A DNA stretch of 44,457 nucleotides from Bordetella parapertussis. Lineage in GTDB: Bacteria; Pseudomonadota; Gammaproteobacteria; Burkholderiales; Burkholderiaceae_B. The stretch covers positions 1 through 44,457 of the forward strand of contig CAMDEF010000035.1 in assembly GCA_945895265.1 (NCBI GenBank). Reading direction: 5' to 3'. Shown piece after piece: positions 1-44,457 of the stretch (positions within the stretch are counted from its first letter, which is position 1; every line of letters begins with the position of its first letter). A model generated the notes under the pieces. The model was not told where the DNA came from and searched no databases. It saw nothing but the letters and a program-made list of their open reading frames with translations. The position numbers were made by a program, and so were the translations under genes.

Positions 1-770
1 AAGCCGCCTGGCTCGGCTTCAAGCAACCGCAACATGGCATGCCATTCAAGTTCGCCATAGGGTCGACGAACATTTGGCTGATACAGATGTGCAGATTTTT
101 CAAGAACTTCTTTGCGAGGCAGGCTGAGTTCAGTGCCGGCTGCCATGGCATCGACCTGCGCACGACAAGACATTTCAAGTTGATACATGAGGTTGAACGC
201 TTGCGGTACTGAGGCACCACTGGTCAGCAAGCCGTGGTTACGAAGAATCATGGCATTGTGATCACCTAAGTCGCGCACGAGTAATTCGCGCTCGGCTAGG
301 TCTACCGCGGGGCCTTCAAAATCGTGATATGCCAAATGATTGTTGAACCGGCTTGCGGTTTGAGTCATCGGCAAGAGACCACAGCTCATCGATGAGACTG
401 CCATGCCCGCACGCGTATGGGTATGAATGACGGCCGAGACGTCAGGCCGTGCTGTGTGGATACAGCCGTGGATCACATAGCCTGAGACGTTAATGCCATA
501 GTCGGTTTCAGGCTTACGAACAATCTCACCTTCGACAGTGATGCGCACCAAACTTGAGGCGGTAATTTCTTTGTACAGTAAGCCATAGAGATTGATCAGC
601 AAATCTTCAGTGCCAGGGATACGCGCCGTGATGTGGTTGTAAATCATGTCAGTCATGCCGTACTTATCCATCAGACGGTAGCAAGCGGCGAGAGTGACAC
701 GGGTCTCCCATTCTTCGGGGCTGACCTTGCCTTTTAAAGGCTCGAATTGAGTTGAAAACTTTTTGCTCAC
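1..770 (-). CDS. Class II aldolase/adducin family protein (3' end cut by window edge)
   Basis: The minus-strand frame opens at a GTG (768-770), preceded by GGAGA about 8 bases upstream, and stays open to the left edge, giving about 256 residues. The zinc-binding signature HTHTRAG is visible, with downstream His in RNHGLL. The C-terminal YGELEWHAML resembles the usual end of the family, so only a few residues are probably missing. Class II aldolases cleave or epimerise phosphorylated or free hydroxy-carbonyl compounds in the cytosol; decarboxylases and dehydratases also occur in the family, so the exact reaction cannot be read. It lies 50 bases downstream of a D-2-hydroxyacid dehydrogenase, suggesting joint metabolism of a hydroxyacid. 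Confidence 0.85.
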   Translation of the reverse strand, partial: MSKKFSTQFEPLKGKVSPEEWETRVTLAACYRLMDKYGMTDMIYNHITARIPGTEDLLINLYGLLYKEITASSLVRITVEGEIVRKPETDYGINVSGYVIHGCIHTARPDVSAVIHTHTRAGMAVSSMSCGLLPMTQTASRFNNHLAYHDFEGPAVDLAERELLVRDLGDHNAMILRNHGLLTSGASVPQAFNLMYQLEMSCRAQVDAMAAGTELSLPRKEVLEKSAHLYQPNVRRPYGELEWHAMLRLLEAEPGG

Positions 771-820
771 GCTGGTCTCCTAAGCGATGTTGTCGATATT
801 ATCAGTGCGCGGCTCAAACG

Positions 821-1840
821 TCATGCTGTCACAAGATACGGCCGCACATCGGCTCTGCGCACCACTAGGTCAGCCTCAGGTATCGGGAGGCCGCGTTGAA
901 AGAGCTGGATATTTCGAAACATATGTCCGACCAGATTGGGAAGATTGTCATAGACCCCGCCCGCTGAGTGTGGGGTGGCTACGACTTGGTCCATATGAAA
1001 TAACGGATTGCCTGCGGTTGGAGGTTCTGCCTCAAAGGTGTCTAGGCCGGCTCCAGAAAGCTGGCCTTGCTGCAAGGCCCGTATCAAAGCGGGTTCGTCG
1101 ATCAGCTCACCACGCGCGGTATTAATCAGGATCGCACCACGTTTCATGCTGGCAAAGATGTCAGAATTAAAACGATGGTGGGTTTCAGGCGAGAGCGGGG
1201 CGTGCAAGCTCAAGATATCGCTATTGGTAACAAGAGTGTCAAAGTCAACGTAACGCGCCTGCAATCTGGCTTCAATGTCAGCAGCTACGCGAGTTCTGGT
1301 GTGATACAGCACGTCAACATCAAAGCCTTTTAAGCGCTTGGCCACTTGCTGGGCAATCCCCCCAAAACCAAACAATCCAACGGTTTTGCCGTCTAGTTTG
1401 CTGCACACGGTGCGCAGGTCAGCGGCGATCCATTGGCCTTGCCCCAAGCTGCGGTGCGCCAAGGGCAGACGTCGCGAAACGGCAAGCATCAGCAGCAAGG
1501 TGTGCTCAGAAACAGGAATCGAGGTCGCGCCCGAGGTGATGGAGACAAGCACGTTGCGTTCTTTAGCAGCGACCAAGTCAATCTTGTCGACTCCGATTCC
1601 CCATTTTTGAATCATTTTTAGACGCGGCGCCTGCCGAATCACATCGCCTTCGATGAAGGTGCCGGCGATCATAACAACATCAGCGTCAGCTAAGAGCTTG
1701 ACTTGCTCTGCCTTGGTTGAGGTTTGCGCGAAGGCGATTGTGCAATTGGCCGGCATGAGCTTGCGTACCGCCTCGAGCGTGACTTGCACCATTGGCGTTA
1801 AAAAGGCGATGTGCAAGGGCTTCAAGTGAGTTGTTGTCAT
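821..1840 (-). CDS. D-isomer-specific 2-hydroxyacid dehydrogenase (phosphoglycerate-dehydrogenase-like)
   Basis: NAD(P)-dependent interconversion of a 2-oxoacid and a D-2-hydroxyacid is predicted. With the ATG at 1838-1840 (AAGGCAA upstream) it has 339 residues, normal for the family. The frame remains open upstream to 2002, but that extension runs into the ligase gene and lacks family similarity. The nucleotide-binding loop GFGGI is at residues 158-162. The catalytic triad is present: Arg243 in NTARGELID, Glu272 in EAEPP and His291 in TPHSAGG. It follows the acyl-CoA ligase by 97 bases and precedes the class II aldolase by 50, in the same direction. Substrate is unknown; the hydroxypyruvate/glyoxylate or phosphoglycerate branches are equally possible. 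Confidence 0.88.
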   Translation of the reverse strand: MTTTHLKPLHIAFLTPMVQVTLEAVRKLMPANCTIAFAQTSTKAEQVKLLADADVVMIAGTFIEGDVIRQAPRLKMIQKWGIGVDKIDLVAAKERNVLVSITSGATSIPVSEHTLLLMLAVSRRLPLAHRSLGQGQWIAADLRTVCSKLDGKTVGLFGFGGIAQQVAKRLKGFDVDVLYHTRTRVAADIEARLQARYVDFDTLVTNSDILSLHAPLSPETHHRFNSDIFASMKRGAILINTARGELIDEPALIRALQQGQLSGAGLDTFEAEPPTAGNPLFHMDQVVATPHSAGGVYDNLPNLVGHMFRNIQLFQRGLPIPEADLVVRRADVRPYLVTA

Positions 1841-1937
1841 GGTCGTTGCCTTGAGCTGCGATCTGAATATATTTTTAGGCTTCGCGTTGATCGAGGTGGT
1901 TACGTTACGCCATGACCCGTGTCGTTCAGTCGCTATG

Positions 1938-3530
1938 TTACTGAGCAACGCTCTGAACTTCGCCGCGCTCAACCAACAGGACTTTGATATCTTTTTTAAC
2001 AATTTTTCCGTAACCTGACTTGGGCATCACATCCCAAAAAAAGATCTGGCGTGGCCAACGGTATTTCGCACAGCGGCCTTCAAGGTATCCCAGCAGTTCG
2101 GCGGCCTCAACAGCTTGGTGCTCTGGTCGTTTCACAATCACGGCGATGCCGATTTCGCCCCACTTGGGGTCGGGCATGCCAACAATCGCAACTTCGGCGA
2201 CCGCAGGGTGTGTAAGCAAGACTTCTTCAACTTCGCGCGGGTAGACGTTTGAACCGCCCGAGATGTACATGTCGGATTCGCGGCCCGTGATGTAAAGCAA
2301 GCCACGCGCATCCATTTTGCCAAGATCGCCGGTGTGAAACCAGCCGCCCCGAAGTGCTTTCTCAGTGGCTTGAGGGTTGCCGTGGTAGCCGGCAAAGACG
2401 CCAGGGCCACGACAACAGATTTCACCGATTTCGCCCGTGGCAACATGCTCGAGTTTGTCATTCAAGATGGCGACTTCCATACCGACGCGCGGGCGACCGC
2501 AAGAACCAATATTTGCGTTTGGATCTTGATCGTCAGCGCTATGCATGTCGGGTGGCAATACGGTGATATTGCCCGTCACCTCACCTAAGCCAAAATACTG
2601 CACAAGTACTTTACCCAGCTTCTCAAGGGCTCGCTTTTGGTCGGCTCGATACATTGGGGCACCAGCGTAAAGCATGTAGCGTAGTGAGCTATGGTCGTAC
2701 TGATCGACTGCAGGGTGCTCGACCAGCATTTTGACGATCGTCGGTACGGTAAAGAGATTGGTCACACGATAACGCTCAACCAATTGCCAAAACAATTCTG
2801 GATCAAACTTCTCGCTTGACATGAGAATGGCGGCGGCGCCTCGCGCCACGTTGAGCAGCGCATGAATCCCCGCGCCGTGCGACAACGGTGCAACGACAAT
2901 TGAGCAGTCGCGTTCAGTCGTGCCTGGGATGATCTCGGCAAGGTGATTGGTGACCACGAAGGCCATTTGCCCGTGCGTCAGAATGCCGGCCTTGGGCTTG
3001 CCAGTGGTGCCTGAGGTGTAAAAAAACCAAAGTGGGTCGTCGTAGTGAACGGTTTCTTCTTCACTGACCACGCCTAAGTGTTTTGTGATCAAGGCTTCAT
3101 ATGACAACTCGCCCGCACGAGGCTGGCCAATCACAATGATGTGTTTAAGAGTTTTAGATTCGGCCTTGACGGCGTCGGTGTGACCAGCAAAGATGTCTTC
3201 CACCATCATGACTACGGCACCACTCGAGGCCCCAAGGTATGCGACTTCGGGAGGCGTCAGACGAAAATTAGTCGGTACCCAGATGCAGCCTAGCTTAAAG
3301 GCAGTCCAGCAGTTTTCAAAGGTCTGAAGATTATTGCGCGACTGCAGCAGGATTGGATCGCCTTTTTTTAGGCCCAGTGCGCGTAAGGCCGCCACCATGG
3401 CATCGACGCGCGCGTTGATGGCAGACCATGTCCAGCTTTGTTCGCCTTGGATGAGCGCGGTGCGCTCAGGGTAGAGCATGGCGGTGTGCGTGAGCAACCG
3501 CCCTAAGTTCATGGCTTGCGCTGCGTTCAC
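1938..3530 (-). CDS. AMP-dependent acyl-CoA synthetase/ligase (ANL superfamily)
   Basis: Activates a carboxylic acid through an acyl-adenylate to its CoA thioester. The 530 residues contain the phosphate loop YTSGTTGKPK (171-180), GWFHTGDLG, the hinge/ATP region YITGRESDMYISGG and the C-terminal lysine motif PKSGYGKIVKKD. The first codon is GTG (3528-3530), overlapping the thiolase stop as GTGA, with GGAAG a few bases before it; an in-frame ATG at 3512 is the alternative and would remove six residues. The tight overlap indicates translational coupling to the thiolase. The acid cannot be deduced; aromatic, alicyclic and medium-chain acids all have ligases of this size. Confidence 0.92.
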   Translation of the reverse strand: MNAAQAMNLGRLLTHTAMLYPERTALIQGEQSWTWSAINARVDAMVAALRALGLKKGDPILLQSRNNLQTFENCWTAFKLGCIWVPTNFRLTPPEVAYLGASSGAVVMMVEDIFAGHTDAVKAESKTLKHIIVIGQPRAGELSYEALITKHLGVVSEEETVHYDDPLWFFYTSGTTGKPKAGILTHGQMAFVVTNHLAEIIPGTTERDCSIVVAPLSHGAGIHALLNVARGAAAILMSSEKFDPELFWQLVERYRVTNLFTVPTIVKMLVEHPAVDQYDHSSLRYMLYAGAPMYRADQKRALEKLGKVLVQYFGLGEVTGNITVLPPDMHSADDQDPNANIGSCGRPRVGMEVAILNDKLEHVATGEIGEICCRGPGVFAGYHGNPQATEKALRGGWFHTGDLGKMDARGLLYITGRESDMYISGGSNVYPREVEEVLLTHPAVAEVAIVGMPDPKWGEIGIAVIVKRPEHQAVEAAELLGYLEGRCAKYRWPRQIFFWDVMPKSGYGKIVKKDIKVLLVERGEVQSVAQ

Positions 3531-4693
3531 GTTGCTTCCAGCACGCTGAGATAGTTGGCGACGGCTGCACCACCCATGTTGAACACCGCGCCAGTATGCG
3601 CGCCCTTGATTTGCATGTCACCGGCTTGCCCCGACAGCTGCATGGCAGCCATCACGTGTTGCGATACGCCGGTGGCACCAATCGGATGCCCTCGCGACTT
3701 CAAGCCGCCCGAGGGGTTGACGGGAAGCTTGCCGTCTTTGCACGTGACGCCATCCAGAATGACCCGTGCGCCTTGGCCGTGGGGCGCCAAACCCATAGCT
3801 TCGTACTCAAGCATTTCAGCAATGGTGAAGCAATCATGTGTTTCGACAAATTGCAGGTCGTCTAGTGAACGTTGCGCGCTGGCCAAGCCTTTTTGCCAGG
3901 CCAGTGCAGCGCCTTCAAAACGCGTTGGATCGCGGCGCGACAGCGGTAAAAATTCGTTGACATGTGTGCGCGAGCGCCAGCGCACCGCGGGTACCTTGGC
4001 ACCTGGCAGAGGGTCGCCTGAAAGCACCAGGGCTGCCGCGCCGTCCGAGACGAGTGAACAGTCTGAACGCTTTAAGGGGCCCGCCACAAAAGGATTTTTG
4101 TCAGAGGGGTTGCGACAGAAATCAAACCCTAAATCGCGGCGCATGTGCGCGTAAGGATTGTGCACGCCATTCGAATGATTTTTTGCCGAGATGGCTGCAA
4201 GAGCGTCAGACTGATCACCAAAGCGCTCGAAGTAGCCGCTGGCAATTTGACCAAACACGCCAGCAAAGCCACCTTCGGTGTGACCTTCTTCTTGCACGAA
4301 AGAGGCTTTCAGCAAGATCTCGCCAATTTCTTTGTTTGGGAGGGTATTCATTTTTTCGACGCCCAGCACCAGCACACGTTTGAAGCGGCCGGCAGCCAGC
4401 GCATCGAGTGCGGACCAGATCGCAGCAGAGCCCGTGGCGCAAGCGTTTTCCATGCGCACGGCTGGGGTATGGCGAAACTCGGGGATTGCCACGCCCATTA
4501 ACGAGCCGGTGAAATCCTGTTGCACAAAACCCGCATTGAAATGGCCCACAAAAATGCCGTCGATGTCGCTAGGTGTCAGACCCGCGCTGGCGATGGCTGG
4601 CAAGGCAGCATCACGAATCAATTGCACAAAATCTAGGTTGTCGAGTTTGCCAAAGGGGGTGTGGCCCCAGCCGACGATATAAGGTTGATTCAT
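3527..4693 (-). CDS. Thiolase family protein (SCP-x-like acetyl-CoA acyltransferase)
   Basis: 388 residues, ATG at 4691-4693 with CAGGAC upstream. The nucleophilic cysteine is Cys85 in MENACATGSA, and the C-terminal NPSGG and GHPIGATG motifs are intact. The central VETHDCFTI segment is typical of the sterol-carrier-protein-x thiolase branch rather than the classical FadA branch, so a branched, aromatic or alicyclic 3-oxoacyl-CoA is a plausible substrate (inference). It should act in the cytosol in the last, chain-cleaving step of a beta-oxidation-like route. It overlaps the downstream ligase by four bases and lies 106 bases after the SDR gene on the same strand. Confidence 0.9.
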   Translation of the reverse strand: MNQPYIVGWGHTPFGKLDNLDFVQLIRDAALPAIASAGLTPSDIDGIFVGHFNAGFVQQDFTGSLMGVAIPEFRHTPAVRMENACATGSAAIWSALDALAAGRFKRVLVLGVEKMNTLPNKEIGEILLKASFVQEEGHTEGGFAGVFGQIASGYFERFGDQSDALAAISAKNHSNGVHNPYAHMRRDLGFDFCRNPSDKNPFVAGPLKRSDCSLVSDGAAALVLSGDPLPGAKVPAVRWRSRTHVNEFLPLSRRDPTRFEGAALAWQKGLASAQRSLDDLQFVETHDCFTIAEMLEYEAMGLAPHGQGARVILDGVTCKDGKLPVNPSGGLKSRGHPIGATGVSQHVMAAMQLSGQAGDMQIKGAHTGAVFNMGGAAVANYLSVLEAT

Positions 4694-4799
4694 GAGCGTG
4701 TCCTGGTTGTAAAAAGAGAAATAAATTTATTTAAGCGCCAAAGTCGTCAAAATCATTCAGCATGTTTTGCTCGAGTGGTTTGTTCGAATATTGAGCCCG

Positions 4800-5705
4800 T
4801 TAAACTGAACCGTCTTGATGCTTGCGCAAGGTTGGGATCCCAACGCCCGATGCATCAAAGCCACCATCGACCGCCAAACATTGGCCGTTGATGAAGGCGG
4901 CTTCTGGGCTGCATAAAAATCCCACTGCGTTCGCAATTTCTTCAGGTGTGCCGTAGCGATTCATGGGGATGGTGTCGTAGTAGTCAGAGCGAATCGCGAC
5001 GCTATGCACAAGCTTTGACATCTCGGTATCAACCGGGCCTGGTGCGATGACGTTTGCGCGAATGCCGATCGTGCCGAGCTCTACCGCTTGCTGTTTAGTC
5101 AGGTGAATAATGGCGGCCTTGCTGGTGCCGTAAGCCACGCGTAGCGTGCTGGCACGTAAGCCTGAAATTGAGGCGATGTTCACGATCGAGCCATTGTGGT
5201 TTTTTTTCATGACTTCGATGCAAGCTTGTGAGCACAAAAACGCGCCATCGAGGTTGGTGCCTAGCACGTAACGAAATTCTTCAAAAGTGGTTTCGCCTAT
5301 CGGTTTGAACACTGCGACGCCAGCGTTGTTCACGAGCGCGTCGATACGACCAAATTTTTGTTCCACCTGGTCAATCGCCGTCTGCACTTGAGTCGGGATC
5401 GAGACATCGCAATGGAGGGCCAACACTCGTGCGCCGTCATTCAGTGCCTGCTCGGTTTGTTTGAGCGTGGCGGTTTCGGTATCGAGGATGGCCACCTGAT
5501 AGCCGTGGGCAAGAAACCACTTTACGCATGCCAACCCGATGCCTCTTGCCCCGCCAGTGACAACGGCCACGGGCGTAAATGAACGTGATTGGGCAGGCGC
5601 AGTCGTATTGGTAGAGGTCAAAGCAGACTCCAGAGTCAGGGGTTTTGCGGCGCCGGCGTATTGTTTTGCAGCGGCGCGCCGAGTAAAAAATAACTTAATA
5701 AGCAT
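4800..5705 (-). CDS. Short-chain dehydrogenase/reductase (SDR)
   Basis: Cytosolic NAD(P)-dependent oxidoreductase. Classical SDR motifs are present: TGGARGIG (50-57), NNAG (126-129), the Tyr-x3-Lys pair Y192/K196 in YGTSKAA and PGPVDTEM after it. The only ATG (5703-5705) gives 301 residues, with about 45 before the Rossmann fold; that extension is Ala/Thr-rich and lacks similarity I recognise. A TTG at 5619-5621 is preceded by GGAG at good spacing and would give a 273-residue protein of normal SDR length, so the true start is uncertain. It is the first gene of the thiolase-ligase-dehydrogenase-aldolase group and may form or reduce the 3-oxoacyl-CoA used by the thiolase. Confidence 0.88.
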   Translation of the reverse strand: MLIKLFFTRRAAAKQYAGAAKPLTLESALTSTNTTAPAQSRSFTPVAVVTGGARGIGLACVKWFLAHGYQVAILDTETATLKQTEQALNDGARVLALHCDVSIPTQVQTAIDQVEQKFGRIDALVNNAGVAVFKPIGETTFEEFRYVLGTNLDGAFLCSQACIEVMKKNHNGSIVNIASISGLRASTLRVAYGTSKAAIIHLTKQQAVELGTIGIRANVIAPGPVDTEMSKLVHSVAIRSDYYDTIPMNRYGTPEEIANAVGFLCSPEAAFINGQCLAVDGGFDASGVGIPTLRKHQDGSV

Positions 5706-6024
5706 TGTATCGAGTAGTTCAACTCAAACTGTAACAAAATGTCGGTTCAGCGTGGATTAAGTTATTTTTACTAAGAATTTATTTGTGTATATATTTTCTT
5801 GCTTTTTTGCCGAATTCGCTCGCAAAGACTCCTCAGAATCTCCTGCGTTTGCCACATGTTCACCAGCCAACGTCTCAGCTCGGTGCTGAATTTGAATCTG
5901 GGTCCGACCCTCGAACTGCCGATGCGGCGCGCTTTATACGAACCTCGCTTCGGGTTAAGGTTGAGCATAGGGTGAGCGTTACAGCCACCGTAGAACGATC
6001 TATACAAAAAAACCGGAGCAGACC
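5706..6024. other. Divergent intergenic region without a convincing gene
   Basis: This 319-base gap separates two divergently transcribed genes and should hold both promoters. It is AT-rich near 5706-5810. Short open frames across it on both strands lack family features and are not called. I could not identify convincing promoter boxes, a riboswitch or a terminator. Confidence 0.5.
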
Positions 6025-6711
6025 ATGGCACTTAAGTTATTTGAACTCGTTGGCGCTGAGAGCAATCGACCTTTTAGCCCTTATTGCTGGCGGATCCGTA
6101 TGGCGCTTGCCCATAAAGGGCTCGATGCCGAGTTGGTGCCCTGGCGCTTTGTCGAGAAGGCTGCCATCGAGCCCAGTGGGCAGACTAAGGTGCCAGTGTT
6201 AGTGCACGACGGTAAATGGGTCTTTGAGTCGTGGGAAATTGCCAAATATCTTGAGGAGCAGTTTCCAGACCGTCCCTCTTTGTTCGGTGGCCCGCAGGGG
6301 CAAGCCTTGAGCCGAGTGTATTCAAATTTGGGCGATGTGCACGCTGGGCAAATCGTACGCTTTGTTTTGATGGACATTTATAAGCACCTTGATGCGGCGA
6401 ATCAAGCGTATTTTCGAGAAACGCGCGAGCCACGCTTTGGTATGAAGATTGAGCAAGTGGTGCTCGACCGAGACGCCAAGCTGCAAGGCTTTCGAGATAG
6501 CCTAGGGCCGTTAAGAAACGTACTCAAAGTACAACCATTTTTTGGTGGCGAAACGCCCTTGTATGCCGATTACGCCATTTTTGGTCAGTTTCAGTGGGCG
6601 CGTGCGATCAGTGATTTTGAACTGTTGGCCGCCGATGACCCGGTTGCCCACTGGCGCACGCGCTTGTTGAAGGCGTTTAATGGCATGGCCTTGGCTGCGC
6701 CGGCCTATTAA
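6025..6711 (+). CDS. Glutathione S-transferase family protein
   Basis: 228 residues; ATG at 6025 with CCGGAG about 6 bases before it. The N-terminal half is a thioredoxin-fold GST domain: SPYCWRIR near residues 18-25 at the active-site helix, TKVPVLVHDG with the cis-Pro turn, and FESWEIAKYLE for glutathione gamma-Glu binding. The C-terminal half is the alpha-helical domain. Such proteins conjugate or isomerise electrophiles with glutathione; some act in aromatic acid catabolism (maleylpyruvate isomerase), but no substrate-specific residue is recognisable here. It begins a plus-strand series, although 109 bases separate it from the following binding-protein gene, so co-transcription is uncertain. 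Confidence 0.85.
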   Translation: MALKLFELVGAESNRPFSPYCWRIRMALAHKGLDAELVPWRFVEKAAIEPSGQTKVPVLVHDGKWVFESWEIAKYLEEQFPDRPSLFGGPQGQALSRVYSNLGDVHAGQIVRFVLMDIYKHLDAANQAYFRETREPRFGMKIEQVVLDRDAKLQGFRDSLGPLRNVLKVQPFFGGETPLYADYAIFGQFQWARAISDFELLAADDPVAHWRTRLLKAFNGMALAAPAY

Positions 6712-6718
6712 AGTTGCC

Positions 6719-6734
6719 CAGGGCGACGGCCCTG
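6719..6734 (+). other. Short GC-rich hairpin after the GST gene
   Basis: Arms CAGGGC (6719-6724) and GCCCTG (6729-6734) enclose a four-base loop. No U-tract follows, so this is at most a weak terminator or an mRNA-stabilising hairpin. Confidence 0.3.
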
Positions 6735-6820
6735 ACCGCGTACTTCTGTTTAAGGTGCTGGGAGTAACGGCTTTGGCTCTGCGTGTTGACGCTTGCTCGA
6801 ATTGTTAGGAGACAACTGCA

Positions 6821-7801
6821 ATGATAAAAAATATTCGGTTATGGTTGCGAGGTTTTGGGTTGATGGCTGGTGTGACTATCGGGGTCACAGGTTTCGCGCA
6901 GACATATCCCGACAAACCGATTAAGTGGGTTGTACCTTATCCCCCCGGTGGCACAACTGATGTGGTTGCCCGCAGTATTGCGCAAGCGATGGGTGAGCGC
7001 CTGGGTGCCACAATTGTTATTGAGAACAAAGCCGGGGCTGCAGGCGTTATTGGTATGCAAGCCGTCGCCAAGGCCGCCCCTGATGGCTATACCTTTCTTG
7101 TCAGCGATGCGAGTTTGGCCACTGCGCCGAGTTTGAACAAGCAGCTTAGTTTTGATCCGCTCAAAGACTTGCAGGCAGTATTTTTATTTGTGACAGTACC
7201 TCATGTCGTATTGGTGTCGCCGACCTCAGGGATGCAGACACTGGGTGACTTGCTCGCGCGTGCCAAACAGCAGCCACAGGCACTCAACTTTGCCTCGGGC
7301 GGTATTGGTTCGCCGTTGCACCTTGCGGGTGAAGCGTTGAGAACGAGCACCGGGAGTCAGTGGGTGCATGTGCCCTACAAGGGTGGAGGGCCCGCAATTC
7401 TTGCAGTCATAAGTGGTGACGCCCAACTGGTTACGCCGTCATTGCCCTCGGTGATGGGGCATATCCAAAGTGGCAAACTCAAGGCGCTGGCAGTCACATC
7501 CGCAGCTCGACTTAACAGTTTGCCCTCGATTCCGAGTGTGGCAGAGCTTGGTTATCCCGGTGCCGCATCGATGGGCTGGATTGGTCTGCATGCACCCGCT
7601 GGTTTGCCCAACGCGATTCTTGAAAAAACTGAAGCCGCCGCAAGAGGCGCGATGGCTGACCCGTCGTTGACTAAACGCCTCGTTGAACAAGGTGCCGATC
7701 TTGCCGTTGACCCTTCAGCTAAGTCTTACTCAAGCTTCGTTGCGGGCGAGGCAAAACGCTGGGAAAAAATCGTGAAAGCTGCTGGTATTCAGCCAGAATA
7801 A
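6821..7801 (+). CDS. Bug/TctC-family tripartite tricarboxylate transporter substrate-binding protein
   Basis: Periplasmic solute receptor. Residues 1-26 form a Sec signal peptide (hydrophobic core, cleavage near GFAQT). The mature protein begins with the family hallmark YPDKPIKWVVPYPPGG, followed by AGAAGVIG and PDGYTFL. Length 326 is typical. An AGGAGA box precedes the ATG at 6821. No TctA/TctB membrane genes are nearby, as is usual for the many orphan Bug receptors of Bordetella-like bacteria. It sits 18 bases before a CoA-transferase, so its ligand may be the carboxylate activated by that enzyme (inference). Confidence 0.93.
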   Translation: MIKNIRLWLRGFGLMAGVTIGVTGFAQTYPDKPIKWVVPYPPGGTTDVVARSIAQAMGERLGATIVIENKAGAAGVIGMQAVAKAAPDGYTFLVSDASLATAPSLNKQLSFDPLKDLQAVFLFVTVPHVVLVSPTSGMQTLGDLLARAKQQPQALNFASGGIGSPLHLAGEALRTSTGSQWVHVPYKGGGPAILAVISGDAQLVTPSLPSVMGHIQSGKLKALAVTSAARLNSLPSIPSVAELGYPGAASMGWIGLHAPAGLPNAILEKTEAAARGAMADPSLTKRLVEQGADLAVDPSAKSYSSFVAGEAKRWEKIVKAAGIQPE

Positions 7802-7819
7802 TTAAAGGAATTCAATGTG

Positions 7820-9022
7820 ATGACTGCTTTTCAATCCGATGCCTCGTGTCCCTTGGACGGCTTGGTTGTCTTGGACCTCACCCGCTTAGTCGCCGGCAAT
7901 ATGCTAAGTCTGCAGCTTGCAGATTTCGGCGCAGAGGTCATCAAGATTGAGCAACCGGGTAAGGGCGACCCGTTGCGAGATTGGCGTATCGAGGGTTTTA
8001 GTGTGCACTGGAAGGTGTACGCGCGTAACAAAAAAAGCGTCACTCTTGATTTGCGTGCTGAAGAGGGCAAGGAGTTGTTGCTCAAGCTCGTAGAGAAAGC
8101 CGACGTCTTGATTGAAAACTTCAGGCCTGGCACGCTAGAGGCGATGGGTTTTGCGCCTGAGGTGTTATTAAAAAGAAACGCTGGTATTGTGGTTGTTCGT
8201 ATTTCAGGCTGGGGGCAGGATGGCCCTTATCGTTTGCGACCCGGGTTTGGTACGTTGGTTGAAGGCGTCTCCGGTTTTGCTGCAAAAAATGGCTTTGAAG
8301 ATCGCGAACCGGTGTTGCCACCCTTGGCCATGGCCGACATGATCACGGGCTTATATGGCTCTTTCGCGGTGATGACGGCGCTCAGGCATCGCGATCAAAC
8401 GGGTCGTGGTCAGGTCATTGACCTGCCTTTGCTTGATCCAATGTATTCAGTGTTGGGGCCTTCTGCAGCGGTGTACAAGTTGACGCAAAAGATTGACCCC
8501 CGGATTGGTAGTCGTTCAAACACAGCAGGCCCGCGTAATGTGTTTCCGACCAAAGATGGCCGCTGGATTTCGATGTCGGCCTCAATGCAAGTGATGGTGA
8601 ACCGCTTGTATACGGCGCTCGGCGTACCAGAGATGTTGACCGACCCGCGTTTTCGTACCAACGCGGATCGCGTCGCCAATGCCGATGCTGTAGAGGCGCC
8701 GATTCGTGCCTTTATTTCAACGCATACCCTTGAAGAGGGGATGGCCTTCTTTGAAAAAAATGAAATTACTGCTGCCCCTGTCTATGCGATCGATCAGTTC
8801 ATTGAAGACCCCCATGTCATCGCCAGAAAGATTGTGGTGGATATGCCTGATAAAGAAATGGGGTCGATACCTATGCATGCGGTGGTGCCGCGCTTGTCTG
8901 AGTCGCCCGGGGCGATTCGTCGGCCTGCGCCCGAACTGGGTGAGCATACTGCCGAGTTATTGGGGCGGATTGGAATTGATGCCGCAACGCAGCTTGGTTT
9001 AAAAGAAAGAAAAGTTATCTGA
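7820..9022 (+). CDS. Class III CoA-transferase (CaiB/BaiF family)
   Basis: Moves CoA between carboxylic acids through an aspartyl-CoA thioester. 400 residues from the ATG at 7820; a GTG directly before it (7817) is an equally placed start, with AAAGGA upstream. The N-terminal LDLTRLVAG and FGAEVIKIEQP strand-turn motifs, RNKKSVTLDLR and the catalytic Asp173 in LAMADMITG are all present. It is followed after 11 bases by the first of three CitE-like genes. A CoA-transferase next to a CitE-type lyase is the arrangement known from itaconate/citramalate and malyl-CoA pathways, so activation of a hydroxy-dicarboxylate or related acid is a reasonable guess. Confidence 0.93.
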   Translation: MTAFQSDASCPLDGLVVLDLTRLVAGNMLSLQLADFGAEVIKIEQPGKGDPLRDWRIEGFSVHWKVYARNKKSVTLDLRAEEGKELLLKLVEKADVLIENFRPGTLEAMGFAPEVLLKRNAGIVVVRISGWGQDGPYRLRPGFGTLVEGVSGFAAKNGFEDREPVLPPLAMADMITGLYGSFAVMTALRHRDQTGRGQVIDLPLLDPMYSVLGPSAAVYKLTQKIDPRIGSRSNTAGPRNVFPTKDGRWISMSASMQVMVNRLYTALGVPEMLTDPRFRTNADRVANADAVEAPIRAFISTHTLEEGMAFFEKNEITAAPVYAIDQFIEDPHVIARKIVVDMPDKEMGSIPMHAVVPRLSESPGAIRRPAPELGEHTAELLGRIGIDAATQLGLKERKVI

Positions 9023-9033
9023 GGGTAGCAACA

Positions 9034-9765
9034 ATGAGTCAAAGCAAAAATTCAAGACGGTCGTGGCTGATTGTTCCGGCTGATCATGACGATGTTGTTG
9101 CTTATGCTGGGTCACATGGTGCAGACATCGTGGTGCTTGATCTTGAGTACACCCTGGCCCCCAAAAATAAAGATCGCGCCCGCGTTGGGGTGACTGGGCA
9201 GATCGCTAAGCTGACTGCGACTGGCGCTGAAGTCTTTGTGCGTGTGGATCGCGTCACGCGCTGGGCCGATGTGCGTGCCGCCATCAGTCGTGATTTAACT
9301 GGGATTGTGCTGCCATCACCCGATGACGCGGCTGACATCGCTGAACTTGATGCGTTAATCACTACGCTTGAAAAAGAGCGCGGTGTCGAACTTGGCACAA
9401 CAGAAATTGTCTTGATGTTTGAGTCTGCAAAAAGTTTTTGGAACGCTGATGCCTTAGGCAGAGCCAGTGCCCGAGTGAGTGGGCTGGGCGTAGGGCGCAT
9501 CGATTTATCGATGACGCTTGGTACGGTGCCTCAAAACGAATTTCGACTCTATCGTTTTTTAATGACCCGAACACTTGTTGCGGCTCGGATGTTAGGCAAA
9601 CAACCGCTCGGGGCGTTTTGGCGCCCGGGCTCGCGTGGTGGTGTGGCCTCTGTCGCAGACACGATGCGCGCAGCCCGCGAGGCACGCTTATTGGGGTTTA
9701 GTGGCTGTGTCTGTGCCGTACCCGAGCAGGTCGCGCCGGTACATGCGGGTTTTGTGCAGTCATAA
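9034..9765 (+). CDS. CitE-like HpcH/HpaI aldolase family protein, short form
   Basis: 243 residues; GAGGG precedes the ATG. The TIM-barrel aldolase family cleaves or condenses hydroxyacyl-CoAs such as malyl- or citramalyl-CoA. Strand motifs are recognisable: VVLDLEYT (usual LDLEDAV has Asp where this has Tyr39), EVFVRVDR with Arg70, Glu130 in LMFESAKS and Asp157 in GRIDLSM. The last two correspond to the magnesium ligands, so metal binding appears possible. It lacks part of the C-terminal region of full-length CitE proteins (about 290-320 residues). First of three tandem paralogues; the neighbouring CoA-transferase may supply its substrate. Confidence 0.82.
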   Translation: MSQSKNSRRSWLIVPADHDDVVAYAGSHGADIVVLDLEYTLAPKNKDRARVGVTGQIAKLTATGAEVFVRVDRVTRWADVRAAISRDLTGIVLPSPDDAADIAELDALITTLEKERGVELGTTEIVLMFESAKSFWNADALGRASARVSGLGVGRIDLSMTLGTVPQNEFRLYRFLMTRTLVAARMLGKQPLGAFWRPGSRGGVASVADTMRAAREARLLGFSGCVCAVPEQVAPVHAGFVQS

Positions 9766-9780
9766 TCTGGATACTCAGCG

Positions 9781-10701
9781 ATGCCACCCTATACCCGCCG
9801 TTCTTTGATTTGCTTGTCAGTCGATGACCCAAAGCTTGCAGAAAAAGCCTTCGAGTCATGGGCCGACGCCATCATTTTAGATATTATTAAAAGCCCCATT
9901 CAAGATTGGCAGCAAGTGCTTAAAGCTAAGATGCCGACTGCTATTGCTGCCGCAGCACACGGTGGTGCTGAAGTCTTTGTACGTTTGAACGCGGGTACTG
10001 CACAAGCCGAGCTCGAGGCGACTGTGTTTACCGGATTGACTGGAGTGGTGCTGGTTGGGGTAGGGGATCGCACCGAACTCGTGCAGGCCAATGAACGACT
10101 TGAGGTTCTTGAACGCGAGCGAGGCCTAGCCATCGGCTCAGTTGAAATCGATCTTGAAATCACCACCGCCCAAGGTGTTTGGAATTCGCTAGAAATCGCT
10201 CGCGCAAGCCCCAGGGTGGGCACCATGACGATCAATGAACAAGCCTTGTATCAAGATTTAGAGATCCCCTTTGAAACAGCGCTTGAGGTCGAACCAATTG
10301 AATTTATCAAAGGTCAAATTATCACTGTTGCCACGTCGGTCGAGAGTCAGGCGCAAGGGATGAGCTATCCGTTATGCGTCTCGCAGAATGAGGTAGACGA
10401 AGCCACACTTACGAGGGCCATACGCCGAGCGCGAGATACTGGTTTTAAAGGCGCCGTCTGCGCGCACCCCTCGTGGGTCAAGGCGTGTAACGAAGGATTT
10501 CGCCCAAGCCCTGACGAAGTTGAATATTACAAAGAGGTTCGGCAAGTGTTTGCTGAAGGTTTGAAGCGCGGCCTAGCTTCAGTGCCCTTGAATGGAAAGA
10601 TGATTGATGTGCCAGTTGATTTGCGTGCCGAGGTGTACCTCGAGTGGGCAGAGCGTGTGGCCTTGCGCGATCAACAAAAAATTCAAGCCCACCAACTTTG
10701 A
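9781..10701 (+). CDS. CitE-like protein with lost metal ligands (possible pseudo-enzyme)
   Basis: 306 residues; start ATG at 9781, 15 bases after the previous stop, with only a weak ribosome site. Its fold signature follows the neighbours (EVFVRLN with Arg68, HPSWVKACNEGF near the end), so it belongs to the HpcH/HpaI-CitE superfamily. The LDLED segment is replaced by ILDIIKSP, the usual LPK segment by LVGVGD, the metal-binding Glu of IET by Thr128, and the following metal Asp region by TINEQALYQDL. A conventional Mg-dependent lyase reaction is therefore unlikely. It may be a non-catalytic subunit or have acquired another activity. The reading frame is intact. Confidence 0.72.
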   Translation: MPPYTRRSLICLSVDDPKLAEKAFESWADAIILDIIKSPIQDWQQVLKAKMPTAIAAAAHGGAEVFVRLNAGTAQAELEATVFTGLTGVVLVGVGDRTELVQANERLEVLERERGLAIGSVEIDLEITTAQGVWNSLEIARASPRVGTMTINEQALYQDLEIPFETALEVEPIEFIKGQIITVATSVESQAQGMSYPLCVSQNEVDEATLTRAIRRARDTGFKGAVCAHPSWVKACNEGFRPSPDEVEYYKEVRQVFAEGLKRGLASVPLNGKMIDVPVDLRAEVYLEWAERVALRDQQKIQAHQL

Positions 10702-10714
10702 TGAGAAAAACACC

Positions 10715-11662
10715 ATGACGCACAGAGTGGCACGCTGCACAATGTTTGTAACGCCAACTAATCCACGCTTTATCGATAAGGCTTGGACCCGAGGCGGGGA
10801 TGTTTATATTTTAGACATCGAAGACTCAATCCCCTTGGCCGAAAAAGCGCGTTGTCGTGGCTTGATTCGTGAATCCATTGCAAAGGCCAACAAAGGCGGC
10901 GCGAGCATTTATGTGCGTATCAACAAGCCGTTTGTGGATGCGGATTTACCTTGTTCGGTGTGGCCAGGCGTTGATCGGATCATGTTGCCGAAAACCGAGA
11001 CTGCAGTTGAAATGCAATACGCTCACGCGCTGATGAGTCAGCTCGAAAAGGACCACGGGGTACCGGTGGGATACATCGAACTGTCGCCCATGATTGAAAC
11101 TGCGTTGGGAGTGGTAAATATTCATGAGATTTTGTCGGCCACGCCCAGAAAGATCTGGTCAATGGGTGGGGGTACGGGCTATGACATGGCAGTCAATCTG
11201 GGCATTGAAATGTTTGTTGACTTTGATCAGTATGCCTACACCTCGTCTTATGTGGCATTGGCTGCGATGAGCTTGGGGATAGAGGCGTCCGGAGGGGTTT
11301 TTATCTATAATCCCACGGGTCGCGTGGATCAGCGTGATCATGCCCTCGAAGAGGCTGAAATCTTGCACGCCGCAGGTGTGCGTCAGATCACCGCGCTACA
11401 TCCAAACTTTATTGAGCCCTTATGTACTGGGCTTGCCCCGACTGCCGATGAAATGTCGTGGGCACAGAGCGTTTTAGAGATCTATCAAGACCTCACGCTT
11501 GCGGGCGAGTCGGTGACCACGGTTAATGGCAGGGTGGTAGATTGTTACGAATATGAGCGTGCTGTTAAAACACTCGAGTGGGGCAGGGCTTGCGCAGAAA
11601 AAGACCAATTTAAAGAAAAAGCCCTGGCTCGGTCTAATGCGTTGTTAGCAACTGATTCTTAG
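10715..11662 (+). CDS. CitE-like HpcH/HpaI aldolase/citrate lyase beta-type protein, full-length
   Basis: 315 residues from ATG 10715, 13 bases after the preceding gene; the frame is open further upstream, but that would overlap the neighbour. All active-site landmarks are intact: ILDIEDSIP (34-40), Arg68 in YVRIN, LPKTET (91-96), magnesium ligands Glu128 in MIETALG and Asp157 in GGTGYDMAV, and LHPNFIEP near the C-terminus. It is the most canonical of the three paralogues and the best candidate for the true lyase, probably of a malyl- or citramalyl-type CoA ester (inference). It is the last gene of the set; 268 bases separate it from the next Bug protein. Confidence 0.87.
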   Translation: MTHRVARCTMFVTPTNPRFIDKAWTRGGDVYILDIEDSIPLAEKARCRGLIRESIAKANKGGASIYVRINKPFVDADLPCSVWPGVDRIMLPKTETAVEMQYAHALMSQLEKDHGVPVGYIELSPMIETALGVVNIHEILSATPRKIWSMGGGTGYDMAVNLGIEMFVDFDQYAYTSSYVALAAMSLGIEASGGVFIYNPTGRVDQRDHALEEAEILHAAGVRQITALHPNFIEPLCTGLAPTADEMSWAQSVLEIYQDLTLAGESVTTVNGRVVDCYEYERAVKTLEWGRACAEKDQFKEKALARSNALLATDS

Positions 11663-11863
11663 GCAAGCTTGTATCTAGCAGCAACGTCCCCCCCTTTAAC
11701 TTCAAGCTAAATCTCCTTGTTAAATTTAACTGCGGGCGCCATTCTTAACTTTTTGCTTGGCCTGAGTACTGGTCTAAGCGGCTTGACTTACGTCTGAACA
11801 AGCTGTTGGCTTGGATTCTGTTCCGCACGATAAACAGTTGTATTAAACTTTGGCACGTAACAA

Positions 11864-11892
11864 CTCGGTTGCGCAGTCGCCTTGCAACTGAG
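11864..11892 (+). other. Leader hairpin before a Bug-protein gene
   Basis: Arms at 11864-11872 and 11884-11892 form nine pairs including one G-U, with an 11-base loop. It lies about 40 bases before the ATG at 11931. No T-tract follows, so it could be an mRNA leader structure or operator; chance occurrence is possible. Confidence 0.3.
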
Positions 11893-11930
11893 TCAAGGGC
11901 CTATTTGGCACAAAATACCTGGAGACTTCA

Positions 11931-12902
11931 ATGATTCAAAAGACAATAATTTCAGCCTGTGCGCTGATTCTCAGTATGTTCGCGTTGCCTGCGTCACACG
12001 CCGCAGACCCGTTTCCGGTCAAACCGATACAAGTGGTCATTCCGTTTGCGCCTGGCGATACCGACAACATGCTGCGACCCTTTCTTGACAAGATGGGCGA
12101 GTTTTTAGGGCAGTCGGTCATCATGACTTACAAGGCAGGTGCAGGTGGTGGCATTGGGGCAGGGTCAGTGGCATCGAGCCCGCCTGATGGTTACACGCTT
12201 GTCGGTACCTCGCAAGGGTCGATCGTGGTCGTGCCAACTTTTAATAACGCGATTAAGTACTCAACCGAGTCGTTTGCGCCCATCGCATCGATCTCTGAGG
12301 GTGGTTTTATCCTGGTCGTGAAAGCAGATTCGCAATGGAAAACCATGCAAGAGCTGATCGAATACTCCAAAAAGAATCCCAAGAAAATTAATTACACCAC
12401 CTCTGGTGCTATGGGTGTCACGCACTTAATTTCTGAGATTTTCGCGAACGAGGCGGGTATTCAATGGACGCATATCCCCGAGAAAGGCAGTGGCCCAGCA
12501 GTCACCGCTTTGCTGGGTGGACACGTTCAATTATCCTCTGCAGCAATTGGCCCTGCGATGGCCCATGTACGTGCGGGTACTTTGCGGGCGCTCGCAGTGT
12601 TTAGCGATAAACGTTTGAAAGCGTTTCCCGATGTTCCAACGTTAAAAGAGCTTGGCTACAAAGTTGAAGCCCGCGCGCTGTACGGCATTTTGGCGCCCAA
12701 AGATACGCCTAAAGCAGTCGTCGATGCGATTTTTTTAGCAGCTAAAAAAGCGGGTGAAAAATATCAGATGCAGATTAGCGACAGCTTGAGTGCGCTGGGC
12801 GCACAGCCCGCTTTGCTGGATCCCAAAGAGTATGCCGCGTATGTGGCCGATCAAAAGGCGATGTTTACTAAGGCTAAGCAAACGCTTAAGTTGAGTGAGT
12901 AA
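11931..12902 (+). CDS. Bug/TctC-family substrate-binding protein
   Basis: 323 residues; CTGGAG precedes the ATG. A signal peptide of about 24 residues ends at SHAAD. The mature domain shows FPVKPIQVVIPFAPGDTDN (the usual PGG is PGD here), AGAGGGIGAG and PDGYTLVG. It is a periplasmic carboxylate receptor of the tripartite tricarboxylate transporter type without linked membrane genes. The 268-base gap upstream with its own hairpin suggests separate transcription from the CitE-like genes, though a functional link remains likely. The PGD substitution affects a ligand-contacting turn and may change specificity. Confidence 0.92.
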   Translation: MIQKTIISACALILSMFALPASHAADPFPVKPIQVVIPFAPGDTDNMLRPFLDKMGEFLGQSVIMTYKAGAGGGIGAGSVASSPPDGYTLVGTSQGSIVVVPTFNNAIKYSTESFAPIASISEGGFILVVKADSQWKTMQELIEYSKKNPKKINYTTSGAMGVTHLISEIFANEAGIQWTHIPEKGSGPAVTALLGGHVQLSSAAIGPAMAHVRAGTLRALAVFSDKRLKAFPDVPTLKELGYKVEARALYGILAPKDTPKAVVDAIFLAAKKAGEKYQMQISDSLSALGAQPALLDPKEYAAYVADQKAMFTKAKQTLKLSE

Positions 12903-12991
12903 GAAAGCGACTCGCAGGGCAAAGGCCAACGATTGACTGTATTCGGTTGGTCGTGTCATGATGGATGTGATTGTTCGTCGCCGAGGCAAAG

Positions 12992-13258
12992 ATGGCTGAC
13001 TCCGTACGCAGAAGCAGTAAACTGGATCTCTCGTTTCCTTACGATTGGTCAAATCCCGCTATCAGCGACGAGGCTCTCATCATCAATGTACTGAGCCGCG
13101 GGATTTTTTCGGATATTTGTCGCGTTTCAGCGTATTTTGGGTTGGAGGTCGTTCGAACTGTGGCCTCTGGTTTGCAAAAATCAGCTTGCGCCAATAAATC
13201 ACTTGCACGCATGTTGTGCAATATCAACAAGGGTTTTAGCCGTGCTCAGACTCGATAG
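12992..13258 (+). CDS. Small protein, likely antitoxin partner of the AbiEii-type nucleotidyltransferase
   Basis: 88 residues starting at ATG 12992 with GAGG 5 bases upstream; the frame extends a few codons upstream to a TTG. It contains FPYDWSNPAISDEALIINVL and a following ISxxxxxFGLE-like helix, the pattern I associate with small DUF6922-like partners encoded next to nucleotidyltransferase toxins (from memory, not searched). Its 3' end overlaps the toxin-like gene by 17 bases, which implies coupled translation and fixed stoichiometry. A DNA-binding or toxin-neutralising role is inferred from position only. A possible TTGACT promoter box lies at 12933-12938, but the -10 is poor. Confidence 0.7.
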   Translation: MADSVRRSSKLDLSFPYDWSNPAISDEALIINVLSRGIFSDICRVSAYFGLEVVRTVASGLQKSACANKSLARMLCNINKGFSRAQTR

Positions 13259-14039
13259 CCTGCCCGAAAAAACTCTTAAGGTTTTTGAATGCTTGGCCGT
13301 AAATGAACGGTTGCGCGGCTTTACATTGATCGGTGGCACGGCGCTGGCTTTACAGATTAGTCATCGTAAAAGCGAAGATCTAGATTTTTGGCTACCCGCC
13401 GAAAAAATGGATAAAGAGACGATTTCGACTGCCGTCAGAACGGCCCAGCAAGCGGGCTTTGTCGCTCAACTTGTCACGCCACATGACAAAATCGTGGCTG
13501 CCAAAATCAATGGTCGTGATTTGCTGGCTCATGCTCAAGACTATGTCATTGGCGGGGTTAAAGTCACTTTTTTTGCGCGAGTCGATACAGCATTCCAGCA
13601 CTTCAATGCATACCCTCGCATCACCAATTCTGCCACCTCATTCGGGATTATGGATCTAGAGGGCATATTTTCGATGAAGTCTTACGTCATCCACCAACGC
13701 GTTCGTTCGCGCGACTTGTTTGACTTAAAGGCTTTTGTGCAGAGAGGCAAAACCATCGAAGATATTTTGCAAGCAGGCTCGGCTGCCGACCCCGCTTGCT
13801 CAATCGAATACGCCAAGTCGGTACTACTTGGTGATGTTCCGTTAGATAAAGAAGATGAAGGTTTCGATTCAATTGACGTAGCCGAAAAGCTCGAAGATAT
13901 TTACTCATTTTTCAAGTGTGCTATCAATGAATACGAGCAAGCGCTAGCCGAACAAACTTTTAACGTTATGTTGTGCAGTCGCTGTCGCGAGGCCAAGTGT
14001 GTCTGTGACGCGAGGGTACCGAACAGGCAGGATATCTAG
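13242..14039 (+). CDS. Nucleotidyltransferase AbiEii/AbiGii-type toxin family protein
   Basis: 265 residues from GTG 13242, with AAGGG 8 bases upstream; the frame is open further upstream but the extension overlaps the partner gene. The nucleotidyltransferase signature is clear: LIGGTALAL (29-37) followed by Asp46 and Asp48 in SEDLDFW, then conserved KSYVIHQRVRSRDLFDL later. AbiEii toxins transfer nucleotides to RNA and serve in type IV toxin-antitoxin or phage abortive infection. An unusual C-terminal tail carries four cysteines (245, 248, 253, 255), arranged like a small metal-binding knuckle. Neighbouring genes are metabolic, so the pair may be an isolated defence or stability cassette. 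Confidence 0.83.
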   Translation: MLRLDSLPEKTLKVFECLAVNERLRGFTLIGGTALALQISHRKSEDLDFWLPAEKMDKETISTAVRTAQQAGFVAQLVTPHDKIVAAKINGRDLLAHAQDYVIGGVKVTFFARVDTAFQHFNAYPRITNSATSFGIMDLEGIFSMKSYVIHQRVRSRDLFDLKAFVQRGKTIEDILQAGSAADPACSIEYAKSVLLGDVPLDKEDEGFDSIDVAEKLEDIYSFFKCAINEYEQALAEQTFNVMLCSRCREAKCVCDARVPNRQDI

Positions 14040-14164
14040 GCTCGATGATCGTGAGTTTTTGATGGGCGACGCGGTCGTTGGTGTTTCGTAGGCGTAAACT
14101 TTGCTAACCTAGAAGTTTTCGGCCGTCGCGCTCTCGTCGCATCAGGCCACCTCATGCTGCCGTT

Positions 14165-14193
14165 TTGGGTGTCTCTGTCAAATATTTTATAAG
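14165..14193 (+). promoter_or_regulatory. Possible promoter of upp
   Basis: TTGGGT (14165-14170), a 17-base spacer and TATAAG (14188-14193). The -10 is good and the -35 weak. The predicted transcription start would fall one or two bases before the upp ATG at 14202, which also has no ribosome binding site; a nearly leaderless mRNA is therefore possible. Confidence 0.35.
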
Positions 14194-14201
14194 TTGCTTT
14201 A

Positions 14202-14846
14202 ATGAGCCCAATCGCTGACAAAAATGTGTGTGTTGTTAATCACCCGATGGTGCAACACAAACTAACGTTAATGCGAGACAAACATACGTCATCAATTTCG
14301 TTCAGGGCGCTCTTGAATGAAATTTCAACCTTAATGGCCTACGAGGTCACTCGTGATTTGGCGATGCAAGATATTGAGATTGAAACGCCGTTAGAAAAAA
14401 TGACGAGTAAGGTAATTGATGGAAAAAAACTTGTTTTTGTTAGCATCTTGCGTGCAGGCAACGGCATCTTAGATGGCATGCTCGCTGTGGTTCCGAATGC
14501 ACGGGTTGGTCATATCGGTTTGTATCGAGATCCAAAAACGCTAGCGGCGGTTGAATATTATTTCAAGCTTCCTGAAAACCTTAACCAGCGCGACGTGATT
14601 CTGGTTGATCCGATGCTTGCCACTGGCCACTCTGCGATTGCTGCCATTTCCAGAATCAAAGAGCTTGGGCCTCGCTCAATAAAATTTGTGTGTCTAGTGA
14701 GCTGCCAGCAGGGCATCCAGGCGGTGCATGAACGGTTTCCTGACATTATGATTTACACCGCCGCGATTGATCGTCAATTAGACGCTAAGGCTTATATCTT
14801 GCCTGGTCTTGGCGACGCGGGTGATCGGATCTTTGGAACAAAATAA
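14202..14846 (+). CDS. upp: Uracil phosphoribosyltransferase
   Basis: Converts uracil and PRPP to UMP in pyrimidine salvage. 214 residues, close to the usual 208-210. Family motifs include [21 protein letters not shown], the PRPP loop [10 protein letters not shown] and the uracil-binding C-terminal [16 protein letters not shown] see no Shine-Dalgarno before the ATG. A deaminase-like amidohydrolase gene follows 33 bases downstream in the same direction, which fits a nucleobase salvage unit in which the amidohydrolase deaminates a base that Upp then captures. Confidence 0.96.
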
Positions 14847-14879
14847 GCAGTCAGTGCTTTCTTTTTCAATGTAGACGCC

Positions 14880-16268
14880 ATGAACCCAGTCGACTTATTA
14901 GTCAAAGCAGAGTTTCTTTACCCCGTCTCTGAGGGGATGCCAATTATTTCTAATGGCGAAGTGGCTGTGATTGGAACGCGTATTGTGTACGCTGGCCCAG
15001 CCATGCCTTCGGGTCACTGGCAACCCAAAAACACCCTGGGTGGGCCAGGCAAAATTGTGTTGCCTGGCTTTGTCAATTGCCACTCGCACGCAGCCTCTTT
15101 GATTTTTCGCAGCCAGACCGATGATCATGCCGCCAAGGCAGCTCTGCTAGACGTTGCTTTTCGTATGGAGAAAGACGTCACTGAGGCCGAGTGGTCTTTG
15201 TTGGGCGCTTTAGGGTGCGCAGACATGTTGTTGTCGGGGATCACCACGATTAACGACATTTGGTATAGCCCCGAGACCTTGGTTGAGAGTGTCTTGCAAT
15301 CAGGCCTTCGCGCTCAGGTCGCGAATAAGGTTTTTGATGTCAAGCTCGAAGAGCTTCGCAACGGCGACTACACCCATCATCAGGCAATTGGTGAGAAGCG
15401 TTTGCGCCACGGGATAGAGTTTGTTGAAACATGGCATGGCGCCGCAGAGGGTCGTATCACGGGACGGATTGGCACGCATGCCACTGACACTTGCAGCTCG
15501 GCTCTGCTCAAAGAGGCCAGATTTGAGGCGACTCGGTTGGGCGTCGGTATGCATATTCATGCAGCGCAAAATGCTTCTGAAACCGAGCACATTAAGGTCG
15601 CCCACGGTTGTGGGCCTGTTGCGTACTTAAGAGATGTTGGGATGCTTGCGCCTGATGTCGTGCTTGCGCACCTTGTGTTTGCTGAAGAGGCCGACTTTGA
15701 CGCGATCGTGTCTTGCAACGCTAACTACGCGCACTGTCCAACGATTTACCCCCGCCGCGGTCGTTATCCGCAGTTTGAAAAAATCATTGCAAAAGGCATT
15801 AAAACTGGCTTTGCCACAGACTGGATGCTGAACGACCCCTTTGAAGGGATGCGTTATGCCATCAATGCCATGCGTTTGCGCTTAGGTGGGCCCCATGCGA
15901 TGACCTGTGACCAGGCGTTGCGGTTTCACACGCTTGGTGCGGCACAAGTGCTGGGCCTCGATCATGAGATTGGTTCGCTTGAAGTGGGTAAAAAAGCCGA
16001 TCTGATCGTTGTTGATATTAATCAGCCGCACCTTCAGCCGTATTACGGCAGTTATGCGGCCTTTGTCTACTATGCCAAAGCGAGCGACGTTGTCGACACG
16101 GTGATTGATGGCAAAGTCGTGATGCACGAGCGGCACATCTCAGGCCTCAATCACCATTCAACTCTTGAGCAACTTCAAAAACGCGTACCTGGATGGCGTT
16201 CACAGTTATCGTCTTTGGGTAGCCCGGCAGTGTTTGGGCCGGGGTGCGATTGTTGTGGCTTGGTTTAA
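14880..16268 (+). CDS. Amidohydrolase family deaminase (cytosine/S-adenosylhomocysteine/TrzN-like)
   Basis: 462 residues. Metal-dependent amidohydrolase: His68 and His70 in NCHSHAAS, later HIHAAQ, ETEHIK, the LAHLVF histidine and the catalytic Asp in FATDWMLNDP. This residue set matches the subgroup of cytosine, 5-methylthioadenosine/S-adenosylhomocysteine and triazine deaminases, which contain one mononuclear metal. The C-terminus has a GCDCCG cluster of unknown use. It follows upp by 33 bases, supporting a nucleobase or nucleoside substrate. No clear ribosome site precedes the ATG, so translation may be coupled to upp. Exact substrate cannot be named. Confidence 0.85.
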   Translation: MNPVDLLVKAEFLYPVSEGMPIISNGEVAVIGTRIVYAGPAMPSGHWQPKNTLGGPGKIVLPGFVNCHSHAASLIFRSQTDDHAAKAALLDVAFRMEKDVTEAEWSLLGALGCADMLLSGITTINDIWYSPETLVESVLQSGLRAQVANKVFDVKLEELRNGDYTHHQAIGEKRLRHGIEFVETWHGAAEGRITGRIGTHATDTCSSALLKEARFEATRLGVGMHIHAAQNASETEHIKVAHGCGPVAYLRDVGMLAPDVVLAHLVFAEEADFDAIVSCNANYAHCPTIYPRRGRYPQFEKIIAKGIKTGFATDWMLNDPFEGMRYAINAMRLRLGGPHAMTCDQALRFHTLGAAQVLGLDHEIGSLEVGKKADLIVVDINQPHLQPYYGSYAAFVYYAKASDVVDTVIDGKVVMHERHISGLNHHSTLEQLQKRVPGWRSQLSSLGSPAVFGPGCDCCGLV

Positions 16269-16596
16269 ACCGAGGGTCACAAACTAATTTCTGTGGGTAC
16301 GCTGTTCTTGCGGTACGTATGGAAACCCTGCTCAACGCAAGCGCAATGCGCAAGATTATCGACGAGGAAAACGTAATCAATTGATTGATTTCAAAAGATC
16401 TTAAGATACAGCATTAGTCGATCGTGCCGTTTTATGGCGACGAGTCGGCCTACGCGATCTCTTAAACATAACCCTCGCGTACCAACAGCGGCAGAACACC
16501 ACTTGCCACAACTTTCTCAAGCAACAGAGGTCAAAGGGTACCCTCTATGCGTCAGTTCTAGCGAGAAAGTTAATCGAGTGTTGTGATAGAACTTGC
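16269..16596. other. Convergent intergenic region without a gene
   Basis: 328 bases between converging genes. It contains two short perfect palindromes, AATCAATTGATT (16375-16386) and AGGGTACCCT (16535-16544). No GC-rich hairpin with a T-tract was seen for either flanking gene, and no RNA gene is recognisable. Confidence 0.5.
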
Positions 16597-17508
16597 TTAA
16601 CGGTTTAAGAATAATAGGCATTGCTGAGCTGTGACTTTTGCTTCTTGGATGGCGTGTTCGAGCATGCCACCATACCCCTGTCTGACAGCGCCAGCGGCAA
16701 AGACATTTTGCATACTTGTCATAAGCTTGGTCGAAGTGATGATGTGACCGTCTTTGTCTCGTTCAATGTCGTCAGGTAAAAAATCGCTGGATGGTTTGAG
16801 TCCGATATATGCGAACAACCCCGTGCAAGGGATGTGACAGGTGGTTTGATCAGCCAGCTGTTTGACTTGCACGCCCTCAACCCCCGTTGTGCCACAAATT
16901 TCTACGACTTCACACGAAGAGTGCACCAGTATTTTTTCATGCTGTGTCACGGCCTCAGTGAGATGGCTTTGCGCAGTGGGAGACTCGTGATGATGAATGA
17001 GATGCACTTGGCGACAAAATTCAGTGAGTACAAGGGCTTCTTGAAACGCAGAGTCACCACCTCCGACGACAACGACTTCTGCATCCTGATAAAGCGGGCC
17101 GTCGCAATCAGCGCAATGTGAAATTCCTTTGTATTCAAAGGCAGTCTCTCCGGGCACGTTGAGTGCCTTTAACGTTGCGCCGGTCGCGATAATCACAGCC
17201 TTGGTTTGATATGAATGTTGATCGGTCGTGAGCAAGAGCTGTTTGTCCGGCTGCGCGACAAGCCCAGTTACCATTTCAGAAAGTATGGTGGCTCCAGTGC
17301 GACTTGCTTGCATCATCAAGTCAGAGGCAAAGTCAATGCCTGAACCTTGGATAGCGCCATCGAGTTCGTTGATATTGATAATTAAGCCGCCAAACAGTTG
17401 GCTCTCAATATTGGCAACCCGCAGGCCGTGTCCCAGTAATTCGATAGTGGCCGATAAGCCGGTGACACCTGCACCAATGACAATCACGTCATAGTTGTCT
17501 GTCGTCAT
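16597..17508 (-). CDS. Thioredoxin-reductase-like FAD/NAD(P)H disulfide oxidoreductase
   Basis: 303 residues; AAGGTA precedes the ATG. The FAD motif GAGVTG is at 12-17, the redox-active pair is Cys132-Cys135 in HCADCDGP, the NAD(P)H motif GGGDSAFQEA starts at 149, and a GAVRQGYGG FAD-binding segment lies near the end. It is shorter than the usual bacterial TrxB (about 315-320) and diverges from it, so its partner may be something other than housekeeping thioredoxin. It lies 101 bases after a CoA-transferase on the same strand, and that gene is divergent from the UGSC selenoprotein operon; a role in reducing the selenoprotein is an attractive inference without direct proof. Confidence 0.88.
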   Translation of the reverse strand: MTTDNYDVIVIGAGVTGLSATIELLGHGLRVANIESQLFGGLIININELDGAIQGSGIDFASDLMMQASRTGATILSEMVTGLVAQPDKQLLLTTDQHSYQTKAVIIATGATLKALNVPGETAFEYKGISHCADCDGPLYQDAEVVVVGGGDSAFQEALVLTEFCRQVHLIHHHESPTAQSHLTEAVTQHEKILVHSSCEVVEICGTTGVEGVQVKQLADQTTCHIPCTGLFAYIGLKPSSDFLPDDIERDKDGHIITSTKLMTSMQNVFAAGAVRQGYGGMLEHAIQEAKVTAQQCLLFLNR

Positions 17509-17609
17509 AAAAAATACCTTGTTCGAGCGTTTGAGCTGTAGGGTTTCTATTGTTAGTTGAAGGTTCTTTCGAGCTGTCTATTGCGGAATGATAGGCGCGC
17601 AGTCTTTTG

Positions 17610-18845
17610 CTAAATGATTCCGGCCTCTTTAAGCTCTTGAATTTGTTGTAGCGATAGGTGTGCGAACCTCTCAAGAATTTCGTGTGTATGCGCACCAGGA
17701 ACTGGGGCAGGCGTGTCATACGAGCTCGGTAATTGCCCAAATTTTATTGGAAACCCGGGCCCCGAGGCACCGATCGCTTGCCCAGACAAGGGGTTGACTA
17801 ACGGCACAATCATCTCTCGCTCGTGCAGTTGTTGCCATTGCAGGACTTCTTCGATGGAGCGAACTAAGCTACACGGCACGCCTACCTGATTTAGAATTGT
17901 GATGACTTCAGTTCGGTTGTATTGGGCAACCCAAGCTCCAACAATTTTGTCTATTTCGTGATTGTTTGAAATTCGCCAACTGGTCTGCAAAAGCTCAGGT
18001 CGTGTGCCTGCAAGTGCTGTTTGGCCCATGACGTCTAACAGGGCAAGCCATTCGCTGTGAGTTGCAGTGCCGATTACCAGCCATCCGTCTTTCGCTTCGT
18101 AAGTATTAAAAGGAGAGAAACGCATAATTCGATTACCCTGCCTTGCTTGCACGCCCAGCGCTTCGTAGCAGTCTATCGGTTCGTCAAACACGAGCGAAAA
18201 CAGGCAATCAGCCATGGCCACGTCAATAGACTGACCTTCTCCTGTTTTTTCTCGATTAAATAACGCAGCGGTGATGCCGTTTGAGGCAAAGATACCAGTG
18301 ATGGCGTCAGACATTGGGGTGGCTGCCTTCGCGGGTGGCCCCTCTGGGTCGCCCGACAGGCTCATCAATCCCACCGCTGCCTGAACCATCAAGTCGTAGG
18401 CTTTTGCGCTCTGATCTGGCCCAGTGGAACCGTAGCCCGTTAGGGCGCAGTAAATAATCCTGGGATTTACTTTTTTGAGCGTCTGATAATCAATCCCCAA
18501 TCTTTTTGCTACGCCGACACTGAAGTTTTCGACAACGACATCTGCGTGAGTCACGAGTTGAAGAAAAATTTCACGACCACGTTCCGACTTCAGGTCGATC
18601 GTAATTGATTTTTTTCCTCGCGCCCGTTTTAAATATGCGAGCCCCATGTCGTGCTCGGTCTGACTAGTAAAAGAGACGCCCGCAGCGCCCGCATAGGGAG
18701 GGGCAAAAGCGATAGGGTCGCCAGTTTTTGGATCATCTATTTTTATAACTTCGGCACCCATTCCAGCCAAGATGAGTGTGCATTGCGGACCCGAAAAAAA
18801 ACGAGTTAAATCCAATACGACAACGCCAGTCAGTATTTTTTTCAT
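17610..18845 (-). CDS. Class III CoA-transferase (CaiB/BaiF family)
   Basis: 411 residues from ATG 18843-18845. It has LDLTRFFSG at 11-19, GAEVIKIDDPKTGDP, the GKKSITIDLKS segment and the catalytic Asp180 in ATPMSDAITGI. It is similar in type to the formyl-CoA:oxalate and succinyl-CoA-dependent transferases, but donor and acceptor cannot be read. The start of the message lies in a 245-base gap shared with the divergent UGSC operon, so both may answer to one regulator. A short open frame in the 5' leader (18852-18941) ends 6 bases before this start. The thioredoxin-reductase-like gene follows 101 bases downstream. Confidence 0.92.
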   Translation of the reverse strand: MKKILTGVVVLDLTRFFSGPQCTLILAGMGAEVIKIDDPKTGDPIAFAPPYAGAAGVSFTSQTEHDMGLAYLKRARGKKSITIDLKSERGREIFLQLVTHADVVVENFSVGVAKRLGIDYQTLKKVNPRIIYCALTGYGSTGPDQSAKAYDLMVQAAVGLMSLSGDPEGPPAKAATPMSDAITGIFASNGITAALFNREKTGEGQSIDVAMADCLFSLVFDEPIDCYEALGVQARQGNRIMRFSPFNTYEAKDGWLVIGTATHSEWLALLDVMGQTALAGTRPELLQTSWRISNNHEIDKIVGAWVAQYNRTEVITILNQVGVPCSLVRSIEEVLQWQQLHEREMIVPLVNPLSGQAIGASGPGFPIKFGQLPSSYDTPAPVPGAHTHEILERFAHLSLQQIQELKEAGII

Positions 18846-19090
18846 ATTTTTCTATAAGAATTCTAACCATTTGTTTGTGATTGCCGTCTTTGACAATTCG
18901 CCTTTGAAGAACGACTCAAACATTTTGTAGCCCTTGCGCATGGCTTGCGTCAAGTTTATCTTTTAGTGAAGCCTATTTAATGCTTGATCAGGGTATAAAT
19001 TAGCTTAAACTAAATAGTCATTTGGTCAGTTAAAAAACCTAGAAGCTGAATGATTTGGCCGCCTTATTCATACAATATTAAAGAGACGAT

Positions 19091-20131
19091 ATGGGCCCTT
19101 CTGGATTCATCAGTGCAACGTACGAGGTGCAGGATGCGCTTGAGGCAAATGAGCTGTTTCAGCGTAACGGCTGGACTGACGGTTTGCCGATTATCGCACC
19201 GACCGAACGGGCTGTTTCACAATTTTTGGATGTCGTTCGGTTAAAGCCTGCCGATCTAATCGGCGTTGAGCCTGTTCGTCGTCGCGCGATTACGGCAGAG
19301 AAGGTGGCGATTGCTGCAGTGATGGCTGGCTGTCTTCCAGAATATATGCCAGTGATTGTGGCGGTTATTCAAGCGATGTGTAAACCTGAATTTGGCATGC
19401 ATGGCTGCACCGCCAGCACTGGTGGAAGCGCGCCTATGTTGATTGTAAATGGGCCGATTCGGACGCAATTAGGCATGAACAGCTCGCATAATGCGTTGGC
19501 AAATGCGAGTCGAGCTAACGCCACGATCGGTCGTACAGTCAGATTATTTTTGCTCAATGTCTTGGGTGGTTATCCTGGTCAGTTAGATCGCTCTACCTTG
19601 GGACATCCGGGTAAGTTCACGTTTTGCGTTGCGGAAGATGAAGAAGATAATACGTGGCTGCCGCTTTCGATAGAAAGGGGGCTCGCCACGGGCGAGTCCT
19701 GCGTGACGGTCTTGGCCGTTGAGTCGCCTCATCAAATCATGAATGAGTGGACACAAGATCCCAAAGAAATATTAGACACTTATGCAGCGGCTATTCGCTC
19801 AAATATGTTGACCTATTCGATCTGGGAGGGCAATTATGCGATGGTTATTGCCAAACAACATCGGCAACTTTTTATTGCGGCGGGTTGGGACAAGCGTATG
19901 ATTCGAGAGTACATATACGAGGTAGCGCAGGTTGCTCGTAAGGAATGGCGCACTGTTGGTAAGGCCGCCGTGGCCGGCAGAAAAGACGAAAACCGAATGT
20001 ATCACGCGTTGCGCTCGCCGGATGATTTGTTGGTGGTTGCTGCGGGTGGACCTGCGGGGGGATTTGGTGTGATTGCTCCCCCTTGGTATGGCAAGAAATC
20101 GCTTGCTGTGACTCAGAAAATAGAAGTTTAA
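19091..20131 (+). CDS. Conserved protein encoded with the UGSC selenoprotein, function unknown
   Basis: 346 residues; AAAGAGACG lies before the ATG. No signal peptide or transmembrane segment is visible, so it is probably cytosolic. It contains a GWTDGLPIIAPT motif (27-38), a central segment with MAGCLPEYMPVIVA, MHGCTASTGGSAPMLIVNGP and GHPGKFTFCVAEDEE, and cysteines at 81, 97, 106 and 179. I associate this pattern with proteins often found beside UGSC proteins, though I cannot name a reaction. It ends 23 bases before the selenoprotein start and is surely co-transcribed. Its rich Gly/Asn/Ser motifs look like an enzyme active site; the selenoprotein could be its redox partner or second subunit. 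Confidence 0.85.
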   Translation: MGPSGFISATYEVQDALEANELFQRNGWTDGLPIIAPTERAVSQFLDVVRLKPADLIGVEPVRRRAITAEKVAIAAVMAGCLPEYMPVIVAVIQAMCKPEFGMHGCTASTGGSAPMLIVNGPIRTQLGMNSSHNALANASRANATIGRTVRLFLLNVLGGYPGQLDRSTLGHPGKFTFCVAEDEEDNTWLPLSIERGLATGESCVTVLAVESPHQIMNEWTQDPKEILDTYAAAIRSNMLTYSIWEGNYAMVIAKQHRQLFIAAGWDKRMIREYIYEVAQVARKEWRTVGKAAVAGRKDENRMYHALRSPDDLLVVAAGGPAGGFGVIAPPWYGKKSLAVTQKIEV

Positions 20132-20154
20132 TTGGGTTTTAACGGAGAACTGGG

Positions 20155-20685
20155 ATGACAATAATCGTATTAGATCCGCGCTTGAGTGCAGAGGGCGAAG
20201 CACTTCGACTGGCGCCTGCCGCCAGATCCCTGGAGGGGGCAGTGATTGGCATGATCGATAATGCAAAAATCGGGACCGAAAGGTACTTTGATTTTCTCGC
20301 AGAAATTTTGACTAAAGAGTACGGCGTGCGTGAATTTATTCGAGGCCGCAAACCTGATGCGACCCGCCCAGTCACTCCAGAGATGTTGGCCTCGATGAGT
20401 GGGGCAGATGCGATTCTTTCTGCCATAGGCGACTGAGGGAGCTGCTCCTCGTGCAGTTTGCACGATGCGATTGCGGCCGAGCGCTTGGGCATTCCTGCTG
20501 TTGGGATTATGACCGATCGTTTTGAAAGAAGTGCGAAGATTGTGGCCGATATGAATGGTTTGCCAGACTACCCATTTATCATGTTGACACACCCTGTCGC
20601 AAATAATAGTGATGAAGTTCTTAAGCAAAAGGCAGTCGATTCTGCCAAGCAGATCGTTGAATTATTAACGCAGCGACCCGCTTGA
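20155..20685 (+). CDS. UGSC-family selenoprotein (in-frame TGA read as selenocysteine)
   Basis: One continuous 176-residue frame interrupted only by TGA at 20434-20436, which would encode selenocysteine 94. Reading through gives the motif U94-G-S-C97-S-S-C100 followed by SLHDAIAAERLGIPAVGI, matching what I know of UGSC-family proteins, in which Sec or Cys occupies this position. The N-terminal half has VLDPR and AVIGMIDNAKIG, and the C-terminal half LTHPVA, so conserved family sequence lies on both sides of the TGA. GGAG sits 7 bases before the ATG. A bacterial SECIS hairpin follows the TGA immediately, and a strong terminator follows the gene. Molecular function is unknown; the UxxC pair indicates redox chemistry. 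Simple gene finding would split it at the TGA. Confidence 0.92.
20434..20465 (+). promoter_or_regulatory. Bacterial SECIS element directing Sec insertion
   Basis: Counting the U of UGA as 1, a perfect 6-bp stem UCGUGC/GCACGA (bases 16-21 and 27-32; 20449-20454 and 20460-20465) closes a five-base loop AGUUU. The loop G and U fall at bases 23 and 24, the positions of the SelB-contacting G23 and U24 in the E. coli fdhF element (from memory). The loop starts 18 bases after the UGA, within the usual bacterial range, and has G in its second position. The bulged U17 of fdhF has no obvious equivalent here. Confidence 0.88.
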
Positions 20686-20700
20686 GGTAAATTCTTCAGT

Positions 20701-20731
20701 GAAAATGGGGCGCTGTTGTCGCCCCATTTTC
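20701..20731. terminator. Bidirectional rho-independent terminator
   Basis: A perfect 12-bp inverted repeat: GAAAATGGGGCG (20701-20712) and its complement (20720-20731) around a 7-base loop. The stem ends in AAAA/TTTT, so a U-run forms in transcripts of both strands. It lies between the convergent selenoprotein gene (ends 20685) and Bug-protein gene (ends 20751) and should terminate both. Confidence 0.9.
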
Positions 20732-20750
20732 TATTGTGCGCAGTGACTTA

Positions 20751-21737
20751 TTATTCGAGCTGTTGTACGCCAGAATCTTTAACCACCTTTGTCCATTTTT
20801 TTGTTTCTGATTGAATGTACGAGGCAAACCATTCAGGTGAACTGCTTTTTAATTCAGCGCCAATCAGCTTGTCTTTAAAGCCAGGCTCAGCGATGATTTT
20901 TACGACGGCTTTGTTCAGCTCGGTGATGATGCCTTTCGGTGTGCCTGCCGGAGCGAGTAGCCCAGCCCAACCGACTGCTTCAAAACCCGAAAATCCAGCC
21001 TGTTCGACGGTGGGTAAATCGGGTAGCGCGCTCGCTCGCGTTAAGCTGCCCACGGCCATGGCTTTCAGTCTGTCGGCTTTTAAATACGGAATAATTAACG
21101 GACCTGTTTCAAACATCACTGAAGTCCGCCCACCTAAAAGATCAGTGACGGCTGCCGGCGAACTTTTATACGGGATATGAGACATGTTGACTCCCGCGGT
21201 GGCCATAAAGAGTTCCATCGATAGGTGGTTGCTCGCACCACTGCCTGCCGTACCAAAGTTCACCTTGCCCGGGTGAGCTTTTAAATAGGTGATTAATTCT
21301 TGAATATTTTTCGCAGGTAACTCAGGATTCACGACTAAGAAAAATGGCACGATCAATGTTAACGAGATCGGCTCAAAATTCTTGACTGGGTCATAAGGCA
21401 GTTTTTTATAAAGCGATGGATTGACAGCCAGACTTCCCGAGGAACCCATGAACAGCGTATAGCCATCCGCTGGCGCTTTGGCTGCGAGCTCGGTGCCGAT
21501 AATACTCGCAGCCCCTGGTCGATTTTCGACATAAAAGCTTTGGCCATACATTTCGGTTAAGCCCGCTGCGATCAAGCGAGTGGCCTGATCGGTTGCTTGT
21601 CCTGCCTGAAACGCAACAATGATTTTTACCGGTCGATTTGGATATTTGTCCTGAGCGAACGCTTGATTTGAAAATTGCACTAGGCAGAGACCTAGCCCAT
21701 TCAAAAATAGTAATATTTTTACGACGCTTCTAAGCAT
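20751..21737 (-). CDS. Bug/TctC-family substrate-binding protein
   Basis: 328 residues; CGGAGA precedes the ATG. An N-terminal signal peptide of about 28 residues ends at QAFAQD. Hallmarks are YPNRPVKIIVAFQAGQATDQ (the usual PGG turn is AGQ), PGAASIIGTELA and PADGYTLFMG. Periplasmic carboxylate receptor; no TctA/TctB genes occur in the window. It lies 135 bases after the MmgE/PrpD gene on the same strand, so it may be the last gene of the CoA-transferase/MmgE group or have its own promoter. The terminator at 20701-20731 ends its message. Confidence 0.92.
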   Translation of the reverse strand: MLRSVVKILLFLNGLGLCLVQFSNQAFAQDKYPNRPVKIIVAFQAGQATDQATRLIAAGLTEMYGQSFYVENRPGAASIIGTELAAKAPADGYTLFMGSSGSLAVNPSLYKKLPYDPVKNFEPISLTLIVPFFLVVNPELPAKNIQELITYLKAHPGKVNFGTAGSGASNHLSMELFMATAGVNMSHIPYKSSPAAVTDLLGGRTSVMFETGPLIIPYLKADRLKAMAVGSLTRASALPDLPTVEQAGFSGFEAVGWAGLLAPAGTPKGIITELNKAVVKIIAEPGFKDKLIGAELKSSSPEWFASYIQSETKKWTKVVKDSGVQQLE

Positions 21738-21872
21738 GAGTTGTCTCCGAGTGTCTTGCGACTATGTTGTGTCGCTTAGATTTTACGTTAGCCTATTTAA
21801 GGACCCGGTACCGCAAAGACTACATTCCGCACCGTTAGTTTGGCGTGGGGCCTATTGAAAAAAGTTTCAGCG

Positions 21873-23246
21873 CTATGTCAACTTCGGTAGAGCCATAGCC
21901 GGGAGTGCTGCGAGAATTTTCTCAAGCTTGTTTAAGTGGTTAGGCTGTTCAAAATTCTTAAGAATCTCAAACAGCTCAAGCGTCTGAGAACCAAGCGTTG
22001 GCTCAACCAAGGGCTTGAACTTTTCGTACATGTCGGTCCAGGTCATCGGATTATCTGGGTGTCCCTTGGCGATCAAGGTTTGGTCTGCAGTGACTGAGCC
22101 GTCGCTACATTTAATCAACAACGATGCTGCTGTTTCAGCGAGCGCAGGGTCGGGCACCAGTGTGACCTTTGAGGCTAAGCTGAGTAACGCAGGATCGCGT
22201 AAGCGCTCAAGCGAGAAGTCATCGCGTGACGCGGTGTAACCCGATAAGCCCAATGCAATCACAAACGCAGTGCTGAACTTTCCTTCTAGGGGTGAGGTGA
22301 GCTCGGTTTTTCCGGCCAACTTGATTGTCAAGGGATGGACTCGTGCTTCGATACTGACGATGTTTTTGCCGCGCAGTTTGTCACGTAGGATACGCGCTGA
22401 ATCAACAGCGGCATGAGTCAGTAAACAACAGGCATACGGCTTAAAGCCATTGCGAAGTAGCTCCCAGCGGTCTGTTTCAAAGACCTTAGGCACGGTTGCC
22501 TGATCGCGCACCAGTGCCTGGCCAAGCCCTGCGTTCTGTTCGAGCAACAAGGTCGAGCCACTAAAACCGGCCTGAGCCATTTGGGCTGCCAACATCCCGT
22601 TCAGTGCAGCTTTCCCTGCGTGAAACGGTTTGGCCATCGTGCCAAACGAGGCAGTGAGCCCACCCGTTTGTGTGGCAGCTGCGCCCAAGGCACGTTCAAC
22701 TGCCGAAGCATCAAGCTTGAGCAAAGACGCGCTTGCAGCCGCAGCTGCCAAGCAACCAAAGACACCCGTTGAGTGCCAACCATTGTGACTGACGACAATC
22801 CCAAAACCGTCTGCGCCGAGTTGAGCGCCAACCTCAAAACCAGCAATGAAGGCTGTGAGCATCTCGTGTTCAGAGGCTTGCCGGTCCATGCCAAGCGCTA
22901 AGACTGCCGCCCAGGTTGGGCCGCTTAAGTGAGCGACCGAAGAGCCATGTGTATCGTCAAAATCCAGACAATGGGCTAGCGTGCCATTAGCCAGAGCGGC
23001 ACCGATCGGTGCACAGGTGCCCCCGAGTAGTAATCGTGAACGACCCTGCGTTTGCCATGAGTTCACCACGTGATGCATCGCTTGGGCAGCAGGTTCTTGA
23101 CGCGCGCCCAGGGCCACGCCGACCCAGTCAGTCAGACATTTTTTGGCGGCATCAGTGACTTCGGGCGTGGCACTCAACGGGCGAGTGAGCATATTTGCCA
23201 CAAAGTGACCAGCACGTGACGAATTATTTTGGGTAGTGGTGTTCAC
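21873..23246 (-). CDS. MmgE/PrpD family protein
   Basis: 457 residues beginning with GTG (23244-23246), preceded by AGGAG at good spacing and overlapping the upstream CoA-transferase stop as GTGA. The family includes 2-methylcitrate dehydratase and cis-aconitate decarboxylase; many members act on other tricarboxylic or hydroxy acids. The conserved CLDFDDTHGSS segment (near 93-103) and SHNGWHSTGVFGCLAAAAA are visible. Next genes are a CoA-transferase upstream and a carboxylate-binding protein downstream, suggesting that the dehydration product or its precursor is converted to a CoA ester. A second, only distantly similar member lies at 34312-35688. Confidence 0.92.
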   Translation of the reverse strand: MNTTTQNNSSRAGHFVANMLTRPLSATPEVTDAAKKCLTDWVGVALGARQEPAAQAMHHVVNSWQTQGRSRLLLGGTCAPIGAALANGTLAHCLDFDDTHGSSVAHLSGPTWAAVLALGMDRQASEHEMLTAFIAGFEVGAQLGADGFGIVVSHNGWHSTGVFGCLAAAAASASLLKLDASAVERALGAAATQTGGLTASFGTMAKPFHAGKAALNGMLAAQMAQAGFSGSTLLLEQNAGLGQALVRDQATVPKVFETDRWELLRNGFKPYACCLLTHAAVDSARILRDKLRGKNIVSIEARVHPLTIKLAGKTELTSPLEGKFSTAFVIALGLSGYTASRDDFSLERLRDPALLSLASKVTLVPDPALAETAASLLIKCSDGSVTADQTLIAKGHPDNPMTWTDMYEKFKPLVEPTLGSQTLELFEILKNFEQPNHLNKLEKILAALPAMALPKLT

Positions 23247-24475
23247 GCGATCGCTCCTAGTTTTGACAGGGTAGACAGTTGCTCTGCAGAGTAACCAAGT
23301 TCGCTGAGGATGTCTTGTGTATTACCGCCCAGAGTTGGCGCAGATCGTTGCTTGGTATCGACCAAACCTGAGTGCTTAAGCGGGTTACCAATTTGTGCGA
23401 TGGTCCCTTGCACGGGGTGCTCAGCATACTCAAGCATTTCGCGTGCTGCTGTGTGTGGTGAGTTCAGCGCCTCGTCGGGTGTCAGCACGGGGCACACTGG
23501 AATATCTAGGGCTTCCATTTTTTGACTGATTTCATCTCGACTATGTGCCATGCAATAGGCCGCGACTGCAGCCCGATACTGTTTGCCTCGCTCTCCGTGG
23601 TCAGACAAACGCTCGCTTGGTTGCTCTTGCTGTGCGGCAAGAGACGGCTGACCAATAGCTTCGCAAAAACGTCGCCACAATTTGGGTTCTAGCAGACTGA
23701 CCGCGATCCATTTGTGATCACCCGTTGGGTAGACGGTATAGCGTGGACTGCGTCCCCAGACCTGAGCCATGGGTGTCCCAGTGGCTCCGCTTGCGCGCCC
23801 GAGCGCACCAGTCATGACGATATTACTCATGCTCATCAGGCTATCAAACATGCCCAGATCGATATAACAGCCTTGTCCGTCGTGGTCGCGCCGACGCAGC
23901 GCAGCCAGTATGCCAATGCATGCCACAGCACCCGCAGCATAATCGGCTGATTGAAAACTTGGCACTTGGCAATTGTCTTCAAGGGTGCGTTCGGTGACTC
24001 CAAGCATCCCTGCCGAAGCCTGAATAACCAGATCGTGTCCAGGTGAAAGCGCAAGAGGCCCTGTTTGCCCAAACCCGGTAATCGAACAATAGATCACGTT
24101 CGGATTGATTTTCTTGACAGTCTCGTAATCGATACCAAGTCTGGCTGCGACTCCAACGCTGAAGGACTCGATCACAATATCGGCCGTTTGTAGTAAACGC
24201 AACACGACTTCGTGTCCCTTGTCGTGTTGAAGGTCAATGACGATACTGCGCTTGTTTCGATTAACGCTATTGAAGTACACACTACTGTCTGTCAGTAAGG
24301 GGGGATTATGACGGCTGGGATCGCCTGTGATTGGTGCTTCGATCTTGATGATGTCTGCGCCTAGATCACCTAACATCTGCGTGCACCAGGGTCCCGGTAA
24401 TAGTCGACTGAGATCGACCACTTTAATATTTTGTAAGGCAAGTGTTTGGCTTTGATTATTCTGACTTGAATGCAT
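23243..24475 (-). CDS. Class III CoA-transferase (CaiB/BaiF family)
   Basis: 410 residues from ATG 24473-24475, preceded by AAGAGAA. The frame continues upstream to 24619, but that part crosses the promoter region of the divergent SDR gene and lacks similarity. It shows VVDLSRLLPGPW at 19-30, LGADIIKIEAPITGDP, NRNKRSIVIDLQ and the catalytic Asp178 in QSADYAAGAV. The stop overlaps the GTG of the MmgE/PrpD gene, indicating coupled translation. It faces the SDR/acyl-CoA dehydrogenase operon across a 143-base shared region. Donor and acceptor are unknown. Confidence 0.92.
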   Translation of the reverse strand: MHSSQNNQSQTLALQNIKVVDLSRLLPGPWCTQMLGDLGADIIKIEAPITGDPSRHNPPLLTDSSVYFNSVNRNKRSIVIDLQHDKGHEVVLRLLQTADIVIESFSVGVAARLGIDYETVKKINPNVIYCSITGFGQTGPLALSPGHDLVIQASAGMLGVTERTLEDNCQVPSFQSADYAAGAVACIGILAALRRRDHDGQGCYIDLGMFDSLMSMSNIVMTGALGRASGATGTPMAQVWGRSPRYTVYPTGDHKWIAVSLLEPKLWRRFCEAIGQPSLAAQQEQPSERLSDHGERGKQYRAAVAAYCMAHSRDEISQKMEALDIPVCPVLTPDEALNSPHTAAREMLEYAEHPVQGTIAQIGNPLKHSGLVDTKQRSAPTLGGNTQDILSELGYSAEQLSTLSKLGAIA

Positions 24476-24618
24476 TGGATTCTCTTTGCCCCGTGTTGTT
24501 GCGTCGAATGCGCTACGTCTAGTATTATTAGTACACAGTTTAAAGAAAAATACCAACGCGTTTGCGATTTGGTACAAAATGATCGGGCTTTGTGCGCGAT
24601 GACGGATCAGGGACAACA

Positions 24619-25404
24619 ATGGATTATCAATTATCGGGTAAAACGGCTTTGATTGTGGGCGGCGCGACAGGGATCGGCTTTGCGAGCGCGCAGTTGATGT
24701 GCCAAGAGGGTATGCAGGTCGCTGTTGCCGATATCAACGCCGTGGCGGCGAGCGCGGCTGCAGAGCGGCTGCGAGCGCTTGGCTTCAACGCACTTGGTGT
24801 ACCGGTCGACGTGACAGACCTGGCTCAAGTTTTTGCAATGGTACAAAATGTTGAGGATAATTTGGGGCCAATTGATGTACTGGTAAATAGCGCTGCCGTC
24901 TTAGACGATAAACTTTTTTTAGAATCGTCGCCGGCCGATTGGGACAAAATGCTGAAAGTGTGTCTCTACGGCCCGATGAACGTCCTGCATGCGGTGCTCC
25001 CTGGAATGGTCGAACGGCATTTCGGGCGTGTCATCTGTTTGGCCTCTGACGCTGCGCGTGTTGGTCAGGCCCGCCTGTCTTATTATGCCGCGGCCAAAGG
25101 GGGGGTTGTGGCGTTAATTAAATCGATTGCGCAAGAGGTTGGGCCGAGTGGCGTCACCCTAAACATCGTCTCACCGGGTGCGACGAACACTGAATTGCGA
25201 CAAAAGCGCGAAGAGGGCCTCAAATCCTCGATGGGCGACGAGAAATATGCCAGACGTGTACAGACGGTTCTTAAAATGTATCCAACACGGCGTATCGGTG
25301 AGCCCGATGATATAGCCTCTGCAATTTTGTACTTGGCTAGTGCCCGCGCGTCTTGGGTCACTGGGCAAGTGATGAGTGTTAACGGTGGCTTTGTCATGCC
25401 CTAA
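24619..25404 (+). CDS. Short-chain dehydrogenase/reductase (SDR)
   Basis: 261 residues from ATG 24619 with AGGGA six bases upstream; a GTG nine codons earlier is less likely. Rossmann motif GGATGIG (14-20), SAAV in place of the usual NNAG (N90-S-A-A), catalytic Ser143, Tyr156 and Lys160 in SYYAAAKGG, and a C-terminal VNGGFVMP. Cytosolic NAD(P)-dependent oxidation or reduction of a hydroxyl/keto group, possibly on an acyl-CoA. It is followed after 10 bases by an acyl-CoA dehydrogenase and then two double CoA-transferases, so it belongs to a CoA-thioester pathway. Confidence 0.92.
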   Translation: MDYQLSGKTALIVGGATGIGFASAQLMCQEGMQVAVADINAVAASAAAERLRALGFNALGVPVDVTDLAQVFAMVQNVEDNLGPIDVLVNSAAVLDDKLFLESSPADWDKMLKVCLYGPMNVLHAVLPGMVERHFGRVICLASDAARVGQARLSYYAAAKGGVVALIKSIAQEVGPSGVTLNIVSPGATNTELRQKREEGLKSSMGDEKYARRVQTVLKMYPTRRIGEPDDIASAILYLASARASWVTGQVMSVNGGFVMP

Positions 25405-25414
25405 GGAGCAAGTG

Positions 25415-26572
25415 ATGGAATTCAAATTAAGCCCAGATCAAGAATTAATACAAGAATCAGTTCGGCGCATGTATACGCGCGACATTGAGCCGATCACTAA
25501 GGCGCACGATGCAGACAAACCCTTGCCCAAGGCCGCATTGCTAGAGATTTATAAATCGTTTGCAAGTTTGGGCATCACGGCGCCACGTATTCCAGAAGCA
25601 GCGGGTGGTGGTGGCTTGAGTATGTTGACCTATGGGTTGATCTTTGAACAGTTGCCTCCAACGCTTGCGATCTCTTTGCTTGCGCACGAGTGTACGACTG
25701 CGCGTATGTACGCCGAAAGTACGCCCGAGCAACGTGAGCGTCTGCTGCCTAGCCTATTTGCCGGTACTAAGATTAGTTGCACAGGTACGACCGAAGCCGA
25801 TGTTGGATCTGATCCACGCAGTGTCTCGACACGAGTCGAACGCGAGGGTGACGAATTGGTGATTACCGGTCAAAAAATGTGGATCACCAACGTATCTGTG
25901 TGTGATGTGATCAACGTATCTTGCTCTGAAGGTAAAGATGAACGTGGCTTAAGTCGCATGCGCCGTGTTGTGGTCGAGCGTGATAAAAGTCCCTTTGAGA
26001 CGCACGAAATTCCCACGCTTGGGCTTAAACAAGGTCACTTGGGTGACGCGGTGTTTAACGGTACTCGCGTGTCGTTGGATAATGCGTTGGGTTCTACCGG
26101 CGATGTGGCGCGTGTGTTGACGCTCTCCTGGAACGGCAATCGGCCTTTGGTCGGTTTATCTGCGGTCCATCTTGCTCAACGCGCCTTTGATGCGGCGCAA
26201 CAATATGCCAAGGTGCGTGTGCAGTTCGGTAAGCCGATTGGCAAGCATCAGTTAGTACAAAAAAATCTTGCTGACATTGAGACAGCGATTGTGTCGAGTC
26301 GGTTGCTTTGCTACTACGCACTTGATTGTATTGATCGCGGCGTGCGCGCCAATGGGGTAGCGGCCATGGCTAAACGCTACGCCACTCAGGCGTGCGAGCA
26401 GGCCGTTTCGCTTGCTATGCACGTGCATGGTGCGATGGGTATTAGTCAAGAACTTGGGCTCGAAGAGCTGTATCGTGATATTCGGATGCTCCCGATTCCT
26501 GATGGAACCAACGACATTCTTGCTTTGATTCAAGGGCGCGAAATCACCGACCTTGAAGCCTTTCGCAACTAA
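25415..26572 (+). CDS. Acyl-CoA dehydrogenase family protein with Asp at the catalytic Glu position
   Basis: 385 residues; AAGGAG precedes ATG 25415. Flavin-dependent alpha,beta-oxidation of acyl-CoA or the reverse. Features: helical N-domain, TGTTEADVGSDPRSV and TGQKMWITN in the beta domain (FAD binding), RVQFGKPIGKHQLVQ, HVHGAMGISQE and EELYRDIRMLPI in the C-domain. The motif normally YEGT, which holds the catalytic base Glu, is PDGTNDI here, giving Asp363. This could lower activity, alter specificity, or mean that the protein acts as a reductase or a base elsewhere is used. It touches the next gene (TAAATG), showing tight coupling to a double CoA-transferase. Confidence 0.9.
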   Translation: MEFKLSPDQELIQESVRRMYTRDIEPITKAHDADKPLPKAALLEIYKSFASLGITAPRIPEAAGGGGLSMLTYGLIFEQLPPTLAISLLAHECTTARMYAESTPEQRERLLPSLFAGTKISCTGTTEADVGSDPRSVSTRVEREGDELVITGQKMWITNVSVCDVINVSCSEGKDERGLSRMRRVVVERDKSPFETHEIPTLGLKQGHLGDAVFNGTRVSLDNALGSTGDVARVLTLSWNGNRPLVGLSAVHLAQRAFDAAQQYAKVRVQFGKPIGKHQLVQKNLADIETAIVSSRLLCYYALDCIDRGVRANGVAAMAKRYATQACEQAVSLAMHVHGAMGISQELGLEELYRDIRMLPIPDGTNDILALIQGREITDLEAFRN

Positions 26573-28708
26573 ATGAAAGCCGGGCCTCTGTCATCTATTT
26601 TGGTGGTTGAGCGTGCCGGTCGCTTAGCGGCCTCGGTCGCCGCAGGTTTGTTGGCAAACTTAGGCGCACGAGTCATTTGTTTCGAAGAGGTGTGTGGGCG
26701 TCCAGAGGCAGACCCGCTTAACTGGCATGAGCACCCTCTATCGCAGCAAGGGAAAGAGAGTGTCAAGCCAAGTCTGCAGGGTGATAGTCGAAGCCAGCAA
26801 TGGGTTGAGCTTGTGGCTCGGGCAGACGTTGTGATTGAATCAATTGATTCGCCGGCAGTAAAGAACTTGCCTGTTGGATCGCGGTGCAATGCGGCAAAAG
26901 TGCATGCGGTCTTTACCGACTTAGGGCTGGCGCAACAGTCCACGCAAAAAAAAATCCTGAATGAATTTGAACTGCAAGCCTTAACCGGCGCGATGGCTGT
27001 CACTGGCCACGCTGGGCAAGCGCCTCAAATGATTGCGACTCCAATTCTTGAGCTGCTAACTGGTATCAACGGCGCCACTTCAATCATCGCGGCTTTGCGT
27101 GCAAAGGCGAATGAGACTGCCGTGCTAGATCTGGCAATATATGACAGTGCAGTAGCGTTTCTCGGAACCTTTCATAGCACGGCGTTAGCAGACCCCGCGC
27201 GTCAATATCGAGACGGTTGTCGCCACCCCTTGATTGCGCCTTGGAATAGTTATCCAACCGCTGATGGCAGGATCGTGTTGTGCTCGACGACCGACGTGCA
27301 CTGGCTTCGCATTGCAACGTTGATTGATCGGCCAGAGGCGATTGTTGACCCCAGATTTTCGACCACTGCCGCGCGGGCGAGAAACGCTGCCGCGGTCGAC
27401 GCGTTCATCGAGCCTTGGACACGTGCGCGCAGCACGCAATCGGTACTGGAAGCCTTAGAAAAAATTGCTATTCCGTCCGGCATGATTGCGTCAATTGAAG
27501 ATATGCTGCAAGAAGAGCGGCGATATCAGCATGTGCGCGAAGTCAGGCGCGACGATAACAGTGTGATTCAGTGCCCGATTAATTTGGTTGATTTTGTAGT
27601 TTCTGCTCATTGCCCGATTGAATCGGTTGATCTTTTAAAGGCCACTGAAAGTCAGGTTGAGCTCGTCGACCTTTCTCAACCTAGTATAGAAACGCCAGTG
27701 AACCGAGCGAAGCCAATAAATGAGCTGACGGGTGCTCTGGATAAACCGTTGTCGGGCATTCGTGTAATTGAGATTGGTCCATACACCGCAGGTCCGTATG
27801 CTGGCCGACTGCTTGCAGACCTAGGTGCCGACGTCATCAAAGTTGAACCTTTTGGTGGCGAAGTGTCGCGCAAATGGTTGCCAAGTTTTAACGGCCTCAG
27901 TGGGTATTTTCAAAATTACAACGCGGGCAAAAAAAGTCTTTTTTTAGATTTTCAAAAACCTGACGATGGACAGAGGCTCTGGCAATTACTCGCGACAGCA
28001 GACGTACTCATTCAGAATTTAGGACCAGGGGCGCTCGCGCGAGCAGGCTTTGGTTCAGAGGCTGTTTTAGCTCAACGACCCGATTTAATCTATTGTTCGA
28101 TTTCTGGTTTTGGTGCATCGGCTAAGGTACGTCTGGCGGTAGACACCGTGGTTCAGGCCGCCAGTGGTGTGATGGCACTCGTGGGTAACGATGCCGCCAC
28201 GCGTGAACAACGCGCCTTAAAGATCGGGCTGTCGATTGCTGACCTAATTGCGGCGCATGTCTGTGCGTTATCGGTTGTTGCTCGGCTTGGAGTGCAAGGC
28301 GCTGCGGCGCAGGGCGGTCCGGTGGATATTTCGATGTTGCGCTCTTTAGCGTGGATGACGCAGCTCGCGTGGTCTCAGCCTAACGACGACTTGCCCAAAG
28401 GCGTTACGCTTGAGTGCACGGATGGTTATGTATTTTCTTTAGATTGGCAGAAGCTGCAAAGCCGTTCGTTCAGCGCAACGACCTCACTGATATCAGTGAG
28501 GGCTATGCTCGAGCAGTTTAGCGTTGATGGTATCTCGGGTGTCGAGGTACGTGAGCCTTATGCAGTATTAACAACTGGCTTGACGAGCGAAAGACACCTG
28601 TTGCAATGGGTACAAGATCTCGACACGCGAGTCCCTATTTTGACGACACCACACCGCTGGTCAAACATCGTGCCAGGGGTGCATTCTTGTGTGATGGCAC
28701 TTGCTTGA
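26573..28708 (+). CDS. Double-domain class III CoA-transferase (tandem CaiB/BaiF fusion) 1
   Basis: 711 residues, roughly twice the usual size. Domain 1 spans about 1-340; domain 2 begins near 390 with LSGIRVIEIGPYTAG and LGADVIKVEPFGGE. The catalytic Asp is present in domain 2 (Asp557 in LSIADLIAAH), while the equivalent position of domain 1 is Glu160 in TPILELLTG. Domain 1 also lacks the canonical N-terminal strand motif (LVVERAGRLAA). Class III enzymes normally work as interlocked dimers, so the fusion may be an intramolecular dimer with one active site, as in DddD-like proteins (known architecture, weak analogy). Its ATG directly follows the TAA of the acyl-CoA dehydrogenase. Confidence 0.87.
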   Translation: MKAGPLSSILVVERAGRLAASVAAGLLANLGARVICFEEVCGRPEADPLNWHEHPLSQQGKESVKPSLQGDSRSQQWVELVARADVVIESIDSPAVKNLPVGSRCNAAKVHAVFTDLGLAQQSTQKKILNEFELQALTGAMAVTGHAGQAPQMIATPILELLTGINGATSIIAALRAKANETAVLDLAIYDSAVAFLGTFHSTALADPARQYRDGCRHPLIAPWNSYPTADGRIVLCSTTDVHWLRIATLIDRPEAIVDPRFSTTAARARNAAAVDAFIEPWTRARSTQSVLEALEKIAIPSGMIASIEDMLQEERRYQHVREVRRDDNSVIQCPINLVDFVVSAHCPIESVDLLKATESQVELVDLSQPSIETPVNRAKPINELTGALDKPLSGIRVIEIGPYTAGPYAGRLLADLGADVIKVEPFGGEVSRKWLPSFNGLSGYFQNYNAGKKSLFLDFQKPDDGQRLWQLLATADVLIQNLGPGALARAGFGSEAVLAQRPDLIYCSISGFGASAKVRLAVDTVVQAASGVMALVGNDAATREQRALKIGLSIADLIAAHVCALSVVARLGVQGAAAQGGPVDISMLRSLAWMTQLAWSQPNDDLPKGVTLECTDGYVFSLDWQKLQSRSFSATTSLISVRAMLEQFSVDGISGVEVREPYAVLTTGLTSERHLLQWVQDLDTRVPILTTPHRWSNIVPGVHSCVMALA

Positions 28709-28750
28709 TCGTAGTCGATATTGGGCGTGCACTTTGCGGAGATTCTTTTA

Positions 28751-30916
28751 GTGAAAGACACCCACTTGCTTAAAAAAATAAAAGTATTAGAAGCTGGTAA
28801 TCGCCTTGCTGTTGCAATCTGTGGTGGGTTGCTCAGAGACGCAGGCGCCGAGGTCACTGTTATCCAGACTGACGATCGCTTGATTGAAAAATGGCAAGCT
28901 GACAAACGCTATTTAGTCGGAAAGGAATATGACCCTAAGGTCTTGACGCTTGAAGAGTTTCGAACGCAAGCACTAAATACTGACATCCTTTTACTGTCGT
29001 CTGATACGGATCCCGCTTGGGTGGCTGCTGCAGCGCAGCAGGCTAAAGCGACAGCGAAGGAGTTGATTGTTTTAGATCTCACTGCCACGGGCTCTTTTGG
29101 CCCGTTAGCTGGCGTTGCCTTTTCTGACCTGCAGATCCAGGCTCTCTGTGGTTTGATCGATACAACGGGTGCGTCAGGGCAAATTTCCGAACCTGTCGGA
29201 TTTCCTTTTGCAGAGGTGTCTGCCGCGCTATATGGCTCGGTGGCAGTGCTGGCTGCGCTTCACGCGCGCGATCGGTCTGGCGAGGGGCAGGCAATTGAAG
29301 TGGCGTTATACGACACCGCAGTCAACGCCATGATGACCTTCTTACCCAAGGCGTTTGCTGGTCATGCGGTCTCACGCATCGGTAACCGACACCCTCTGAG
29401 TGCACCCTGGAACGCCTACGGCACAAAAGATGGTTGGGTGTTGGTGTGTACGGTCTCGAATGAACAATGGGTCAGACTCGCTCAAGCGATCGATCCGGCG
29501 CTTGCGGTGAACGCTCGTTATGCCAACTTAAATGACCGTGTGCGTTGTGTGGATGAACTTGATCAAATCTTGTCAACATGGACAAGCCAATTAACTACGG
29601 CCGAATGTCTTGCGATTTGCGAAAACTCTGATATTCCCGCTGGGCCAATTCAAGCGATTGACAAGTTAACCCTTGATCCGAACGTACAACACCGAAAGAT
29701 GATTCAAAGTCTTAACGGTTCGCAAGATTTGTCAGACTGGTTGCCTGGGGTGCCTTTTAAACAGACGTTGAATGGATTGGTGGCGCAGGTTGAGTCTGGG
29801 GTGACAACCTTCGAGCCTACAACCGACCCTAGCGCAGGACGAACCCTTCCACTTGCTGGTCTACGCGTGGTTGAAGTTGGTCAGTACACCACCGCTCCCT
29901 TGGTAGGTAAAAATCTGGCCTCGTTAGGTGCTGAAGTTATTAAGGTTGAGCCGCTTGAAGGTGATGCCTCGAGAGCATGGACGCCTGGGCAGGGATCGAT
30001 GGGTTATTTTTTTGCGCTCAGTAACAGCGATAAATTGATCGTCACACTAGACTTGAAATCGAAAGAAGGTGTTGAGCAGTTTTGTGCTCTATTGGGCTCG
30101 AGTGCGGTGTTGGTTGAAAATATGCGTCCGGGCGCCTTAGGCCGAGTCGTCAATAAAATCCAATCCCTAGAGTCTTTAAACCCATCGCTAATTCATTGCG
30201 CCATCTCAGGTTTTGGGGCCGACTCAGCTTATCCGAATCGACCCGCCTTTGATACTGTGGCACAGGCGATGTCTGGAATCATGGATCTGACACGACGAAC
30301 CGGTACCCCAATGAAGGCTGGTATCTCGGCTGCCGATATTCTTGGTGGACAAGTGGCATTGTTTGCGATTCTGTGTGCTTTACGTCAGCCCTCGACTCGC
30401 ACTAGGCGAGGAGGGTCAATTGATGTGGCTATGCAAGATGTCGGCGTCTGGGCAACCCACCCAGTTTGGTTTGCTTCAAAGGAGGCAAGTGCGTATCTGA
30501 TTGCCTCGTGTTTTGACGGTTCTGTTTTGTTTCAAGGTACCGATCAAGCTTTGCAACAGTGGGCTCTTAGCCTTTCTGTTGTTATTCAGAAGCAAGCGTT
30601 TGTGACGCCGTTGACAGTCAACGAGCTTATGTCGACTTGCTCAACAGAAAACGTTGTTGGTGTAAAAGTGCATTCGTTGACCGAGGTATTGGCGCACGAG
30701 CATTTTAAGGCGAGGTGCTTGGGGGTCGGTCGCGATCAAGACGGTACGTTTTGGCCCTTAATTAACAGCCCCTATCGGCTGCAAGTCACGCCAACGCAAA
30801 GCTATCGAGTACCGGGTAAAGTCGGGCAAGATAACGTCAGGGTGTTTGGTCACCACGACGCATCTGCCGCAACCATTCAGACCGATAGCCGCGCAGGTAC
30901 TGCACGGGATGTTTGA
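28751..30916 (+). CDS. Double-domain class III CoA-transferase (tandem CaiB/BaiF fusion) 2
   Basis: 721 residues from GTG 28751 (GGAG nine bases upstream); TTG 28721 or GTG 28727 are alternative starts. Domain 1 covers about 1-350 and domain 2 starts near 368 with LAGLRVVEVGQYTTAP and LGAEVIKVEPLEGD. Domain 2 keeps the catalytic Asp (529, in ISAADILGG); domain 1 has Glu155 at that site (PFAEVSAALYG). The same layout as the preceding gene, 42 bases upstream, points to duplication of a fused ancestor followed by divergence. The last 80 bases overlap the converging OYE gene at 30837. Possibly the two fusions form a hetero-oligomer. Confidence 0.86.
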   Translation: MKDTHLLKKIKVLEAGNRLAVAICGGLLRDAGAEVTVIQTDDRLIEKWQADKRYLVGKEYDPKVLTLEEFRTQALNTDILLLSSDTDPAWVAAAAQQAKATAKELIVLDLTATGSFGPLAGVAFSDLQIQALCGLIDTTGASGQISEPVGFPFAEVSAALYGSVAVLAALHARDRSGEGQAIEVALYDTAVNAMMTFLPKAFAGHAVSRIGNRHPLSAPWNAYGTKDGWVLVCTVSNEQWVRLAQAIDPALAVNARYANLNDRVRCVDELDQILSTWTSQLTTAECLAICENSDIPAGPIQAIDKLTLDPNVQHRKMIQSLNGSQDLSDWLPGVPFKQTLNGLVAQVESGVTTFEPTTDPSAGRTLPLAGLRVVEVGQYTTAPLVGKNLASLGAEVIKVEPLEGDASRAWTPGQGSMGYFFALSNSDKLIVTLDLKSKEGVEQFCALLGSSAVLVENMRPGALGRVVNKIQSLESLNPSLIHCAISGFGADSAYPNRPAFDTVAQAMSGIMDLTRRTGTPMKAGISAADILGGQVALFAILCALRQPSTRTRRGGSIDVAMQDVGVWATHPVWFASKEASAYLIASCFDGSVLFQGTDQALQQWALSLSVVIQKQAFVTPLTVNELMSTCSTENVVGVKVHSLTEVLAHEHFKARCLGVGRDQDGTFWPLINSPYRLQVTPTQSYRVPGKVGQDNVRVFGHHDASAATIQTDSRAGTARDV

Positions 30917-31952
30917 CTTGCGCCTGTAAGACTGAGGCGGCATACCAAACCCAGTGTGGGTCAAATAGCATGCCGCGTGCGAGTGCTACAAAATCAGCAG
31001 AACCCGAAGCGATAATGTCCTCGGCCTGTTGGGGGTCATAGAGCATGCCGACTGCCATTGTTGGAATAGTGACCGCTTTGCGAATGTCGGCAGCAAATTC
31101 AACTTGGTGCCCGGGGTATAGTGGTACCTGTTGTTGCGCAGAGGTGCCTCCGCTCGAAGCGGTAATAAAATCGCAGCCTAGGTCTTTGAGTCGACTTGCA
31201 AAAACCTCTGCCTCCGCAGTTGTCCACCCCCCATCAATCCAGTCTGTTGCCGTGATCCGCGCACCCATCGGAAGCTGGTCCGGCCAGGCTTTGCGCATTG
31301 CAGCAAACACCTCAAGCGGAAAGCGCATTCGGTTGTCTAGTGAGCCGCCAAACTGGTCAGTGCGTCGATTAGAAAGAGGAGATAAAAAACTATGCAAGAG
31401 ATATCCGTGCGCGATGTTGACTTCGATCAAATCAATGCCGATACGCGCTGCGCGCATGACGGCTTGAACATGAGCCGCACGTACTGTCTCAAAATCTGCC
31501 TCGTTCATCGGCTGAGGAGCTGGCCAATTTTGAGTTTGCGCGATCGCGGAAGGGGCAATCGTTTGCCAAGCGTTTTGTGTTTCAGTGAGCGCAGTGCCGC
31601 GTTTGATCCACGGCAAGGAGGCAGAGCCTTTACGCCCAGCATGTGACAGCTGTATACCGATTGCGGCTTCGCTATGCTTGTGACAAAAAGAAATCACGCG
31701 TTTAAGCGCCTGCTCGTTATCGTCTGAATAGAGGCCGAGGCAACCATGAGTGATACGACCTCTTGGTTCGACGTGCGCAGCTTCTAAGATCACGAGACCT
31801 ACGCCTGAAACCGCGAATTTGCCAATATGCATCAGGTGCCAATCGGTGGCGCTACCTTCTTCGGCGCTGTATTGACACATCGGCGAGACCACAATTCTAT
31901 TGTCTAGGTGTAGGTCACGTAATTTGAACGCAGAGAATAATTGGCTGTTCAT
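30837..31952 (-). CDS. NADH:flavin oxidoreductase, Old Yellow Enzyme family (YqjM-like)
   Basis: 371 residues, ATG at 31950-31952. FMN-dependent ene-reductase that reduces activated double bonds using NAD(P)H. The YqjM-type features are present: Cys26 in SPMCQYS tuning the flavin, QLSHAGRK, HGYLLHSFLSPLSN, RTDQFGGSLDNRMRFPLE and GMLYDP followed by ALARGMLFDPHW. The 3' end overlaps the converging double CoA-transferase gene by 80 bases. It is divergent from a paralogue at 32190 that has Gly instead of Cys26. An enoate, enone or unsaturated CoA-derived intermediate of the surrounding pathway is a likely substrate (inference). Confidence 0.93.
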   Translation of the reverse strand: MNSQLFSAFKLRDLHLDNRIVVSPMCQYSAEEGSATDWHLMHIGKFAVSGVGLVILEAAHVEPRGRITHGCLGLYSDDNEQALKRVISFCHKHSEAAIGIQLSHAGRKGSASLPWIKRGTALTETQNAWQTIAPSAIAQTQNWPAPQPMNEADFETVRAAHVQAVMRAARIGIDLIEVNIAHGYLLHSFLSPLSNRRTDQFGGSLDNRMRFPLEVFAAMRKAWPDQLPMGARITATDWIDGGWTTAEAEVFASRLKDLGCDFITASSGGTSAQQQVPLYPGHQVEFAADIRKAVTIPTMAVGMLYDPQQAEDIIASGSADFVALARGMLFDPHWVWYAASVLQAQVKHPVQYLRGYRSEWLRQMRRGDQTP

Positions 31953-32189
31953 GCAGACTCTTAGGTATTGCCTCGGATTTTGTGATCAAACCTAAACCTA
32001 CGACCTTAATCATAAAACACATTCTGCTAATTATGGCTTTGTGATAATCTATGCCACATAAATATAAAGTTAACACGAGACAAACAATCAAGACCACTAA
32101 ACGGGATTGATTCGCCTGTTGGCTACCATTCGCGATTTAGGTAGACGACTGATATTTGCGTCGTGTGACAATCCTTCAGGAGATTGAAC

Positions 32190-33299
32190 ATGTCGTCTAA
32201 GTTATTTTCATCCTTCAAGCTACGCGACCTTGAGATACCGAATCGCATTATGGTATCGCCAATGGGACAATACTCTGCAAACGACGGTTGCGCGAGCAAC
32301 TGGCACTTCATGCACTTAGGCACGATGGCGGTTTCGGGTGCTGGTTTGCTGGTAATTGAAGCAACTGCGGTCAACCCAGAGGCACGCTTAAGCCCGCGCG
32401 ACTTAGGCTTGTGGTCAGACGCAAACGAAGCCGCGCTTGCGCCGATTGTTGAGTTCTGTCGAAAAGAGGGTGGGGCTCGTATTGGTTTGCAGCTTTGGCA
32501 TAGCGGGCGTAAAGGCTCGGTGACTGTGGCTTGGGAAAAGCAGTTAGCGATTCCGGTCGATCAGGGCGGATGGATACCCTTAGGCGCCTCACCTTTGCAG
32601 TATCCTGAGCGTACCATGCCTAAGGCACTGGATGACGCCGACATCAAACAGATCACTCAAGATTATGTTGACGCGACAAAACGTTCAGATCGTTTGGGTA
32701 TTGAGTTGCTCGAACTGCATGGCGCGCATGGTTATTTGTTGCATAACTTTTTGTCGCCTCTTACCAATCAACGCACAGATCGCTACGGTGGAAGTCTTGA
32801 AAACCGTATGAGATTTCCGCTAGAAGTCTTTAAGGCGATTCGTGCTGCGTGGCCCGCACACAAACCGCTTGGAGTGCGGATTTCCGCGGTGGATTGGGCG
32901 CCCGGTGGCTGGCAGATCGAAGACAGCATTGCCTTTACGAAAGCCTTGCAGGCCTTAGGCTGCGATTACGTGACGGCATCGAGTGGTGGCGCTGTGCCTG
33001 AGCAAAGGATTAAACCAGTGCCTGGGTATCAAGTGCCATTTGCCGAGCAAATCAAAGCGGCAACTGGGATGTTTACCGTGGCAGTCGGCTTAATTACTGA
33101 AGCTCAGCAAGCTGAGAATATTTTGCAAAGTGGTCAGGCCGACATGGTCGCCTTGGGTCGACGAATGTTATATGACCCACGCTGGCCTTGGCATGCGGCA
33201 GTCGAGCTAGGTGAAGAGTTTTTCTACCCCAAGCAATACGAGCGTTCGCATCCGTCTATGCAAGGTGGTGACTTTTTACGACCGGCGCGCAATATGTAA
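32190..33299 (+). CDS. NADH:flavin oxidoreductase, OYE family paralogue with Cys26 replaced by Gly
   Basis: 369 residues from ATG 32190, with AGGAG 7 bases upstream; the frame runs two codons further to a TTG. It aligns without gaps at the N-terminus with its divergent neighbour, but the flavin-tuning cysteine is Gly26 (SPMGQYS). Other OYE motifs are intact: QLWHSGRK, HGAHGYLLHNFLSPLTN, RTDRYGGSLENRMRFPLE and ALGRRMLYDPRW. Loss of the cysteine should change flavin potential and active-site shape. The crotonase gene follows about 100 bases downstream. An ene-reductase or dienoyl-CoA/alicyclic acyl-CoA oxidoreductase role is plausible. Confidence 0.92.
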   Translation: MSSKLFSSFKLRDLEIPNRIMVSPMGQYSANDGCASNWHFMHLGTMAVSGAGLLVIEATAVNPEARLSPRDLGLWSDANEAALAPIVEFCRKEGGARIGLQLWHSGRKGSVTVAWEKQLAIPVDQGGWIPLGASPLQYPERTMPKALDDADIKQITQDYVDATKRSDRLGIELLELHGAHGYLLHNFLSPLTNQRTDRYGGSLENRMRFPLEVFKAIRAAWPAHKPLGVRISAVDWAPGGWQIEDSIAFTKALQALGCDYVTASSGGAVPEQRIKPVPGYQVPFAEQIKAATGMFTVAVGLITEAQQAENILQSGQADMVALGRRMLYDPRWPWHAAVELGEEFFYPKQYERSHPSMQGGDFLRPARNM

Positions 33300-33400
33300 G
33301 CTTGCTTGAGGCGGGTCGCCAATTGGCCCGTAGCAGGTAAGTATCGTTTCCAATTTAGATAGCTTTAAGAAACATTATTAATGTGCGGAGATTGATAGTC

Positions 33401-34192
33401 ATGAGGGAAGACCGAGAATACCTTGATATTCTTTATCAAGAAAAGGACGGTGTTGCAACAATCACGTTTAATCGTCCTGACGTGCTGAATGCTTTTCGTA
33501 TGGGCACGTATGAAGAAGTGACTCACGCGCTGCACCGTGCTGGTTGGAATAAAGAGATTGGTGTCATTGTGTTGACGGGCGTTGGACGCGCCTTTGGTGT
33601 AGGTGGTGACTCAAGTGATAAGAAGTCAACGCGTGCCGGCCACGGTACCTTAGGGGTGCCGGTTGAAGCATTGCATGCAGCGATACGCGATGTGCCTAAA
33701 CCAGTCATTGCAAAAGTGCGCGGCTATGCGATTGGTGGTGGCAATGTGCTTGTGACGATTTGCGATTTAACCCTTGCTGCCGACACCGCTATCTTTGGTC
33801 AAGTTGGGCCTAAAGTTGGCTCGGTAGATCCTGGCTATGGAACGGCCTATTTGTCACGCATCGTCGGTGAAAAGAAAGCCCGTGAAATTTGGTATTTGTG
33901 TCGTCGCTACAGCGCGACAGAAGCGCTGGCAATGGGTTTGATTAACAAAGTGGTGCCTGATGCAGAGTTGGATGCAGAAGTCGATAAATGGTGTGCAGAG
34001 ATCATGCAGATGAGTCCCACAGCAATCGCCATTGCAAAACGTTCGTTCAATGCTGACAGTGACAATATCAAGGGCATTGCGAATTTAGGATTTCAGGCGG
34101 TCTCACTGTTTTATGGTACCGACGAGGCAAAAGAAGGCGGCAACGCTTTCCGTGAAAAACGCAAACCTCGTTTTCGAGATCATCAAAAGTAG
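33401..34192 (+). CDS. Crotonase-superfamily ring hydrolase/synthase, BadI/MenB-like
   Basis: 263 residues from ATG 33401 (GGAG 10 bases upstream); a GTG six codons earlier is possible. The sequence closely recalls 2-ketocyclohexanecarboxyl-CoA hydrolase (BadI) and naphthoate synthase (MenB): IRDVPKPVIAKVRGYAIGGG (95-114), FGQVGPKVGSVDPGYGTAY, EKKAREIWYLCRRYSA and the C-terminal EGGNAFREKRKPRF. BadI opens a 2-oxocyclohexane ring to pimeloyl-CoA; MenB closes a ring. No men genes are nearby and the context is degradative, so ring opening of an alicyclic beta-keto acyl-CoA is the better guess. Position after an OYE gene supports alicyclic or aromatic acid catabolism. Confidence 0.87.
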   Translation: MREDREYLDILYQEKDGVATITFNRPDVLNAFRMGTYEEVTHALHRAGWNKEIGVIVLTGVGRAFGVGGDSSDKKSTRAGHGTLGVPVEALHAAIRDVPKPVIAKVRGYAIGGGNVLVTICDLTLAADTAIFGQVGPKVGSVDPGYGTAYLSRIVGEKKAREIWYLCRRYSATEALAMGLINKVVPDAELDAEVDKWCAEIMQMSPTAIAIAKRSFNADSDNIKGIANLGFQAVSLFYGTDEAKEGGNAFREKRKPRFRDHQK

Positions 34193-34203
34193 TTGGATGA
34201 GCG

Positions 34204-34234
34204 AAGACGCTGCGGGCTCAAGGCGTGGCGTCTT
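34204..34234 (+). terminator. Rho-independent terminator after the BadI/MenB-like gene
   Basis: AAGACGC (34204-34210) pairs with GCGTCTT (34228-34234) across a 17-base loop, followed by a T-rich run near 34238-34246. A second AAGACGCC near 34259 can pair alternatively with the right arm, giving a competing hairpin that could serve the converging MmgE/PrpD gene. Confidence 0.55.
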
Positions 34235-34311
34235 AAGTTTATTTTTCCCTTAGGTACAAGACGCCGGCTCACTTGCGTAGCCGAACACAGTCAGCCAAGG
34301 CTCACAGACGG

Positions 34312-35688
34312 TTAGCCTTTAAATAAATCGACCAAGAGTTGGCTGCTTGCCTGGGGTGTTCCATCCCAGATTGTTCTGTAAGCGGCAGCCATATCGTATT
34401 GAGGGTACGGCTCTTGAACAAGGCTACTCGCCTTGCTCAAAATCTCTTCGTTGGTGAGCGCAAAACGCGCTGTCCCTTTACTGTCCATGACGAGTGCTTG
34501 ACGCGTTGAGCCATCGTTCAGATAAATTTCGACTGAGGCTCCCATGTGTTCGGGGTAAGTGGCCTCAATCGTTAGGTCACGATGGCACTCAACTTTATCG
34601 ACGAGGCTAAGTATCACTGCATCTTGGTGGTATTTGTCACCGTAGGCGTCAAAACGATAAGGGCCATAAGCAAGTGTGGCACCCGTCGCATAAGGCAAGC
34701 TGTATTGAGCAGCCATCACAGAGGTTGGTCTGCGCAGCATATGCTGTTCAAGTAACACTGCAGGCCCACCAATTTGAAGACGAACGATTTTATTGGGGTC
34801 CAGACTAAAACCATTGGTTGCCTGTTCAAGTGCGTCAATTAAAGAGTGAAATAGTCTGCAGCAAGAATAAGGCTTCATGCTTATTTCGTGTATTTGGAGT
34901 CTGTCGCCAAGAGTGAAGTCTAAATGTTTCGGGCGAATATCTTGTCCATATATGGTCAAGAATCCGTACTTGCCGTCCAGTGCTCTTGAGGGTGCAGAGA
35001 TTCCTCTGAACGCCATACCAGCAGCAAGTATTCCATTTTGCGCGGCGTAACCCGCATGCAGACGTTTAATTTCAGTGCCTTGCGTTTCATCCGAAAACTG
35101 CATCGAACCACCGGTCAATGACAATACGTGTCCCCACGCGCAGGCGAGAGCAGGGGCATCCATGTTTTGCAAAATAGCAGCGGTCGTGGCGGCGCCAAAG
35201 GGACCAAATAAAGCGGTAGGATGAAAGCCTGCCTTGATGACCAACGAGGCATTGGCAGCCATACCAACGCGTGCAACTGTTTCGTAGCCTGCTGCAATTG
35301 CCGAGAACAGTTTGGCCTGACTGATTGAGGTGCCTGCCACCATCGCCAGCGCCGTAGCAATTACCACTGAGCCTGGATGACTCATCGAAGCGTCGTGCGT
35401 ATCGTCGAGTTCGTAATTATGCGTAGCGGTGGCATTGACGAGGGCTGCCACAGCAGGTGCAGTTGTGAAGCCACCCGCCACGACGGGTGCTTGACCGCTT
35501 TGAGAAAATTGTTTGGCCCAGTCACGCATGCTGAGCGATAAAGGCAAACCGCTACCGCGCAGCATGACTCCGAGCGCATCAAGCATTAAGCGCCGTATTT
35601 GCTCACTGTCTGGCGCGCTTAACGTCGAGCGACCCAGAGCGATCTGCTGTTCAGCAAAGCGCAAGGAGAGGTTTTCGTTTGATGACAT
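34312..35688 (-). CDS. MmgE/PrpD family protein
   Basis: 458 residues, ATG at 35686-35688. The family signature ELDDTHDASMSHPGS is near residues 94-108 and GFHPTALFGPFGAATTA near 152-168. Known members dehydrate 2-methylcitrate or decarboxylate cis-aconitate, but most are uncharacterised. It is the last gene of the seven-gene ABC-transporter operon, 34 bases after an enoyl-CoA hydratase, so it probably handles the acid imported by that transporter or a derivative. It is clearly divergent from the other MmgE/PrpD protein in the window. No strong ribosome site is visible. Confidence 0.92.
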   Translation of the reverse strand: MSSNENLSLRFAEQQIALGRSTLSAPDSEQIRRLMLDALGVMLRGSGLPLSLSMRDWAKQFSQSGQAPVVAGGFTTAPAVAALVNATATHNYELDDTHDASMSHPGSVVIATALAMVAGTSISQAKLFSAIAAGYETVARVGMAANASLVIKAGFHPTALFGPFGAATTAAILQNMDAPALACAWGHVLSLTGGSMQFSDETQGTEIKRLHAGYAAQNGILAAGMAFRGISAPSRALDGKYGFLTIYGQDIRPKHLDFTLGDRLQIHEISMKPYSCCRLFHSLIDALEQATNGFSLDPNKIVRLQIGGPAVLLEQHMLRRPTSVMAAQYSLPYATGATLAYGPYRFDAYGDKYHQDAVILSLVDKVECHRDLTIEATYPEHMGASVEIYLNDGSTRQALVMDSKGTARFALTNEEILSKASSLVQEPYPQYDMAAAYRTIWDGTPQASSQLLVDLFKG

Positions 35689-35722
35689 GAGTGCGCGCCC
35701 AGTAGATACAGCAAACTAAACG

Positions 35723-36505
35723 CTAGCGGCCTTTAAAAATCGCATTGCGCTTCTCAAGAAAGGCGCCGATCCCTTCATTTTTATCTTCTGTACCGTAAAT
35801 CGCGGTCACAAGAAAGCGTTCAAACTCGATCGCTGAGGCTTGATCCATTTGAACACCTGCCCGAACGGCACGTTTGGCGTAGGCCAAACTGAGCGGCGCG
35901 CGCTGCTCATAGGCGCGGATCATCGCCTTAGCTTGGGAAAGCGCCTCGCCTGCGGGCACTAAGCGTTCGACAATACCGACTCGATAGGCTTCTTGCGCAT
36001 CAATCGCTTCGGCTGAAAAAAGAATGTCTAAGGCTTTGCCCGTGCCGATGAGTCGAGGCAAGCGCTGTGTGCCGCCTGCACCAGGTACGGTGCCAATTTT
36101 GGACGAGGTGAGGGCAAAACTCGCACCACTACCTGCTACACGGACATCACAAGCCAAAACAAATTCAAAACCACCTGTCATGCAAAACCCTTCGATTGCT
36201 GCAAGCACGGGCTTGTCTAGCTTTTCAATGACATCGTTGAGGCGTTCCCAATTCTTCATGTAGTTCACGCCATCGCGGGTAGATTTTATTTGCATGGCTT
36301 CGTTTAAATCGGCACCTGAGGAAAAAAATTGCTTGCCACCGGTGATGATGATGGCCCGTATGCTTGCATCGCTCTCAGCCTCGCGAGCAGCTTCGGCGAT
36401 CTCACGCATCATTTCAATGCTAAAGGCATTGCGTTTTTTAGGGATGTTCAGCGTGATGATAAAAGCGGCGCCGTCTTGCTCTGTGAGAATTGTATTTTTG
36501 CTCAT
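35723..36505 (-). CDS. Enoyl-CoA hydratase/isomerase family protein with one catalytic Glu replaced
   Basis: 260 residues, ATG at 36503-36505. Crotonase fold with oxyanion-hole segments FSSGADLNEA (61-70) and GFCMTGGFEFVLACD. The first catalytic glutamate is kept (Glu114 in GGFEF). The second, normally in PEIxxGxxPGAGG, is Ser134 in TSSKIGTVPGAGG, so simple syn-hydration is doubtful; isomerase, hydrolase or decarboxylase chemistry is possible. PGAGGTQRLPRLIG and the C-terminal FLEKRNAIFKGR are typical. It follows the LivG-like ATPase by 46 bases in the same operon and precedes MmgE/PrpD by 34. Confidence 0.92.
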   Translation of the reverse strand: MSKNTILTEQDGAAFIITLNIPKKRNAFSIEMMREIAEAAREAESDASIRAIIITGGKQFFSSGADLNEAMQIKSTRDGVNYMKNWERLNDVIEKLDKPVLAAIEGFCMTGGFEFVLACDVRVAGSGASFALTSSKIGTVPGAGGTQRLPRLIGTGKALDILFSAEAIDAQEAYRVGIVERLVPAGEALSQAKAMIRAYEQRAPLSLAYAKRAVRAGVQMDQASAIEFERFLVTAIYGTEDKNEGIGAFLEKRNAIFKGR

Positions 36506-36551
36506 GAGTGTTGAATCTCAAAAAGGGTGTTGAAAATATTGATAAGACGAG

Positions 36552-37313
36552 TTAGCTCTTATAAAGGGGCGAGGCGGGTTGGTCGATAGGCGTGCCAAGA
36601 TAGGCCTCAATCACCTCTGGATTTTCAATCACCTCGTCTGGCAATCCTTGGGCGAGTTCTCGGCCAAAATTCATTGCAAAGACATAGTCTGAAAGCTCGA
36701 CGATGACATGTACCAAGTGTTCAATCATGACTATTGTGGTACCAGTTTTTTGAATTCGTCTTAACACCGCCATGATGTCATCGACTTCTTCATGGGTGAG
36801 GCCACCCATCACCTCGTCTAATAAAAGCAAGCGTGGTTTCGTTGCCAGGGCCCGAGCAAGTTCGAGTTTTTTTTTGGCCCCAAGGGTTAACAATCCTGCA
36901 GGCAGTGATGCTTGATGCGCGAGTCCGACTAGATGTAGAGGCTCTTCGCAGGCTGCTCGTGCTTGATTTAGGCTGATGTTATCCCCGCTCGTTGAAAACA
37001 GGGCACCCGCCATAATGTTTTCAAGCACCGACATCTCGGCAAACGGCTGCACGATTTGAAAGGTTCGGCCGATACCTTGTCGAGCAATGCGATAGGGCGC
37101 TAGCCCGTGTATTGGTTTGCCTTTAAAGAGAATCGAACCAGCGGTGGGCGCTAAGTACCCAGTAATCAGATTCAAAAGGGTGGTTTTTCCGGCACCATTG
37201 GCTCCGATAATTCCGAGTAATTGGCCGTCTTCGACAACAAGATTTAAATCATCGATGGCCTTGAGACCGCCAAAATGCTTGCTAAGGCCAGATATCTGTA
37301 AAACAGCGCTCAT
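36552..37313 (-). CDS. livG: Branched-chain-amino-acid-type ABC transporter ATP-binding protein (LivG-like)
   Basis: 253 residues. Walker A GANGAGKT at 37-44, the Q-loop in RTFQIVQPF, Walker B with Asp166-Glu167 in LLLLDEVMGG, and the switch His in IVMIEHLVH. The ABC signature is degenerate: LTLGAKKKLELARAL rather than LSGGQ, which is common in LivG proteins (LSYGxQRxLE type). Cytoplasmic ATPase pairing with the LivF-like subunit to power import. The ATG overlaps the LivF stop as ATGA. The gene symbol is assigned by family, not by demonstrated amino acid transport; HAA-type importers also carry aromatic acids, urea and other organic solutes. Confidence 0.93.
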   Translation of the reverse strand: MSAVLQISGLSKHFGGLKAIDDLNLVVEDGQLLGIIGANGAGKTTLLNLITGYLAPTAGSILFKGKPIHGLAPYRIARQGIGRTFQIVQPFAEMSVLENIMAGALFSTSGDNISLNQARAACEEPLHLVGLAHQASLPAGLLTLGAKKKLELARALATKPRLLLLDEVMGGLTHEEVDDIMAVLRRIQKTGTTIVMIEHLVHVIVELSDYVFAMNFGRELAQGLPDEVIENPEVIEAYLGTPIDQPASPLYKS

Positions 37314-38095
37314 TTTAAAACCTCGTTATGCGCTTGGGCTATTTGTTTGTTGCCAAGCAAAGCCTCTTCAGGTCGTTTGCGGCGAGGTGCTAAAAAAGAC
37401 TCTTGTACCGTTTTTGATTCTCGCAATTCGGCTGCTGAACCGGCCAGCGTAATGTGGCCGTTGGCCAGTACATAGCCTCTATGAGCAATGGATAATGCAG
37501 CGTGAACGTTCTGCTCAACAAACAAGATGCTGACGCCTTGCTTGGCGGTTTGAACAATTGCCTGATACACATCGATAATGATTTTTGGTGCGAGTCCTAG
37601 AGAGGGCTCATCCAAAACCAATAACTTCGGTCGAGCCATCAGCGCACGGGCGATCGCAAGCATTTGTTGCTCGCCCCCAGACATTGATCCCGCTTGTTGA
37701 TTACGACGCAAGCTCAACTTTGGAAACAAGTCGTACATTTCACTGAGCGTGCTGTTGCGCATTGAGCGTGCGCGAGGCGCATAAGAACCTAAGAGCAAAT
37801 TTTCATTCACACTTAGGCTCGGAAAGACGCGTCTACCTTCAGGGGCTAGGCTGATCCCCAAGTTAACGCGGTCGTGGGCTTCGATGTTGTCAATGCTAGA
37901 CCCTTCAAAGCGAACCTCGCCTTGCCAAGGCTTGAGTAGGCCTGTCAATACTCGTGTCGTGGTTGATTTACCTGCACCGTTTGCGCCAATCAGGCAGACG
38001 AGTTCGCCTGTGTTCACAGTGATCGAGAGGTCTTGCAGTACGGTCGAATCACCGTACCCCGCATAAATATTTGAAAGCGCTAGCAACTCGCTCAT
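37310..38095 (-). CDS. livF: Branched-chain-amino-acid-type ABC transporter ATP-binding protein (LivF-like)
   Basis: 261 residues. Walker A GANGAGKST (37-45), LAPEGRRVFPSLSV characteristic of LivF, signature SGGEQQMLAIARAL, Walker B LLVLDEPSLGLAP and switch His in NVHAAL. It has a C-terminal tail of about 25 residues beyond the usual end (near 235), rich in Lys/Arg/Gln, whose role is unknown. Overlaps LivG and LivM by four bases each, so the cassette is translationally coupled. Partner of the LivG-like ATPase under the LivH/LivM membrane pair. Confidence 0.94.
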   Translation of the reverse strand: MSELLALSNIYAGYGDSTVLQDLSITVNTGELVCLIGANGAGKSTTTRVLTGLLKPWQGEVRFEGSSIDNIEAHDRVNLGISLAPEGRRVFPSLSVNENLLLGSYAPRARSMRNSTLSEMYDLFPKLSLRRNQQAGSMSGGEQQMLAIARALMARPKLLVLDEPSLGLAPKIIIDVYQAIVQTAKQGVSILFVEQNVHAALSIAHRGYVLANGHITLAGSAAELRESKTVQESFLAPRRKRPEEALLGNKQIAQAHNEVLK

Positions 38096-39069
38096 GGTTT
38101 CGGGTCTTTTAAGTCAGCGCGATTACCGGCGATTGGCCTCATTCTTGAGGCGTAATAACGTTCTAGGCCGCCGTAAATTCCTTTTGGAAGGTACAGTACG
38201 CAGCCCACTAGGGTGACACCAAAAATAAGCAGACTGACACCCTCGATCTGACCGAGCCACAAGCGGGTCCCTTCACCTAAGCCCATGGCTGCCAGTGCAC
38301 CTAGTATTGGCCCCGCGATGGTATAGATACCCCCTAGAATCGGTGCGATCTGAGCCATCAAGGTGGTGTGAAGATTAAAGGCCACATTCGGATCGAGATA
38401 GCCGCCGTTCCAGACATTGATCGCACCTGCGAAAGAGGCTAAGGCCCCAGACAGTGCCATGATGGTCAACCGATAGCGCATCGGGTTGATGCCAACCATT
38501 TGTGCGGCTTGTTCATTTGCTCGCATGGCTCTAAAGGCATAGTGATAGCGAGACCGACTGACCAACCAAGACACCGCAGCCGCACACACCGCACCACAGC
38601 TAGCGACAATATAGACAAATTGTGTGCCCGGAAACAGCGTCGACTTCAGGTACTCGCCCTGAGCACCACCAGTCAGGTCAGGCAACATGATCGCGATAAT
38701 TCGAAAGCCTTCAGACATTGCTAGGGTGGCAATGGCGAAATAGATGCCACGCAGTCGTCCCGTCACCAGAGCAAGCCCAACACCAATAAGCGCGCCGCTG
38801 ATTAAACCGCAAAATAGAGAGGGTAAGAAAGCAATGCCAAGATGATTCGCACACAAGGCAGCGGTGTATGCCCCGATGCCCCAAAAGCCCGAGTGCCCCA
38901 AAGAGATTAAGCCTGCGCCAGCCATCATATTCCAGCTGATCGCGATAATCGCGAGCGTGCAAGTTCTAAAAACTATATCGGCAAGCCCCGGAAGCCCTAA
39001 AAACGGAATCGCCAAGACTGCAAGAGCTAGAATAAAGCCAGCATAGCGAAGTAAAGAATCAAGACGCAT
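38092..39069 (-). CDS. livM: Branched-chain-amino-acid-type ABC transporter permease (LivM-like)
   Basis: 325 residues from ATG 39067-39069, which has AGAGG ten bases upstream; a TTG three codons earlier overlaps the LivH stop but would be too close to that ribosome site. Integral inner-membrane protein with about eight to ten hydrophobic segments. LISLGHSGFWGIGAYTAAL and the cytoplasmic coupling-helix region RAMRANEQAAQMVGINPMRYR are typical of LivM. Forms the translocation pore with LivH. Confidence 0.93.
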   Translation of the reverse strand: MRLDSLLRYAGFILALAVLAIPFLGLPGLADIVFRTCTLAIIAISWNMMAGAGLISLGHSGFWGIGAYTAALCANHLGIAFLPSLFCGLISGALIGVGLALVTGRLRGIYFAIATLAMSEGFRIIAIMLPDLTGGAQGEYLKSTLFPGTQFVYIVASCGAVCAAAVSWLVSRSRYHYAFRAMRANEQAAQMVGINPMRYRLTIMALSGALASFAGAINVWNGGYLDPNVAFNLHTTLMAQIAPILGGIYTIAGPILGALAAMGLGEGTRLWLGQIEGVSLLIFGVTLVGCVLYLPKGIYGGLERYYASRMRPIAGNRADLKDPKP

Positions 39070-39074
39070 CGTGT

Positions 39075-39947
39075 TCAATCCTCTGCCTGGCCACGCAGAC
39101 CGTGAGGCCGTATGATCAAAATTACCATGATCAACACAAAGGCAACACCCTCAGACCAGCCTGAGCCCTCAGGGACATAATAGGCAAAGGCGGTCTCGGT
39201 GAAGGCCAGAATAAAAGCACCAAGCGCCATGCCAAAAATACTGCCCAGCCCACCAACAATAACAATGGCAACAGCTTTAACAAGCATGGGGAAGCCCATG
39301 AAAGGGGTGACGGTAATGATGAAACTCACGACGACGCCTGTGGCGACACCAAGGGCAGAGCTGATTGCAAAGGATAAGGCGTAAATCGCCTTGACGTTGA
39401 TTCCCATTAGTGTGGCGGCGTCTTCATCTTGAGCGACCGCGCGAACTGCACGCCCACCTTCGGTGATTTTGAGCCAAGCGATCAGTAGCGCGACGAGTGC
39501 CACTGCGACGGCAAAGCCAATCAATCGACCATAAGGGATAAACACCTCGCCCAGCGTCAGGGCCTGCAGCGCATAATCAGGCGTGGTAGAGCGCGAGTTA
39601 CCCGACCACAAAATCACTGCAATATGTTGGATGACTAAGCCTATGCCGAAGGTCAAAAGGATTTGGTTGATATTGGGTGCAGCCAACACCCGCTTAATCA
39701 AAGAATTAAAAAGAAACCAACCAGTCGCAAACCCCAGCACAATGATTGCTGGCATGGCGATCAGCGGGTCAACCCCCCAAATTTTGAAGAGCCAGAACGC
39801 GCCATAGGCCCCCAGCATGATGAACTCACCATGCGCGAAGTTAATGATACGCGTGACTCCAAAAGACAACGAAAAGCCAATTGCCATCAGCGTATACAAC
39901 CCACCGAGAAGAATGGAATCGACTAAGAACTGAAGTAACAAATTCAT
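39075..39947 (-). CDS. livH: Branched-chain-amino-acid-type ABC transporter permease (LivH-like)
   Basis: 290 residues, ATG at 39945-39947. Inner-membrane permease with about eight hydrophobic segments. NFAHGEFIMLGAYGAF near residues 36-51 and the coupling region GRAVRAVAQDEDAATLMGINV are LivH hallmarks. It starts 16 bases after the binding-protein stop and ends 5 bases before the LivM start. Together with LivM it forms the pore for the solute delivered by the adjacent periplasmic receptor. Confidence 0.94.
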   Translation of the reverse strand: MNLLLQFLVDSILLGGLYTLMAIGFSLSFGVTRIINFAHGEFIMLGAYGAFWLFKIWGVDPLIAMPAIIVLGFATGWFLFNSLIKRVLAAPNINQILLTFGIGLVIQHIAVILWSGNSRSTTPDYALQALTLGEVFIPYGRLIGFAVAVALVALLIAWLKITEGGRAVRAVAQDEDAATLMGINVKAIYALSFAISSALGVATGVVVSFIITVTPFMGFPMLVKAVAIVIVGGLGSIFGMALGAFILAFTETAFAYYVPEGSGWSEGVAFVLIMVILIIRPHGLRGQAED

Positions 39948-39963
39948 CGCGCAGCGCTAACGG

Positions 39964-41217
39964 TTAGTACTTGCAAGCTTGTAGTTCAGCGGTGGCGAGT
40001 TCTTTTGGATACACCACCTTACTGACGTATTTGTTACCTTCTTTAACTTGTTGAAACACCACCATAGTGCCAAAAGCCTGATGCAGAGCAACTTCACTCG
40101 GCATAAACTTACTGCTCGAAGCGTATGGGGTTTTATAGTCTTGCGTGATAAGCCATGCTTTGATTTTTTCTCGATCAACGGACTTTGTTTGTTCGACCGC
40201 TAGTAGAGCCAGAATGGTTGACACGTAATAACCCACCTCGAGAAACTCGGGGGTTTTATTATTGTATTTAGCGCGCCAAGCGGTCTCCCAGTCTGCTGCT
40301 GAAGGAAACAACTTTGGCTCGCGCGGGTCGGCAACTAACTTCAGACCTGTTACCCAGGTCGTCACCCCTGTCCAGCAGTTTTGAGCTTCACCCACGGCGT
40401 CTTGCCACTCAGGAAGTTGTGCCTGCGCGGTGCCCACTAAATACGGAACCCCTATCTTGGCCGTATACACTTGCTTGGCGAACTGCACAGCGTCAGTTGT
40501 TTGCATCAGGGTATAGAGCACGTCAGGTCGCGCGGCACGAACTTTGATGATGGCTGAATTAAAATCAGAGGCGCCTTCGCGCACCAATTCACTGGCAACA
40601 ATATCAAAGCCTGCCTCTTTAACATAGCGACGCGCATCATCAATGTGCGCACGACCATAGGCACCATCGGTATACACAAACGCAACCTTCTTTTTGCTAC
40701 CCAAACTCGCTTTCAGTGCCGCCGAATTGTTGATATGGTAGTAGTAGGCCCAAGCATAAGTATGAAAAAAATAAGGGTCTGGGCCCACTTCTTTTTCAAT
40801 TCTTGTGCTCGAGCCACCAGGCATCAGCCAAATGGGTCGCTCTGCAAATTTCTTCCAAGGTGGCACAGCAGCAGCAGCCACATTCGAGCCGTCTGGTCCA
40901 ATCAGGACATTAACTTTTTTCGACTGTACTAAATCGTTGACAATCGAAACGGTGATGGCGTTATCAGACTGCGTGTCGGAAAGAATCAATTCTATTTTGC
41001 GCCCGTCGACGGTATCGCCGCGCACCGAGCGCCAAACTGCTAACGCTTGTTCGACGCCGTTTTTTGCTTGTACACCATAAGCAACATACCTGCCTGATAG
41101 TGAAGCCGGTACACCAATTTTGAAACTTTCTTGAGCGTGTGCGACTGACAGACACAACAGTGCTGTCAATGCGCTGAGTGCAGAAAATTGGAGAAGATGA
41201 CGACGCTTCTGATGCAT
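39964..41217 (-). CDS. ABC transporter substrate-binding protein (Liv/amide-urea type)
   Basis: 417 residues; AAAGGGG lies about 9 bases before the ATG (41215-41217). A signal peptide of about 28 residues with a twin-basic start (MHQKRRHLLQF) ends at AHAQES. The mature type I periplasmic fold begins with FKIGVPASLSGRYVAYG and contains LILSDTQSDN, VNVLIGPDGSN and FVYTDGAYGRAHIDD. First gene of the transporter operon. Length and motifs resemble receptors of the HAAT family, whose ligands range from leucine to aromatic acids; the downstream enoyl-CoA hydratase and MmgE genes favour an organic acid (inference). Confidence 0.93.
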   Translation of the reverse strand: MHQKRRHLLQFSALSALTALLCLSVAHAQESFKIGVPASLSGRYVAYGVQAKNGVEQALAVWRSVRGDTVDGRKIELILSDTQSDNAITVSIVNDLVQSKKVNVLIGPDGSNVAAAAVPPWKKFAERPIWLMPGGSSTRIEKEVGPDPYFFHTYAWAYYYHINNSAALKASLGSKKKVAFVYTDGAYGRAHIDDARRYVKEAGFDIVASELVREGASDFNSAIIKVRAARPDVLYTLMQTTDAVQFAKQVYTAKIGVPYLVGTAQAQLPEWQDAVGEAQNCWTGVTTWVTGLKLVADPREPKLFPSAADWETAWRAKYNNKTPEFLEVGYYVSTILALLAVEQTKSVDREKIKAWLITQDYKTPYASSSKFMPSEVALHQAFGTMVVFQQVKEGNKYVSKVVYPKELATAELQACKY

Positions 41218-41357
41218 GGCCTAGCCCCTTTATGTTGGGTGCTTCTTAAAACCAATGGTTAGAGGTGTAATGCAACGTTGAATACGATGGTAGTGCTGTG
41301 TCTCTAATTTTTTTATTCATTGAAACTTTTTTTAAAAAGATTCTTTAATTTGAAATG

Positions 41358-41385
41358 ATTTTAACTTTCTCAATAGTAAAGTCAA
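41358..41385 (-). promoter_or_regulatory. Sigma-70-type promoter for the ABC transporter operon
   Basis: On the minus strand, TTGACT (41380-41385), a 16-base spacer and TAAAAT (41358-41363), each five of six matches to consensus. The predicted start near 41350 would leave a leader of about 133 bases before the binding-protein ATG. It lies in the AT-rich gap between the MDR and transporter genes. Confidence 0.6.
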
Positions 41386-41415
41386 GCAGAGTTTTTCTAG
41401 CGAGTTGAAGTTTTT

Positions 41416-42387
41416 TTACAGAAGAACTACGACTTTACCGTAAGCTTTGCGTTCAGTGAGCAGCCTGAGGGCCTCAATGCCGCGCTCAAGAGGTAAGGTG
41501 TGGCTGACGCAGGGTATGAGCTTGCCTTCTTGATACCAAGCCAAAAGTTCATTGACGGATTGACGGTATTTTTCAGGTACGTTTTGACGAAAATGTCTTA
41601 AAGACGATCCCATCGCAGCACGATTTTTGACGAGTAGGCGGTTCGCTGAAATCTGCTGAACACCTGCTACAAAACCGACTAATAAAATACGGCCACCCCA
41701 GCCGACGGCGGATAGCGCTGAATCAAACAAAGGGCCACCGATTGGATCAAAGCATACGTCTGCACCCTTACCGTTGGTTAATGCCATCACGCGCTCAGTC
41801 AGATTTTCAGTTGTGTAGTTAATGGTGTCATCCGCGCCATGAGTGCGCGTAATTGCTAGCTTTTCGTCGGTGCTTGCCGCAGCGATCACGCGCGCACCCA
41901 TTGCCTTGCCAATTTCAACTGCGGTGAGGCCCACACCACCCGAGGCGCCCAGAACCAAAAGCGTTTCACCTGGTTCAAGTCGTCCTTCCCAACGCAACGC
42001 GACATGACTCGATAAATAAGAAATTGGAAACGCGCCAGCGTGTTCGAAACTCATCCGATCAGGGATCGCGATGGTCTCATTTTCTGTTGCCGTCACGAAT
42101 TCTGCTAAGGCCCCGTAAGTAACAGTCGCCATCACACGTTGGCCAGGGCTGAACTGCGTGACTTGAGCACCGCACTCAAGCACGACACCAGCTGTTTCTA
42201 GACCCGGAACAAAGGGCAGGGCGGGCTTAGTTTGATACTTACCCGCAATCATGATCGAGTCAGCATAATTGACAGCGCTTGCGTGCACTGCAATGAGTAG
42301 TTCATCGGCTTGGGGTACTGGCTTTGGCATCGTACCAAGCCCTAAATTCTCGCAACTACCCCATTCTTTGCAAATTAGAGCTCGCAT
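41416..42387 (-). CDS. NADPH:quinone oxidoreductase-like protein (zinc-free MDR family)
   Basis: 323 residues from ATG 42385-42387, with AGAGG upstream; the frame runs 17 codons further but without similarity. Medium-chain dehydrogenase/reductase with GroES-like N-domain (ASAVNYADSIMIAGKY, PFVPGLETAGVV) and Rossmann loop GASGGVGLTAVEIGKA. It lacks the Cys and His-Glu zinc ligands of alcohol dehydrogenases, which places it with quinone reductases and enoyl reductases. NADPH-dependent reduction of a quinone or enoyl substrate is expected; many such proteins near CoA genes act on 2-enoyl compounds. About 200 bases separate it from the transporter operon. Confidence 0.9.
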   Translation of the reverse strand: MRALICKEWGSCENLGLGTMPKPVPQADELLIAVHASAVNYADSIMIAGKYQTKPALPFVPGLETAGVVLECGAQVTQFSPGQRVMATVTYGALAEFVTATENETIAIPDRMSFEHAGAFPISYLSSHVALRWEGRLEPGETLLVLGASGGVGLTAVEIGKAMGARVIAAASTDEKLAITRTHGADDTINYTTENLTERVMALTNGKGADVCFDPIGGPLFDSALSAVGWGGRILLVGFVAGVQQISANRLLVKNRAAMGSSLRHFRQNVPEKYRQSVNELLAWYQEGKLIPCVSHTLPLERGIEALRLLTERKAYGKVVVLL

Positions 42388-42708
42388 TATTGCCTCTATT
42401 TTTTGTTTGTTGGAAAGCACTCGAGAAGTTTGTATCATCCCATAATCTATTGGTCTTGCAATGCAGGCAGCTAAGGATGCTATTGACGCGCCATTTTTTA
42501 AGAGCAGCCTCTATCGCCTCAGGGCCACTGCTCATTAGCTCGCATAAAGCTGCTCGTCACACGATGCTCTTATTTAAGGACTAATATCGTTTCGTTAAGG
42601 TGGCGCGTACGACATGTTGCTGTCGCTTTACTAGGACTTTTTCATCGAATTTTTTGTAGTCTTATATTTTTGTACCATAGGTTAATTCGATAAAAGAAAT
42701 AAGGCAAT
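42388..42708. other. Divergent intergenic region without a gene
   Basis: 321 bases between the MDR gene (minus) and the MFS gene (plus). It should hold both promoters; the part near 42640-42700 is strongly AT-rich. The best minus-strand pair I see is a TTGCAA with TGATAC at 18 bases, too weak to call. No hairpin, repeat or RNA gene is convincing. Confidence 0.5.
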
Positions 42709-43905
42709 ATGCGAACTGACTTGCCTGCGAGTTTTCCGGTGTGGCCGCTTGCAGCAACACTCGCCACACAAAGCCTAGCCACAATGGCGGCCTACTCATT
42801 TCCGGTAGTGGCCCCGGTGATTGCAAAAGATCTTCAGGTGCCAGGAACGTTAGTCGGTTTCTTTATCTCTACCGTTTACGGTGTTGGGATTATTTCGTCA
42901 TTACTGTCGCCGCGCTTTATTCGTCGTTATGGTGCAGTGCGAGTGAGCCAACTCGTACTGCTCGCGACACTTGCGATGCTGTTGGCTTGCTCGCTGGGTA
43001 GTGTGCTTTCGGTGGTCATTGGCGCCGCGCTACTTGGCTTGGCGTACGGTGCAACGGCACCCTCAAGCACCCATTTGCTTGTACCGCGCACGCCCCCTGG
43101 TGTCATCAATCTGGTGCTGTCGATTCGGCAGATCGGCGTTCCTCTGGGCGGCGTGTTGGCAGGTCTCGTGATGGCGCCGTTGACCTTACATCTGGGGTGG
43201 CAGGTAGCGTTGTTGTGTCAGACAGTACCTGTGATGCTCGCTTTGTTTTTACTGCAAATTCCGCGAGAGCGTTGGGACAGTGACCGTGATCCTGCAACCG
43301 AGGTGTTTTCTAAGGCTGTACTGTCTCCTGTAAAGATATTGCATGAAAGCAGTGCAATCCGGTCTCTTGCGTTTGCAAGCTTTGTCTATAGTGGTGTGCA
43401 GCTCTGTTTCATTTCGTTTTTGACAGTTCATCTGACCACTAAAACCAGTTTCGATTTGGTGCAAGCGGGGCAGGCACTTGCCGTCTATCAACTCTCTGCT
43501 GTGCTCAGTCGACCGCTCTGGGGGTGGTTGGCCGATGCTTTCGTGACGGCGCGACAGCTTCTTATTGTGCAGGGTTTGATTATGTGTGTGGCTGCAGTGC
43601 TCGCGGGTCAGTTTGCCGCGAGTTGGTCGCAGCTTTTCGTTCTGTGCGTCTGCGCAGTGGCCGGTGCGACTGCAAGCGGGTTTACCGGCTTGGCGTATGC
43701 AGAATGGGCGCGCTTGGGCGGTGCGAAACGAACTGAAGCGACAGGCTTAGGTTCGGGCATTATGTTTGCCGGCGTCATGATTATGCCTTCAATCTTCTCT
43801 GTCACGGTCACATTTTTTGATGACTATGGCATTGCGTATGGTTGCGTCGGTGGTTTGGCGCTGCTATCCGGATTGCTGCTGTTTGCCACCAGGCATTCGC
43901 GTTAA
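42709..43905 (+). CDS. Major facilitator superfamily (MFS) transporter
   Basis: 398 residues, ATG at 42709 with AAGG 4 bases upstream. About 12 hydrophobic segments in two halves; the intracellular loop between helices 2 and 3 reads SPRFIRRYGAVRVS, a loose form of the MFS motif GxxxDRxGRR. The helix 5 region LSIRQIGVPLGGVLAG is typical of the CynX/NarK-like branches. Inner-membrane proton-coupled carrier; substrate unknown, but a small organic acid is likely given the gene context. It stands alone between divergent MDR and downstream aldo/keto reductase genes. Confidence 0.92.
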   Translation: MRTDLPASFPVWPLAATLATQSLATMAAYSFPVVAPVIAKDLQVPGTLVGFFISTVYGVGIISSLLSPRFIRRYGAVRVSQLVLLATLAMLLACSLGSVLSVVIGAALLGLAYGATAPSSTHLLVPRTPPGVINLVLSIRQIGVPLGGVLAGLVMAPLTLHLGWQVALLCQTVPVMLALFLLQIPRERWDSDRDPATEVFSKAVLSPVKILHESSAIRSLAFASFVYSGVQLCFISFLTVHLTTKTSFDLVQAGQALAVYQLSAVLSRPLWGWLADAFVTARQLLIVQGLIMCVAAVLAGQFAASWSQLFVLCVCAVAGATASGFTGLAYAEWARLGGAKRTEATGLGSGIMFAGVMIMPSIFSVTVTFFDDYGIAYGCVGGLALLSGLLLFATRHSR

Positions 43906-43996
43906 TTCATCACTGGTATTGGCTATTACACCTTGAGCGTTCAAGTGCTAAATTAATGCTGGCTAGACTCATCCCAATTACAAACTAGAGACTATC

Positions 43997-44457
43997 GTGC
44001 AAAAAATACAACTAGGCCGTTCGGGCATTACTGTGCCCCCAGTGATTTTTGGTTGCAATATTTTTGGCTGGACAGTCGATAAGGCGCAGTCGTTTCGTTT
44101 GCTAGACACGTTGGTCGACTCAGGTTTGAATGCCTTGGATACTGCTGATGTTTACTCGTACTGGGTCCCTGGTAACAAGGGCGGTGAGTCTGAAATCATT
44201 ATCGGAGAATGGCTAAAGGCCAGAGGTCGGCGCCATGATGTGCTGATTTTTTCTAAAGCTGGGATGGAAATGCCAGGTATAGGCAAAGGCCTATCTGCTC
44301 AATATCTGACGAGTGCGATAGAAGCTTCACTGAAGCGACTACAGACCGATGTGATCGATTTGTTTCAGTCACATCGCGATGATGAGGTCACGCCTCACGA
44401 AGAGACTCTTGAAGTCTATGACAAACTGATAAAGGCCGGTAAGATTCGCGCGATTGG
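43997..44457 (+). CDS. Aldo/keto reductase (3' end beyond the window)
   Basis: The frame opens at GTG 43997 and stays open to the right edge (153 codons). The N-terminal VQKIQLGRSGITVPPVIFG, the catalytic-site segment ALDTADVYSYW with Asp and Tyr, KGGESEIIIGEWL and VIDLFQSHRDDEVTPHEE are typical of the (beta/alpha)8 aldo/keto reductases of the YajO/Tas-like branch. The catalytic Lys is probably in IFSKAG. NADPH-dependent reduction of an aldehyde or ketone is expected. It lies 91 bases after the MFS gene on the same strand. The ribosome site is weak (AGAG). Confidence 0.88.
   Translation, partial: MQKIQLGRSGITVPPVIFGCNIFGWTVDKAQSFRLLDTLVDSGLNALDTADVYSYWVPGNKGGESEIIIGEWLKARGRRHDVLIFSKAGMEMPGIGKGLSAQYLTSAIEASLKRLQTDVIDLFQSHRDDEVTPHEETLEVYDKLIKAGKIRAI

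Follow-up and report, generated by a model that had tools for sequence, protein, structure and literature searches.

The stretch of DNA analyzed here (the window, 44,457 nucleotides in full) carries on its forward strand a gene that seems, at first sight, to be broken by a stop codon. The frame that starts at the ATG at 20155 contains a single in-frame UGA, codon 94 (20434–20436), and continues to the next in-frame stop, the TGA at 20683–20685. Read through, the gene (20155–20685) encodes a protein of 176 aa with the motif Sec94-Gly-Ser-Cys97. Inspection by eye places a ribosome-binding site, GGAG, at 20144–20147, 7 nt 5' of the ATG, as the initial annotation had said. It had also placed a terminator behind the gene, and an 11-bp inverted repeat that is likely to be one can indeed be recognized by eye between the convergent genes (20702–20712/20720–20730), but the repeat is not among the calls of a terminator consensus scan, so the designation is a reading by eye. 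At the gathering threshold, Rfam gave no match within the window. Upstream on the same strand lies the gene of a 346-aa partner protein (19091–20131), which stops 23 nt before the UGSC start. On the reverse strand are the genes of a flavoprotein resembling thioredoxin reductase (TrxR) (16597–17508), a CoA-transferase III (17610–18845; PF02515), whose position in the gene order is kept in the nearest genome compared (L041), and, as the convergent neighbor, a TctC-type solute-binding protein (20751–21737; PF03401, E 4.8e-70). Farther away, 9034–11662 holds tandem look-alike genes that we take to be HpcH/CitE-like, two of which cluster by BLAST while the middle one (9781–10701) was grouped with them by eye, and 26573–30916 holds successive proteins of 711 and 731 aa that resemble, on visual inspection, double CoA-transferase III modules.

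The read-through product matches the UGSC family, PF24696, over residues 5–173 (E 7.1e-49; 166.7 bits against a cut-off of 25), covering profile positions 2–172 of 172, that is, the full length of the family. A match that runs across the UGA makes the two halves parts of a single gene. When U was replaced by C, the protein scored 121.8 bits against the equivalog model NF041046 (UGSC_fam), 3.2 bits short of the threshold of 125, and it is thus filed under the Pfam family only. Codon 94 is kept as TGA in 59 of the 61 UGSC genes of the near set, which consists of the window gene and 60 genes from 19 relatives, the other two having Cys. Among the loci of the named genomes, TGA occupies this codon in 72 of 78, TGC in five (L144, L171, L174, L189, and L191), and in the remaining one the motif was not covered. 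Cys homologs, which the initial annotation had envisaged, therefore exist, with their Cys aligned at the Sec position. In an alignment of 42 of the 61 sequences, with the window protein in the first row and near-identical rows and rows containing X removed, all 42 have Sec or Cys at the motif position and Cys three residues on. The only invariant positions are 94 (Sec/Cys), G95, C97, and G112, so that Sec94 and Cys97 appear as the sole invariant chalcogen residues of the family. These data confirm, at the level of sequence, the earlier proposal that the two open reading frames are one UGA-encoded selenoprotein of a known but uncharacterized family.

A bacterial selenocysteine insertion sequence (SECIS) had been proposed downstream of the UGA. 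The hairpin begins, by eye, 12 nt past the UGA and has a 7-bp stem (20449–20455/20459–20465, forward strand) with the apical loop GUU (20456–20458). Folding of the single sequence was ambiguous, since a 42-nt stretch alone folds into the hairpin (z −0.95 against synonymous shuffles), whereas the stretch starting 3 nt earlier adopts another minimum structure (z −0.69 against synonymous shuffles). Starting from 133 genes, of which 82 remained after a near-identity cut and 74 once eight members of a subfamily whose hairpin is shaped differently had been excluded, a family-wide pairing test found 522 of 592 stem cells paired; the eight stem pairs tested were derived from the same sequences, and 500 synonymous-codon shuffles, which averaged 353 and peaked at 394, served as the control. 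The window carries seven of the eight pairs. The single fold was not decisive, and we accept the SECIS because the pairing in the family exceeds that in all 500 shuffles. Over 116 distinct UGSC genes, the first predicted apical loop begins 18 to 22 nt past the UGA in 105 and at +20 in 83. The same element bears on a third Cys, at residue 100, that the initial annotation had assigned to the redox center. Its codon lies in the SECIS stem, where 56 of the 74 genes form its pair as C-G and 15 as G-C; in the 12 rows printed, the G-C pair accompanies Trp, and the residue itself varies among homologs (C, W, G, A, or S). The third Cys is thus bound up with the RNA rather than conserved for redox chemistry, and that part of the earlier proposal falls.

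The locus does provide genetic context for the family, as had been suggested, but the suggestion missed that UGSC is here the second gene of a conserved two-gene unit, and that relatives have a distinct SelB and a TrxR-like flavoprotein along with it. The product of the gene at 19091–20131 matches nothing in Pfam and NCBIfam at E 0.001, but its relatives run into the thousands (7711 of 8000 candidates scored). In the near set, a partner gene is found within 2 kb on the UGSC strand for 60 of 61 genes: it is fused behind UGSC in 27, separate and downstream in 17, and upstream in 16, and in the remaining case it lies 3.5 kb off. Conversely, 78 of 80 named loci that were found via the partner carry UGSC on the same strand at a distance of no more than 1.9 kb, and the two others end no more than 300 nt from a contig end. 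At E 1e-10 a partner profile, built from 41 sequences of loci in the same 101-genome set, finds the same 19 of 101 genomes that carry UGSC over its cut-off. UGSC is one half of a constant two-protein pair. The pair can be highly multiplied: one Burkholderiales genome (G065) has 19 copies of UGSC and no fewer than 20 of the partner, the partner counts in this genome and in G017 and G072 being lower bounds (at most 22 candidates scored). A weak UGSC match in G046 (E 7.9e-4, below the cut-off) was set aside. The partner alignment, made after removal of near-identical, short, and X-containing rows and of those interrupted by an in-frame TGA, shows strict conservation of Asp30, Arg148, and Glu182 and near-strict conservation of Asn120 and Asn143; Cys81 is not strictly conserved. 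We infer that the partner may be the substrate-holding part of the pair, with Arg148 and Glu182 as candidate residues. A fold search returned weak matches, the best chains being fumarase-like and cyclic amide hydrolases. Homology of the partner to GrdE was considered and found no support (P 0.19 against six GrdE-like sequences). Passages of PMC2398784 name a UGSC/Unknown_1 fusion, and the partner is probably this Unknown_1 domain.

The flavoprotein at 16597–17508 matches Pyr_redox_2 (E 4.4e-37), has a CADC motif, and is proposed as an electron donor; its score against TIGR01292, 226.8 bits, lies below the cut-off of 343.45. Relatives at E ≤1e-50 occur in seven of 101 genomes, every one of which has a Sec-type UGSC: they are present in all six genomes with a window-type UGSC (domains 64–100% identical) and in one of the 95 others, and ten Sec-UGSC genomes have no close relative. 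At L051, L082, L157, L050, and L080, no more than 120 nt separate the flavoprotein gene from UGSC, partner, or SelB; it adjoins the second SelB (SelB2, see below) in G003, G017, and G024 and lies 50 nt past the UGSC match in G058. In G065, selA, selB, a TrxR-like gene, and tRNA-Sec stand in a row (L267, G065:C1:630000-642000). At nine of the 12 loci with LysR genes of one BLAST cluster, in eight organisms, such a gene is found at most 130 nt from UGSC or partner, which suggests induction by a substrate. TctC-type proteins were rejected as a clue to that substrate: they occur near many near-set loci, yet at a frequency near the genome background, with at least 96–105 scored matches in nine of ten genomes counted (G058 has three), 386 candidates in the 6.2 Mb of G065, and the BLAST cluster in only seven of the 80 named loci.

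The companion genes named in the initial annotation, selA, selB, selC, and selD, are present in relatives, for example, all four in G001, the nearest genome of the compared set, which contains 38% of the 31-letter words sampled from the window, has the same gene order, and encodes a UGSC domain identical to the window's over 165 residues. In counts that, like all genome counts given here, are raw and not weighted for the relatedness of genomes, SelA matches were found in 18 of 19 UGSC genomes versus 26 of 82 others, tRNA-Sec above 60 bits in 17 of 19, and SelD over its cut-off likewise in 17 of 19. Of the named, pair-bearing genomes, 48 (out of 80 loci) were searched for SelA as well, and 46 have it over its cut-off, the misses being one MAG and the archaeon Natrialba asiatica, whose UGSC is a Cys form. 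SelB is over its cut-off in 44 of the 101 genomes. When 54 SelBs of these 44 genomes were placed in a midpoint-rooted tree, without the partial selA-linked SelBs of G006 and G009, a clade (support 100/100) emerged that takes in SelB of all 17 Sec-UGSC genomes. Of the 27 remaining genomes with SelB, one, G013, contributes its second SelB to the clade; this assembly is fragmented, and UGSC was not found in it. The other 24 UGSC-free genomes and the two Cys-UGSC genomes have no members in it. In the window's genus, clade SelB (SelB2) is present in all 14 UGSC genomes, ten of which have it no farther than 160 nt from the partner, G028 having a partner fragment beside it. A selA-linked SelB is additionally present in 11 of the 14 and was not found in the draft assemblies G010, G018, and G019. 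The two proteins, compared in seven genomes, are 42–48% identical in the first 350 residues and 22–27% beyond, and differ most in the C-terminal, SECIS-binding part. Against a clean split, G065 has a single SelB, of the clade, together with a PrdB-like selenoprotein. The loop position alone cannot separate UGSC from PrdB-like genes either: all 17 rows of the PrdB-like gene from the genus place it at +18, but a UGSC subfamily that occurs in these genomes does so too. In the tree, the G024 copy groups with that of G058 from another genus (support 100/99), making more than one acquisition likely. We found no report of a UGSC-linked second SelB in open-licence papers.

The AlphaFold2 model of UGSC (pLDDT 92.6) is a Rossmann-like domain of five strands alternating with helices, in which Sec94 is predicted to sit just ahead of the helix formed by residues 95–110. 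Profile comparison by hhalign with 42 GrdB/PrdB-like sequences places Sec on Sec over 68 columns (P 4.5e-8, probability 94.9), and masking of the motif leaves the register unchanged (P 7.5e-6). A smaller set, 20 close PrdB-like sequences, had yielded P 6.4e-5 (probability 64), and the best of 16 unrelated decoy families reached P 0.0064. GrdE-like sequences scored P 0.0041 against UGSC, better than every decoy, and Gly_reductase (PF09338) was touched by three of the 42 UGSC members, at best with E 0.037. For PF07355 itself, the window protein gave no match, only UGSC and PEP-utilizers being among the matches listed at E up to 10, under filters that discard most matches above 0.1. The profile comparison thus makes UGSC a remote homolog of the Sec domain in GrdB and PrdB, not a member of PF07355, a family for which the count over cut-off is one of 185 genomes in the class and for which the 48 named UGSC-bearing genomes gave 31. 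A Foldseek search with the model returned four matches at E ≤0.001, all with TM-scores below 0.5 and of common alpha/beta folds; no thioredoxin or GrdB chain was among the matches listed, which does not exclude a thioredoxin fold. A sequence search of solved structures gave chance-level matches only. A PrdB-like selenoprotein of 411 aa with the motif VUPLCTC is encoded in G001 (L091:733-1968, reverse strand), and a close relative of it with one TGA is present in 19 of 101 relatives. Full-length GrdB-like genes with an in-frame TGA occur at L194–L199 in Burkholderiales, Rokubacteria, and Chloroflexi genomes; their motif is UGTST in five of six and UGTC in L199, GrdE-like frames recognized by motif only are nearby, and L194 also has a TctC-like frame.

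We infer, with a probability of roughly one in two, that UGSC is the catalytic half of a two-protein enzyme in which electrons pass from NADPH via the flavoprotein to Sec94/Cys97, where a small substrate, bound jointly with the partner, is cleaved reductively. What is observed is the conservation of Sec94 and Cys97 and the pairing with these proteins; the rest of the scheme is conjectural. The partner would hold a small organic substrate, with Arg148 and Glu182 as candidate contacts. The selenolate of Sec94, at the N terminus of the helix, would then attack the substrate and reductively cleave a carbon-heteroatom bond, after which Cys97 might resolve the adduct to a Se-S bond, freeing the product, and the TrxR-like flavoprotein (16597–17508) might reduce this bond with NADPH. 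Different paralog pairs may serve different substrates, and the distinct SelB would decode the UGSC genes in relatives. The most serious competitor, which we nevertheless regard as rather unlikely, is that Sec94 is the nucleophile of a non-redox reaction, such as that of a lyase, an isomerase, or a racemase-like enzyme, with acid/base groups supplied by the partner. The Rossmann-like fold agrees with it, as do the touches of Asp_Glu_race by one of the 42 members (E 0.018) and of Asparaginase_C by four (best E 1.1e-4), but the invariant Cys at UxxC spacing and the co-occurrence of the TrxR-like flavoprotein point to redox turnover. Somewhat less probable still is a Trx-like disulfide reductase. 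Passages of PMC2398784 call UGSC Trx-like, without giving a function, and the UxxC motif speaks for that description, whereas the predicted five-strand Rossmann/flavodoxin-like alpha/beta domain and the kinship with GrdB/PrdB speak against it, and a constant partner and up to 19 paralogs per genome do not suit a general disulfide reductase. Selenols react fast with electrophiles, peroxides, and metals, and redoxin and GPx genes lie a few kb away in seven near-set loci, so that defense or detoxification could be imagined; we consider this improbable, because the LysR and transporter neighbors and the many divergent copies per genome suggest a substrate-specific metabolism. That the TGA is a sequencing error or the mark of a decayed gene can practically be dismissed in view of its conservation in both gene sets and of the SECIS pairing, even though public protein sets hold UGSC mostly as pieces (seven of 18 matches cover only 53%).

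A wider and more tentative proposal, which we hold to be possible but doubtful, is that UGSC pairs form a large branch of GrdB/PrdB-like selenol reductases whose substrate-binding partner is new and whose spread was accompanied by a Sec-decoding factor of their own. In the window's genus, a second SelB, gained together with UGSC, would then work beside the resident one within one cell, so that two SelB/SECIS pairs would share one codon. Were this true, cells with two SelB lineages, one of them tied to a single selenoprotein family, would be a natural case of specialized Sec decoding. A passage of the marine survey PMC9402790 puts UGSC at 8.2% of selenoprotein genes. The family is among the commonest environmental selenoproteins, and we met no function for it in the literature; a constant partner, a likely electron donor, and the link to glycine/proline reductases turn it into a biochemical question with three named proteins. 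New here are the UGSC-partner pair, the distant kinship with GrdB/PrdB, the distinct SelB clade, and the link to the TrxR-like flavoprotein.

The relation to known systems can be summarized as follows. The window gene agrees with the described UGSC family (PF24696, NF041046) in sequence, in the UGSC motif, in the replacement of Sec by Cys, and in the fusion with a second domain, the last of which is named in passages of PMC2398784; the constant partner, the GrdB/PrdB kinship, the distinct SelB, and the TrxR-like protein do not figure in the passages on the family. GrdB and PrdB have a two-gene organization with a second subunit, GrdE or PrdA. Their Sec-bearing segment is what aligns with UGSC, Sec on Sec, but UGSC is a single domain of 176 aa and its partner is not GrdE-like. 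With respect to the bacterial SelB/SECIS system, the G-domain motifs that were checked are retained in the genus's SelB2, which differs in standing beside a selA-linked SelB.
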